From assembly GCF_008831285.2 (NCBI RefSeq), contig NC_045138.2:9145205-9209204 (forward strand): DNA of 64,000 bases, in the 5' to 3' direction. The translations under genes were made by a program, and so were the position numbers. Of the stretch, positions 1 through 64,000 are shown piece by piece. The notes under the pieces were generated by a model that saw only the letters and a program-made list of their open reading frames with translations, was not told the DNA's origin and did no database searches. Each line of letters starts with the position of its first letter. Position 1 is the stretch's first letter. The DNA comes from Nymphaea colorata (lineage: Eukaryota > Streptophyta > Magnoliopsida > Nymphaeales > Nymphaeaceae).

Positions 1-479
1 AATTTATCACATTATTGGGTGTATTTACTTATCTCCTTCATTGTGGAGTCGTTACTATCTCATTCGCTTGTCACATTGTGCCTTGTCGCATCCATTCCTA
101 TCTTTGGCATATAACCAGGTTTGTGTGTAGTTATCTGATTATTTCATCTCCATCTCAATGTTGTTACAAAATCATTTATTGTATGATACATTGCAAGAGT
201 TTGCTACTATGGGAATGATGAACTGAATCCATGTGGTATGTTACAATTAAATAAAATCAATTACAAGAATGTGCTTAAAGTTCAAACATATAAAATATGT
301 ATAATATTAAAAACTTACTAGAAGTTTCGTAAAACTGCTGTGATCATATGCATCTTGCATATATATGGACGGCATGCAGGTCTCAACTGCACCGTTTGTA
401 TATGAAACACAATCAACTTGTTGAGAATAATTTCTTGCTTGATTTTTCTATTCCTACCTCTTTTTTTAGGGTGCTTTTG
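1..479. other. AT-rich flank, no gene seen
   Basis: I find no open frame that resembles a protein. Motifs close to TTATCTC (at about 28, 54 and 131) resemble the repeat cluster at 2795-3140 on the other side of the FAR1-like sequence, so this may be the other subterminal part of the same mobile element. That link is inference. Confidence 0.3.
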
Positions 480-2708
480 TCCTACGCAAACTCCTATATG
501 GTTTCCTCTTGAAAGCAGTGACTAGTAGACTAGTGCCCTCGTATTTTACAATCTTCACCTTAGCATTATCAAACACCATATTAGCAAATCCATGGCTCTT
601 CTTCTTCTCTGAGAGGTCTGGGGTGATGGGACCTACTGCTTAGAGCTGGCTTTTCATTGTTGCCTTGCTCTCATAGCATATAGTTGAAATGTTCTCTATG
701 GCTACATTCACCAACTGCATCATGTATTCATAAATCTGTTCATTTTTTGCTACCAAGTCTGCAACATACGTCAATGTCTTGCATAGATGCTGGTAGCTAG
801 ACAGACTGAGATTGATGACCATCACAAGAAAGAATTTCAGAAGAAATCTTCATTAACTTCATCTTTAAATTTTTGGTCCATCTACCTATGTTGTTATCTC
901 ACTTGCACTTCCTGAATGTTCTCTCGATCGAGAGTCTTCAGAGCATGGGAACACAAAATACATTTAAATTCTGATTTCTTACAAGCACATTCGACATCAC
1001 CTATTTTGATGTCATAGGCCACAAATGATCATTGATCTTAGTCGAATCTCTCCCCCTTTTTTTACAAGATATATGTGGCAACTTGATTGTTATGGATGTA
1101 TACATAGTTAGCCACTTGAATGGCCTTTTTTGTAAACCATTCAAATGTTGTTGGTGTGTACATAGTTGTAGCTCAGTCAAGGATATTCATACCCACACTT
1201 TGAAGCCGACATACAAATGCTTTCACGTCTTCTTCAAACTCACAGTTCCTAAGACCATCCAAAAATCTATCATAGTATTCCATGAATCAAGATATTTGTA
1301 AGTAGAGTATAATCCTCTTTTTAGTTGCAACATGCATGCTCTCTACTCTTTGTGTGCTTATCATGTCTGCACAGAAGTATTGTCTTCCATATCTCAATGC
1401 CCATTTTTCTTTGTCCTTATACAATTTTGGAACCATGTATTTCTTGTAGGTTATATGCTTCAATCATTTGTATCTACATACATTTGAAACGGATCACCAT
1501 CTTCACACTTAAGGACACAATTAACAATCCTCTCCTTAAACTCAGTTTTTGATTCATTACATGCCATAAGTTCTTCGTTGCATTTTGGAATATATGTCAC
1601 AAACACAAATGATGGTGCACCTCTTACCATATGAGAGACACTGCAGCTAATATTGCACTATCACCATCCATCAATACAACTTTAGGGTGCTTCCTCTTCA
1701 TGGCCTCAGTCTCAGTAATCTGGTCATAGCAGAATGCATCACAAAAAATGTTGACTTTTCGAGTGATGGTTCACCCCCACAAACTGAACAAAGGGCCACC
1801 CATGGGTATTGACCTTCATGGTTGCATCAAAAGTAAGTACATTGCTGAAGCATCCATAATCTAACCTAGACATCGAATATGCCCACAAGTCATTTGTAAC
1901 ATAACCATCCTCATCCATCTGAATGGCACTGTAGAAATCTATGTCTTTGCTTAATCTTTTCTAAATGGATTCGACCAATGCCATAATTTCTCATCCTTTT
2001 ATCGATTTTGTCTTATTTCTTTTCAAGTGGTTTCTATGATCCATGTGTGTGAATGGAAGATTCTCACAACCACAGGTCATATGTGTTCCTTGGCAGTATA
2101 CCTACACCATCAGCCAACTCACATATTTCAGCATACAACAATGATAATTTGTGATGCGACTTCAACATGTGGTTTATAAGAGAGGGTCCTAATGAATGGT
2201 GGTGTTTAATCGTCACTACACAAATAGAATATTTTTCATTTTGATGCCTTCCTACCACCAAATTGACAGCACAACCACATCTTGTATCAATCATGTGCTT
2301 GGTTACACATGTTATTGATCTCTTTCATCCTTGTTTTGAACAAGCATTTGACTTCGCACAAGCATGCCCTATGCATTTCTCTCCATCCAATCCTTCCTTA
2401 CACTGAACCCATGGCAAAAAGCATAACAATTGTAGAAATTGTATGTTCCATCTTCCATATCGAACTCCATTCCTATAGTAGGAGTACGTTCTTTAGGATC
2501 CCTCATCTTGAACTCCATTACTACAATAGAAAAATTCAATCCTACAGCAAGACCACGTTCTTCGGGATCCTCCATCTAGAACTCTATTCCTATAAGAAGG
2601 AACATGTTTTTCTAGATACTTCATTTCCTTGTAGAGGGACTCAATCTCTTGTTCATCACCATCTGATGATGTAGATATTTCATACACTATGTCATCTACA
2701 ATGCACAA
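480..2708 (-). pseudogene. FAR1/FHY3-like (MULE-derived transposase) pseudogene
   Basis: Read right to left, pieces follow the FAR1-related order. About 2708-2370 holds the N-terminal FAR1 DNA-binding part with GMEFDMEDGTYNFYNCYA and GFSVRK. About 2294-2064 continues it with TRCGCAVNL and HHHSLGPSLINHMLKSHHK. About 1960-1640 matches the MULE transposase core: DFYSAIQMDEDGYV, FDATMKVN, PFVQFVGVNHH. About 1620-1100 holds decayed distal core pieces, and about 985-930 the SWIM zinc-finger region (ECKKSEFKC, CSHALKTL). Family members are transposase-derived light-signalling transcription factors or active MULE transposases. Many stops and frameshifts separate the pieces, so no full protein can be made. 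The N-terminal region has an imperfect internal repeat of about 65 bp (2461-2600). Whether this was a host FRS gene or a transposon is not decidable; I favour transposon-derived. Confidence 0.75.
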
Positions 2709-2794
2709 AATCCATCAATCAAATAACATTTTAATGTTATTTCACAAATTATTTATTTCACGCATAAATACATTCTATCAAATAGGATTCCACA

Positions 2795-3240
2795 TTATCT
2801 CACCATAAAGTATGTCGATCAATAATGAACCTTATCTCATGCCATTTAGTTAATGCTATCCCTTGTAGAAGCATTGCTATCTTTTTCTCTTATTACCATT
2901 CCTGGCCTTCTTGGTAGGCTCTTTGTTATCTCATTACTTTGTAACCATTCCTTTTGTTACTTAATCACATTATCTCATCTTTTGTTTACTTATCACCTAT
3001 TTTCTACACGTATCTTCTCTTATTCCATCAATCAATAATGAGAGGAATGATTACGAAATAATGAATTAAACTGGGATGCATAAACTTATCCCTGAAGTCA
3101 TTATCTCACACATTCATTACGCCACGATTTTGTTATCTCAAACTCGTGACATTGTTACACTATCTACCATATACATTGGGATGCACTCGTTATTTTGTTT
3201 TTAACATTATCTACCACATGAACTGGGATTCACTTGTTAA
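2795..3240. repeat. TTATCTCA repeat cluster and imperfect tandem units
   Basis: The octamer TTATCTCA occurs six times in 346 bp (2795, 2832, 2936, 2970, 3101, 3133). A longer imperfect unit containing CTGGGATGCA recurs at about 3070, 3176 and 3225. On the minus strand the octamer reads TGAGATAA and lies just upstream of the FAR1-like N-terminus. It could be a subterminal transposase-binding array or a MITE end. Confidence 0.6.
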
Positions 3241-3700
3241 CTATTGCATCAACATTTTGTTTCCTTTCAGCTCTACCATCACCTTTGCCTTCAATTCCTT
3301 AGAAAATGCTCCTTCAATTTCTTTGAATGTCCAACTGTCAAAAAAGAAAACCTTGCAAAAGTCACTGCCTTTGTCATTTAACATCCACAAACAAAAATCC
3401 ACAGTGATTCCATGATGAACTCACTATCCTTTCGCTTTGTCACCATTCCCACTATTTCTGCTTCAAGACCAAGCTTTCTTCACTGGCAACCTCCACTCTC
3501 ATTCCTTCCTTCAATGGGAACATCTCTCTCTTGTTTTTCTTCATGATCATATTCATTTCTTTGCATGAAATAATGCATGCACCATGAAGGAACACATGTT
3601 AAGTACGTATGATGCATCTGTCCAATACAAGGGTATTCAAGTAAATGTGTGCATGTACTTTTCATTCACTAAAGTCAATACTGGAACTTCACATGTATGC
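3241..3700. other. AT-rich spacer, no gene seen
   Basis: I see no recognisable coding sequence, RNA gene or element boundary here. Base composition shifts to more GC near 3700, where the repetitive LTR-like sequence begins. Confidence 0.3.
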
Positions 3701-6050
3701 AGTAGGGTCCACCCCGGCATATGCTCTTTCCGTAGGCTAGGGTGTGCACATAACTCGGTCTCAGGTGTGTATGGCTGCAAACACTTGACCACACCCCAGG
3801 GCTCTGATGCAGACCTTCCCACCAGGAGGCCGAAAACCAGGGCCAGCACGGCCAAGCAAGGCCAAGAGAGCCAAGCGCCATCGGCCAGCATGATGAAAAG
3901 CATAGATGAGCCAAGGGAGGCTAACATAGAACTTGAAGTTGATGCAGCGGGCGGTGTGGACGGAGCGCGGGCAGCATGCTGAAGACTTCAAGGTGGAGCA
4001 GGCACGGGAACTAGACCTAGATCCGGTTATAGCGAGTTTGAACCCTGAGTCTAGTCCTGACCCAGTCCATGTGTGGCAAGCCTAAGGCTGAACTTAGGCA
4101 GGTTATATGGCTGAACCCGCGAGGGAGAAGCCAAACTCACTGAACTTCCGAGACGTCTTGTCTCGATTTCCCTTTCATGCATTTGCTTATAGTCGAGTCT
4201 TTTATTTCAGTGAGTGTCTCAGTTCATGTGTTAGAACCAATTTTATTTCAAATACTTAAACTCTTTTGTAAGTCTTTTTTCATTATGCAATCTAAGAATC
4301 AAAGTTGAAGCTCTCGTGTGAACTAGCTCTTGCCTCTCTCTTTCCCTTACCGGCGACCGACGGTGACCGGAATTCCAACCTTCAACCTGTGGCTCTGGTT
4401 GAAGAATGACAGGCTGGGAGACATCTTTGGAGGTCACCAGAAAACCTCCTAGAGTCTCTTCATCCTATGCACCATTTCCCCAACTGAATTGCAGTCTTCT
4501 CTCGGTGCAATTCCTTCAAACACGGAAGGATATAGAGGCTGGAGAGGATAACTGGGAAGACTTGGAGGAGAGCGACTCGTGGCTCTAGTCGCCTAGTACC
4601 CAAGTGCACGACTCCGACTGCAAGAGAAGATGTAGGTGTCGTTCAATCTCCCAGCTTCTTCTCCACTCGAGCAGAACAAAGGACAGGTGAAAATCTTCCC
4701 TAGTAGGCCCTTGATCTCTGCCAAAAATAGAGAGAGATCGCTGGAAAGGAGGATTGACGTCGGTTCCCTTTGGACTGATTTTCACGGTGAGAAATCGAGA
4801 GAACTCGTCGGAATCCATTGGTAGAAGGCCAGTCAGATTCCAGCAAAGTTGATTGGTGGATCAGCTTGAAAACTTGTCCACAACAGCAGCAATCGATCTC
4901 AATTCCATCCGTGAGGTTGTTGTCGAAGAGGAGATCAATTTCCCCAACGCCCGATTCCAAAATTGATCATAAACGTGAACACCACTTGGATGAAACAAAC
5001 CAGCATTTGGGCGGACAGTTCATGTGAATCCTGAAGCAAATCAGGGTGAAATTCACTCTCTCGCTGGTTCAGTTAGAATCACCCAGGCCTCAGCATCTTC
5101 TTGGCCAAATCTCGACTCATTCCGACCTCATGTGGCTGAGAAATCGCATCCAGTGGCATTCTCATTTCAGACGTTGTTTAAACCAGCTTTTGGGCGGAAA
5201 GAATGGGTGAAATCTGAAGCAAACCAGGCGTCATTTTACTCTCTTGTTGATTCCTTTAGCATCCACGGCTGAGAACGAGCCTCCGATTGGAAATCTGTCC
5301 ACACGCCAGAAAATCGGGTCGCTGCTTCTTTCCCGGCATAAGCCACATACCATCCAGGCATTCCTCCATCACTTTGCTGCCTCTCTCGGCCGACCGAGGC
5401 CTGCAGCAGCCACATACCATCCACTTCTGTTGCCGAGATCCTCAATCACTCTTGGCCAGCTCTTACTAGAAGACCAGGCGTCCTAGACCAGGCGGGTCTA
5501 ACCTCCACTCCACCTCCTTGCTGTGATATCCGAGAGTAGCTGAGCCACTGGTTTTCTCTCGGATCCTATTGTTGTTTAAGCCGATCTCTCATTGGCTAGG
5601 TAACTTCTAAACATCCTATAGAACGGGGTTATTGGGTGCATTTGCTTTCTAAGCCAGGCTCTAGCCATTTGCTACTGTCGGTAGTCCCTCCAAGGCACCT
5701 TGCCAAGGACACGGCTGCGAGTAGCTAAACCACCAAAGGGTAAGGGCATGGTTTGGCTGTTCTTAGGGATTGTATGAATGGTTTGTGAATGAATATTGAG
5801 TGAGTTGTGAGAGTTAAATCTGTATCGCTCGTGTTTATACAAGCCTTAATCCCCTCAGTATTGTAATAGGATTAAAGACTTGGGTCAGGGAAAACATACT
5901 TCTATCTTATACCTAGTGTACTATATTAAGCCGGGGTTGCTGTCCGGCGGAGAAAATTTTTGTAAATATAATTTGCTTAAATTTGGACTTTAGGCTCCCG
6001 CGAGTTGATCCTGGACTTGGGATCTATTCTCGGGCGTAGAAATCGCTAGC
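3700..6050 (-). repeat. LTR-like sequence, reverse copy related to the 48 kb and 57 kb LTRs
   Basis: The reverse complement of about 5740-5960 resembles the first 300-400 bp of the LTRs starting at 48018 and 57093. Shared signals include GCCGGA...GGCTTAATAT, the phrase GAGCGATACA, the run CTCACAACTCACTC and CAAACCATTCA, in the same order. Short open frames in the region look incidental. Neither end nor a target duplication could be fixed, so the boundaries are approximate. This is probably a solo LTR or LTR fragment inserted next to the old gypsy element. Confidence 0.5.
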
Positions 6051-6859
6051 CGGGTCTAGGTTCCCACCAGGCTCTATGGGGCTTTGTCAGCATGGTAAGT
6101 GCTCTCAATGCTCTATCTTTGCCATGGCCATGTGGAGGATGCTCAGTTGCTCCATCATGCCCTGACCCATTACTGTATTGCACCATAGTTGGCTCTTGAT
6201 CACACCTTTGAGCTTCAGCCCATCAATCAAGTGCCCCACTAACACTCTTGGTGCTACCTGTCAGTGGTGGCCAAATGATAGAACCCCTCCCTAGAAATCA
6301 CTCCACTTAGCTAGGAACTCTCACCAGGTTCAAGCAATAGATCGATGGGTCTAGGATTTACTAGAAAGGATGCACACATCAAGGGACTAGGTTTGAAATT
6401 TTTAACAGGCTCCTTACCTATAGAAATCACAATAGAAATAACTATGCAGTATTATAAAGACCTGAAGAGGTTTCTCAAGGACCGGACAAACCCCGGCCTC
6501 ACAAAAGATGGTACATCTCAGATCCCACCCCTAATCTCTCACTCTAGAGCACATCCTGGCCATCATGGAACCCATTCGTTATTCTCAACATCTTCCTGCA
6601 CGAACTTTATTTTCAATAGCTACTCTGTTAGACGTCAAGCCATCTATGAACACGGCCTTCCCAAATAGTGACTCGCCCTTACTCGTGGGTTTGAGTTTGC
6701 TGTCAAGCTGCCCTTCGTGATGAACTCAAAGGGGGCAAACAAGCAACTAAATGCAGTTCCAGGCCTTAGCCGGCTTTCACAAACCACAACATGCACCTCC
6801 AAAACTCAGAACTAGATTTTTCGCCTGGCCAGGAGTGTGAGACTTACAACGTATAGAGA

Positions 6860-6884
6860 GAGAAAGAGAGAGAGAGAGAGAACC
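6860..6884. repeat. (GA)n microsatellite
   Basis: A short run of GA dinucleotides lies inside the solo LTR. Confidence 0.8.
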
Positions 6885-7333
6885 AGATAACCTCTGTAGC
6901 GTCTGAGTTGAGCACAACTTAGGGTTAATGTAGGCTTGAACTCGCAGTAGTGTTGCATGACTTGTGTGACTCAATGGATGGGTAGGTACTCGTAGTGAAC
7001 ATGGAAAGACTCCTTAGGTCTTCATTGTGTAGTATTGAGGTGTTTGAAACCTGTAGTCTTTGATTGACCAAATGACTTGTAGCTCGACCTCTCGGGGAGA
7101 ACAATTCACAAATGATTGGTATCTTGATGCCAACAAGAGATGCATAGGGGTTTAGAGCAGAAGAAAGAGACAAACAACACTAGTTAAAGGTGCAAAATCT
7201 ACCTGCATTTTCTGTCGTACTCTACACTACACAATGAGTAAGAAAATAACTTTAATAGTTCATTTTCCCACCACTTGTAGAGTTCATATGTACCCTTTTT
7301 ATTGAAAGGTATACAAAAATGGGGGAGTTGAAA

Positions 7334-7460
7334 CATGCTTCTGGTGCAAAAATCCGTCGTCAGGAGATAAGTGGTTCTACATGGCGTGCCACCGACCATG
7401 CCCCTGGTGCAAAAATCCATCACCAGAAGATTGGTGGTTCTACATGGTGTGCTGCCTAAT
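7334..7460. repeat. 63-bp imperfect tandem duplication
   Basis: The phrase CTGGTGCAAAAATCC begins a unit at about 7340 that recurs 63 bp later, each followed by GGTTCTACATGG. It lies within the solo LTR. Confidence 0.7.
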
Positions 7461-9357
7461 CTGCACACTATGGGTCTCCACCCTCAGTTGGTTGTTGTCT
7501 GTCTCGTGTGTGTTCCACCACTCCATTTTCACTTGTGAACCTCTACCCAAAGATAGATGTTGGTTGGCTTTTGACTGCACGTCACTTTCCATGGATACCT
7601 TAGCTTCCCACATAGTTCTCAACAAAGATGGCCTCTCATTTTTGCTTGAGCAATGGTCTTCTCTTTCACACAAGAGGAAATAACTTTGTACCTTGTAATT
7701 TTCTTTCCTGCAAATCTCATTCTTTGTGCCGTGCTGGGCCTCTGATTGGTGGGACATTTCCTGACCTACAATTGTCATTATGGTCTTCAAAAAACTGACT
7801 GCATTGGGTGACAGAATGGACATGGTTCTTGGATAGTCCCATTTCAGTTGGAGTCAAAATTGAATCATGTTACTACCATGCATGAAACCTTTGATGACCT
7901 GATGTGGGCGAGACACTCTATTTCTCCCCATTTAATTGTCTCCTATTTGTTGGTCCCACCCTTGGGTTGTATGACATCTTTTGTAAGTTGACCATTTGTG
8001 AGAGTAGGGTGTGTGATAGCTTCTTTTAAAAAGCAATGAGAAAATGGCATGTTTCACCCATCCTTCTCATTAATGATATGCACGTGAGTGGAGTGCAAGT
8101 TACTTAAATTCTTATGCAAAAAGGAAAGGCATGAGCTGCCTATGAGACTTCAAGTATGGAACTTGAAGGGTTCTCTTTAAATGAGCCCACGCTTGCCATT
8201 TGTTTCAATGCTGGCTGTTTGTTTCAATGTTGTCTTCTTCATCAAGTTGTATTGGCTTGTTGACTACCTCATGATGTTCATGAAAAAGACCCGTTAGGTT
8301 TTCTTCTTCCTTGTTGGGCATGTTGAACCATGAAATATCTTTTTACCTCTAATTTAAGCTTAGATAGCTCCCACATCCCTGAGTCTAACCCTTGAAAATG
8401 GATTGAATCAATCCCTATAGAAGTTTTCTCAATGCTGACCATTTCTTTGATTGATTCCACCCTTTTGACTGCCCCTTTTTGCCTTTGATACGAGCTATGC
8501 ACACTTGTGGTAGTTTCTCCTAGGACACATAGACATGCTCAACCATTTTTGCTCAACTGCCCAAGGGATGGCTGACTTTGTATCAAGCGAATATAAGCAC
8601 CCTGCTAGTTGACGTTGGTCTGACTTTCTCATGCACAGGAAAAAGGCAAGCTCAATTGTATACTAAGGATGGTATCACCAAACCAAAGACTCTCGGTTGT
8701 GAATGTGGCATGGGAAGCGGCACTGCCTGCTCGGTTACGGATTCTTGACACTACCTGGCCATGAATGGACTCCATTGGTGGTCATGGCTGGCACCTAATG
8801 TCCTCCTCTAGGTGTGATTCGGATACTACAATTAGTTGGTTTTGCTCTCCTCTATAGTAGTACTCCCTTGCATGCAAGGTGTGACTGGCCAACTTTGCAA
8901 CCACCCTCGTTGGCTTAGCTGTGTGTGGCTCATGCCTAGCCTCTCTCAGCACTAAATGTGTGTCTGGTTGAGACTCTCCCCAAGCACCTAGATAGTTTCT
9001 AGGTCATGGATGGCCACTCTTGTCTAGCACCCGGAGGCATCCCCTGCATTAGCTAGCTGTGATAGCCAGCCATCAATACCTGGTCCAACTGCAACAATCC
9101 TCTAGCCACATGATGGATGTCATGCATGGCAACAAGATGAACTGCTAGATTAGGCCGGCAACTCTAGACAAGCAAGGGACAAATAGTCAAGCCATTACCC
9201 AGCATGGCCAGCCTAGTGCCCAGGATGCTAAGGCTAAATAGCCTCATAGTGTGCTAAATATAGCCCATCGATGGCTGCAAGGGGCAGTCATCCATTGGTC
9301 TGGCCTTGGCATAGTAGAGGGACTCAATGGTGATAAGAGGGCATGCAATAGATCCAC

Positions 9358-10765
9358 CTTCCTTAGACCAGTTGGGGAACCAATGGTAAAACTCATGATT
9401 GTGCTCCCATGTGGTTCCTGACTCTATGCTAGACCACTACACTAACACCTCACAGGCCATGTTGTTACCATGTTGGACTCTCTAGTGTGTAGAATACTCT
9501 ATAGCTCTTTTATCTTTTCCTAGATTGGTACTACCTCAGTAGGTGCCTCGCCAATGTATGACTTTAGTCAACTAACGTGAAACATGGGGTGCACCGGCAT
9601 GGCGTTGGGTAGATCTAGTTTGTAGGATATCCTTCCTTATGTTGTAATACTCTAAATGGGCCATAATGCCTAGGAAGCATCTTCAAATATTGTTGGCCCA
9701 TGAGAGAATGTTGGCTACATGGAAGCCTCTTGAGCCAAGCCCAGCTCCCCTCCTCAAACTCTTGGTCACGATGCCCTTCATCATAGATATGCCTCATGTG
9801 GTTCTATGCATGCATTATTGCCAAAATTTTGTCCCAATCACGAAGGATTTGTTCTACATCCGGTTCATTTATATTGGTTGTCTCATAACTAATGACTACC
9901 TGAGGCAAGTAGCCATACACCGCCTCATGTGGCGACATGCTGATAGCTAAGTGTAGGCTGGTGTTGTAGGCCCACTCACACCACAAAAGATAGTGTACCT
10001 AGGTATTGGGTTGCTTGTCCACAAAGCATCATAAGTGCGTCACAATGGTCTGGTTGAGCACATCACTCTAGTCATCCATTTGATGGGTCATACTGTACAA
10101 TATATATATGTCCCAAGCATATGTATATAATCCTTATAGAAATTATTGATGAAGATAGAATCTCCTTCTCACACAATAGTCCTTGGCATTCTATGGAACT
10201 TGCCAAAAACAAATGGGAATGCCTTTGCCATGATAAATACCTAAATGGATGGAGCAAAATGATTGTACTTGGTTAATTGATCAACCATAACCATTATGAC
10301 CCCTTCCCCTCAAACCGAGGCATCGCATCAATGAAATCCATCTCTATATCCCACCATGGACAAGTCAGAATGGTAATGGGTTGAATAACCAAAAGGGCAT
10401 ATGGCTTCATACTTCTCCTCTGACAGACTATGCACACTCTAACATATCATCAGATATCCTCCTCCATTCCCTACACTAGAAGTGCTAACATACGTGCATA
10501 AGGGTCTTTCGATTACCCTCACGGCCAACAGTAGAAATGTTGTTGTGCAATGAGAGGAGCTCCTAAATCAAGGAAGAAGCATCGGCAAGACTGTGTTACC
10601 CTTGTAACATAGAACCTGTCGCCTCATCTGTAGTCAGGCATCGAGCGCAAGTGCTACTACATAGACTATCTCAATAGATGAAGTTGCTCATCGGCCTCTT
10701 GCACTATTGGAATGCAAGACCATATATGCAATGAAACCTTTGAAAACACCATGAGTCTCTCAGGG
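9358..10765 (-). pseudogene. Gypsy integrase and chromodomain-like tail, decayed
   Basis: From right to left: the RNase H-integrase linker; a degenerate HHCC zinc region (about 10560-10430, ending VCQRRSMKPYA); the integrase core opening MDFIDAMPRFEG (about 10330); the later core segment with EWAYNTSLH and PHEAVYGYLP (about 9980-9890); the C-terminal RHYGPFRVL (about 9660-9630); and a chromodomain-like stretch with VLVQW, TWE and FPNW (9452-9358). Integrase inserts the cDNA, and chromodomain tails steer gypsy integration toward heterochromatin. Several stops and frameshifts are present, for example the loss of the second catalytic Asp region near 10110. It continues the polyprotein whose RNase H ends near 20590. 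Confidence 0.8.
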
Positions 10766-13099
10766 TGATGTGAGTCCTCCTTGCTAGCTAAGGATCTCTT
10801 GCACGTGCCTATGCTCTCATTTGACTCAAGAGTACAATGTACTCGTCTGGACAGGGCCCCAAAGCTAATTGTCCCAGTACAATAATCTCAACCTTAATAC
10901 ATGCTCACGAACAATGGAGGTCTCTCATGTGTGCAAGTATGAAGGTGTGGTGCTTGAACAATCGAATGAGAAAGAGAGAGATAGAAATGTAGGATGAGAA
11001 AGAGCCTACTCGGCTAGTCTGAGTGGATGCCTCGGCTGGGCTCAAAACGAGCCAAGCTTAAAAGCCATGAATCCTATAGTGATAGGTGGGTCCCAAGGCT
11101 GAAGCCTCAAACTGGTCTACTCTGGGTGCATTTTCCACTCAAGGGGGCTATATGACCAAGGCTCGCAGGTGGCTTGGTACGGCATAGCTGGTGAGAAGGG
11201 GGATGTAGAAGGCAAGCAACAAGGCAGTGGCCAAGGGTAGCTCTCAACTTAATTGAGGGTTGAGTAGCAGCCAGTAGGGGGCTGGTGTGGGGGGAATTAA
11301 TCCCACAACTAACACCACACTAGTCGGAAGTGGTTGGGCCTAGGGTTGAGACACGGCAGCGACAGGCCAGATCTGTCCAATGGTTGCTGGTTGTACTTCA
11401 ACAAGTGACTGGTAGAGGATGTACGGGGTTGGCTTGTTAGCAAGCTGGGTAGCAAGCCCACCTGATAGGTCTCAGCTAAAGTTGGAAGTTGGTGGGATGG
11501 CCTATGGCCTAGAATGGTCGGCTACCACCAGGGATGCGGTCACGTACTCAATAGTGACTGGCAAGTAGATCTAAAGGTGGGTGTGTATGCTAGCTTAGAT
11601 CTACCTTCAGGGGCACAGATTAGAGGTCATTAGAATCGAGGGAGAGATCGATGGGCAGTGCACAAAACAACAGACCATGAGAATGAAAAAGGAGATAACT
11701 TCACGCTGGGACTGGTACACAGTTGGTGTCTCCTTGGTTCACCCGGTGGCCCGTGGGTGCCCACATCATGTCTTCTCAATCAACAAGATAGTTGGAGGCA
11801 AAATTACGGAGGGTAGCCACTAGGTCTTCTTACTCATTAGAAAGCTCTGCATCTAGGGTGGGGTTGCGACAGGCAGATCACGTGTTGCCACCAATGAACT
11901 ACTAGCTAGACTATGGGATTAAAGACAGAGAGAGATGGACTGGTGGTACTCAAAAGGACTGTGGTAGCATGAAGGCGTCAGGTGGGAGCATGATGGTGGT
12001 GGTGGATCTAGCAGATTGTGATCTTCTAAGAGAACATGTACATGAATAATAGTCGGAAGAGAGATAGAGAGTCGGTGCCCACAGCTTGTCTTCTCAATCA
12101 GCAAGATAGTTGGAGGCAAAATTGTCAAGGGTAGCCACTAGGTCTTCTTACTCCTTAGAAAGCTCTACGTCTAGGGTGGGGTTGCAACAGGTGGATAATG
12201 AGTTGCCACCAAAGGACTACTAGCTAGACGATGGGATTAAAGATAGAGAGAGAAGGACTGGTAGTACTCAAAAGGACTGTGGTAGCATGAAGGCATCAGA
12301 TAGGAGCATGATGGTGGTGGTGGATCTAGCAGACTGTGATCTTCTAAGAGAACATGCACATGAATAATAATCGAAAGAGAGACTAATCTTCATTAACCAA
12401 CTGAATGAATAATGTAAACATACAAAGAAATTGTGTTTTAGGGTGCACACCTTTTGCAAGAATGGAAGGAATTCAAAGAAGATCATTCCACTGGTGGAAC
12501 TAGATTGGGTGGCACCACAGTGGAGTTTTCCTATTTTGCATTTCCACCAAAGGGGTGGTGAGTTGGAGGAAGGGTCCTACGTGATGAATTGGTGCCCTAG
12601 TGGTGCTGAGGTGGCTCTTAGTTGGCAGGTGCAACTGGTGGGGCTATTATGTGGCACACCAAGTATAGCAAATGCATCCCATCCATGGGGCACACTTTTC
12701 TTTCTTGTGTAGGAGGTGGGAGGGGCTGGATGGCATGTTGTAGCCTTGGGGTGGAAGGCAGCCAACTGAATAAGGCAAGTGGCTGACTGATCAAGTGCAC
12801 CAAGATCAGAAATTACCTACCAATCATGTGGATCCCACGTCTGAGGTGCCAGTCAGCGTGGATCCTTGCATCCACTATGTGCAAGACCACAAGTGAGCTA
12901 GTGTTGATAATGTGGAGTGTTGCTAATGACTGGACCTTTGTGATTGGGTGCACTATTGGTCCAGACTCAACTCGAGTGTGCTCGAACTGGTTGCACATGC
13001 TCGGGTTGGGCCAAGCTCCTATAGTGGGTCGGTTTGGTCTACACACGCCTAAGGGTCCAACACAATTGGGGTTTGAGAGATAACATCCTCCTATGGTTA
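10766..13099 (-). repeat. 3' LTR of the non-autonomous element
   Basis: It matches 13880-15081 and 20297-20562 in order, for example the CGTCTGGACAGG region and the end GAGAGATA...CTCCTATGGT. It is longer than the partner because of a 318-bp tandem duplication (from 11757) and an extra segment at about 12330-12890 that the partner lacks. The end reads GGTTA where the partner reads GGTCA, consistent with a C-to-T change in the terminal CA. Confidence 0.6.
11757..12375. repeat. 318-bp tandem direct duplication
   Basis: TCTTCTCAATCA begins at 11771 and again at 12089. The following sequence (GATAGTTGGAGGCAAAATT, then GGTAGCCACTAGGTCTTCTT, then the GGTGGTGGTGGATCTAGCAG stretch) is repeated with scattered differences. 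The 5' LTR of the same element has only one copy. Confidence 0.85.
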
Positions 13100-13568
13100 C
13101 TGACAGTAACAAACCGTTGGTAAAATCGAACACCATCAATGATAGTTTCATTGATGGCATATGCAACCTGTCAGAGTAGCCATTGTCACTGATACATTCA
13201 CTGATGTGTGAGTATGACCATTCAATAGGTGGAGGACATGGTGCAGCCATGTAGGGCTGGTGTTGCTTGTGGTATGTTGGCTGCTTGAAGGCCTGTGAAT
13301 CATATTATTGGCTGGCTTAAGGAGGAAGATGCCGAGGAAGAGTGGTCATGGCTAGTGTTGGCCGGCATGAAATAGCCTTTTGTGATGGGTTGAGGCCAGC
13401 CGTGTGTACTGTTCGGCCAACTGTGAAGGTTTGTGGCCAAGCAGCCTGTGGCTGCTAGTGTGAGGATGTGGCCGATGCAGACAGAGGCTACTATGACATG
13501 TTTATAGCCAACATGAAAGGAATCAATGGTCGGTCAAACAAGCTGGTCTCAATCGAGAGGAGCCATCA

Positions 13569-13838
13569 TTTTGTCAGCTACCCTTCGACGGGAACTGCCC
13601 TGTGAAAGTTGGCTAGTCAGTTAGCTTTAGCATCATCTACTCCCTCAAGAACTCGAGCACAGACGCGTATGTCTAGCACAAACTAGGCAGCTATGAGACC
13701 AGCGACTATGGCGGCTATCTCCATAATGACGCCATCCAATCACTACTGAATTGGGCTGGTGTGTTGCACAACTTCTCCATAGAAGTGGTCAATGATAGGA
13801 TCTACTCCTCTACGTGCTCCATACACAAAGTTTGATAG
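13569..13838 (+). pseudogene. Coding-like fragment of unknown origin in the element interior
   Basis: One plus-strand frame reads as plausible protein with a codon-like third-position pattern, interrupted by two TAG codons and ending in TGA-TAG. Visible pieces include LPFDGNCPVKVG, FSIIYSLKNSSTDAYV and YETSDYGGYLHNDAIQSLLN followed by WAGVLHNFSIEVV. It lies on the strand opposite to the element and matches no retrotransposon domain I know. It could be a captured host-gene piece. I do not recognise the family. Confidence 0.35.
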
Positions 13839-13869
13839 GTCATAAGATTGCTAAGTTGCATGATGGATA

Positions 13870-13877
13870 TGATACCA
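13870..13877 (-). promoter_or_regulatory. Primer-binding site of the non-autonomous element
   Basis: The reverse complement reads TGGTATCA followed by TATCC, matching the 3' end of initiator tRNA-Met over eight bases. It lies two bases inside the 5' LTR, which begins at 13880 on the plus strand. Confidence 0.6.
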
Positions 13878-15081
13878 CTTGATGTGAGTTTTTCTTGCTA
13901 TATGAGAATCTCTTGTATGTTCTTATGCTCTTGTTGGACTAATGAGGTCAACACGTTCGTCTGGACAGGACCCCAGAGTAAATTTTCCCAATAACAATAA
14001 TCCCAACCTTAATATGGGCTCATCAATAATGAAGGTCTCTGATGTCTCCAAGTGTGAAGGTGTAGTGCTCGAACAAACCAACGAGAGAGAGGGAGAAAGA
14101 AATGGAGGATAAGGAAGAGCTTACTCAGCTAGGCCAAGTGGATGTTGTGGCCAGGCTCAGGATGAGTTGGGCTTAGTAGTCGTGATCATGGAGTGACAGG
14201 CAAGTTTGAAGGCCGAACCCTCAAACTAGTTCACTTTGGGTGCTTCCACCGCTCAAAGGTGTTGTACGGCCACGGTAGAAGGAGGCTTGGTTGGCAATTG
14301 CTCCACAAGTTGGTGATGTGGGAGGCCGGTAGTAGGGCTGCAGCCAAGGCTGCTCACGACTTAGCCAAGGGTTGAGTGGCAGCCAATAGGCGGCTGGCAT
14401 CACACTGGCTAGGAGCAGCCAAGCTGGAGGCTGTGGGAGTTGTGCAAAAGTACATGTGGTAGCAACGGGCCAGATCAAGCTAATGATTGCCAATTGTACC
14501 TCGTCAAGTAGCTATTCGAGGACAGACGGGGCTAGCCTGATAGTGGTTGAAGCTAGAATTGGTTGGGGGCCCAAAGTCTGGAGTGGCTGGCTGCCACCAT
14601 GGACACAATCTCATACTCACTAGTGGCTGGCTAGATCTGCCTTAGGGTCTAGATTGGTGGTTTGCTAGTATTGAGGGAGATATCGGCAAGAAGGAGCAAA
14701 ACAGAACATCAGGAGAGAGAAGGAGAAAGATATACCTTTATAGTGAAACTCATACACAACTAGTGTCTCCTCTATTTCCCTAGTGGCCCATCAACACCCA
14801 GGGCTTGTCTTCCTGACTAGCAACCTAGGCAAGGCCTTTGATTGACCGAATGTGGCAAGCATGGATCGGCCTAAATCAAGTGTTCCAAAATGAGAGCTCT
14901 GTGTTTGGGGTGAAGTTGCTAAGGGTGTCCACGAGATCTCCTCACACGTTAGAGGACTCTGTGTCTACGGCAGGCTTGCATGGCCAGACACGAATTGTTA
15001 CCAGTGAACTACTAGCTAGATGGTGAGAGAAGGATCGGTAGTACCTAGAAGGGCTAGGACAACATGAACGACATTGGGTAG

Positions 15082-15359
15082 TGTAGAAACACACACCAAG
15101 ATGGAGAGAAAGAGAAGGAACACACAATATACGTGGAAAACCTCAAAGAGAGGTGAAAAACCACGGAGAAGCTCTAACCTAGGTGCACAACCGCAACCCT
15201 AGGAGAGAGAAAATGTTATTCCACTTAATCAACAATTACACCATAAGTGGGATTAAATAAGAGGGAAAAACGCCTAGGGTACCGAGCCACTCTCGGTACC
15301 CGTGCCCATGGGACCGGATCTGGATCCAGACCCGGTTCCCTATACATGATATGTTAACA
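15082..15359 (-). repeat. Copia-1 3' LTR
   Basis: The LTR is 278 bp. The polyprotein stop codon (15354-15356) lies inside its first bases on the coding strand. Confidence 0.97.
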
Positions 15360-18300
15360 CTCCCCCTCAAGCTTGGCATACATGTCAAACATGCCAAGCT
15401 TGCTTACATTTTTCTCGAATTGAGATGTACATAAGGCTTTGGTTAGAACATCTGCAATCTGATCTTCAGACTTCATATAAGGTAGGATCAACTCCTTTGA
15501 ATCTATGCGTTCCCGTATGAAGTAGCGATCAATCTCCACATGTTTAGTTCTGTCATGCAGAACAGGATTATTCACAAGATTAATTGCAGACTTGTTGTCG
15601 CAGTACATCCTCATCTTCTCTTCTGTTTCAACACCAATATCTGTTAGGAGAATCTTTAACCATAACATTTCTGTAACTCCCATAGCCACAGCCTTGTATT
15701 CAGCCTCAGCACTTGATCTATAGCATACTTCCTGCCTCTTACTTCTCCAAACAACCAGGTTACCCCCCAGAAAGATGCAGTACCCTGTGGTAGACCTCCT
15801 AGTATAAGTACATCCTGCCCAATCTGCGTCAGAGTATCCTTCAATATTAAGTTGGTTTTGCTGAGTATAGAGTAATCCTTTTCTTAGGTCATTCTTTAGG
15901 TACCCCAACACTCTTTCTGCACTCTTCCAGTGACAATCAGTAGGAGCATGCATAAACTGACTCAACACATTCACAGCATAAGTAATATCAGGGCGAGTAA
16001 GAGTAAGATAGATAAGTTTACCAACCAGCCTCTGATACCGCCCTTTTCCTTCCTCATCTAGGATGTTACCAGTTTTGATGCTTATCTTTGTACCAGACTC
16101 CATTGGAGTTAGAAAGGGTCTGCACCCAAGTTTGCCTGTCTCCTTTAGAAGATCCAGAGTGTATTTCCTTTGGCTCATAACCAGCCCTATCTCTGACCGA
16201 GCAATCTCTATCCCCATAAAGTACCTTAGTTTACCCAAATCTTTAAGATCAAATTCAGCAGCTAACCTCTCCTTCATCTTCTTTTTCTCTTCTTCATCGT
16301 CACCTGTGACTATCATATCATCAACATACACAAGAAGAAGACTCACCAGGCCATCTCTCTGCTTAATGAATAGGGTGTGATCACCATTTCCCTGTTTGTA
16401 TCCATTTTTCTTCATCACTATCCTCAATCTTTCAAACCATGCTCTAGGAGACTGCTTTAATCCATACAAGGCTTTCTTGAGATGACAGCATTTCCCGCTT
16501 TGAACATATCCAGGAGGCATACTCATATAGACCTCTTCTTCTAGATGGCCATTCAGAAATGCGTTCTTAACATCAAGTTGATCCATGCTCCACCCCTTTT
16601 TCACGGCAAGAGCTAATATGACCCTCACAGTTTTCAGTTTGGCAACAGGGGCAAAGGTTTCAAGATAATCAATACCATATTTCTGGCTGAACCCCTTTGC
16701 AACAAGCCGAGCCTTATACCTTTCCACAGTACCATCTGGTTCGTACTTCACATTGAACACCCACTTTGAACCAACTAAATGAGTCCCTTTGAGAATATCC
16801 ACAACTTCCCAAGTGTCATTCTTTGCCAAGGCATTCATCTCCTCTGTCATGGCCTGTAGCCATTTAGGATCCTCTCTAGCATCTTCCACACACCTGGGAA
16901 TAACAGACTTAGACAAGGATGTTATAAAGCATTTGTAATTCTTACTCAATTTCGCATAAGAGACAAATCTCTGAATAGGATGAGAAGTACAAGACCTGGT
17001 GCCCTTGGGCAGGGCTATAGGAAGCTCTTCATTGATTAGACTTGGGTCATCCGGGGAGCTCACAGGATTGGGATTGGTTACATCAACATTTTCAATCACA
17101 TCTGTCTTCTTCCTTCTGTACACCTGGCCAAACAAATGATCACGGGCTGTAGGCTGATTATCAACAAGACCCTCATCCATGTGACGGTCTCTATCATCTC
17201 TGACTGTGTCTGCCACACTGTCACTGGCCTTGTAATCCAAGAAATCCGTAAACTGAATCAACTGATTTGAGGAATACTCTTCACTACTGTGCCCTAGATA
17301 CTCCCCCTGAAGAGGATTCACATGAAAGTATGCCTCATGTTCATGGAAGGTGACGTCCCGGGAAACATAGACTTTAGAGGTGGTAGGATCAACACATTTG
17401 TATCCCTTCTGAGTGGAGGAATACCCCAGGAAGACAGCCTTGACAGACCGATGATCAAGTTTCTTGAGGGTGGGACTATGGTCATGAACAAAACAGACAC
17501 ACCCGAACACCCGAGGAGTAAGAGGCCAGGGATTCTGAGTAGGCCAAAGCATAGAGTACGGGGAATGGCCCTGCAACACACGGGTAGGCATACGGTTGAT
17601 AAGGTGGGCACTAGTGAGAAGCGCATCACCCCAGTAGCGCTTGGGAACCTGACGATGGAACAAAAGGGCCCGGGTAACATCAAGCAAATGGCGATTCTTC
17701 CGTTCAGCCACGCCATTTTGGGGAGGTGTGTAACTACATGACGTTTCATGGACAATACCCTTGCTCTTCAAGAAATCATCTAGGGATTGAGAGACATACT
17801 CTCTAGCATTATCGGTGCGAAAAGCTTGGATAGACGTCTGAAACTGAGTCTCAACAAAGGCCACAAAGTTTTTGACAATAACGGGAACTTCACTACGTTC
17901 TTTCAACAGATACACGAACGTACAACGGGAGTAATCATCAATAAGGGTCATAAAGTAATGAAAACCACAACAAGTGGGTACTCCCGAAGGACCCCAAACA
18001 TCAGAATGAACCAAAGCAAATGGACGAGTGGTTTTATTGAATGAAATAGGGTACGAGGCCCTAACATGTTTAGCCAACTGACACACTTCACAGGTGAAGG
18101 AGTCTATGGAAACAGAATGAAACAAACTAGGAAACAACTTCTTAATCAATGGAAACGGAAGATGACCAAGCCTCTCGTGCCATCGCATAATAGTAGATCT
18201 GTCTTCTACGCCTGACAACTGTCCACTAGTGGCTGAAATAAGAGCGGACGCAACCTGCACAGGCAGTCTGTAGAGTCCATCAATAGCCGAACCAATCCCA

Positions 18301-19649
18301 ATCTTCTGCCCCGCCAAGTCCTGCAGAAAACACCGATCAGCAGAAAAGATCAGATTACAGTTCAGTTCTTTAGTAATACTGCTGACAGATAGCAAATTCA
18401 CAGGAATATTGGGAACATGAAGAGCATTATGAAGACAGTATTTATTTAACAAGGACAAACTCCCTTTTCCAGCCACAGAGATAGAAGAACCATCAGCCAT
18501 AGATACACGTTGCTGCCCCGAAGACAATTTGTATTCTTGGAACATCTTAGGGTCCCCTGTCATATGATACGTAGCACCACTGTCAACAATCCAATCACCA
18601 TGTGAGGAATTACCTTGGTCACTAGTGGCCACGAGAGCTTGGGCTAACTTAGCCCCCTCAGACGTGGAAGTATCCTCCTGAGTAGTAGACAGCCGGCTGA
18701 TATACGCTTGCAGTTCTTTGATTTGATCAGAGGAAAGCTTCGATTTGGCAACATTTGAAGGACTACTTTGACTAGGCTCAGGCACAGAAGGACTCCGGCG
18801 GCTAGAAGGAGGACGACCCCGGACAAGCCGCCTCTTAGGATGAAGATCCCAATAAAAATCAACAGAATGTCCTGATTTGTTGCAATGGCTACACCGCCGA
18901 ACAGGACGCTGACCAATCCCAGAAGCACGACTAACAAAGGCTGAAGGAGAACTCCCCTGACTGGTGTCAATATGCATCACCTGTCGACGTTGTTCCTCAG
19001 ATTCCACACGGGCATACACCTCTTCAATTCCGGGGACCTCGTCACAATTGAGAATTTGGCTCCTAATGGATTCAAATTCATCGCGTAAGCCTCCGAGGAA
19101 AAGAAACGTCCGATCCATCCATTCTTTGTCCCAGTACAAGGCATGATCAGACCCATAGTGCCAGTCATCATTCACATGGTAGTCAAGTTCCTCCCACTTA
19201 GTCTTTAGGGCTGCAAAGAAAGCGGCTACAGACAAGTCACCCTGTTTAAGAGAGTATATGCTACGTTTGATTTGGTACGTACGCAATACTCTCTTCTTAC
19301 GGCCATACATCCGTGCAAGCACAGTCCACATGTCGTAGGCAGTCGATTTACGCAAGATCAAAGGCTGAATATTTGCAGAAACAGAACTAATAATCCATAC
19401 TTTAACCTGACTATCTTCCAACGTCCAAGTAGCCCATCGCGGATCGGTTTTTGAAGGTGCAGGCTTCTCCCCAGTGATGTAGGGCAGGCGACCACGACTG
19501 GTTATCCCAATTTCTAGGGCAGCCGACCAAGAGAGATAGTTATCCTTGTTCAGCCGGATGGAGGTGACTTGAACAGGCAAGATCTCGCTCTTGGTATTGC
19601 TGCCCGAGTCTAGGGCATCATCGATCTTGAGGGACATCTCCTCGGCCAT
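15354..19649 (-). CDS. Copia-1 gag-pol polyprotein (about 1431 aa)
   Basis: A single frame encodes capsid-type gag, then protease, integrase, reverse transcriptase and RNase H in Copia order. Visible motifs: gag with NKDNYLSWSAALEIG; zinc knuckle near 18890-18850 (CSHCNKSGHSVDFY); protease WIVDSGATYHM (about 18590-18560); the pre-integrase HHCC zinc region (WHERLGH ... CEVCQLAKH); integrase core Asp in HSDVWGPSG, Asp in RTDNAREY and Glu in NGVAERKNRHLL; reverse transcriptase QLDVKNAFLNG, YGLKQSPRAWF and YVDDMIV (16330-16317); RNase H YSDADWAG and SSAEAEYKA. I chose the Met at 19649 (MAEEMSLKIDD) because upstream codons in the same frame are arginine/proline-rich low-complexity sequence. All enzyme motifs look intact. 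The last Cys of the zinc knuckle is Tyr (codon 18852-18854). Confidence 0.93.
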   Translation of the reverse strand: MAEEMSLKIDDALDSGSNTKSEILPVQVTSIRLNKDNYLSWSAALEIGITSRGRLPYITGEKPAPSKTDPRWATWTLEDSQVKVWIISSVSANIQPLILRKSTAYDMWTVLARMYGRKKRVLRTYQIKRSIYSLKQGDLSVAAFFAALKTKWEELDYHVNDDWHYGSDHALYWDKEWMDRTFLFLGGLRDEFESIRSQILNCDEVPGIEEVYARVESEEQRRQVMHIDTSQGSSPSAFVSRASGIGQRPVRRCSHCNKSGHSVDFYWDLHPKRRLVRGRPPSSRRSPSVPEPSQSSPSNVAKSKLSSDQIKELQAYISRLSTTQEDTSTSEGAKLAQALVATSDQGNSSHGDWIVDSGATYHMTGDPKMFQEYKLSSGQQRVSMADGSSISVAGKGSLSLLNKYCLHNALHVPNIPVNLLSVSSITKELNCNLIFSADRCFLQDLAGQKIGIGSAIDGLYRLPVQVASALISATSGQLSGVEDRSTIMRWHERLGHLPFPLIKKLFPSLFHSVSIDSFTCEVCQLAKHVRASYPISFNKTTRPFALVHSDVWGPSGVPTCCGFHYFMTLIDDYSRCTFVYLLKERSEVPVIVKNFVAFVETQFQTSIQAFRTDNAREYVSQSLDDFLKSKGIVHETSCSYTPPQNGVAERKNRHLLDVTRALLFHRQVPKRYWGDALLTSAHLINRMPTRVLQGHSPYSMLWPTQNPWPLTPRVFGCVCFVHDHSPTLKKLDHRSVKAVFLGYSSTQKGYKCVDPTTSKVYVSRDVTFHEHEAYFHVNPLQGEYLGHSSEEYSSNQLIQFTDFLDYKASDSVADTVRDDRDRHMDEGLVDNQPTARDHLFGQVYRRKKTDVIENVDVTNPNPVSSPDDPSLINEELPIALPKGTRSCTSHPIQRFVSYAKLSKNYKCFITSLSKSVIPRCVEDAREDPKWLQAMTEEMNALAKNDTWEVVDILKGTHLVGSKWVFNVKYEPDGTVERYKARLVAKGFSQKYGIDYLETFAPVAKLKTVRVILALAVKKGWSMDQLDVKNAFLNGHLEEEVYMSMPPGYVQSGKCCHLKKALYGLKQSPRAWFERLRIVMKKNGYKQGNGDHTLFIKQRDGLVSLLLVYVDDMIVTGDDEEEKKKMKERLAAEFDLKDLGKLRYFMGIEIARSEIGLVMSQRKYTLDLLKETGKLGCRPFLTPMESGTKISIKTGNILDEEGKGRYQRLVGKLIYLTLTRPDITYAVNVLSQFMHAPTDCHWKSAERVLGYLKNDLRKGLLYTQQNQLNIEGYSDADWAGCTYTRRSTTGYCIFLGGNLVVWRSKRQEVCYRSSAEAEYKAVAMGVTEMLWLKILLTDIGVETEEKMRMYCDNKSAINLVNNPVLHDRTKHVEIDRYFIRERIDSKELILPYMKSEDQIADVLTKALCTSQFEKNVSKLGMFDMYAKLEGEC
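15360..15370 (-). promoter_or_regulatory. Copia-1 polypurine tract
   Basis: The reverse complement reads TTGAGGGGGAG directly before the 3' LTR start TGTTAAC. This is the usual plus-strand primer for cDNA synthesis. It also encodes the last residues of the polyprotein. Confidence 0.9.
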
Positions 19650-19999
19650 CACAATCACCAAGGAGAAAGAATACCCAGCACCAGAGACGACAAACAGGAG
19701 GCAGCGGCGCTGGACGGCGGTGGGGCGGGAGAGAGCAACGGCGGTGGGCAGCGGTGGCGCGGGATGGCGGCGGCGCTGAAGTGGGCGACGGCGGCGCTGG
19801 ACAGCGGCAACGCAGCAGAGAACAACCGCGCTGGACGATGGCGGCGCAGCTGGCAGCGCTGGACGGCGGCGGCGCAGCAGAGAGCGACGGCGCAGCAGAG
19901 AGCGACGGCGCAGCAGCGGCAGAGAAAAAAAACCGACGGAAACAGCAGCGGCAAAAAACGGCAGAAACACGACTATCACACCAACGATCTCTCACGCGT
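19650..19999 (-). other. Copia-1 leader with GC-rich GCG/GGC repeats
   Basis: The untranslated leader between primer-binding site and the chosen start is low-complexity, including an 18-bp unit (CAGCAGAGAGCGACGGCG) repeated at about 19878-19913. All three minus frames are open across much of it. The polyprotein frame extends 110 codons upstream to a Met at 19979, so a longer N-terminus cannot be excluded. Confidence 0.6.
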
Positions 20000-20013
20000 T
20001 GGCTCTGATACCA
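20000..20013 (-). promoter_or_regulatory. Copia-1 primer-binding site (initiator tRNA-Met)
   Basis: The reverse complement reads TGGTATCAGAGCCA, immediately inside the 5' LTR. It is a canonical initiator-Met primer site for reverse transcription. Confidence 0.97.
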
Positions 20014-20291
20014 TGTAGAAACACACACCAAGATGGAGAGAAAGAGAAGGAACACACAATATACGTGGAAAACCTCAAAGAGAGGTGAAAAACCACGGAG
20101 AAGCTCTAACCTAGGTGCACAACCGCAACCCTAGGAGAGAGAAAATGTTATTCCACTTAATCAACAATTACACCATAAGTGGGATTAAATAAGAGGGAAA
20201 AATGCCTAGGGTACCGAGCCACTCTCGGTACCCGTGCCCATGGGACCGGGTCTGGATCCAGACCCGGTTCCCTATACATGATATGTTAACA
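20014..20291 (-). repeat. Copia-1 5' LTR
   Basis: The LTR is 278 bp and differs from the 3' LTR at only two bases. Confidence 0.97.
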
Positions 20292-20589
20292 GGTAGGAAC
20301 ATGGTGGCGATGGATCCATCACTACGTGTGGGACCACCAATGAGCTGGAGCTGAGGATGTGGAGTGCTGCTAACAACTGGACCTGTATGGTTGGGTGTAT
20401 TGTTGGTCTGGGCTCAGCTCGAGTGCGATCAATCCAGTTAAACCTGCTTGGCTTGGCCCGAGCTCCCATAGTGGGTCAGTTCGGTTTAAGTATGCCTAAG
20501 CTAGGTGTGACTGAGGGTCCACGGGCAATTGGCATATGAGAGATAGCCTCCTCCTATGGTCATGGTGTCTTCTTCTACTGTAGGATGTG

Positions 20590-23396
20590 GGCACTCAATC
20601 AAGAAGGGCATGGGCCCTTACTAAGGTCCACATCACATGGAGTCTTGAAAGAGAGTTTGTTACCTTGTTCACTGATCCTCTCTTGCACTCTTATAAAGTC
20701 GTAGTCAAGAAGCTTAGCTAGCCACTTCTGTTGCATGCTAGTATGATGACTAAGAAAGTGTTCTAGATTATGGTGGTTAGTGTGCACTATGAATCTATGG
20801 CCAATGAGGTACGAGCACCACTTCTCCATCGTTATGACAATAGCAAGGAGCTCCTTCTTGTAAGTACATAATGGCTTAGCACATTATGCAAACATCATAT
20901 TATGAAGTTTATGAGGTGACCATTTTGGTTGAGAATGGCTGCAATACTCAAGTCACAGGCATCAGTCTCCACCACAAAAGGTTGCTCAAAATTTGGAAGT
21001 GCAAGAACTGATGAAGAAAAAATGGCAGCCTTCAACTGCTCGAAGGTTGCCTTGGACTTTTCATCCATTGGAAGGACCCTATCCATAACATGCAGGTGAG
21101 TAGTATAGTGATAAAGTTGTATCCACGGATGAACCTATAGTAATAGCTAGTCAAACCAAGAAATCCACAAAGTTTGTGAGGGTCCTCATGCATCAGCCAT
21201 GCATGCATCACCTACAACTTGCCTGGATCTGTCCAAACACCATTCACATCTACAATATGCCCCAAATAGTTGACTTGTCTTTGACCAAAATGACATTTAC
21301 TAGCCTTAGCATAAAGTTGATGGAACTTGAAGATGTCTAATAGCACCCAAAAATGCCCTATATGATCTTTCAATACGCAGCTATAGATGAGTATGTTGTC
21401 AAAGAAAACAAGCACAGACTGTCATAAATATTTCTTGAAAATGTTATTCATTTACCACCAGAAGGTGACAGGTGCATTCATCATTTCGAATGGCATTACT
21501 ATGAACTCGTAATGCTCATTGTGCATGTGAAATACTGTTTCGCAGATAACCTACTATGCCATCCATATCTGATGATACCCTACATGCAAGCCCATGTTCA
21601 AAAAGTATGTGGCTTTGCAAAGCTTCTCTAATAACTCATCTATCACAAGGATTGGGTGCTTGTCCTTGACAATCACCTTGTTGAGTGTCATCTAATCAAT
21701 GCAAAAGCACCAAGCGTTGTCCTTCTTCACCAAGAGGACAAGTGAAGACAAGAGCTAGTGCTTGGCCATATGACTCATGAATCCAGCATCCCATGAACGA
21801 TGCACTCAATCTCACCCTTTTAGGCATGGGCTTAAGGATATGGTCAAATACTCACCAAGGTAGTGTTGGGCATCAAGTCAATCATGTGATCGCAAGATTG
21901 TGGCAGTGGCAGCCCCTGGGGCTCTCCAAATACATATGAGTACTGATCCAACACCATCGGTACCTATGAAGGAACTTCCTCCGTACACTCAATGTTAGTC
22001 AATGAATTTTGGTCAAGGAAAACAACAACACTACTGGCTTGTTTACAATGCCCAAATGGCTTCTTTAAGAGAGAAGTGACTGTGCAAGGTCATCAGTGTG
22101 ATAGACCTGATTCCACCCTCCTTAAGAAATGGCATGGTCATGTGTGAAAAATCTAAAATTACTGTACCTCAAAACTAGAGCCACTAACCCCCCAAGACTA
22201 GATCCATGCCACTAATGGAAAGAACATATAAGTCTATGTGGAAGTGACATTCTAAATGGTGATGTCCACGTCCCAACACGTAAAAATAATGGAGCTTGGC
22301 TCCATCACCAACAGTCATGTCAAATGGGGGATGTTCTCATAGATCATAGGGAATGCAGTCCACAGTGTCCTGATTCACAAAATTATGAATCAATCTAGTG
22401 ACCACCAGGGTGGCCTATTTCTGCTGCCCAATTTGGCCATATACTACAAGGGTATAATAGGTTATCTCATCAGCCACCGGGTCCTTGTTATCTCACCTAG
22501 TCCCTCATCTGATGGCTTCTCCACACGAACGACCTCCTTAGGTTGTTGCTTGCCCTCATCATCATCATACACATGGTAGATCAACAAATGTTTGCAATAG
22601 TGCTCCTTGAACCACTTCATGTCATAGTTGAAGCAGAGCCCTTTGTGGATCCGCTCCTCATGCTCATGGAAAGAGACGTACTAGGGCTTAAGCATTGTAG
22701 CCTGTGAAGGTGGGTGTGGTTCATCTGCTCGACCTAGCTATGCTTAGGTGCAGCTGACCCCAAGTGATCGGGAAGTCTGAGCAGCTTCATCAAAGCAGCA
22801 ATGCACCGCTATTTGTCCTAAATGGTGCATGCAATTTTCAAGCAATCATGTAAGTACCATGGGTTTTGGGAGAGCATCTCAATGCATTTCTCCTCCTTCA
22901 ACCTACCGATGAAGGCCCCATTAATGCATGCTCTCGCAAGTCTCTCACCATTGAGCTCAAGTCCTCAAACTCTCCCTGGCAGTCATACATTATGTCATGT
23001 TGTCTAAGGTTTGAGCTCAATCTCGTAATTGGTGAAACTTGATTCACCAAATCGCATCATGAGCTTTGTTGTGCATGTAGTCTAGCGAATGATACCACCA
23101 AATGACCGCTTCTTCAAAATGGATTATACTCATAGCTATCCTATTGGTTATGAGGAATTTGCTAACACCGGAAGTATTGGTGAACCTTGAATATCCACTC
23201 TAAGTATTGCACCTAGTAAACTTGGGAAACTCAAGTTTCATCTAGGGTGTAGGAATAGTCAGTGCATCCCTAAAAATGTTGGTGTCTGCATTCCCAACAT
23301 GGGGAGCTGATCGACAACTGTGTCTTGTGTAATACTCATGATCTTCACTATTTGTGAAGTGAAGGAGTTGCCTGCCCAGCTCAACATGGCCTCTAG
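20590..23396 (-). pseudogene. Gypsy gag, protease, reverse transcriptase, RNase H, decayed
   Basis: Right to left: gag pieces (about 23270-22690; LEFPKFTRC, EFEDLSSMV, ALMGAFIGGLKEEK-like); a degenerate zinc knuckle near 22650-22615 reading CFNYDMKWFKEHYCK, where the second Cys is Tyr; protease remnants (about 22500-22000); reverse transcriptase (about 21800-21210) with FVMPFEMMNAPVTF-like residues and VFFDNILIYS, where the usual FDD is FDN; then RNase H (about 21086-20600) with FVVETDACDLSIAAIL and QQKWLAKLLDYDF. Stops and frameshifts are frequent. This is the left-hand partner of the integrase at 9358-10765; the split lies exactly at the nested element's edge (20562). Confidence 0.8.
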
Positions 23397-24522
23397 TGTA
23401 ACGACCCTAAATTTTTAAGATTTTCTTTATTACACACATGCATAGATAAACTTGAAGACTTAAAGCCCTTAAAACATTCGAATTCATCACATATGCATAT
23501 GATTTAAAACAACTCAGATCTAATTATATTCAACTCTCAAGAATATAAATTTCTAGTACAATTCCATATTTATTCATTCATTCATTCATTTCAATGAGTA
23601 ATTTGATGATGAGGAGGTCGTCATGAGTTTTTTAGTGAAAGAGTTTTTATTTAAATTTGGAGAGAAACTAAATTGTGACTTTTATAAGAAAATATAACTA
23701 AAAACATGTTTTAGTAGTTTATGAAATATTAGCATAGGGAAAAGTGGCATTTCTAGCGATAAAAGATTGTTCTGAAATTTAGTCGAGTATTAACTCGTAT
23801 GACTTTGCAAAAGAAGCGTCGCAAGCCCCTCTTTCAAAGATTATTTCATAAGAAAAAAAGGTGGGACGAAACTTAATCATTTTAACAGTTTTTTCAGAAA
23901 ACTCAAAAAATTGATGGAGTGGATTTGAAAAATCATTGTGTCAAACATATAAGAGCTCCCCTTTTTAACATGCCCAACCATTTCCTCCCTCACTCTCTCT
24001 CTCCCATCTCAACCCTTCTTCCCACCATAAGTTCCCATGGCCATTCTGGTCTCCGGTGACATTCGGTGGTGTCCAGCGACTTACAGTCATCGTCTCATGG
24101 TATCACATCAACGAAGGTCGCTTCACTCATGTATATGGTGTATTTATTTGCTTATTTCTCTTTAGACTTTTCTTTTCTTGAGGGTTTGGTGGGCTAGAAA
24201 TTGTAGCAACCATCTCTAGCCACCGACGGACTTGCCAGGTGCACAACACTAGTTAGTCAAGACTATCAGAAATGCCAAGGTTGGTTATTGTGCTTTATTT
24301 TGATTTATTTGTCATTTGGCATTTTAACATATGTATATATTTTCCCAATATAGCAAGAACAGAGAACTTCTTTGTATTTTTTACCTTCTTGGAGGGATCC
24401 TTCCAAGTGAGTGCCAGCATCAAGGTGCTTGTGCCTTCCCTTGGTAATATATTATCAAGGTCATGATCAGTTTTAGTTGTGCACGTACAAAGTATCATCA
24501 TGCCAAAACATCATACAAATGA

Positions 24523-24561
<39 letters not shown>

Positions 24562-25244
24562 GTGTACAAAGGGAAAGAATATAGAACCTTGTTGTACACA
24601 AGAAAATTGTTTGGCTATCAGTCTTGTCATGATGCACTGACATAACCAACTAAGTAAAGATACATGCATATTCATAGTAGACATCACTTGTAATCTTATT
24701 TCTCATGTTGACAACGCACAATGTCATTATTATAAACTGCACACATGGGATATCCATGAAAGAATCATGCATGGTCACTGCATTAACACAGTAAAGGCAT
24801 GCACATCAATGTATATACATATACCAACATGATAAAGGCATACACATCATGCATGCAATAGTAGAAGAAATACAACAATTATTATGTATCAATGTATGCC
24901 ATTATTATAAGTTGGCTATCAAAGAAGCATCACACTTGGAAAGATATTGTGCACAAGTAGCCCTTTGACAGCTCACACCAAACAAAAGAAAGGACTCACA
25001 CACAGTGAAAAGGAGTACACACAGGGAGAAACCATGGAGAAGGAAAAAGCATGAACTCTCTCTCTCCTTAAAACGGTACAACTACCCATTTCAAGGGACT
25101 AGCTAGGCTTCTCCCCATGCTTCTCTACTTGTAGTGGAGGCTAATGTGTTGAGAAAGTGATTAATGGCCCCTTTAGCAAATGATACTTAAAAATAATGAT
25201 AATAAAAATCGAAGTTTGTCCATTTAAAACGGGCAGGGATTACA
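23397..25244. repeat. Solo LTR (1848 bp), target duplication TCTAG
   Basis: It starts TGTAACGACCCTAAATTTTT and ends GGGCAGGGATTACA, with exact 5-bp repeats TCTAG at 23392-23396 and 25245-25249. The TGTAACGACCC start is common in plant gypsy LTRs. No coding motif is inside. It splits the gag region of the old gypsy, and removing it plus one TCTAG restores colinearity. It contains an (AT)n run and CT-rich stretches; the strand is not certain. Confidence 0.88.
24522..24558. repeat. (AT)n microsatellite
   Basis: About 18 AT dinucleotides in a row lie within the solo LTR. Confidence 0.9.
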
Positions 25245-25815
25245 TCTAGGTCATATAGATAGACCAAAATCTAGGGTGGACATGGTGAGGTAGAATTGTG
25301 GATACCGCCACTAGGCAGCTGTTGACTAGAGACTTATTTGGGGTCATGGTTGCTCTAAGCTGAGACCCTCTCGAGGCTTCATTCAAACCACCCATCAGTG
25401 CATCTGACATACCCAAGTAAATCACCCCTTGCATGAAGTGCACAAGAGACTCTATCCTCTGCCTCTGGTCCCTAGATGTATGTCTCTTCTCCTTTAGGCA
25501 TGCCATCATCTGTCCAAAATCACTTAACTGACTCAACTGAGAAAGGGATGTGCACATGTCTACCGTCTCTCCTCACACCTGTCCCATGTCATCTACAAGC
25601 TGATAGATAGCATGGCATAGCTCGTGAACCTCAGAAGCAAGCCCATTGATGGTTGCATGATCAGCAAAATTGTTTGTCTCGTCATCACTATGATTGCACA
25701 ACGATGGAGCCATAATTACTATGCTATCACCATTGCTCACTCTACCATTGCAATCTGCTTTAACGTTGAGTCTGAGCTGTCAACTACAAGAAGTAGACAC
25801 TGATACGAACTAGAG
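25245..25815 (-). pseudogene. Gypsy gag N-terminal part
   Basis: A minus-strand frame runs about 25557-25246 (MCTSLSQLSQLSDFGQMMAC, then QRQRIESLVHFM), preceded in another frame by an acidic stretch up to about 25780. It sits where the gag start of the flanking gypsy belongs. A degenerate primer-binding motif (GTATCAG in reverse complement) lies near 25800. Gag assignment rests mainly on position. Confidence 0.45.
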
Positions 25816-26512
25816 CGGGCCTCACCGGATGCCCCACTCCCTACTGCTCAATCACTTGTATGCAGCCCTAAATTATACAGTCCATCCAACTGGATAGAAG
25901 CCCCAACGTAAGTACAAGTTTTATGTGGTAGTAAAGCAGTATGAAGCCCAAATGCTCTAAACAAAATCCAAAAATCAGGATGTGAAGGCCCATATGAACA
26001 CAATTACATGCGGTGCAAAATGAGATATCAATAAAAATACCATGCACACACATGCAATGCCAGACCACAACCTAAGCCTCTAGTTAGAGTAAGAGTGTTG
26101 TCGACAACCCGAACGAAGCTAATGGCCAAACCACACCTAGATAAACCCCAAGGTACAAGTTGATTCGGAAAGATGACAATAGGGTCCTCAACGCTACATA
26201 TGCACCATGCCATGATAGTGAGGGCTGCCAATGCTAGGGAGCCTATCTAGGCTCAGCAAACCACCTTGAAGATCCCCATGAGGGAGGAAGGCAATGGAAT
26301 AACTCACCAATGAGTAAGGATGTCGAGCAGCTAAGAGGAAACGGAATTAGGCCTTTGAAGGCCACTCCTGCCAAGCTCCACAATGTTGTTGCTGGGATCC
26401 ATCGGCAAGGTGTTGATGCCACCAACGCCAACTCAAAAGAGCTGAGCCACATCTAAAGAATCCTTCAGGCCAAGCTGAGGTCACTCCCACGATCTGGGCA
26501 AGAAGGTGCTAC
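25816..26512 (-). other. Probable 5' LTR side of the old gypsy (continues at 34139)
   Basis: No protein motif is seen. The sequence lies just upstream (minus strand) of the gag start and resumes beyond Copia-2 at 34139 (GAAGGTGCTACAGTGC joins TATAGAAGAAGCC). I infer LTR or flanking sequence; the LTR ends were not found. Confidence 0.35.
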
Positions 26513-26517
26513 AGTGC

Positions 26518-26820
26518 TGTTAAAATTAGCTGTCATACTTAACGTTGTACCAGAGGTCGCATATAATTCAAACAACTAATTCTTGCAACGTTCAAATTCC
26601 AGCAATACTCCTCCTTCCTAGTTAAGCGTTCTCTTCTTAAGAAAGCTTTATTAGTAAAAAGGAAATTTTTCTTGTACCATTGTAAAGAGAAGTTGTAAAA
26701 CAACGTGCTGGCTCTTTGTATATATATAACAGTGTATAATAAAAGAAATAGTTTTTACTCTCCATTTCTATTTAGTCTCTCTTTGCTTTTATGTTTTTTT
26801 CATGAAGAAGAAACTCCACA
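26518..26820 (+). repeat. Copia-2 5' LTR (303 bp)
   Basis: The LTR begins TGTTAAAATTAGC and ends AAACTCCACA. It contains TTTGTATATATATAAC, a likely TATA region, at about 26715-26731. Confidence 0.93.
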
Positions 26821-26832
26821 TGGTATCAGAGC
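26821..26832 (+). promoter_or_regulatory. Copia-2 primer-binding site
   Basis: TGGTATCAGAGC directly abuts the 5' LTR. It matches initiator tRNA-Met. Confidence 0.95.
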
Positions 26833-28782
26833 TATGAGATTAGTGGCAGAGCGTGGACATAAGGAGATCAACAATGGAAGTCAGTCTAGTGATGATGTTG
26901 ATCTCAACATCAATGGTGTCGATACATCCCAAGTGTTTTCTGACCCTTTTTATATTCATCACTCTGGTAATCCTGGAAATGCTTTGGTGTCTCAAAATTT
27001 TAATGGAGAAAATCATAGGATCTGGAGTAGAGCCATGCTGATGGCTCTCTTGGCAAAAAAGAAGATTGGTTTTATAAATGGTCAGTTATAGAACCAAATA
27101 AGGTGACCCTAACCACCATATGTGGGTTAGATGCAACAATCTTGTACTGTCTTGGATCTTGAATTCAATCACTAAGGATATTTCATCAAGCATCATTTAC
27201 TCAACTAATGCTAGAGAAGTCTGGCAAGATTTGAAGAATGCTTCATACAAAGTCATGCTCCTTGGATTTATCAAATCCAGAGTTTCATATGCTGACTATA
27301 GCTAGATACTATGTCCATTGCATCATACTATACTAAATTAAAAGCTCTTTGGGATTAGCTTAGTTCCCAATCTCTTGTTCTGGTTTGCTCATGTGGTGCC
27401 ATGAAGGCATACTCTGACCAAATCCAAAGAGAATGTGTTATGCAATCTCTTATGGGTCTAAATGACTCTTGCAATTCCATTAGAGGGCGGATCCTACTTA
27501 TTGACCCTCTCCCAAATGTAAATAAAGTCTATGCTATGGTACTACAAGAAGAAAAATAATAGGAAGCACATCTTTCTAGTACAATCAATTAAGGAACCAC
27601 AGCCATAGCTGTCAAGAAAAACAATCAAGAAAAGAAGTTCAGCCAAGAGAATAGTGCTCGATTTCAACAAAACAGAGGAGGTCGCCAAAACAGACCAGTT
27701 TGTGGTTATTGTCAAGGTGTTGGACACATCAAAGAAAAATGTTTCAAACTAATTGGGTACCCACCAGGCCACTGATTATATGAGTCTTTAAACAAACTAT
27801 CGCAGCCAACGTGAGCCAAAAACAAATCAACCCAGATTTGAAATCCATCTTTACTAATGACGCCTATAGTCAAGACAGTGGAGGACATGATACTAAAAGC
27901 ATCGCGCCAGCCTTCACCCTTGAAGAATATCATAGCCTTCTATCCTTGGTGTAGGACTAGCCAGCCAACATCAATTTTGCAGGTAATATAGCTCGTGTAG
28001 GTAAAAATTGTTCAACTAATTTACATTCTCTTACTTGGATTGTCAATTTGGGAGCTAGTCGACATATGCAATGATGTATATGCACTTCAGAAATTAAAAA
28101 TGTGCAATGTACCCCTGACATTACCAAATGGGAGAACTCTCTTAGTACATCAGATGGGTAAAATATCTATGTCTTCCTTTGAAATAGACAATGTGTTATG
28201 TATACCATCATTCAAAGTCAATTTGCTATATGTTAGTGAACTTACTAAAAAATTAAAGTGTTCTATAATTTTTTTTTTATCATTGTGTTATCCAAGACCT
28301 GGCATCGAAGTTGACAATTGGTCGGGGTGAGGTGAAAGGTGGTTTGTATGTTCTTCAACAAGAACCAACGTGTCCTCACACCTATTTTACCCTTTCTTTG
28401 CGTGAACTTTTGCATAAGAGATTAGGTCATCTCTCATGTTCTCGTTTAAAATTAGTGAACAAAAATTTAGGTTTAAGCCTTTATTTGAATAATGATCATG
28501 TGTGTGATGTTTGCCATCGTGCAAAACATACACGACTTAAGTTTGATTTGAGTGACATCTCTACTTCTTGCCCTTTTGATTTGATTCATTGTGATATTTG
28601 GGGCCCTTACACCCAATGTACTATTTCTGGTACCTATTATTTTCGTAGTATCATAGATTATTTTTCACGTGCCACATGGATTTTCTTAATGAAGCATAAG
28701 TATGAAGCGCTCCATGTTATCAAAAATTTTTTTGCCGTAATCAAAACTCAATTTAGTTGTCAAATTAAGTCCTTATGATTGA

Positions 28783-29092
28783 ATAATGGGACCGAGTTTT
28801 TCTCACTTGAAATGAAAGAATTTTTACAAAAACAAGGGACTACTCATCGACACAGTTGTGTTACTACACCACAACAAAACGGTGTAGTAGAACGAAAGCA
28901 TAGACATCTCCTCGAGGTTGCTAGCCACTTTGATCGGATAATGGGACCGAGTTTTTCTCACTTGAAATGAAAGAATTTTTACAAAAACAAGGGACTACTC
29001 ATCAACACAATTGTATTACTACACCACAGCAAAACAGTGTAGTAGAACAAAAGCATAGACATCTCCTCAAGGTTGCTAGCCACTTTGGTTTG
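28783..29092 (+). repeat. 155-bp tandem duplication inside the integrase core
   Basis: ATAATGGGACCGAG begins at 28783 and again at 28938, each followed by the same integrase segment through CTAGCCACTTTG. Of the seven or so differences, six are G in copy 1 and A in copy 2, four of them at CG sites. The duplication repeats the catalytic Glu region, so it breaks the protein. Confidence 0.92.
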
Positions 29093-30499
29093 AATCAAAC
29101 CTTCTTATATGTTTTTGGGAAGAATGCATTTTAACTGCCACTTATTTGATAAATCGTATCCCTTCTTCAAAACTCGACAAAAAAACTCCCTTTGAAAGAT
29201 TATTTAAAAAAAAACCCAATATTAAACACTTAAAAATTTTTGGTTCGCTGTGCTACACCACTAACACAAATCACAAAAAGGATAAATTTGAGTCTAGAGC
29301 ATTCAAATGCATATTTATTGGATATCCCGAGGGACAAAAAGCATGCAATTTGTATGACATGAAAACTCGCAAGGTGTTTTCTAGCCATGACTTTATATTT
29401 TATGTGCATATTTTTCCTTTCCAAAATAAAAAAGATGATAAAAATGATGTTGTTTTACCCATTCCTTACAACCAAGATGAAGTTAACTACCAAGAGGTAA
29501 CCAATGGAACATTTTCTAGCACACCACTAGATCTAGAACCAACCTACTTAGAGACCGAAAAGCCTTTGAATCTTGATCTTGAACACCAAGAAGAATCCAT
29601 AGATACCAACGAGCTGAACCCCTCTTGATTCAGACCCAAATCAGACTTTGGGACCCATTAGGAGATCCACACGAGTCCAAAAGCCCATAACTTGGTTGAA
29701 GGAGTACTGGTGTACCCTTCTTGCCTCACCTTCAACCAACGACACTCCCATGTCAGGCTGCAAATAAGGAAGAAGGTGTGCATTAAACAAATTTATCTCA
29801 TTTCATTGCTTTTCTAATAAACATTTTACATTTCTTACCTCTCTTATGTCTAAATTTGAGCCCCAAAACTATGAAGAAGTTGTCCGGTACAAGAAATGGT
29901 GAGATTCCATGGATTGTCAAATTCATGCACTTCAAGAGAATAAGACTTGGACCATTACGATGCTTGTAGAAGGAGTGAAACCAATTGGGAGTAAATGGAT
30001 CTACAAGATCAAAGTGAGATTGGATAGATCTATTGAATGATATAAAGCTCATTTGGTAGCTAAAGGATATTCTCAACAAGAGGGGTTGGACTATAATGAA
30101 ACGTTTGCACCAGTTGCAAAGATAGTAACACAAAGATAGTAACAGTACGTGCTTTTTTTGCTATTGCAGCTAATCAAAATTGGGTCATGCGCCAAATGGA
30201 TGTTGAGTCTTACTTGAAGAAGTATGCATGCAAGTACCACAAGGATATAAATTACAAATCTCTTTATGGTTTAAAACAATCCCCAAGGAATCGGTTTTAC
30301 AAGCTTTCAACTTCTTTTGTAAGGCGTTTGTTACGCCGGAAAAAGACTATTCACTGAGAAAAAAATTTTAAAAATTCAAAATTTTCCAACTTAACAAACG
30401 CAGAAAATTATTTTCGACCGTTGAGGTCGATTGTGGAAATTTTTTTCCCAAAAAAAATTTCCAGCTAGAGAGACGGAAATATTTTTCCGGAAATTTTTA

Positions 30500-31251
30500 A
30501 GCGACTATTCGGGCACGGTCGCGCGTATCGCCTCTTCCCTCAGTCGCCTGTCGCAGCCGCAGCCCTCTTCGTCCTAACGCAACGCAGACTCTGCGTCCTC
30601 ACGTGCCGTGAAGCAGGAGGTTCATTTCTCCTGTGGCTTCTCTTCCACTCTCGGTGTGTCGGGCCATCTATCGCCGGCCGTCGGTGAAAGGTACATCCAT
30701 TTCTCTCCTGTTTTATCTCTTTTCGGTTGTTCTCTCTTTTTTTCTCGCTCTCCCTCTTTCAATCTCGCTTCCTCTGGCGTCCTTTTCTCCATTCCGCCCA
30801 TGACCCTGCGCACCCACCTTTTAATCACAGCCCATTCGATCGTCTTCCTCTTGCAGGGTTGCAGAAATCACGTCCCCTCATCAGTGTGCTCACCGCCAGC
30901 ACTTTAGCAGCATTCATCTTCTGCCAAGTTTGAGCCAGTCGACTGAAGCTAGATGACCCTCTTGCTTCCTGTGTGTTCCTGTTTCAGGTCATATTTCTCT
31001 CCTGCTTTCTCTCTGTTTTTCTCTTGTTTTTTCCTACCCCTTCCTTTCCCACCGGGTGCAGCCTCTCTTCCTCCCTCTCTCTCACACAGTTTTCGCCCAC
31101 CATCGCCGTCGCTTCTTCGCACAGGTACGCCTCTCTCTCTCGGCGATGCGCCTCTCGATGCGTCTGTGTGTATTTTTTCTTTTTTAAATTCATCTTTCTT
31201 CGCTGTTGCCGTGTGACTCTCTCCTCAGCAGCCACCGAAAGCCACCGGCGA
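30500..31251 (+). pseudogene. Captured 5'-UTR-like exons and introns
   Basis: GC-richer, CT-rich sequence contains apparent splice pairs: GTGAAAG|GTACATCC (about 30690) with TTCCTCTTGCAG|GGTTGCAG (about 30857), and TTCGCACAG|GTACGCC (about 31122) with CTCCTCAG|CAGCC (about 31228). It precedes a short coding exon. The pattern suggests a spliced host 5' leader taken up by the transposon; the donor gene is not identified. Confidence 0.45.
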
Positions 31252-31284
31252 ATGGGTTTGTTGGATGAATTGGAAATCTTGGAG
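31252..31284 (+). pseudogene. Short captured coding exon (MGLLDELEILE)
   Basis: An ATG after the CCACCGGCGA context encodes MGLLDELEILE and ends at GAG|GTAACT, a good donor site. The donor gene is not recognised. It could belong to the same source gene as the leader before it or be an upstream reading frame. Confidence 0.35.
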
Positions 31285-32016
31285 GTAACTTTGTTTCAAG
31301 ATTTTCAGTCTACGTTTTTCTTTCTTTAATCATGGGTAAGAGAGTTAAGAGGGAAACCTTGGCAAACAAATTCTTCTACTCAAGAAATGACATGTTTTAT
31401 TTGTGGAATTTCTCAGTGGTAAAGTATGATAAAAAGAGGAACTGTTAACAATTGCAGAAAGAAATTAAAATCTGAAAAGAGAAATTTCATCCATTTCAAG
31501 TTTAATTTGAAAGGAAGCTTTATTTTCCAGGTGACTTCAGTCCTTTGGGTTCAATTCCCATTTTTTGCTTGGTGGCTTGAAATATGTGGTTTCTCGTGAA
31601 TACACTTGGCCGAGAATCTCAGTTTTTACCAGGTTGTTGATTGGTTTAGCCATGATATTCCTGGTCGTGTTGCCTGGATTTTTTTTGTCCATTTCTCATT
31701 CCTCTATTCAAGTGCCTGAGTTCTTTCTTGTGGTTGTTTTCTGATGACCATATGATAGTCATTAGTCATTCATCTTGTAATGCACCATATGGTAAATACA
31801 AGTAAAATCCAATATGTTTCAGTTTTTATTTTCCACAGTTAGTTTCATCCAATACGAATCATTATGCATAACCATGAATTAAGAGTCAAGGATCGTTTCT
31901 TGATAGTTCACCAGTGGCACCGCCAAATTCATGTCCATAGTACATGATTGCCATAGGTGAGAGGGAGAGAGAATGAAAGGATTTCACTTCATTTTATTGT
32001 GAAGAAAATACAGTTC

Positions 32017-32021
<5 letters not shown>

Positions 32022-32091
<70 letters not shown>
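32022..32091. repeat. (TG)n(GA)n compound microsatellite
   Basis: TG repeats with one TTTG interruption are followed by about nine GA units. It lies within the TIR transposon and is followed by T-rich sequence to about 32460. Confidence 0.95.
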
Positions 32092-32789
32092 CCTTCTGTT
32101 TTTTCTTCTTCCATAGGTCATCTATTCATCTTTGTCAGCATCAGCAACTTGTTTTTTTTTCTTCTGTTTCTTCTTTTTTCCACCAATCCCTTTTATTTTC
32201 TACTTCTCTTGCCCCCAAAAAATTCCTTATCTGCTCTTCTTTTACTATTCCGTTTATTTCATCTTTATGTATCCATTTTTTTCCGTTGCTGTTTTTCTGT
32301 CATCGTTTTGAGACTTTTTTTCCTGTGTAAATTAGTGTTTATTGCTTTTTCCCTCTCTGCTTTTATTGTATTTTTTCTTTTTGTCTTTATTTATTTCCTT
32401 TTTGTTCACTTCTGTTTATCTGTCATCATTTCGAACTTCATTTTTTCCATGTAAATTAGTGTTTATTGTATTTTTGTTCTGATATGTGTTCTTTCTAGTT
32501 TGCAGATTTCTTGCATGTGTACTGACACTCTTATTCATGATTTTGTTATTAACTATGAATTTTGACATAATAAATGTTGGCTGGCTATATATTTTGATTA
32601 AGAATATATTTTTTACTATGATTTTGACAATTTGTTAAGGACACGTTTTGCTATTTTTTTGGGTTGTCTAAGCAACTGCCTAGATCATGCCAAGGCTTTT
32701 CAGTTTTGACAATATGGACTTTGGTTTATTGGATCAAAGGTTTAAAATGTGGTCCTTTTACGTGTAAGGAAGGAGCAATTGAGCGGGAG

Positions 32790-32832
32790 ATGGATTCACA
32801 GCAGCCTGAACCAGTGAGCTACATCTGTGGAG
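32790..32832 (+). pseudogene. Captured first coding exon of RNA polymerase subunit 12 (NRPB12-like)
   Basis: ATG at 32790 begins MDSQQPEPVSYICG, then one base and a GTAAAC donor at 32833. Plant NRPB12 (RPB12/RPABC4, the small zinc-ribbon subunit shared by nuclear RNA polymerases) starts almost identically, with MDPxxPEPxxYxCGD, and the phase here fits a following Asp codon. The remaining zinc-ribbon (about 35 residues) is absent: the sequence passes into the transposon's right subterminal region within about 50 bp. I infer a captured first exon with upstream intron and leader. It cannot give a functional subunit, but could be transcribed. Confidence 0.7.
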
Positions 32833-33820
32833 GTAAACTCCGGCAAAATCCTCTTGAACTGAGAATTTTCTATATACTTGTTATTGGTATTTTTCCCATT
32901 TCATTTTCCCATACCATCAAACTCAGAAATATAGAATTGGAAATATATTTCTGAGTCATCACACACACACCAAAATTGGAATTGGAAAAAAAATTTCCAT
33001 TCTATTTTTCCATTTCCTATATTTCCAGAAATATATTTCCAGGCCATCAAACGGCCCCTTGAGGAATATGGGTTCATACAATCCAAAACTGAGCATACTC
33101 TATCCACTTTTAGACGTAGTAAAATTTTTATTGTGGGTAATGTAGAAGAAGCAACTGTCAGTTTCAAAGCCTTTTTATGCAAAAAAAAAAATCATATGAA
33201 AGATTTAGGCAAACCCAAATATTTTTAGGAATTGAAATTACTCGCAACAACCACGACTATCACATTTACAAGCAGCATTTTGTGTCACTCGCTACCATAA
33301 AAAACATCCTGGTCAAGGCATTATCATGAGCAAAGAAAATAATATGTAGTGAAGTGCTTTTTGTGATTCAGATTGGGCTGCGTGTCAACAAACATGATGT
33401 TCTATCATTGGTTATTGCATTTTTCTTAGATCGGTGCCTATATCATGGGAGACAAAGAAACAAAACACAGTATCCTGATCATCCGCAGAAGCAGAATATA
33501 GATCCATGGTAAACATAGTATGCAAGATAACATGGTTAAGATATCTATTACTTGACTTGGATTTCAGTCAAATATCACAAGAAACAGTATACTGTGACAA
33601 CCAAGCTGCATTACAGCAAATCCAATGTTTCAGGAACGGACAAAACATATCGAAATTGACTATCATGTTGTATGAGAGAAATTGCTTCAAGGGGTAATAC
33701 GAACATGTTATATTTAAAGCAAAGATCAAATAGCCAATTTATTGACTAAGGCACTTGGAAAATAAGGTTTTAATAATCTATTATGAAAATTGGGTGTCAC
33801 AAATCTTCACACATCAGTTT

Positions 33821-33829
33821 GAGGGGGAG
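33821..33829 (+). promoter_or_regulatory. Copia-2 polypurine tract
   Basis: GAGGGGGAG directly precedes the 3' LTR. Confidence 0.9.
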
Positions 33830-34133
33830 TGTATAAATTAGCTGTCGTACTTAATGTTGTACCAGAGGTTGCATATACTTCAAACGACTAATTCTTGCAA
33901 CGTTTAAATTCCAGTGATACTCCTCCTTCCTAGTTTAAGTGTTCTCTTCTAAAGAAAGCTTTATTAGTAAAAAGGAAATTTTTCTTGCACCATTGAAAAG
34001 AGACGTTGTAAAACAACGTGCTGGATCTTTGTATATATACCAAAGTATATAATAAAATAAATAGTTTTTACTTGCCATTTCTGTTTAGCCTCTCTTCGTT
34101 TTTATGCTTTTTTCATGAAGAAGAAATTCCACA
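33830..34133 (+). repeat. Copia-2 3' LTR (304 bp)
   Basis: The LTR begins TGTATAAATTAGC and ends AAATTCCACA, followed by the target duplication AGTGC. Confidence 0.93.
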
Positions 34134-34138
34134 AGTGC

Positions 34139-35060
34139 TATAGAAGAAGCCGAGTCATGGCCTGTGTGTCCAACCGATGGAGCTCAATAGCTGGGCAGTT
34201 GGCCGCATTTGAGGCGGTCCACTAGACTCCAACCTCTAGGGAGTTGCACCCCTCCATTAAAACACTATGTGCTGCTAAGGAGATACAACTAAGAACAAGG
34301 CACCGGCCGTCCAAGAAGCTAGAACCAAGCCGCTAGGTTCAGCAATATGATCAATAACCCCACTGTTGATGGTAATATCTTGGGTTCTACAACTCCAATT
34401 GATCTGATTAGACACTCGTTGGAAAGATAAACTAGAAGACTTTTCTTAAACCCTCAAACCGGAGCAGGGAAACATGCTCAAATATTGCCATACATAGTGC
34501 CTTTGGACACTTTGTGTGGAAGGAATAAAATAGTGATCAATCAGCCTCCTTCAGATGGTTGAATCTCAAGCTACTAAACTCCGATAAGGGTGTGTACATA
34601 CTGATCGAAAAGATAATCTAGTGAGATTTCCAACAAGGTCTAAATCTCTAAACTCGGAGTATGTTGGAAACAATGCCTATTAACACCACGCGCAATAGGC
34701 ACAACATAGTGGACATTCAGGCAAATTGAATCTGGTGCTACCAAGTCATCCAAACTCTGATTGAGGCAAATGAGCACTTTTGGAAATATAATTGAAAGGG
34801 CCTTATAATAAGGGATTATTTGCAAAATTCTTATAATAGAAACCCCTTCAAAGATGTGAGAGAACAGGGGGTTGTGCAAATGTGGCTGCTAACTTTGCAC
34901 AGATTCTAAGAGTGCACAATAGGGGCTCTAGGTGAGCTGAGAAAGGGGTTTGGAAGGAAGGATAGATGAAATTTCTCTGGAGCAATGGGTTGGGTCAATT
35001 TAGATAGAGAGCTGGGCTGGACGTTTCACCAAATAGGTGGAGTACATTTGGTTAATGTTG
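34139..35060. other. Non-coding sequence right of Copia-2
   Basis: It continues the pre-insertion sequence of 25816-26512, probably old gypsy LTR or flank. I see no gene here. Confidence 0.3.
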
Positions 35061-35927
35061 TAGGGCTAAACACAAGCCAAGTCCAACCCAAGCTCGACCT
35101 GCCTCCTGAATTGCTTGGTTCAAGCTTGACTCTAGCTCGAGACAAGCCTAACAATGTCAAAGCTTGAGCACAATGCAATAGACAGAGTCGAAGCTTGAAC
35201 TTGACTCATTTAGGCTAGTCTAGTTGATGTCTTTCATTTATTAACTCCATAAGTACTAGAATAAAACAACTATAATGAGTATGCAAAACTTCAATTACAT
35301 TGCATGGTTCATGCTGGCCCCTATTTGTGTCATTGAGATGGATGACTGGTTGGAGCATTGCAGTAAGGCATTGATCATCATGACCTCGGGTATGACTCCA
35401 AAGGAAGGGCGGGAAACGGGCTCCTGACTTTAGGTTGTGTCAGTTTGTCATCCAACCAGGTTTCGACGTTTATTTCTGCAATTCTATGCATGTCTTAGTT
35501 TTCAAGTTGAGATGAGCCAGTTCTTAAATTTAAAAATCCTTCTGTTATTGATTTGTTTCAGTTTGCCTGGGAAACACATGTGTAGAGCTTCATTTTTATT
35601 AAAAAAAAAAGTGACCTGCAACCATGAATATCTAACCAACGACCTGCACCATTCTTTAGTGTAGCCTGATAGCCTTGGGCAGAACACCTAAAAGAGGCCA
35701 TGTGATATCGGTTACCTCCACCATCATACAAATACAGGATTAAGGGTGAGGGGGATCAAGTCAAGAAGAGTTTATTTGCATCGAGTTGAGACAACTAGAA
35801 CTCAACTTATTAATGAGCTCAAGCTTCGGTTTAAGATTGAGTTGAACTCATGCAGCAAATGAGCTGGCTTGAACTCGAGTTTGAGCATAGCTTTAACGAG
35901 TCGAGTTTGAGTCATTGTTCAGGTCTA
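35061..35927. mobile_element. Non-autonomous hAT/MITE-like element
   Basis: The ends are short imperfect inverted repeats: left TAGGGCTAAACACAAG, right (reverse complement) TAGACCTGAACAATGAC. Both subterminal regions are full of AGCTTGA/CTCGAG/GAGTTGA motifs in opposite orientation, a pattern known from plant hAT-type MITEs. The flanks share TTAATG (35052 and 35929) but not a clean 8-bp duplication. There is no transposase. An A-run lies near 35600. Confidence 0.5.
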
Positions 35928-36749
35928 ATTAATGGGTAAGGGCATTGATGGGAAAAGTTGTAGGTGTGTGTTAGGAGCATCTAGTGGCTATATAGATCAC
36001 AGGGCATAACAAGAGGTGAAGACTACCAGCCACCTGATGGCTCTGATCGTTGGAAGATGGCAGGAGTTGTAGATTCCATCAAGGGAAAAGGATACAATTG
36101 GCTTTGAGGGAACATGAAGATTCGGCAAGAGAAACTCGAATTGAGAGTTGGGGATGAGAGATTGGAGCTCAAGAGTGATAAGGCTAAAATCCATCCAGTC
36201 TGCTGGATGAAAAAATGTGGGTCTGTCAAAAAGTCACAAAGGGAGAAGGGCATCGATAAGTGGGGAAGTGAGACAATAGACCAACCTGAACATGCATCGA
36301 TGGATTGCCATGGTGCAAAGGGTGGTTGAAGGTTTTTTGGCTGCCAAAAGAGGAACCCGGTCCATTTGAATCAACCACCGCTATGGCTGCAGCTCACCCA
36401 AAGTTGCATAAGGGAGAACCACCAGTGTGCTTGAGAGGGTAAGATTGTTGTGAGGGAGCTGTCGGTGCGTTTGCACGTCACAAGAGGTTTGCGGAAGTTG
36501 GTGTGTTGAATTTATATTTCCTTTTCCAATGTTTTTACATAAACAACATAGCTCAAGATGATTAATCAAAATGGCATTGTGCACCTTACATAGTGAAAAC
36601 GATGAGTTGACCACCTGATGAAGGTAACCTAACCTCTTTACTGGCTCCAATCAGTTAACCCCCTTCTACAAGGGTGAGTTAATTGATTAAGCCAATTTTG
36701 GTGTGCCTTAATCCTTTTTGTCACTTCACTGACCCCATTCAACGAGTTT
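35928..36749. other. Non-coding, no gene recognised
   Basis: Short open frames on both strands show no recognisable domain. I see no element boundary in it. Confidence 0.3.
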
Positions 36750-37297
36750 GGACTCAGTGTCAATAGTATGGTCATCTGAGGGTCCCCCACATTACCTAAT
36801 GCACACATCACCTTGTCCATTAGGAGCTGATAGTCCGGTGCACATGGCCGGGGGGAGCTCGGTTGCACCCAGAGGCTCTGTCAACCAAGCCAAGTGTTCT
36901 TTGCACTTTGGCTCTACCATGGCCATGTTGAGGATGCTTGGTCATTCCCCCAGGCCTTGGCACATCCCTATACAACACCATGCATGGCTCTTGGGTTTGC
37001 TGCAGATGCTCGATTGCACCTGCAAACTTCGGCCCATCGATCCAGCACCCAGCTTGCACTTTTGGTGCTACCAACCAATACTGGTTGAACCACATGTGCA
37101 CTTTTGGTGCTACCAACCAATAATGGACTCAATTGGTGGTCGTGGCTGACACCTAGTGTCCTTGTCCAGGCATGGCCTGCCTACTACTCTCTATAGGTCT
37201 TGCTTTACTTTGTAACAGTACTCCCAAGAATTCGAGGGGTGACCAGCTAACTCCGCAGCCACCTTTTCAACTTGACTATGTCTCGCTTGCAGCTTAG
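36750..37297 (-). repeat. Fragment of the old gypsy family's 3' region
   Basis: It matches in order two pieces of the gypsy at the left of the window: 36890-37115 resembles 6100-6258 (CCATGGCCATG...GGATGCT, CTTGGTGCTACC), and 37120-37290 resembles 8760-8940 (GGACTC.ATTGGTGGTC, TAGTACTCCC-like, GACTGGCCAA-like). It contains a 44-bp tandem duplication (37055-37125). It ends where the gag-only element begins at 37298. Confidence 0.6.
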
Positions 37298-37573
37298 TGA
37301 TGCGACCTTAACCCCAGCCAGGTAGGATGGCTGAGAGTGCCAAGGAGGAACAACATGGCCTAGCATAGTATGACACATCACCGGTAAATGTAGGTTTTGA
37401 AAGGTTAGTCTATCTCTCAACCTTACCACGTACTTCGAGATGGAGTAGCAGATGGGTTCAGCCAGCATGTCTGGCCCATTTTACTATAGCTCAGCTGAAG
37501 ACTGTTGGTCTCTACCCAACAAGCCTTTGGCTAAGGCTGAGACCTGAAGTAACATTTGCACAGCCACTAGGAC

Positions 37574-38294
37574 TGTCACAGGCCGACTCTTTTGAGCCAT
37601 GCTTGGCCCGCGCGGCACCGAAGGCATTCCCCAAAGCCTTCGGCCAGCCTGACTCTCTCTTGAGTTAGCGGAAGCATTCATCAATCTTTTGAGACTATGG
37701 ACTAGATGAGGAGTGCAAAGCACTCGGCACACCATCACCCAGGTTTTATCCCATTGTAGACCATCGGCAAGCCGTGGCCATGAGGCCCTGTCAGAACTTC
37801 GTCATTCCTCCAAGTGTCTATTTATTTCTATGCGAAATCTGGGTGGGGGTAGACTTCCCTTGGGAGGAAACCCCCAGCCGAAGCCAGTTGATGACTATAT
37901 GTCATTAAGTAAGACGGCCGACCATCGCCCTACTCGACGATGAGCATTCACTTGCTCACCCCCGCGTAACTCTACGCGGTTGTGGAACGCAGCATATGCG
38001 TCCACCGGGAGAATTGCCCCTAACCCACGCGCACCCCCTTGTGCATCCAAACACTATGCGTGGGGAACCCACTGGATTCCCTAACGACGGACTTGCACTT
38101 CCCAATGGATTGTTCACCTTGATGCATTGATTCGCTTCGTCACTTCACCACCGCGATGCACATTCCACGTACATTACTTGTTGCTTGACTTAGCGTTCGA
38201 TTGATCTCACATGCTTCTCGAGCTATGCCTAAGCTGGCCAAGTAGCATATCCTTCTACTAGCTTGGTCGGGCCAGACATAGTCGACCGGCAACA
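37574..38294 (-). repeat. 3' LTR of the minus-strand half (721 bp)
   Basis: Left end TGTCACAGGCCGACTC, right end CCGGCAACA. The adjoining reverse complement GGCGGTGGGAGAG is the polypurine tract, which fixes the minus orientation. Confidence 0.8.
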
Positions 38295-38904
38295 CTCTCC
38301 CACCGCCAAAATCGTCACTGTCCTCAGTGACTTTGCCCCGAGCGAGAGAAGTTTAGCAACCATTCCCTTGATTTCTTTTGAACTGAGCCTTCGTCTGTTC
38401 ATCTGGTTGATGCACTCATCACATCGCGGCTACTTGCCTTTCAGGTGTTTTGCCTCTAGTCTATTCCTTAGCATCATCCCACTTTTCTAACACTGTTTGC
38501 ACTTTTTCCTTAGTAAAGTCCGGAACATCTCCGACGACCACTAAGTTTCAAACTTCCAAGCTGTGTTGCCAACCCGTACACATGTTCCTTTCTCGAGACA
38601 TGTCAACACTAAGGGCACTTGCCCTCCTAGACAATCCTTTTCCACGTCGGGTCTCACCCTATCTGTCTCAGCGAGCAGCTCTCTTGCCCCTTTTGCTCCT
38701 GATGCCCAAACACCATCTTCGGAACATGTGATCTCCATCTGGCCAACACCAACGCGGTCACCTGAACCAGTGTCCGATGAACATGCCCAAACCCTTAGGG
38801 GCACCAAACAAGCCAACATTTTTCTTTGAACCACTTGTTTGTTATCATCGCAGTGTTCTCATCTTTCAAGTTCCCTTTGAGAAATCGTCTGCTCTGATAC
38901 CACT
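38295..38904 (-). pseudogene. Residual interior of the minus half: gag-like remnant
   Basis: Only 610 bp separate polypurine tract and primer site. A minus frame at 38834-38541 (VQRKMLACLVPLRVWACSSD, then VEKDCLGGQVPL) lies where gag should start; some neighbouring pieces (DFTKEKVQTVLEKWDD) look like gag leader. No enzyme domain remains, so this copy is a large-deletion derivative. Confidence 0.5.
38891..38902 (-). promoter_or_regulatory. Primer-binding site of the minus-strand half
   Basis: The reverse complement reads TGGTATCAGAGC, two bases from the LTR start at 38905. It is canonical initiator-Met. Confidence 0.93.
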
Positions 38905-39570
38905 TGTCATGCGCCGACTCTTTCGAGCCCTGCTTGGCCCATGCGGTGCCGAAGGCATTCCCCAAAGCCTTCGTCCAGCCTGACTCTCTTTTGAATTGGC
39001 GGAAGCATTCATCAATCTTTTGAGACTATGGACTAGACGATGACCGCAAAGCACTCGACACACCATCACCCAGGTTTTATCCCATTGTAGACCATTGGCA
39101 AGCCATGGCCATGAGGTCCTGTTAGAACTTCGCCATTCCTCCAAGTGCCTATCTATTTCCATGCGAAATTTGGGTGGGGTAGACTTCCCTTGGGAGGAAG
39201 TCCCCATCTGAAGCCAGTTGACGACTATATGTCATTAAGTAAGGCAGCTGACCATCGTCCTACTCGACGATGAGCATTCACTTGCTCACCCCCGCGTGAA
39301 TCTACGCGGTTGTGAAACGCAGCATATGCGTCCACTAGGGGAATTGCCCCTAACCCACGCGCACCCCCTTGTGCATCCAAACACTACGCGTGAGGAACCC
39401 ACTGGATTCCCCAACGATGGACTTGCACTTCCAAAGGGACTGTTCACCTTGATGCATTGATTTGCTTCGTCACTGTACCACCACGATGCACATTCCACGT
39501 GCATTGTTTTTTTCTTGACTTAGCGTTCGATTGATCCCACATGCTTCCCGAGCTACGCCTATGAAAGCCG
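38905..39570 (-). repeat. 5' LTR of the minus-strand half, truncated
   Basis: It matches 37574-38230 closely from TGTCATGCGCCGACTC to GCTTCCCGAGCTACGCCT, then stops at the join with plus-strand RNase H sequence; about 65 bp of its outer end are missing. Confidence 0.8.
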
Positions 39571-41245
39571 AGCTACGCCTATGAAAGCCGAAAGCTGAAA
39601 GATGCAAAGCGACGGTACTCCGTGCACGAAAGAGAAATGACGACTGTTATCCATTGTCTTCGCACATAGAGCCATTATGTATTGGGATCCCAGATTGTGG
39701 TGAAGACCAACAATGTAGCCACAAGTTACTTTCATACTCAAAAGAAGTTGATTCTGAAGCAGGTCCGATGACAGGAATTCCTTGCAGAATTCGACTTCGC
39801 CTTGGAGTACAAGGCAGGGAAAACAAACGTTGTAGCCGATGCACTGAGTCGGAAGGCAGAGTTCGCAGCTACTCGGACAGCATCATCTGAAGTGCAACTC
39901 GAGAGCGCTCTTCTTTGACGAATTCGAGAAGGCATGAAGCAGGACTCAGTGGCCAAGCACTTGGTCGAAACAGCGAAGGCAGGAAAGACGCAACGATTCT
40001 GGCTACGAGATGGACTTTTGATGGCAAAAGGCGGACGCCAGGAGCGGATGTTGGCACTCCTCGAACGTGACTAGTACTGGCCACAAATGCGCGATGATGT
40101 TGAAACTTATGTAGAAACATGTTTGATTTGCTAGTAGGACAAGGAAACGAATCAGAAGCCTACCGGTCTCCTGGAGCCTCTTCCTATTCCAGAACGTTCG
40201 TGGGAATGCCTCTCCATGGACTTCATTATCAGCTTACCCAAAGTTGACGGTTTCAGCTCAATTCTTGTGGTCGTGGATAGATTTTCAAAATATGCCACCT
40301 TCATCCCAGCCTCTAAGGAATGTCCCGCGAAGAAGATGGCGGAGTTGTTCATGAAGCATATAGTCAAGCACTGGGGTTTGCCGAAAAGCATTGTCAGTGA
40401 TTGGGATGCTTGCTTCAGATGGAAATTTTGGCGCGAAGTATTTCGTTTGCTGGGTTCGGATTTATTATTCTCAACAAGTTTTCACCCTCAAACAGACGGC
40501 CAAGCTGAACGAATCAACAGATTGTTGGAACAGTACCTTCGGCACTATGTCAGCGCGAATCAAAAGGATTGAGTGAAATTATTGGATGTAGCTCAATTTT
40601 GCTACAATTCGCAAAAGAGTGAGTCTTCTGGACATAGTCCGTTCGAGATAGCTGCTGGACAACAACCGTTGATGCCTCATACCCTTGCTGCTCAGGAGAA
40701 GGGACGACCCACTTTTGCCTACCAGTTCGTTCACGATTGGCAGGAACAGACGGAAATGGCTAAGGTGTTCTTACACAAGGCCGCCAAGAAGATGAAAAAA
40801 TTTGCAGATCGAAATCGAAGGCCGCTTGAATTCCGAGTTGGTGATCAAGTCCTCGTGAAGCTTTATCCTGATCGAACGGGCATTTTCCATGGTCGACACA
40901 GATCGTTGATCCGTAAGTATGAGGGACCCTTCACAGTACTGAAAAAAATCGGGAAGCTAGCCTACAAACTAGACTTGCCGCCAGACTTTAAGGTGCATTC
41001 AGTGATCCACTTCTGTAACCTAAAGCCCTTTTACGTCGATGAGGAAGACCCTGAGAGAAGCATTCCAGAACGAGACCCGATCCTGCAGTGAGCCCCATCG
41101 ACCAAGCGAGCCACAGACTGCCAGATTGAAGATATTCTTTGGCACAAAACAAACTATTTGGGAGAGCCGAAGAAGTACCAAGTGAAGTGGATAGGCGAAC
41201 CCAACCCCACCTAGGAGTATGCATTCCGTATGAACCAGCGTTACT
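39571..41245 (+). pseudogene. Gypsy RNase H, integrase and chromodomain (plus half)
   Basis: RNase H starts abruptly (AYESRKLKDAKRRYSVHERE), then ALEYKAGKTNVVADALSRK (about 39815-39860); integrase zinc region (about 40010-40135, ending CLIC); core MDFIISLPKVDGFSSILVVV and DRFSKYATFIP (40216-40320), KSIVSDWDACF (40380-40420) with the second catalytic Asp, and FHPQTDGQAERINRLLEQYL (about 40480) with Glu; C-terminal FADRNRRPLEFRVGDQVLVK, then KYEGPF and VHSVIHFCNLKPF (40573-41091); chromodomain YQVKWIGEPNPT*EYAF (about 41175-41230), where the usual Trp codon is TAG. Stops at about 39666, 39917, 40072, 40133 and 40570 disable it. The 5' two-thirds of the polyprotein are missing. Confidence 0.9.
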
Positions 41246-41314
41246 CGCTGGAAGTCAAGGCCTATCATGAAACTGCTGGCGCCGAGGACGGCACTTGATT
41301 TGAAGGGGAGAGCC

Positions 41315-41709
41315 TGTTCCCCTGTGTCTGGAAGTCTGTACAGTCCTTTGCTTTGCACTTCCTTTGCTTATGTTGAGTCATTTGTTTATGCATGTTTACT
41401 TATAAGGGAGTACCCTCCCACCGGTCTAAGTGTCATGTATTGGGATTTCTTGTTTTGAGTGCTCGGCATGAGAATCCTATAAGCGGCTTCAGCCATCCTA
41501 CATAAGTAAAGTTGAGTTATTATCTTTGCTTATCTTTCTCGTGATGTTCTACTTTCCAAGTGAATACATTGCGAGATTTCTTTATTCACAAAGCATTCTT
41601 TATTCACTTGTTTTCTAAAACTACCTTTGCGCCCCTTTCGGTGGTTTGAAGGCTTGCGGCAACCAAGTTCTTGCCACGCCGCACAGGCTAAAGTTGTCAG
41701 CCTGTGACA
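41315..41709 (+). repeat. 3' LTR of the plus-strand half (395 bp)
   Basis: It starts TGTTCCCCTG after the polypurine tract TGAAGGGGAGAG (41301-41312) and ends CAGCCTGTGACA. Its ends resemble those of the LTR at 37574-38294, but the bodies differ, so it belongs to a related but distinct family. Confidence 0.7.
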
Positions 41710-44168
41710 AGGGCCATTGAGTGTTGCACTCTTCGTCAGACAAGCAGCTATCCTATCCTGGTTGTGTGTCATGGTAGAGCAGGCGTCACTTAGAAACAAC
41801 TACCCTTTGTTTTGGCCAGGCATGGCCGGGATTCCAGGTAGCCGTAGCTAAGAGGCACCCGACCAAGGTCTGCGTCATTCTGAGTGCATGGCTTTCACAG
41901 GAAGCCCTTATTATGAGTGCATGGCTTTCACAGGAAGCCCCTGTAGCTGAGAGATGTCCAAGCACGCTTGAGTGCATGGTCGGCATCATGCCAAGCGCAA
42001 GGTGGCCCCTGGCGAACATAGCCGAGATGTTGCGCCATTCCGAACGCATGTCGGCCAGTGGCCATGGTCCCTACCGATAGACAATCAGCTACACTCTACA
42101 AGAGGCAGTCAGGCATGACCACGGATTCCCTTCAGCACTGCAGGGGCACCACACACTACGACCGACAAGTGCAACACCTGCGGCAGCTCCAGCCAAGAGC
42201 CAGCAAGGTCTACTACGAATGGCGCTCGAGGAGAGAACGGTTGGCCAGCATCCGCGCAAGAAGAGCTCAAATGCATGCCAAAGGGAGACCTAGACATCAC
42301 CGAGGAGCAGCAGCGTATCCCCAAGATGGGAGCCTTTGTCCAAGTCGGGAGTCTCAACTCACTGAACTGGTTCAGCTGAGGACACAACCCACTACAGGTG
42401 AGTGACTTGGTTGAGCCACTTCGAGTCGGCCCCAATCGGTTCAGCCGGTCGACCCAGTTTTGTGCAGGTGTAAAACCCATGCGCTTTCTTCTTTGTCTTC
42501 AACTTTTGAACAATATTTGGAACGAGTTTTGTCATGCTGCCGCCATGGTTATCGGAAGTTTCTCCCAACCCACCGCAGAGTACCTCCGTGAGCTTTTTGA
42601 ATGAAAATTACGAATGAGGAATTCTGGTGATTTGAGTTCTTGGTTCTTTGGTGAGCGATGATAACCAATCGCGATTGCAAATTTTTGATGTGGTTCTTCG
42701 AGAAGGCACAATCACAATCCTCGGTAAACGAGGTTCTTCTTCTGGCAATCGAGCTTGTACACCGCGATGATCAACACCCCACGACACTGCAGATTCTGAG
42801 GGCACGGTTCTCTCTCGAATCTTAGCATCCTAGAGGCACGATTGACACGAATTACTCTCCATTCCACCGGCAAAAACATCATGCATCTTACTCATGGTTC
42901 AAATCACAATTCCTCCATCGGATCTTTGTCAAATTTGTGTGGATCGACTCAAAATTCTATTGCAATGATCGGGTGAGAACTTCTTACCAAAGGAGGATCG
43001 CTTCACAAAATCTATGCTGAGCACTGAACTACGACCGTTGGTCATTTTCCTGTTTCTAGTGCCATTCTATCAAACTTTGTGGATGAAATCTCGATCGGAT
43101 GATGCCAATCAACTCCTGACTTCCAGATGAATCCATTGAGCCCAAGCTCGAGCAAACTTGTGATGTTTGTGTGCAACGCCGATCTAATCATTTTCAGGTG
43201 CAAAGTTTGGCAGCCTACGATGCATTCTTATGATTTTGAGCCTCAATCCGAGAATCGAATCATGTTTTCCAACCATGGATCAATCTCAAATTGTTGATCC
43301 TTATTCGGTGAGTTGATCCACAACTAAACTTTCCAAATTGATGAATTAAATCGACTGCAATTTACTGTTCTTCATTTCTGGCAGAGTCTGAATGTTTTCG
43401 GCACTAAATTCAGTTGATTTTGTGCTTATTCGTGTAGCTGACTATCGGAGATGATTGATGTCAAAATTCTGAGCAAATCGAGTGTTTACACATCCAAATC
43501 TGATCAGAGACGAGGGAGAAATCAACATTTGAAGTCTGCCAAAGTGTTTTCTAAATTTTTCAGCGTGGAAGAGAAATTTCGGCAAACTCAATGAATCTGA
43601 CAGAATATTCCACCAAGGTTTTGCTGTGTTCTTCGGTCCCTGGTGAATCGGCTGTTGGTGTGTTTGTGAAGATCGTGTCCACGTAGGATGCACGTGTCCC
43701 ACCGAGTTTCGCCTTGCCGATAAAGAAGGTGACATTGAATCCCACCAGCGAGTCCCTCGTGTCCCGCTCCACGTGTCAAAGCTGATCGTCGTGTCCCATG
43801 GACTAATCGTTGAATCATCCCTTTCCGCTGAAATGTCCTACTCGATTTTGAGTAGAAAATGGTGCTCTCGGCCACCGCAAAGCCAGCACCCAGCGATTGA
43901 CGTCTGGCGCCAGCTACTGCCCCCTTCCGGCAATCTGTCTACAACAGTGCTGTGAGCTGAGAGAGCTTTTAATCTATGTATCTTTTAAGGCCTTGACTTG
44001 TGGTAAGATTTGGGCTGGGACGGATTGTACTTAACCTCACGGGGCTAGTTAGGGTTGTGTCCAGCCGGTAAACTTGTACAGCCTAACCTTTGAGTGCAGT
44101 TGGAAGAGATCTTGGGCAGCAACATAGGGTCTGGACAGCCTAACCTCCATAGGATGGATCGTACCAGT

Positions 44169-44180
44169 TGGTATCAGGGC
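44169..44180 (+). promoter_or_regulatory. Primer-binding site of the gag-only element
   Basis: TGGTATCAGGGC matches initiator tRNA-Met except one base and lies two bases after the LTR end. Confidence 0.75.
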
Positions 44181-44989
44181 AACTTCCAGCTACAATATCA
44201 GCTGCGCACCAGTTCAGTGTGTCGCCGGTCGTGAGGGACAGCCACAGGGTGGGCAGTAAGCAGCAATTCGGTGAGCAGCAGCTGACCGTGACAGTGTGTT
44301 CAACAGGCCAGCACACAGTCAGCCGGAGAGTAGCAGTCTGGTTCAGTTGCTTGTGGATTGTGTGGTCATACCGAGTCTGATATGCCCCAAAATTTTTAAA
44401 ACAGCTTGTAACCATTGTGGTCAACTAGTGTGGTAGTTTGTTGGTCATTTTGACGCGTGTTTTGCTATTATCAGTATCAACCAACGTAGGCAGAAAACTG
44501 ACAGTTTTGGGTATAGGTCCGAAGAGTGAACGGGGCTGCAGGACACCGTTTGCTCTAAAATTTTAGAGGACGTCACATAAGTATTAGAACTTCATTGTGT
44601 GGTGGTTGATTTGTTTGATTTATCTAAAAAATCTAGAAATTTGCCTCTATAACAGACACGCAGGGCTGAGCAGTTCAGTTTTGTCTTGTGCACCTTTTGT
44701 GTCGTCCGATAGTTGGGTGCAATCAAGCTGTGGTTCCACACAAACATCGAAAATTCTAAATAAACCTAAATTGCTAGAAGAACTGAGACTATGCACTCAG
44801 CACAACCATTTTGGTGGCTAAACCCGAGGCTTGTTGTCAAGGCACCAGGCGGGTGCGGCAAGCTGTCCCAGCTAAGACCTGGTTGAGGATAAGGCTAGTT
44901 GCCAAGATGCCAGGCGAGAGTGGCAGCAGGCAATTCCTAATTCGCCTCCATTCGTTGATGGAATAGTGAACTTATGAACTGAGCCTTCA

Positions 44990-47166
44990 AGCATGGACTG
45001 GAGGAATGTGGATAGTCGGGAGGCCCTACTGAAACGATTAGAGGAGATGGATATCATTGCTCGACGCTGAGCGAGAGAAACTTAATCACATAGTAATTCA
45101 CGCGGTGACCAATGGCTCGATTGGATCAAGAAAAACAGCCACACCCATCAAGAATCGGTAGGCTATCGTCAGAGGTCATTGAAGGATAGAGATGAGATCT
45201 AGCCTTATGATGACTGGCGCAGCAACAACCGCACCACTTTCAGCGGATCACACCCCTTTAGCTCCATAGCCGGTAGTGACCAAAACAAATCTGCAAAGGA
45301 ACGAGAGGTTATTATGAGGATTGTGGGAAAACGAGGCAGAAGCATAGAGGGCTTCCATGGCAAGAGGTAGCGATGGGCAAAGAAGCAATCACGTTCTCCC
45401 CCTTATGCCATGCCTCACCTCGAGGCTATATCCTCACGTTATCACAGTCCAACCAGACTTAGAAGGGACCAAACTCAGTCTTTTTCACATGGCTGTGTCT
45501 TATATCGGGACTCCGACTGGAAGTGAGCCGAAGGAATACAATAGGGAGCACTAAGATCCGGATTGGCAAGATGAAGCCAAGCCGTTCCACTGGACCAAAC
45601 TGAACCCTTGTTCTTATCAAGGTGGCAAGAGTCTCTACTTGGCAAAGGATTATTATGGCCAGTGTGAGACGGCTGATTATGAGGACAATGGGTATTATGG
45701 CGGTGCAAGGGCAGGCACCGTGCATTCAAAGGTGATATGGATTGGCAGTAGGCAGTTCGTCACTCGCAGGAGCGTCTCCGCCATGAGCACTTGGCCTTTG
45801 ATAAGGAAGGCCACCCCACCAGCCGCAAGTCAGCTAGCTTACAGCGTAGAGCAGCGCGCATCAAATTGGACTTCCCACATTTCAATGGCAAGCCTCCCAA
45901 GGAATGGCATTTCAAGGTCGAACAATACTTTAAATGCCAATACATTCCTAGAGACCAGTGGATCACCCTGAGCATGCAACATTTAGAGGATGAGGCCATG
46001 CAATGGTACGGCTGGCTAGCACAATTATAGCCACATATGGAGTGGGAGGAGCTGGTAAAAGAGATTCATATGAGGTTTTGGGAAACGAGTTTTGGCAGCT
46101 ATAATGGCCACGATCTGCTAGCACTTGATCAGTTTGAAATGATCAGTTTGAAATTGAGAGCCTCCCTATACGCACAGGGCCTAAGGAGGTCAAGACAAAG
46201 CAGGCATTAGTACAGTTGAGTGTCTCACCCTGGGTATGCTCACAGCAAGAAGAGGGCAAGTTTGAAAGGGCTGAATCCTGAGATCAACTGGCTCTTAAGA
46301 AGCCTGAGTTTATGGCAGACATTAAGAGGGCAGAAACTCAAGCAAGAAATGAAACTCAGCAGCTCATGCTGCCCTCACGCACTGAGACCTATGCTTCCTT
46401 TCAACCCGAGGAGAGTGACCAGCAATATGGTCTTGGTACTCCTAGCTCATCCCCAACAACACGGCGATTGACTCACTAAGAAAAAAAAAAGCACGCGTCA
46501 AGAAGGGGCAATGTTTCAAGTGTAAAGCAGTGTGGGAAAAGAGGCACATATCTGGGGAATTTAATGGCCTTAGGGAGGAGGGAAATGAAAGTTGATCATG
46601 TGCTACCAAGCAGCCTCTCAAAGCAAGTGTGGATGACCAAGCTGGACCCTCCATCAGCCCTACAGCAAAATTCGAGGTTTTCACTGAACAGCCCATAGAA
46701 TCCATCTTGGCCCTACTTCCAGCTATGAGAGAAGCATGCCGCAAAGAGATCCCCACCGTTATAGCTATGCTTACAAAGACACCCACCATGAAGGCACTTC
46801 GAGTGAGGGGATATATTGGCACAATAGGCGTAGTGCTGCTTGTTGATGCCAGTTTTGCCCAAATATGCATGAACCATCAGGTTGCTGACTAGTCAGAGAT
46901 GAAGGCAGGGAATACCATTCCTTAGATGTGGGAATGAGGGACAATGGTAGAGGACTCTACTATGCAGCCTACCAAAATGTTGAGATCAGGGTACAAGGCC
47001 AGCAAATCCAAACGGACCTGTACGTCTTCATTGGTTTTGGATTGGATGTAACACTTGGCGGCCACTGGCTGGAGTCATTCGACGATGTCTCCCTCGATTT
47101 CTGTAACGGAACTATTGGGTTCGCTAAGGAAGGTGGACAACCTGCAATTGTCTATGCCTTGGAATA
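44990..47166 (+). pseudogene. Gag and protease of the gag-only element
   Basis: The gag N-terminal part starts near 44995 (coiled RLEEMD). The conserved gag core lies at 45860-46027 (IKLDFPHFNGKPPKEWHFKV, then QWITLSMQHLEDEAMQWYGW). A zinc knuckle remnant is near 46500 (KKGQCFKCKAVWEKRHISG), with the final Cys lost. The pepsin-type protease is at about 46790-47160: LRVRGYIG, VVLLVDASFAQICM where families have VDSGST, and DVTLGGHWLESFDDVSLDF. The catalytic Asp is kept but Ser-Gly is Ala-Ser. Stops and shifts break the frame several times. The protease frame ends at 47166 and is not followed by reverse transcriptase. Confidence 0.75.
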
Positions 47167-47895
47167 GGGCAACCAGGTTATAAAGCTCCGGTGAAACTAC
47201 AGGCTGAACCACACCACAAAAGGATGACTTCTTATGTGAGGAAGGGGGAATCATTCTTATGTGAGGAAGGGGGCTGATTCAGTTTAACAGCAGACGAAGG
47301 TCAAAATCTGGCCTTGGGAGAGAGAATGGCAGCCTAATCCCTGCTGCCACCTAGACCAGCATGGTTTAAATAGGGTTAGCAGCAAGACCCTTGGGCGACA
47401 TGACCCCCAAATCCCTAACCAATCGGCACTCCACTTCCCTGGCGACAAGAAGCAGCAACCTAAGGGGGGCGGCTGGACCATTCCCAGTCACAACTTAGCT
47501 GGGCCCAACCCTTCACCTATCAGCCAAATGGATGAAAACCATAGGCCGCCACTACCAAGAGGGACCCAAAGCGTAATCACACCGGCAAACTGCCCCCCTC
47601 CACCTTGCGGTCTGCTAGCAAGAGATACCGTTGTGTTGAGCGAGCTACTCGTGGCCCAACCAGCGTGGGTTCAGCCAAGGCTGAATATTAATTATCTTTA
47701 GTGAAGTGAGGAAAGGAAACACATTCCTTCTAGGGGCAAAGTAGAGGAGGGTCGACCAACTGCGACAGCAATTCAAGGTCTCTTCCCATGGGACCCAATG
47801 GGGATAGGGGTCACTCAAATGAGACTCACCGTCTTAACAGACGAGCAAGACCCGCGCAGATCCTGAGTGCAGGCTCTGTTTTAAGGGGGCGGATT
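47167..47895 (+). other. Region between protease and right LTR, with polypurine tract
   Basis: I see no reverse transcriptase, RNase H or integrase motif. AAGGGGGCGGATT (47883-47895) is the polypurine tract. A repeated 22-bp phrase (CTTATGTGAGGAAGGGGG, 47230 and 47256) is present. Confidence 0.65.
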
Positions 47896-48017
47896 TGATG
47901 CATCGCTACCCCCGATAGGCTAGGATGGCCAAGAGTGCTAAGGAGAAGGAGCAGCATGGCTGAGCAGAGTATGAGACGCTGCCAGTCAATACAGGGTTTG
48001 GGAGGTTAGCGTGTCTC

Positions 48018-51000
48018 TGTTGGGGTCGGTCTAAAAGCAACCGAACCTACTCCCAAGATTTATGGAGGGAGGCGCACCGATTGAAGAGAGGTTAAGATTT
48101 ACAATTTCAAATCCCTGCCGGATAGTCACGGCTTAATATTCCCTTGGGTCAAGATGTACAAGTGAGGTTAAACTCACCCAAGTCTTAACCTACTACAGAA
48201 ATCTAAAAAAATGTGAGACTTATTACAAACGTAAGCGATACATGAAATCACTCCTCACTCACTCAAACCATTCATTCAAACAAACCATTCTGTCAAACCA
48301 TGCCTAGGCAAAACAAACCATGCCCCAAACCCTTAGGTAGGCCAAGTAACCCCGAGTTGTGTCCTAGGCCAAGAGGGCTTCGGAGGAACTCAGCTGGTTA
48401 CACGCCAATGTGGCTGGTGTGCAAGCAATAACACCCTTAGCCTGTGTCTATAGGATGGCACGAATCTCACCTCTCGGGGCCACGCCCAAGGACTCCACTT
48501 GCTATCACCAAGGATGAAAACCGCAGCCTTAGCTGCCCCCTTGGTATTCACGATCCGCCATGAATGTCCAGCTCCTTGCTTTCGTACACCTTGCTAAGTC
48601 AGTCAAGTGACAAAGAATCACTATTCGATCAATTATAACAAGCAAGAGTGTTAAGGTAGATGCATTCACCAGAACCCTAGTCGACCCCAAGTTGTAAGAG
48701 AGAGTTGGGGGAAGCAATCGCCAATATCGCTTGGCGGACGCGGTTCCTTCAATGTAGGTCCGATGGTAGGCTTGGCTGGTTCGAGCCTTCTAGGTCCAAG
48801 CCGTAGGTGGGTCCACGCCTCCTTAGTCAATGCTACTGTGTTGGTCCCGTTGAGCCTTGACTCCACTTGGTTCACGTGAGGAAGGTTGACTAGGTCCAAT
48901 GATGCCAAGTCACAGAGATGGGTCCCACTTGCTTGTATGATTCCTCCTTCCCTTCCAAGTTAGGTGTCGTCTAGATTCAATGAACCTAGGTGGTAGCACC
49001 TTTCTTTGTCTCCTCCTTCCGTTTTGGGCTCATCCCAAATGTGGCGCAAGATGATCTTCCAAGATTCTGGCTTGAGATCACCTTCCAAGATTGTCGCCCG
49101 GGTTACCTTCCACTTTTAGTGCAAATGATCTCCTTCCTAATTTGTAGCTGCCAAGATTCACCTCCACCGCCCGTCCAGGTTCAATGCACCTAGTGCATGC
49201 ACCAAGCCTTTCCTATTTCGCTGGAGAGGAAATAGGAAAGAGAGAATCTCGCAAGATTGATGGTGAACTTGCTCCTCGCCACGTGTATGATCAGATCTCC
49301 GAGGATCTCCCAAGATTAGATGACAATCTTGCCTTTGGTGAAAAGTGTCTCGGTTCAATGTACCTAATCCACAAATCCAGCCCCTTCCTATTTCGTTGGA
49401 GATGAAATAGGCAAGAGAATCTCGCTAGGTGGGATCGAGCTGATCTCGCCCACGTGGCCTCGCCTCCAGCTGCCACGTAGCTCCTTCTCCTTTGAGGGGC
49501 GTCTAGATGCAATGAACCCTCAACAATGAAGATCTCCTTTCCAAAAGATTAGGAACGGTTTTGGAAAGGAGATCACTCCTTCCTTTGGCGTGCGGGACAC
49601 TTGGCACGCCCTTGCTCCTTCACGCGGGACCTTCCTATTCCGTCGGGATTGCATTGACCAGCTGGAGGATGTTCTCTCCCACGTGCTGCCACCTGTCCAC
49701 CCGAGATCAGCAGCGGATCTCGCTTGCCCACAAATGTCGCCAAAGAATTTGGAAAGAAGATAGCGCCAAGACTTCCCTTTTCGGTGCACTTTTCCATGCT
49801 AGGGTTGGAGCTAGCTGCCTTGACCAGATTACCCCTGCTAAGTATTAATTAATTAAAACCTAACAAAGGTAAGAATGGAATTAATGCCCCAAATGTCGGA
49901 TCTGGCCGGAAAGAATGCCAGAAATCTGAACTATTCCATGAAATCCGGCAAATAGTCTTACAGGCGCCCAGAACTTGCAGTCACTGATTCAATGGTCAAA
50001 TGAAATTCAAATACGTTGATTTTTGGATATGTTGTAAAAATTTTAATTATGAATCCAACGGTATATGGCTCGCCAGAAAACTCCACCGGAATCGCTGGAA
50101 ACAACCTCTGCAAATGGCGGTTCTGTGGCAGATTGCGCCTGAGCGGTGGCGGTGGAAACAGTGAACTTCCACGGTAGATTTTCCCAGAGCGCCCTAGTTC
50201 GATCAAGCTGAAATTTAGGTATGTTGTAGCTGAGGCCAACATCTTTCCAACAAGCTATAGAACACCGTGAAACTCTCAGTGGATCTCCAGATATAGCTAT
50301 TTTATCAGTGATGATTTCTGGCGCTCCCTTCAGAAATCTGAGAATCGCCTTCTCCTAGGATTTGAGTGCCTTACCGATCTCTTTTTTACCACAAAATTTG
50401 AGTATCTTGTAGAGGACGTCGAGATCTTTCCAACGGTATATTGTACGCTCTCTAACTCCCAACGGATAGTCAGATATGGTCCTGTGATTAAAAGCTTCTG
50501 CTATTGCCTCCTTCAGAAAACCGAGAGGCTCCGCCTTTGCGCGTTTCCTCTTTTGGATTCTGCGACTTGCCTTCTTTTCTTCTCTTCTCCTCCTTCCTCG
50601 TCCCACAACCTTTCCTCAATAGATCATATCTTCAAATGGGGGATGTAGAACGCATTATCTAGCCAGGATTTACTAGAGAAGAATCAGAATTTAGGCTGTT
50701 GGTCTAGGGACCAGCTGGATGCTTCCTTTCCTTCTCGTGATGCCTCCAAGACTAAATCTTCCTCTCCACTCGATGCCGCTGGTCCCAATCCAGTTAGACG
50801 AGATGTTACTCTCGAATGCAAGATCTGAACCTTCGTTGATGTCGTGGGTAAGGCGAAACCGAGAACTCCTCCACTAAGTACTTAGGAAGGTGGAATACTT
50901 AGCTTTAGGATGAACGTCTCGCCGGATGTCATTGATGAAGAACCGGCGGGCAGAACCACGGCACGTCGTCTTCTTCGCCTCCCTATGGAGCAGCTGCCTC

Positions 51001-52106
51001 AAAATCCCTTCGTGATCAAAGAAAATGCACAGCCGACCACCCAAGGACTCCTTGGTTCGGGTTCGATGTTGATCTTCTTCTTTAATGGCTACCGGCAACC
51101 ATTAATGGATGGAAAACCTCCAGTAATCTCACGGCTTGGTGAGTATTGTTGTGTAGTGCTTCAATGGAAGCCACGCCCTAAGGACCAAAGAACTCCACGA
51201 GGGAGGAAGAGAGAGCTTCTCTCACTTCATTCAAAATCAATATGCATTCGAATAATGAACATCGTCTCGGTTTCGTGCCTTTATAGACATAGGCCGAACC
51301 GGTTCCTAACTTGTCTCGGTATGAGACTTACAAAAACCGACTCAAATAAAAGAGAAACGGTGCATGAATTAAATGACTTAAACAAAATAATAAAATAGTC
51401 TTGGATGCTCCTCCCGGATCCCAAATGAAGTCTTCAATCTCATGTTCTTGGATCTTGGACCCGTCTTTCATCTCATGCGTGTGGATCCTTCTTGGATCTC
51501 GGATCCCCTTATGGCTGTCCTTCGGATCTTCTTCTTGTATCTTGCTAGATTCGGATCAACTTGTCTCTCATCACGCTGGTCCATGGTTGCACTAGGTGGT
51601 CCATCGCTCCTCTTCATGCCGAGCCCACCTTCTTCTAGGCTAGAGTCGCCTGGGTCTTCACCCTCTACGTTAGGTGTGCCCGGGTCTTCTTCATCTAGGT
51701 AGGTGTGCTTAGGCCTTCGTCCTCTAGGCCAAGCATGCCTAGGTCTTCCGCACCTAGACATGATGGGTCTAGGTCTCCTAGGTCAAGGTAACCTAGGTCT
51801 TCTTCGAACCTCGCGTTCTTAACCTCACAAGAGAAAACACCGCCTTCACGCGAGAATGCCTTAGACACTTTTGGGAGTTTAGCCTCCCTACGTTTTTCAT
51901 CAACTCCGCTAGAAAACGCCTTAGCCGTAAACTTTAGAGAGAAACTACAAAAGTTAACCTTCCTAGAGTTTTTACCCTTGCTCGAAGTTGCTCTCGTTTG
52001 TTCTTCGCAAAACTCATGAACACAAAGGTTAGCCTCACAACAAATATGAGCGCCTCCAGCGGAGGTGCCAATGTGTTAAGTATGGGCTCTAAGTAGGCTC
52101 GTATCA
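48018..52106 (+). repeat. 4.1-kb solo-LTR-like insertion, target duplication GTCTC
   Basis: It begins TGTTGGGGTCGG, ends GGCTCGTATCA and is flanked by exact GTCTC at 48013-48017 and 52107-52111. No gag or pol motif is seen in 4089 bp. The first 400 bp resemble the insertion at 57093 (AACCATTCA runs, AAGCGATACA). It contains direct repeats of about 85 bp spaced 175 bp apart (49175 and 49350, TTTCCTATTTCG[C/T]TGGAGA). I read it as a solo LTR of a long-LTR gypsy family; the strand is inferred from matching the other copies. Confidence 0.75.
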
Positions 52107-52798
52107 GTCTCTTAGCCCTACCGTGTAGTTCAAGACAAAGCAACAGAGGGGTTTGGCCAGGACGTCTATCTCATTTTACCGTAGGTTTGGCCAAAGACTA
52201 TCAGTCTCTGCCCAGGAAACCTTTGGCTAAGGCCAAGCCCTGAAGGCACAGTGCACGACCACCAGGGCCATAGAGCGCTGCACTTGCCGCCGGACGGGCA
52301 TCTATCCTAGTTGTGTCTCTTGGTAGAGCGGGCGTCGCTTGGGAGCAACCTCCCATGATGTCGTTCAACCATGGTAGGATCATGCAAGGCCTTGGGCCCT
52401 TCGTTTTGGCCAAGCATGGCCGAGGCGCCAGGTAGTCATAGCCAAGAGGCGCCCAACCATGGTCGGCATCATTCCAAGTGCATGGCTTTCACGAGAAGCC
52501 CTTGTAGCTGAGAGATGTTTGGGCACACTTGAGAGTGTGGTCGCATCATGCTGAACACAAGGGGCCCCCTTGTCGACGTAGCTGAGAGGTTGCGGGAGAC
52601 ACTACACCAATCTGAGCACATGTCGGCCAATGGCCATGGTCCCTATCGATGGACAATCGGCTATGCTCTAGCAGAGGCGGTCAGACATGACCGCGAATTC
52701 CATTCAGCACCACAGGGGAGCCACACACTACGACCAACGAGCGTGGCAGCACCAACCAGGAGCTAGCAAGGCCGACTATGGATGGCGCTCAAGGAGAA

Positions 52799-54360
52799 TG
52801 TAGTCAGACACTGGTGGGTCCCCGCTGCCGAAGGCGGCCTGGATGCGGTCACTACCCAGAATTCCACTCAGCCGGGCGATCCGAAGTTAAATCCTTGTGC
52901 TCCTCTGCTCTGCCGATAGCTCCTTTTTCAAATGCAGGGGAGAACAAACACAAAAGACCATGTTCCAGAGGTTTGAAACGCGTTGGACGATTGTGGAAGG
53001 ATACAGGAGTTGCGGATAAAGCTGGAAGGTCTGGTGGAGTGGAGATGGGATGAATTCAGACGGTGAGGAACCTGCGTGCCAACGGTTCAGTAGCTGGAGG
53101 GGTTACTGTGGAGTCGCAGGCATAGGGAAAGGGGGTTGATCGGGCGGATGACAAGCCTCAACGCTAGGGATGGCTCAGAACCACGGAGCAATTCGTCCAA
53201 CGTCAAGGGGGTCGGAAAGGCAGTGGATCAAGTGGAGGTGAAGAAGACGAGAAGTAAAAGGGAAGAAGCAGAGAAGAACCCTTACTCATGGACGAAGCAG
53301 AAGAAGAAGAGTGAAGTCGAGAGAGAAGAATAGGAGGCACACGAGTCCACTGGTGAAGATCCACATCACCAGAAGATCCAGTGTGTCCGTCGGGTGAAGA
53401 AGGGGAAGAAACCTCACTGGAGGAAAACGAAGCAGAAACCCTCGTGGGTGCAGGAGAGAGAAAGTGAAGGAAAATCACATAACATAAAAACGTTCGATGA
53501 TTCAAGGTATCCCTGTACACGAAGAGGCTCAAGCTTATATTGCTTGAGTGACTCAGGACGGTCTGGTCCTGTACAACCAAAGAATCATAAACTCAAACAT
53601 AATACACATAAAGCATATATGGTTGAATCCAACCGTGTGAGTCAGTCAACAAAGTCAAAACTACATCACCCACTCCATGGGCTGGGTGTGGCTGTGCTGC
53701 TCGGTAGGGGTAACTCCTTCACCCCGTCTCGGCCAGGGTGGACTCCTCCTCTCGCGTTCGTGTGGGCTGAGCGTCCTCCAATGGCGTTTGTCCTTCGTGC
53801 GAAGGGAAGCTCAACTCCTTGGTTCCACTCGTCCCTGGCTCGTCTCTGACCCTGCTACAAGAAAGGTTAGCCTCACAGAAAATAATACCTCCATTCACAA
53901 TGGGCTCCTTTCCTGCGCGGCGCATAAGGCCCGCGCTCGACTCTCTCTCGGCGTTTGCTGGCCCGTGCTTGACTCTCTCTCGGCGTTTGCTGGCCCGCGT
54001 CTCCCGACGCCACCTTCGGCCACGACGGGCCATCTTCGGCGCTGGCACTGCCAGCCCTGGCCAACATTCCTCGGCCCCTCTCGTCCTGATCTGGCGCTAC
54101 AGGGTGCGATGCGCTCGAGGTTCTCGCATCGGCTCTCAGCCTCACATGACTGGCGCCCTTCTCGGAGGGGTAGAACTCCTGCCTGGATAGCCTCCCTTGC
54201 ATGCTGAGAGGCCATAGAGAGTGGCCATGTGGCGTTATAACCTCCCTAACACACAGACGGCCCTGATGAATGATGAAAGGCGGCCAACACCTCGGCCTCA
54301 AACAGCGTGGATACGGGCTACCTTCAGCCATCATGGCCGCGCGGGGGTAGGCCCATAACA
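52799..54360. repeat. 1.56-kb insertion in the right LTR, related to the long-LTR family
   Basis: The partner LTR is continuous here (about 42240-42290), so this block is inserted. It ends TAGGCCCATAACA, like the end of the copy at 57093-60691 (CTGGCCCATAACA), and shares AAAGGTTAGCCTCACA (about 53862) with the 48018 copy (about 52024). A 32-bp tandem repeat (CTCTCTCTCGGCGTTTGCTG) lies at 53931-53994. Flanks GAGAA and GACAC do not match, so the left end is uncertain. Confidence 0.5.
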
Positions 54361-54564
54361 GACACCCTCTGCGCAAGAGAGGGGACCTGGACACCGCCGA
54401 GGAGCAAAGCATATTGTTTGAGACGGCGCCTCAACCTGAGTCACGAGTCTCAACTCGCTAAACCGGTTCAGTTGAGGAAACAACCCACTACGAGTGAGTG
54501 ACTCGATTGAGCTCGTTCGAGTCAGACCTGATCGATTTAGCCGATCGACCCAATTTTGCGTGGG

Positions 54565-54571
54565 TATAAAA
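54565..54571 (+). promoter_or_regulatory. TATA box in the right LTR
   Basis: TATAAAA lies in the LTR segment GGGTATAAAACC. The same position in the left LTR reads TGTAAAA. Confidence 0.5.
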
Positions 54572-55648
54572 CCTATGCATTTTCTTCTTCGTCTACATCT
54601 TTTGAACAATATTTGGAACAGATTTAGTAATGCAGTCACCATGGTTATCACGAATTTCTTCCAACCCACTGGAGTGCACCTTTATGTGGTTTTTCAATGA
54701 AAATTATGTCTGAGGAATTTTGGCGATCTGAGTTCGACGACGTGGTTCTTCGATGGGCGACTATAGCTGATCATGATTGCAAATTTTCAATGTGATTATT
54801 CAGAAAGGCATGATCTCAATCCTTCCTGTTCATTGTCCAGCAGACGTGGTTCTTCTTCCAGCGATCAACCTTGTACACTGTGACGATGAACACCCACGAC
54901 ACTACAAATTCTGAGGGTGTGGTTCTCTCCCAGATTCTGACCTCCTATAGGCACGACAGACACGACTTATGCTCCATTCCACCGGCAAAAACATCCTCCA
55001 TCTTCCCGACTATTCAAGCCCAATTCCACGGTCGGATCTTTGTCAAATTTGCGATGCGTGGATCGACTCCAAATTGTGCTGCAACGATCGGGTAAGAACT
55101 TCTGATCAAATCCCAACTGATCCAAGGACGATCGCTTCACAAAATCCACGCGGAGCATCGAACTACGACTGCTGGACATTTTCCTATTTTCGACTCCATT
55201 TAGCAAACTCTGAATGAAATCTCGATCAGACGATGTCGATCGACTCCTGACTTCCAAACAAATCCATCGAGCTCAAGCTCGAGCAAATTTGTGACGCTTG
55301 TGTGCAAAGTCAATCTAATCATTCTTGGGTGCGACACACGGTGAGCCTGCGACGCATTCCTACGGTTTTGACCCTCAATCTGTGAATCCAATCATGTTTT
55401 CGAATGGCGGATCAATCCTGAATGATTAATCCTTGGACAGTGAGTCAGTTCGCAACTAAACTTTCTAGATTGATGCACTAAATCGATAGCAATTTAATTG
55501 TTGTGCGTATTGTTCTTCATTTTCAGTGGAGTCCGAACGTTTTTTATGCCAAATTCAGTCTATTTCGGTCCCGATTAATGTAGCTGACTATCAGAGATGA
55601 TTAATGACAAAATTCTGAGCAAATTGAGTGTTTACTTATCTAAATTTG

Positions 55649-57092
55649 ATCCTTACATTTAATTTGATAGGGACTATTTTGGCCATGGATAAAATGAAAG
55701 ATGTTTCTTTTTTGTTGCTGGTGCCAAATACCAAAAAGACAGGCTAAATTAGCTTTTTGTTTTCTAATGGATGCACTATGAAATTCACCACATCTTTTAT
55801 TGTTTATGCAATACATAAGACAAATAAGTGAGATACGATGATTGAGTTGGATTTGTATTAATTAGCATTTGATGCCCATGTCTTGCCCCTTGTGTCCAAT
55901 CAATCGTTTTTCCTTTTATAAGGTGTAATGATGTATCCATTAAAATATCCAACATATTCATTCCCTTGAATGTACGACCTCTAGATAGTCAGAAAATGTG
56001 AATAGACAAGTAAACAAGATGAATTTCACTAATATATGGATGACCTAAAAAAAAAGGCGACTTGCCGACTTCTAATGAAAACAACAATAGTAAGAACCCT
56101 GATTTGTTTTTGCAATGATAAGGCAATTTGTTGTAATTTTTGTTAATATGCAGATTTCAATGTTTCTATATTGTTTTTACTTGGATACTTGTTAAGTTAG
56201 TTGTTATTTCAGTTAACACTGTTATCTCAATCTTGTTTTTCCAGTTTTTGTTGTTCATAATGTGAATGTCAGTTGTTAAAACAACGAATGGTTAGATTTT
56301 TTTTATTAAGTTGATAGTGCATTTGAACTATTCACACAAGGTACTAGTGATAGTAACTACAACTGTTCTATCTTGCATTATGTGTATAACTTGATCATGT
56401 AATTGACGTATCATGGAAGGTGTTGTCGTGACAATCTGATTTAATAAACATTTGTTGTGCATAAAAGGTATTCCCAAGACGAATTGTTTTGGGGTTGACT
56501 CCACGTTTGTTTGGGTTATTGCCAAGTTAATTTTGTGGTTTATGAATCCATGTGCCAGATGACCTTTATTATATTTTACGATGCAAAACACTATCACCAA
56601 TGGTACATTCCACTTCTACATTAAGCACAGAACATAACATTTTCCAAAGTTTTTGACATCGTAAAATATTAAAAAAGTCGTCTAACTGTTTGATTTCAGT
56701 TTCACTATATATAAATATATACCTTTATTAATTATACATGCACACATTCATTACGTTGTTAATTATTGTATAACATATTTTACATGTTTTTTTATTATAA
56801 CCTGGCCAAGCCGGGCGGGTCTGGACTGCGAGCAGATCACGACGCAAGCCGACTTCGGGTCGGGCCGGAAGATCACCATGCCTAGTAGCCCTTACTCGCA
56901 CTTTCGTGGTTATATTTTCTCTTCGTCCGTTACGCCTCAACAAGGCGGTCGCAGCTGCACCTTGTGTTCTCCGACCTCTGTAGTTGCGGACACATGCTTC
57001 CTTCGCAGCAGCGCTGGACTTCATCGCCATCTACAGGTATGTATTTGTAACCCTATTATGCTCTTGGACCTCTCCTTTTCTCCCTGTCCTTC
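55649..57092. other. AT-rich sequence, then a GC-richer block, no gene assigned
   Basis: 55649-56780 is AT-rich; a minus frame at 56600-56328 is unrecognised. 56800-57040 is GC-richer and has exon features: on the plus strand an open stretch from 56878 ends at CTACAG|GTATGTATTTG (57038), and on the minus strand a frame starts at 57030 (MAMKSSAAAKEA). It may be part of a host gene's leader or a first exon, but I cannot choose a strand. Confidence 0.3.
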
Positions 57093-60000
57093 TGTTAGGA
57101 CCCACCACCGGTTGGCCTAGAAAAGCCCGAACCAATGAAGTCCTACCTTCCCAAGATCTTCTTGAGGCCTATTCTAAAATCGAAAACCCTAAACAAATTA
57201 ACTACAAGAGTCTACCCGGCCGGACAGGACCCCGACTCAAATCCCCAGTAGGTTGGAATACAAGTGCGGGAAATCCCTTTTCCAAATTCCTAACTAAGGT
57301 CAGCCTACTACAATGGGCTACGAGGATGATGAAGCCTTACAAGTCGCGAGCGATACAAGTGTTTTGAACTCTCACAACTCACTCACAAGCCATGCAAACC
57401 ATTCACTATCGGCCAAACCACGCCCAATCCGAAGTAGGTTGGTCAAGTCCTTGCGGTCGTGTCTTCGGCAATAGTGCCTCCGAGGTACCGCAGAGAGGAT
57501 GGGGGAAAGTGCTCAGGCTAAAACAAATGCAGAATTCAAACTAAGATGCTCCCTAAAACAATGCAAGAAAGTAAACCTTCCCCGATTCTACAAGGGGGTT
57601 AAGATCGTTACCGTTACCGGCCAAGGAGAGCCTTGGCGTTGCCGGATAGAGACCTCAGGGTGAATGCCAAGACACCGGGTAAAGCAGCTTACGGTTCTAG
57701 AAATCCGGCTGGGGAGAGCCTCCACGGAGCGCCTGCGAGGGCAAAGAGTGCCGGCGTGGACAGTCCCGGGGTCGGCAGCCGCCTGTTGCCTTGCACCAAA
57801 TGCGGGCGCAGCCTGTCTCAGATGCCGCTGGCTAGGACGCCGCCTGGAATGTCGAGGATAGCGACCGCCTATCGCTGTGGGGGATGACCTGGAGTGCCGC
57901 TGAAGTGAAGAGGAGGGCTGAAGCCAGGAAGCGGTAATGCCTACCTGCCTTCCTTTGGGAGGTGGCTCGGCCACGCGCGTTAGGTTGATGCTGACGGAAG
58001 AGGAGCAGGCCGAGGAGCGGGCCGGACGTATCCGGCTGACCTAGACCTAACTAAGGTCGGGGTTGGCTTCGGTTGGCAGGGCGCTATAGGTAGGCTGGTG
58101 GGTCTAGTCGGGCTAGACTGGGTTGAGCCTATGCTCAAGGGTTGGTGGTCTCCGTTGACCAAATGGGGTAGAGGTTTGACTACAAGGTGGCTAACTAGTG
58201 GATCCAGCTTAGTGGGTTTGGGTCAAGTAGGTCAAGAGGGGGTCGCTCGAGGTAGGCTCGAGTCAGCTAGGGTTGGACTTAGAAATGAGATGGGAATAGG
58301 TGTTGGTCAATGATGCCTAATTCGTCTAAGGTAAGGTGGAAGACGGCGGCTTAGGACTAAGGCGTGATAGAAGGGATTCCTAGGGAAAGGGGGGCAGCAC
58401 GCGAGGCTAGCTAGCTAGGTGGGGTAGGGCTTGGCTGGCTGTGCCAAGATGGTGCGCTTGATTCTTGCCACGTGGCAAGATGAAGGGCAATGACAGAGGA
58501 CGCTAGGGGATGTCCTAGCGATAAGAGAACGAGTGGATGCCTTTCCTAAACGATAGGGAGGGAATCACCAAGAGATCAATAGAATTCGGGAGGCAAGACC
58601 CCAAATCTCAGGCTTAATCTCACTCGGGGATACTCGTGGATGGGATGATGACACGTGGTGGGGATGAAGGGCTACACAATCTAAAGGAGAGCTGGGCGGG
58701 ATCAAGGGAGATGCAAAAAAGGGATAGAATCTGGGTGCGATATGGCTTACCTAAATTGGAGGAGGGAAGACGCGTGAAGGGATGGGACCAAACCGCGTGG
58801 GCGCTGATGTGGCTGCCGCGTGGGCCCAAGCTGGATGCGTGGAAGAATAGCTGGCTGGGGATGTGGGGATGAGGTTACTCGGATTGTGACACTTGGCACG
58901 ATGGAGGGTGCTGGCTAGAGGGCGACCAGGGTTGACGTGAAAAGAGTCTAAGAGTTAGGAAAGGAGATGCGGCGACTAGGGGGACTTCCTAAAATGTTGG
59001 AGCCCGAGATCCAAGGTTGATCTCGGGTGAGGACACCTGGAGCTAGCAGGGAGACGAGTTAGGGCAACTGGCTGGATGGATGACACGTGTTGGAACCGAC
59101 AGGGAGGATGAAGACAAGTGGCACTTACTTGAATTAGCCGGCGTCCGAGGATGGAATATCGCACAAGGCAGACGGTGCTGGCTGCGATCCTTCGTCCAAA
59201 TGTCCGCTTTACCCTTGCTGGAATTGATTGATTCTTCAGAGGAAGGAGGGTAGATGGGTATTCTTCCGTCGGGATAAATGAGGGTCGCCAGAATGTGCAA
59301 CGGCGATCGGAAATAAAGATTTTTCCGGTGTGCGGCCGGAACTCGCTTTAGCCGTCGGAATCCGCTTAAATTTAGATATTTGGAACTTCTGTTTGAGGCG
59401 AATCCAATGGCCTATTTTCTGCAACCAAATCTCGACCAGAGCTTCTTCTTTTCTGTGTTTCTAGTTTGCTGCACCGAGATGTTAAGGGGAGGAGGCCGAA
59501 CCTTTCTCTTATGATTTTTATGACTCTTCCTCTGGTAAACCCTGAGGAAATGTGGCTAGGTTGTGCCCAAAGATTGGCAAGCTTCCCCAAGACATGTAAG
59601 TAACCTTCTAAGACAGACTTCACCGACAAGCTGTAAATCTACTCTCGGGTATGCGGAGAGGAGACCTAGGAAGCCGATGGAATTCCTCCCTAGAACGATC
59701 ACAACACAACTCTTGGAGTAGACTCATAAATCGAGGGTACTAACCTTGGCCGTAGTTGATGAAGTCGCTGGGGATGCCAACGCCTCCACCCTTCCCTATG
59801 CAAGAGCCGGCCTTTCAACTCCTTCGTGCTTAAGGAGAAGGCACCGGATCCCGATTTGATGAAGTTCGTATGGGGTAAATTCGTGGACTGGAGGGGAGTT
59901 CACTGCCGATGGAGAGAACCCGCCTATAGCCGTCTACCTTGTGCCTTTGCCTATGAAGACGCCAGATCTTCAAGGTCTTTGGGAGAATGAGAGTGCCGTG

Positions 60001-60691
60001 GTGGTAGGGGACGCGAGGAGGGAGAAGACACCTTCTTGCGTTCGGGAAGAAGGTGGGAGACGAGAATGAGAGAGAGACACCTCGAGTGAGGAGAAAGAGA
60101 GGAAACGCCCAAATGGCTCAATTCTATTCCAAAAAGCATCCATTGTACATAGATCCAGTTGTTTATATACAATGCCTAATTGAGTCTAGTTCACAACCCG
60201 AACTGGACTCTCTACCCTTACCATTTACACAAAGCGCAAGGCACAACCTGCCTTGCCTAGGTCGCTTATTCAAAACCGCAAATCGACTAAGTTAAAAAGA
60301 GTGCATAAAGCAAAAACGGCGCTTAGCGCCCAGTGCGAGAACTAAAGATAAAGCCCCTGAGCCTTGTGAGCTCAGGGTGGGGACCTTGTGCAGGTTGCCG
60401 CATGCACTTCGGATTTAGTTTAAGGGCTAAGTCTGAATGTCTTAGCCGTTAGCTTAAGGCCTTCGGTCTAAGAACGTCTCAAGGGCTCGAGAAAACCGAA
60501 CTCGTAATAGGTTCAGACTTATCTAGTTCAGTGAGTCCTGCAATTAGGTCAGAGGCACCCTTAGCCTCATTGGAATCTTCTATCAGTCTCTATAGAGACT
60601 GTGCCAAAAATCCGAGGCCTTGTGCCCTCGGTGACTGGATTCTGCTGGCTCAGCCTCCACTGGCTGCGGACCTGGAATCTGGCCCATAACA
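57093..60691 (+). repeat. 3.6-kb solo-LTR-like insertion upstream of RRP5
   Basis: It begins TGTTAGGACCC and ends CTGGCCCATAACA. Flanks are CCTTC (57088-57092) and CATTC (60692-60696), four of five matching. No gag or pol domain is seen. The first 350 bp resemble the 48018 copy. Joined flanks give a continuous CT-rich run, as expected for an insertion. Confidence 0.6.
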
Positions 60692-61391
60692 CATTCCCAA
60701 CTTCTCTCTCATCTCCTATCCATGCTCTTCTCCTGAAAGCAGACGGCCCAGCCTTCTTCTGCCTAAGCTAGGCACTCCGGCATATATCTAACCCGTGGGG
60801 GTCATAATAGTTGTTCGGCGTTTCTGCTACGAATCATGGAGACGGGAAGTCCTCATTTCTCTGGCGTTGGTATATCTTGGTTGTGGGAATCAAAACGGCA
60901 TTGGGCACAAACTGCTCAATGAAAAAGCTGCTGATGGAGTTGCATACGACTTACTACCTATTGATTACTGCTAACAACGGCCTCATAGAAAATTGAAACA
61001 AAAAACTTTTTTGGTTTTACAGTTCGACATTTTTGACACACGTCTGCACTAACTCTGGTTTTTTAAAGCATTTATTGGCTTCATTTTCTTTTTATTCGTG
61101 CATTTTCTCAGGACATCTTCGTATTTGCACCGACTTTTAAGTAGATCGAAATCTATAGAACCCACTTCGTTTTTTTTTTTAGCTGTACTCCTCAATGAGA
61201 GGAACCTCTTTTTGTTATTTCACTAAAAACGACCCTTTCTTTCGTAAAATACTGGACTATTCCAGTTTTCCTCCTAAAACCCTACGCCACTACACAAAAA
61301 CGTGGTTACGTTTTTTTGGTTTTTAAACCCCAGTTCTCTCTCCCTTCCTTCCTTCCTCTCAGTGCAACGCAGATCGGTCATAGAAGGAACA
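60692..61391 (+). promoter_or_regulatory. RRP5 upstream and 5' leader region
   Basis: It contains AAAACCCTACG at 61277-61287, a telo-box-like element often found before plant ribosome-biogenesis genes, and a CT-rich leader (TCTCTCTCCCTTCCTTCCTTCC, about 61335-61360). I see no clear TATA box near it. The upstream boundary is the insertion at 57093-60691, so older promoter parts may have been moved 3.6 kb away. Confidence 0.45.
61278..61286 (+). promoter_or_regulatory. Telo-box-like motif
   Basis: AAACCCTAC lies about 106 bp before the start codon. The consensus is AAACCCTAA, so one base differs. Confidence 0.4.
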
Positions 61392-62370
61392 ATGGCGGCA
61401 AAGAAATTTACGAAGAGGAAGGCGTCTGACCCTTCCCGTGGCACCCCTGATGGCGCTTCTAAGCCGAATATCCAGATCGGCACGGAAGATGATGAAGCTC
61501 CCGACTTCCCTCGAGGTTTTGTGGCCTTTTTCTACTCCCAGCTTCACGTATCTCTTACTTGTACCTAAACTGCGTTGTTGTTGTTGTTGTTCTTCTTCTT
61601 CTTCTTCCAGGAGGCGGTGGGGTTCTGAGTCGGGTTGAGGTGGAGCAAGCACGGACGGAAGCAGAGGCAGAGTTTGAGACGGAAGAGAGAACGAGGGAGA
61701 ATTTGGGAAAAAGGAAACGCCCAAGAAAGACTTCATTCGAAGACGATGACCTCGGTTCTCTTTTCGGAGAAGGCTTCGCGGGGAAACTGCCACGGCTTGC
61801 GAATAAGATTACTATCAAGGTAACCGGAGAAATAAGCTGTTTTGTTTCTGTCCCGCTCATTCCCTGCAATGGAATTCATCGTCTGTTTTGCTTCTTATAT
61901 GAAACAGAACGTCTTGCCTGGAATGAAGATGCTGGGCGTTATCTCGGAAGTGAATCCCAAAGACCTTGTTGTGTCTCTTCCTGGTGGATTAAGGGGGTAC
62001 GTCAGAGCCGAAGAAGCATCCGACTTGCTGGCAGAAAACAAGTTGAATGAAATCTCATCCAATAAAACTGCTCGTCAGCGGAAAAATGTAACGGAAGTTA
62101 ATGAAGATTTGTTCTCAATTTACAGAGATTCGAGGACTCTGTGTTTCGTTTAGTGTTTTTGTCTTTTTCATGATGCATGTTGATTTGCTCCTTTTGCAGG
62201 AAGCTAGCAGCGGCACCCTTCTCAGTGTATTTATTGTAGGGCAACTTGTTCCTTGTATCGTTTTGGACGTAGAGCATCATGACGGAAAGGAGAAGAAAAG
62301 AATTTTGCTATCTTTACGCCTTTCCTTACTGCAAAAGGGGCTTACGTTGGACTTGGTGCAAGAAGGAATG
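61392..62370 (+). CDS. RRP5: RRP5 rRNA-processing protein, exons 1-4 (5' part)
   Basis: RRP5 (PDCD11 in animals) is a nucleolar protein of many S1 RNA-binding domains and C-terminal HAT repeats, needed for both 18S and 5.8S/25S rRNA maturation. Exons: 61392-61515, 61611-61819, 61908-62087 and 62200-62370, all with GT-AG introns and compatible phases (one base carried over exon 1-2, the rest in phase 0). The protein starts MAAKKFTKRKASD with EAPDFPRGGGGVLSR (the conserved DFPRGG motif), then a basic and acidic linker (GKRKRPRKTSFEDDDLGSLF), then the first S1 domain (LPGMKMLGVISEV, DLVVSLPGGLRGYV), and VGQLVPCIVLDVE, RILLSLRLSLLQKGL. The frame is clean, so it is probably functional. It continues beyond 64000; the next exon is not in the window. 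The exon-3 donor (AAT|GTAACG) is the least certain junction. Confidence 0.92.
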
Positions 62371-63249
62371 GTATGCTACCATAACCAACACCCACAAACG
62401 TTATAGTAATCATTTAATCTTGTTAAAGCTTTTCTTAATACATTTTAAGATGAAACTGGACTCTTGACAGTCTGAGAATTATATAGGAAAATATTGCTAG
62501 GTTTCATTACATGGTGCTAGCGAAGTTTTGCTTCTTGAAAAACTGATTGTACTTCGGGATAATAGTGTCTGTATCATGAATTTTTTTAGTTGTCTTGTGT
62601 TCATTTTTGTGAGCCACATGGGACATATGTGTGCTGACTGATTCATGCAGCTCAAATAGCATTCTCTTATAGGCAATGCTGTATATGGTTGCGGGGCATG
62701 GCAGCTTACGGCTTCCAAACATACTAGTTGGTCATCGCCCTAGAGGTTAATTTTTATGGCCTGAAATGTGCAATTCGGTAGACCACATCAGTGGCTTCAA
62801 AATGAGTTTGTACCCATATCTGTTGTCAAAGTGCAACTGAAAGTAAAAGCCTGCATTTGTAATTTCCTATTAATTTTGCATTTCTACTAGTTACAGTTGC
62901 CTCTTGTAAAACCGTATGCAGTTATATTCTTTGAAAACACATGGAAGGCCTTCAAAAGTTTTTGGATTATTTTGACTGCTTTACTAGGTATGATTTTGGA
63001 CGAGCAGATGGTTTGAGGCTTCAACTTCCTGTTATAGGTTGTATTTTCTAGGAGTTATACTATTAACCTATCATTTCTTGTAAGATATCTTTTCCTTATT
63101 GTAGGATGATTTTTCCTGCATTTGACTTGCTTTCTTTTTACTAATGTATGTCATATTCTTATAGGTTTGATGGAGACATCCATAATTGCGTTCAAAACTA
63201 TAGAACACCTTGAATTTTAGGTTTCCGATGTATCCAGTTCTATGTCACA
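62371..63249 (+). other. RRP5 intron 4 (left part)
   Basis: It starts GTATGC after exon 4. I find no following S1-domain exon. The intron holds the hAT insertion further right. Confidence 0.6.
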
Positions 63250-64000
63250 TAGGTGCGGGGTACGGGTGTTGGTGTTGCACATCTCAAAAAATTTAGGCGC
63301 CGCGGTACGGTGAGGGTCTTTACATATATGTATATGTAATATGGCAAAATATTGTCTATAAACCACAAGATTATCAAATAAAAAAATCAAAATTACAATT
63401 TGCAAATCATGATATCATTGTCAATCATCAATTCAACAAGAAATATACTCTAGTTTTGAGTTCACAGTTCATACTTCATCCATCATCAATCAGAGTGGCA
63501 TCCTAGTTCCATCAATATCTTGATTTTCTTCAATGCTTTCAACGATATCATCATCATCAAACTCCTCAGAAGGAATATCAGGATCAGCTAAACCCATGTT
63601 AGCAACATATAAATTACGTTTTCCATCGAAATCAAATTCATCTGGATTTACATCCCAATATTGAGATGATCCACAACTGCATTTTATTAAAGATGAAAGT
63701 TAAACAATAAAAAATATTGACCACAAAAATATAAGAAATCTAATACAACATAAGAAAATGAGCAAAGCTAAACAACATAATAAGGAAATACATGTATTCT
63801 TTTTCTTTCTTTGAAAGAAGACGTAAATGAGAATGCACATAAACCAAGTCCTTTGCACGTTGGCTAGTGAGCTTGTTCATTTTAAATTTTTTATGTTGTA
63901 TATTTGACCACATATGCTCCAATGTCTTTCACAACAGGACGATGTAACAGGCTTTGATAGGAATCTCAAAGCAAGTTTTAACAACAACTTTCAACAAATT
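63250..64000 (-). mobile_element. hAT transposon, 3' end, inside the RRP5 intron
   Basis: Minus-strand coding pieces of the C-terminal hAT dimerisation region are followed by the gene's end and, near 63250, by TAGGTGCGGGGTACGGG, a likely element terminus. The other end is outside the window. Orientation is opposite to RRP5. Confidence 0.75.
63490..64000 (-). pseudogene. hAT transposase C-terminal exons
   Basis: Entering from the right edge, a frame gives SSCCERHWS, the conserved start of the hAT dimerisation block; the next part is in another frame (NKLTSQRAKDLVYVHSHLRL then LSKKEKEY), implying a frameshift near 63900. A donor at 63791/63790 (ACAT|GTATTT) and acceptor before 63676 (TGCAG|TTGTGG) join in phase to a last exon, CGSSQYWDVNPDEFDFDGKR, then an acidic tail with DPDIPSEEFDDDD, stop at 63490-63492. 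hAT transposases cut and paste their element. This copy is probably inactive because of the shift, but is only mildly decayed. Confidence 0.75.

Follow-up and report, generated by a model that had tools for sequence, protein, structure and literature searches.

Pack-PIFs, i.e. PIF/Harbinger transposons with host gene fragments, are already known from maize and rice (PMC8903248). In Medicago, PIF/Harbinger elements were mined by means of a G(N)5GTT motif in the terminal inverted repeat (TIR), a TTA or TAA duplication of the target site and the presence of a transposase (PMC2213677). TTA or TAA was found in 52.4% (rice) and 81.2% (maize) of the surveyed PIF elements (PMC8903248), so other 3-bp duplications occur in the PIF elements of these two species as well. 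A literature search for Nymphaea in combination with PIF/Harbinger yielded nothing relevant; we do not assert that layered Pack-PIF cargo is new to the literature.

The window, by which we mean the whole analyzed stretch of 64,000 nucleotides from Nymphaea colorata, corresponds to C1:9145205-9209204, and the genome searched comprises 408 Mb in 783 contigs. An initial annotation had placed a gene-carrying TIR transposon inside a Copia reverse transcriptase. The limits it gave are correct to the base: the insert spans positions 30320-33058 (2739 bp) with a TTG on either side (30317-30319 and 33059-33061). Likewise the Copia frame is kept in register if one TTG is counted, as insert plus TTG amount to 2742 bp. 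The following features were assigned:

26518-26823, plus strand: 5' LTR of the host Copia element (direct repeat; K2P 0.11 to the 3' LTR)
30317-30319, no strand: left target-site duplication TTG (from the sequence; single TTG in seven of eight Copia relatives)
30320-30336, plus strand: left TIR with decayed tip, TAAGGCGTTTGTTACGC (three mismatches to the nearest of three sister TIR variants)
30320-30550 (inner limit approximate), plus strand: left terminal/subterminal module, common to 24 bounded sisters
30610-31040 (about 430 bp), plus strand: captured fragment 1, likely from C9:13896438-13896820, minus strand (inner limit from the junction text)
31028-32889, plus strand: captured fragment 2, the 5' part, introns and first coding exon of NRPB12/RPABC4 (donor C2:7177750-7179715)
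32790-32832, plus strand: first coding NRPB12 exon; its GT splice donor comes next (comparison with L002)
32890-33058, minus strand: right terminal/subterminal module, family-wide
33042-33058, minus strand: right TIR, GGGGCCGTTTGATGGCC read inward (exact)
33059-33061, no strand: right target-site duplication TTG (from the sequence; single TTG in seven of eight Copia relatives)
33830-34136, plus strand: 3' LTR of the host Copia element (direct repeat; K2P 0.11 to the 5' LTR)

For the empty-site test, 60 bases from each side of the insert, joined by one TTG, were aligned to eight Copia relatives (L029-L036). These had been picked from 46 match rows, of which one is the window itself and some are pieces of one place. 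All eight relatives are continuous over the insertion point and lack the 2.7 kb, which is the empty site that the initial annotation had suggested looking for in other Copia copies. The trinucleotide at this site is TTG in seven relatives and TTT in L029; L031 shows a separate 15-bp gap beyond the empty site. The coding region of the host element is fragmented into short ORFs. A gag_pre-integrs match lies above the Pfam cut-off, and the ORF at 30100-30357 matches RVT_2 at 25.4 bits, below the curated cut-off of 31.6. The element is identified as Copia mainly by its LTR pair and its relatives, the RVT_2 match being a weak point. The host is an old, decayed Copia retrotransposon that received the 2.7-kb DNA transposon.

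The imperfect inverted repeats described at the outset are genuine and not explained by chance. The right 17-mer GGGGCCGTTTGATGGCC has 78 forward and 76 reverse exact copies in the genome (154 in total), against 0 and 0 for the same 17-mer read backwards. At the left tip the window reads TAAGGCG; intact sisters mostly read GGGGCCG or GGGGGCG, and the intact ends of fetched copies follow GGGG(C/G)CGTTTG... The left query of 1081 bp gave at least 50 match rows (best 40 of 193 candidates scored) and the right query at least 40 (best 40 of 444 candidates scored). Among the matches listed, many on the left start at query positions 3-8 and others further in, and those on the right mostly end between 33042 and 33070. 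From these we assembled a bounded set of 25 elements, the window element and 24 sisters. L023 was fetched and stands outside the set, as its left end was not found; L027 and L028, the two ends of one 11.6-kb interval, are also outside it. Both ends lie at the tips of all 25 elements, whose selection rested on similarity to the window's ends. The 24 sisters share these ends and differ in their interiors, and among those examined the ends coincide with positions 30320 and 33058; in the closest sister, L001, the right end is exact and the left tip damaged.

Fifteen sisters have both TIRs within three mismatches, and in nine of them the 3-bp flanks are identical (six TTA, two TAA, one TAG), compared with 46 of 210 cross-paired flanks in which the left flank of one sister was set against the right flank of another. 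Over all 25 bounded elements, window included, the duplication is exact in 11 and inexact in 14; some of the latter have decayed ends, and L012, L016 and L018 may be shifted by one base.

Two members of the family point to a source of transposase. Matches to PF13359 (DDE_Tnp_4) lie between family ends at C1:34402724-34408029 (L021) and C2:4565185-4570341 (L022). L022 has window-type TIRs flanked by TTA on both sides, and its ORFs match PF12776 (Myb/SANT; E 3.2e-18) and PF13359 (E 5.7e-16); the transposase is split over several ORFs, which may reflect introns or damage. L021 also contains a PF12776 ORF and a PF13359 match at C1:34406679; its ends are worn and its flanks unlike. Inside the window no PF13359 match was listed among the best 150 of 307 candidates scored, and the one interior window ORF that was scanned (32628-32951) had no match in Pfam.

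The right TIR fits the G(N)5GTT motif and a TIR length of 14-25 bp; the left TIR is decayed at its first bases. The duplication has a length of 3 bp, with the sequence TTG as opposed to the TTA or TAA typical of PIF/Harbinger. The family fits the type, from which the window element departs in that its duplication is not TTA/TAA and its left tip not GGGG. MULE duplications measure 9-11 bp, and Helitrons have neither TIRs nor duplications. Pack-MULE, hAT and CACTA were ruled out because the empty site shows a duplication of 3 bp and the ends are not of the CACTA type; the TIRs and the target-site duplication rule out a Helitron. The duplication of hAT elements is 8 bp long (PMC8903248). Because of the empty site, the recurring ends with differing interiors and the combination of Myb/SANT and DDE_Tnp_4 in L022, we consider it nearly certain that this is a non-autonomous transposon of the PIF/Harbinger superfamily with host gene fragments, a Pack-PIF. 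The proposal of a Pack-type TIR element in Copia is supported by the shared ends, the different interiors and the empty site in the relatives examined. The analysis adds to it the superfamily, a transposase-bearing relative, the donor loci, a cargo-sharing sister and a layered history of the cargo.

The interior had been described as gene-like and free of transposase, which agrees with our results for PF13359 and for the cargo: most of it derives from NRPB12. Positions 31028-32889 align with C2:7177750-7179715 at a K2P of 0.078 over 1843 sites, introns included. The donor peptide (45 residues from two exons) matches subunit 12 of plant RNA polymerase II/IV/V with an E value of 1.2e-23, and also PF03604; a candidate last donor exon (VVQYEAR-stop; putative splicing) is located about 3.8 kb past exon 2. 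The cargo of about 1.86 kb is oriented with its 5' side to the left. It runs past the first coding exon into the following intron and breaks off there, and the exon that encodes most of the zinc-ribbon is therefore absent. The parental locus remains in place on C2. At 31249/31250 the donor is longer by 96 bases. These lack GT...AG limits, and we read the gap, which L001 also carries, as a deletion.

Fragment 1 matches C9:13896438-13896820 with 82.7% identity over 411 aligned bases, and in L007 the match carries on to C9:13896020. Since no family TIR with up to three mismatches was found in the 1.7 kb around the C9 match (L037), this locus is the likely donor of the fragment. ORFs of the DEAD-box type (PF00270), whose solved relatives include DDX54 and DDX52, lie 3.4-4 kb downstream, and the donor strip and these exons may belong to one gene. 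The C9 locus is still present, and both donors lie on contigs (C2, C9) other than that of the window. Fragments 1 and 2 meet in a C/T-rich stretch, and this junction is common to the window and L001.

L001 (C9:25034186-25036249) carries both cargo pieces but has lost some 0.7 kb from its middle. Over a block of 470 NRPB12 sites, K between window and L001 is 0.024, compared with 0.06-0.07 between each of them and the donor; unique changes in this block number 4 in the window, 7 in L001 and 24 in the donor. There was thus a single capture, after which the element moved to a second site. Window and L001 diverge more strongly near their ends (K 0.069 right, 0.13 left); mixing with other members of the family, or changes that are unevenly spread, may be the reason.

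Read by eye, the interiors of the 25 bounded elements fall into about 15 groups. A Pfam search of 142 interior sister ORFs (a subset of the 179 listed, 37 being left out) gave nine families, each in few of the elements, among them EIN3_DNA-bd (L013), NMT and NMT_C (L024) and PMR5N (L015). PC-Esterase and four PPR models also matched among the sister ORFs; by eye, the alignment suggests that the PPR-like piece belongs to L015. When 20 sister ORFs were scanned one by one, 16 had no Pfam match. Matches outside known family ends were found for the EIN3 cargo (C9:9269640-9270431, 95-99%), for the N-myristoyltransferase (NMT) cargo (C1:27275004-27276770, 96%) and for part of the L015 cargo (C1:24361587-24362579, 92-95%).

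We analyzed the edges of the captured strips in elements that had been fetched for matching the window. The strip from the C9 locus has its outer edge at donor base 2681 (script numbering) in nine of 12 elements; the exceptions are L004 (2697), L010 (2652) and L026, which is cut further in. For the inner edges, the 819-bp strip of L007 was searched against the genome and the same 12 elements were matched, L007 included. Six rows were left out of this comparison: C9:13896020 (the donor), C9:13924320, C9:13924779, C7:12555411, C7:12555713 and C5:18775429. On the query, the inner edge lies at 201 in L008-L011, at 407 in L003 and L026, at 652 in L005 and L006, and at 819 in L004 and L007, where the query itself ended at L007's edge. 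The edges at 406 in the window and 449 in L001 are one junction if a small deletion in the window is allowed for. The strip thus occurs in five lineages, each with an inner edge of its own (about 201, 407, 449, 652 and 819). Common descent of the window and L003 from their seemingly shared edge (406 and 407) was rejected, as the edge in the window is shifted by the deletion and its junction matches that of L001.

On the other side of the element the NRPB12 strip has a single right junction. It extends over 1.86 kb in the window and 132 bp in L018; L014 and L015, where it borders on other cargo, have 33 bp of it. In L015 the order is right end, NRPB12 strip, a strip common to L013 and L014, then the PPR-like and PMR5-type pieces. 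A similar NRPB12 strip is visible by eye in L013 and L016, below the BLAST threshold. Taken together, the alignments suggest captured strips with one common outer edge and several inner edges, older cargo lying beside newer.

How could such layers arise? Transposase from L022-type relatives would have recognised the window-type ends and moved the elements by cut and paste, and host repair afterwards would have raised their copy number. During repair of a break or an excision gap, synthesis may have switched to an unrelated locus, so that a gene piece was copied into the middle of the element. Repeated rounds of repair could then have replaced the centre and left older cargo strips beside the ends. 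That the centre was exchanged in this way by repeated abortive gap repair, the outer edge being fixed and the inner part lost to the next capture, would turn the elements into readable stacks of captures; we propose this tentatively and rate its chances somewhat below even. In the fusion model of Catoni and Gisby, two neighbouring elements in the same orientation move as one unit together with the DNA between them, and the internal ends are lost later. The published cases concern Pack-TYPE elements, among them a cluster of Pack-PIFs in maize, and the model likewise predicts that the newest DNA is innermost (PMC8903248, section 9). Neighbours of the required kind do exist in Nymphaea: at L011 the right end of another element is followed by TTA/TAA and then by L011's own left end, and L006 is directly followed by a truncated second copy. 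Against fusion, a search with six sets of ends at E <= 1e-6 found no internal end-like remnants in the 25 elements, in all of which it recovered both tips as a positive control. At E <= 0.01 only three internal matches appeared (20-33 bp, E 0.004-0.007), all in L018, and two TIR-like words with four mismatches are present inside the window and L006. The donors of the window element, both still in place, are on other contigs, and section 9 of PMC8903248 does not describe a fixed outer edge combined with inner edges that vary. We therefore consider fusion unlikely here, if far from negligible. Because of the common outer and varied inner edges and the lack of internal ends in the 25 elements, the layers speak for template-switching repair rather than for a fusion of neighbours, but do not prove it.

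Capture by way of RNA was considered in two forms. The location of the insert within a Copia element would fit cargo or a retrocopy made by that retrotransposon, but the NRPB12 introns are retained, TIRs and a 3-bp duplication flank the insert and all eight Copia relatives are without it, which makes this origin highly improbable. For the sisters, gaps relative to the donors, one of 171 bp and two of about 91 and 128 bp, might suggest that the EIN3 (L013) and PPR-like (L015) cargos were captured from spliced RNA. These gaps, however, have no GT...AG limits and the missing pieces read as coding; base-level alignment identified them as deletions, and we rejected spliced capture, which has hardly any probability left.

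In summary, one genome ties a gene-carrying transposon to its superfamily, a candidate source of transposase, donor loci and a landing site. The layered cargo offers a test at the sequence level of two published models of gene capture, template-switching repair and fusion of neighbours, and the capture record is unusually readable for a Pack-PIF.

Compared with known systems, Pack-MULEs likewise carry gene fragments between TIRs, but their duplications of 9-11 bp contrast with the 3 bp observed here. For animal Pack-TIRs, gap-filling and FoSTeST models propose template switching with microhomology as the source of cargo, as we do in terms of template switching; many of these elements are single-copy with a bias for nearby donors, whereas the window family is multicopy and the window's donors lie on other contigs (PMC8277862). 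The PIF/Harbinger-like elements of Medicago share the G(N)5GTT motif (TIRs such as GGGTCCGTTTGGTTC and GGGCCTGTTTG), the 3-bp duplication and, with the relatives of the window element, a transposase plus a second ORF; in contrast to them, the window element carries host genes and no transposase was found in it (PMC2213677). Closest are the maize and rice elements of the Pack-PIF and Pack-TYPE kind (Gisby and Catoni 2022, PMC8903248), which are also non-autonomous TIR elements with host gene fragments from more than one source and newer DNA in internal position. The window family differs from them in its genome and in that no internal end remnants were found; the example in section 9 of that paper has a cargo of 163 plus 58 bp, whereas the window element contains about 1.86 kb of one gene together with its introns.

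In the coding region of the decayed Copia retrotransposon that hosts the Pack-PIF/Harbinger element, a piece of 155 bp is duplicated in tandem at window 28776-29085. The two copies are 94% identical, and the duplication represents further decay of the host.

Two arrangements of neighboring copies were seen among the sister elements. In L011 (C12:13125147-13128807) two family members of the same orientation directly adjoin at about 3366-3370, so that the right end of one member and its neighbor's left end have a single TTA/TAA in common. At 476-1233 of L006 (C5:18775000-18779100) a family element is directly followed by a truncated second copy without its left tip, and the left and right flanks of the first element are unlike.

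The EIN3 cargo of the sister element L013 lacks 171 bp and 12 bp that are present at its donor locus, each gap being a multiple of three. Family ends mark both limits of an 11.6-kb interval (L027/L028, C1:29396819-29408388), which is flanked on both sides by TTA and contains a match to the PIF/Harbinger transposase domain DDE_Tnp_4. This interval may represent an element that bears a transposase and has an insertion nested within it.

The sister carrying the same cargo as the window element (L001, C9:25033886-25036550) is missing its left tip. About 13 bp starting TAAAGAATCA were found at both sides of this copy; this flanking repeat exceeds the usual 3-bp duplication in length.
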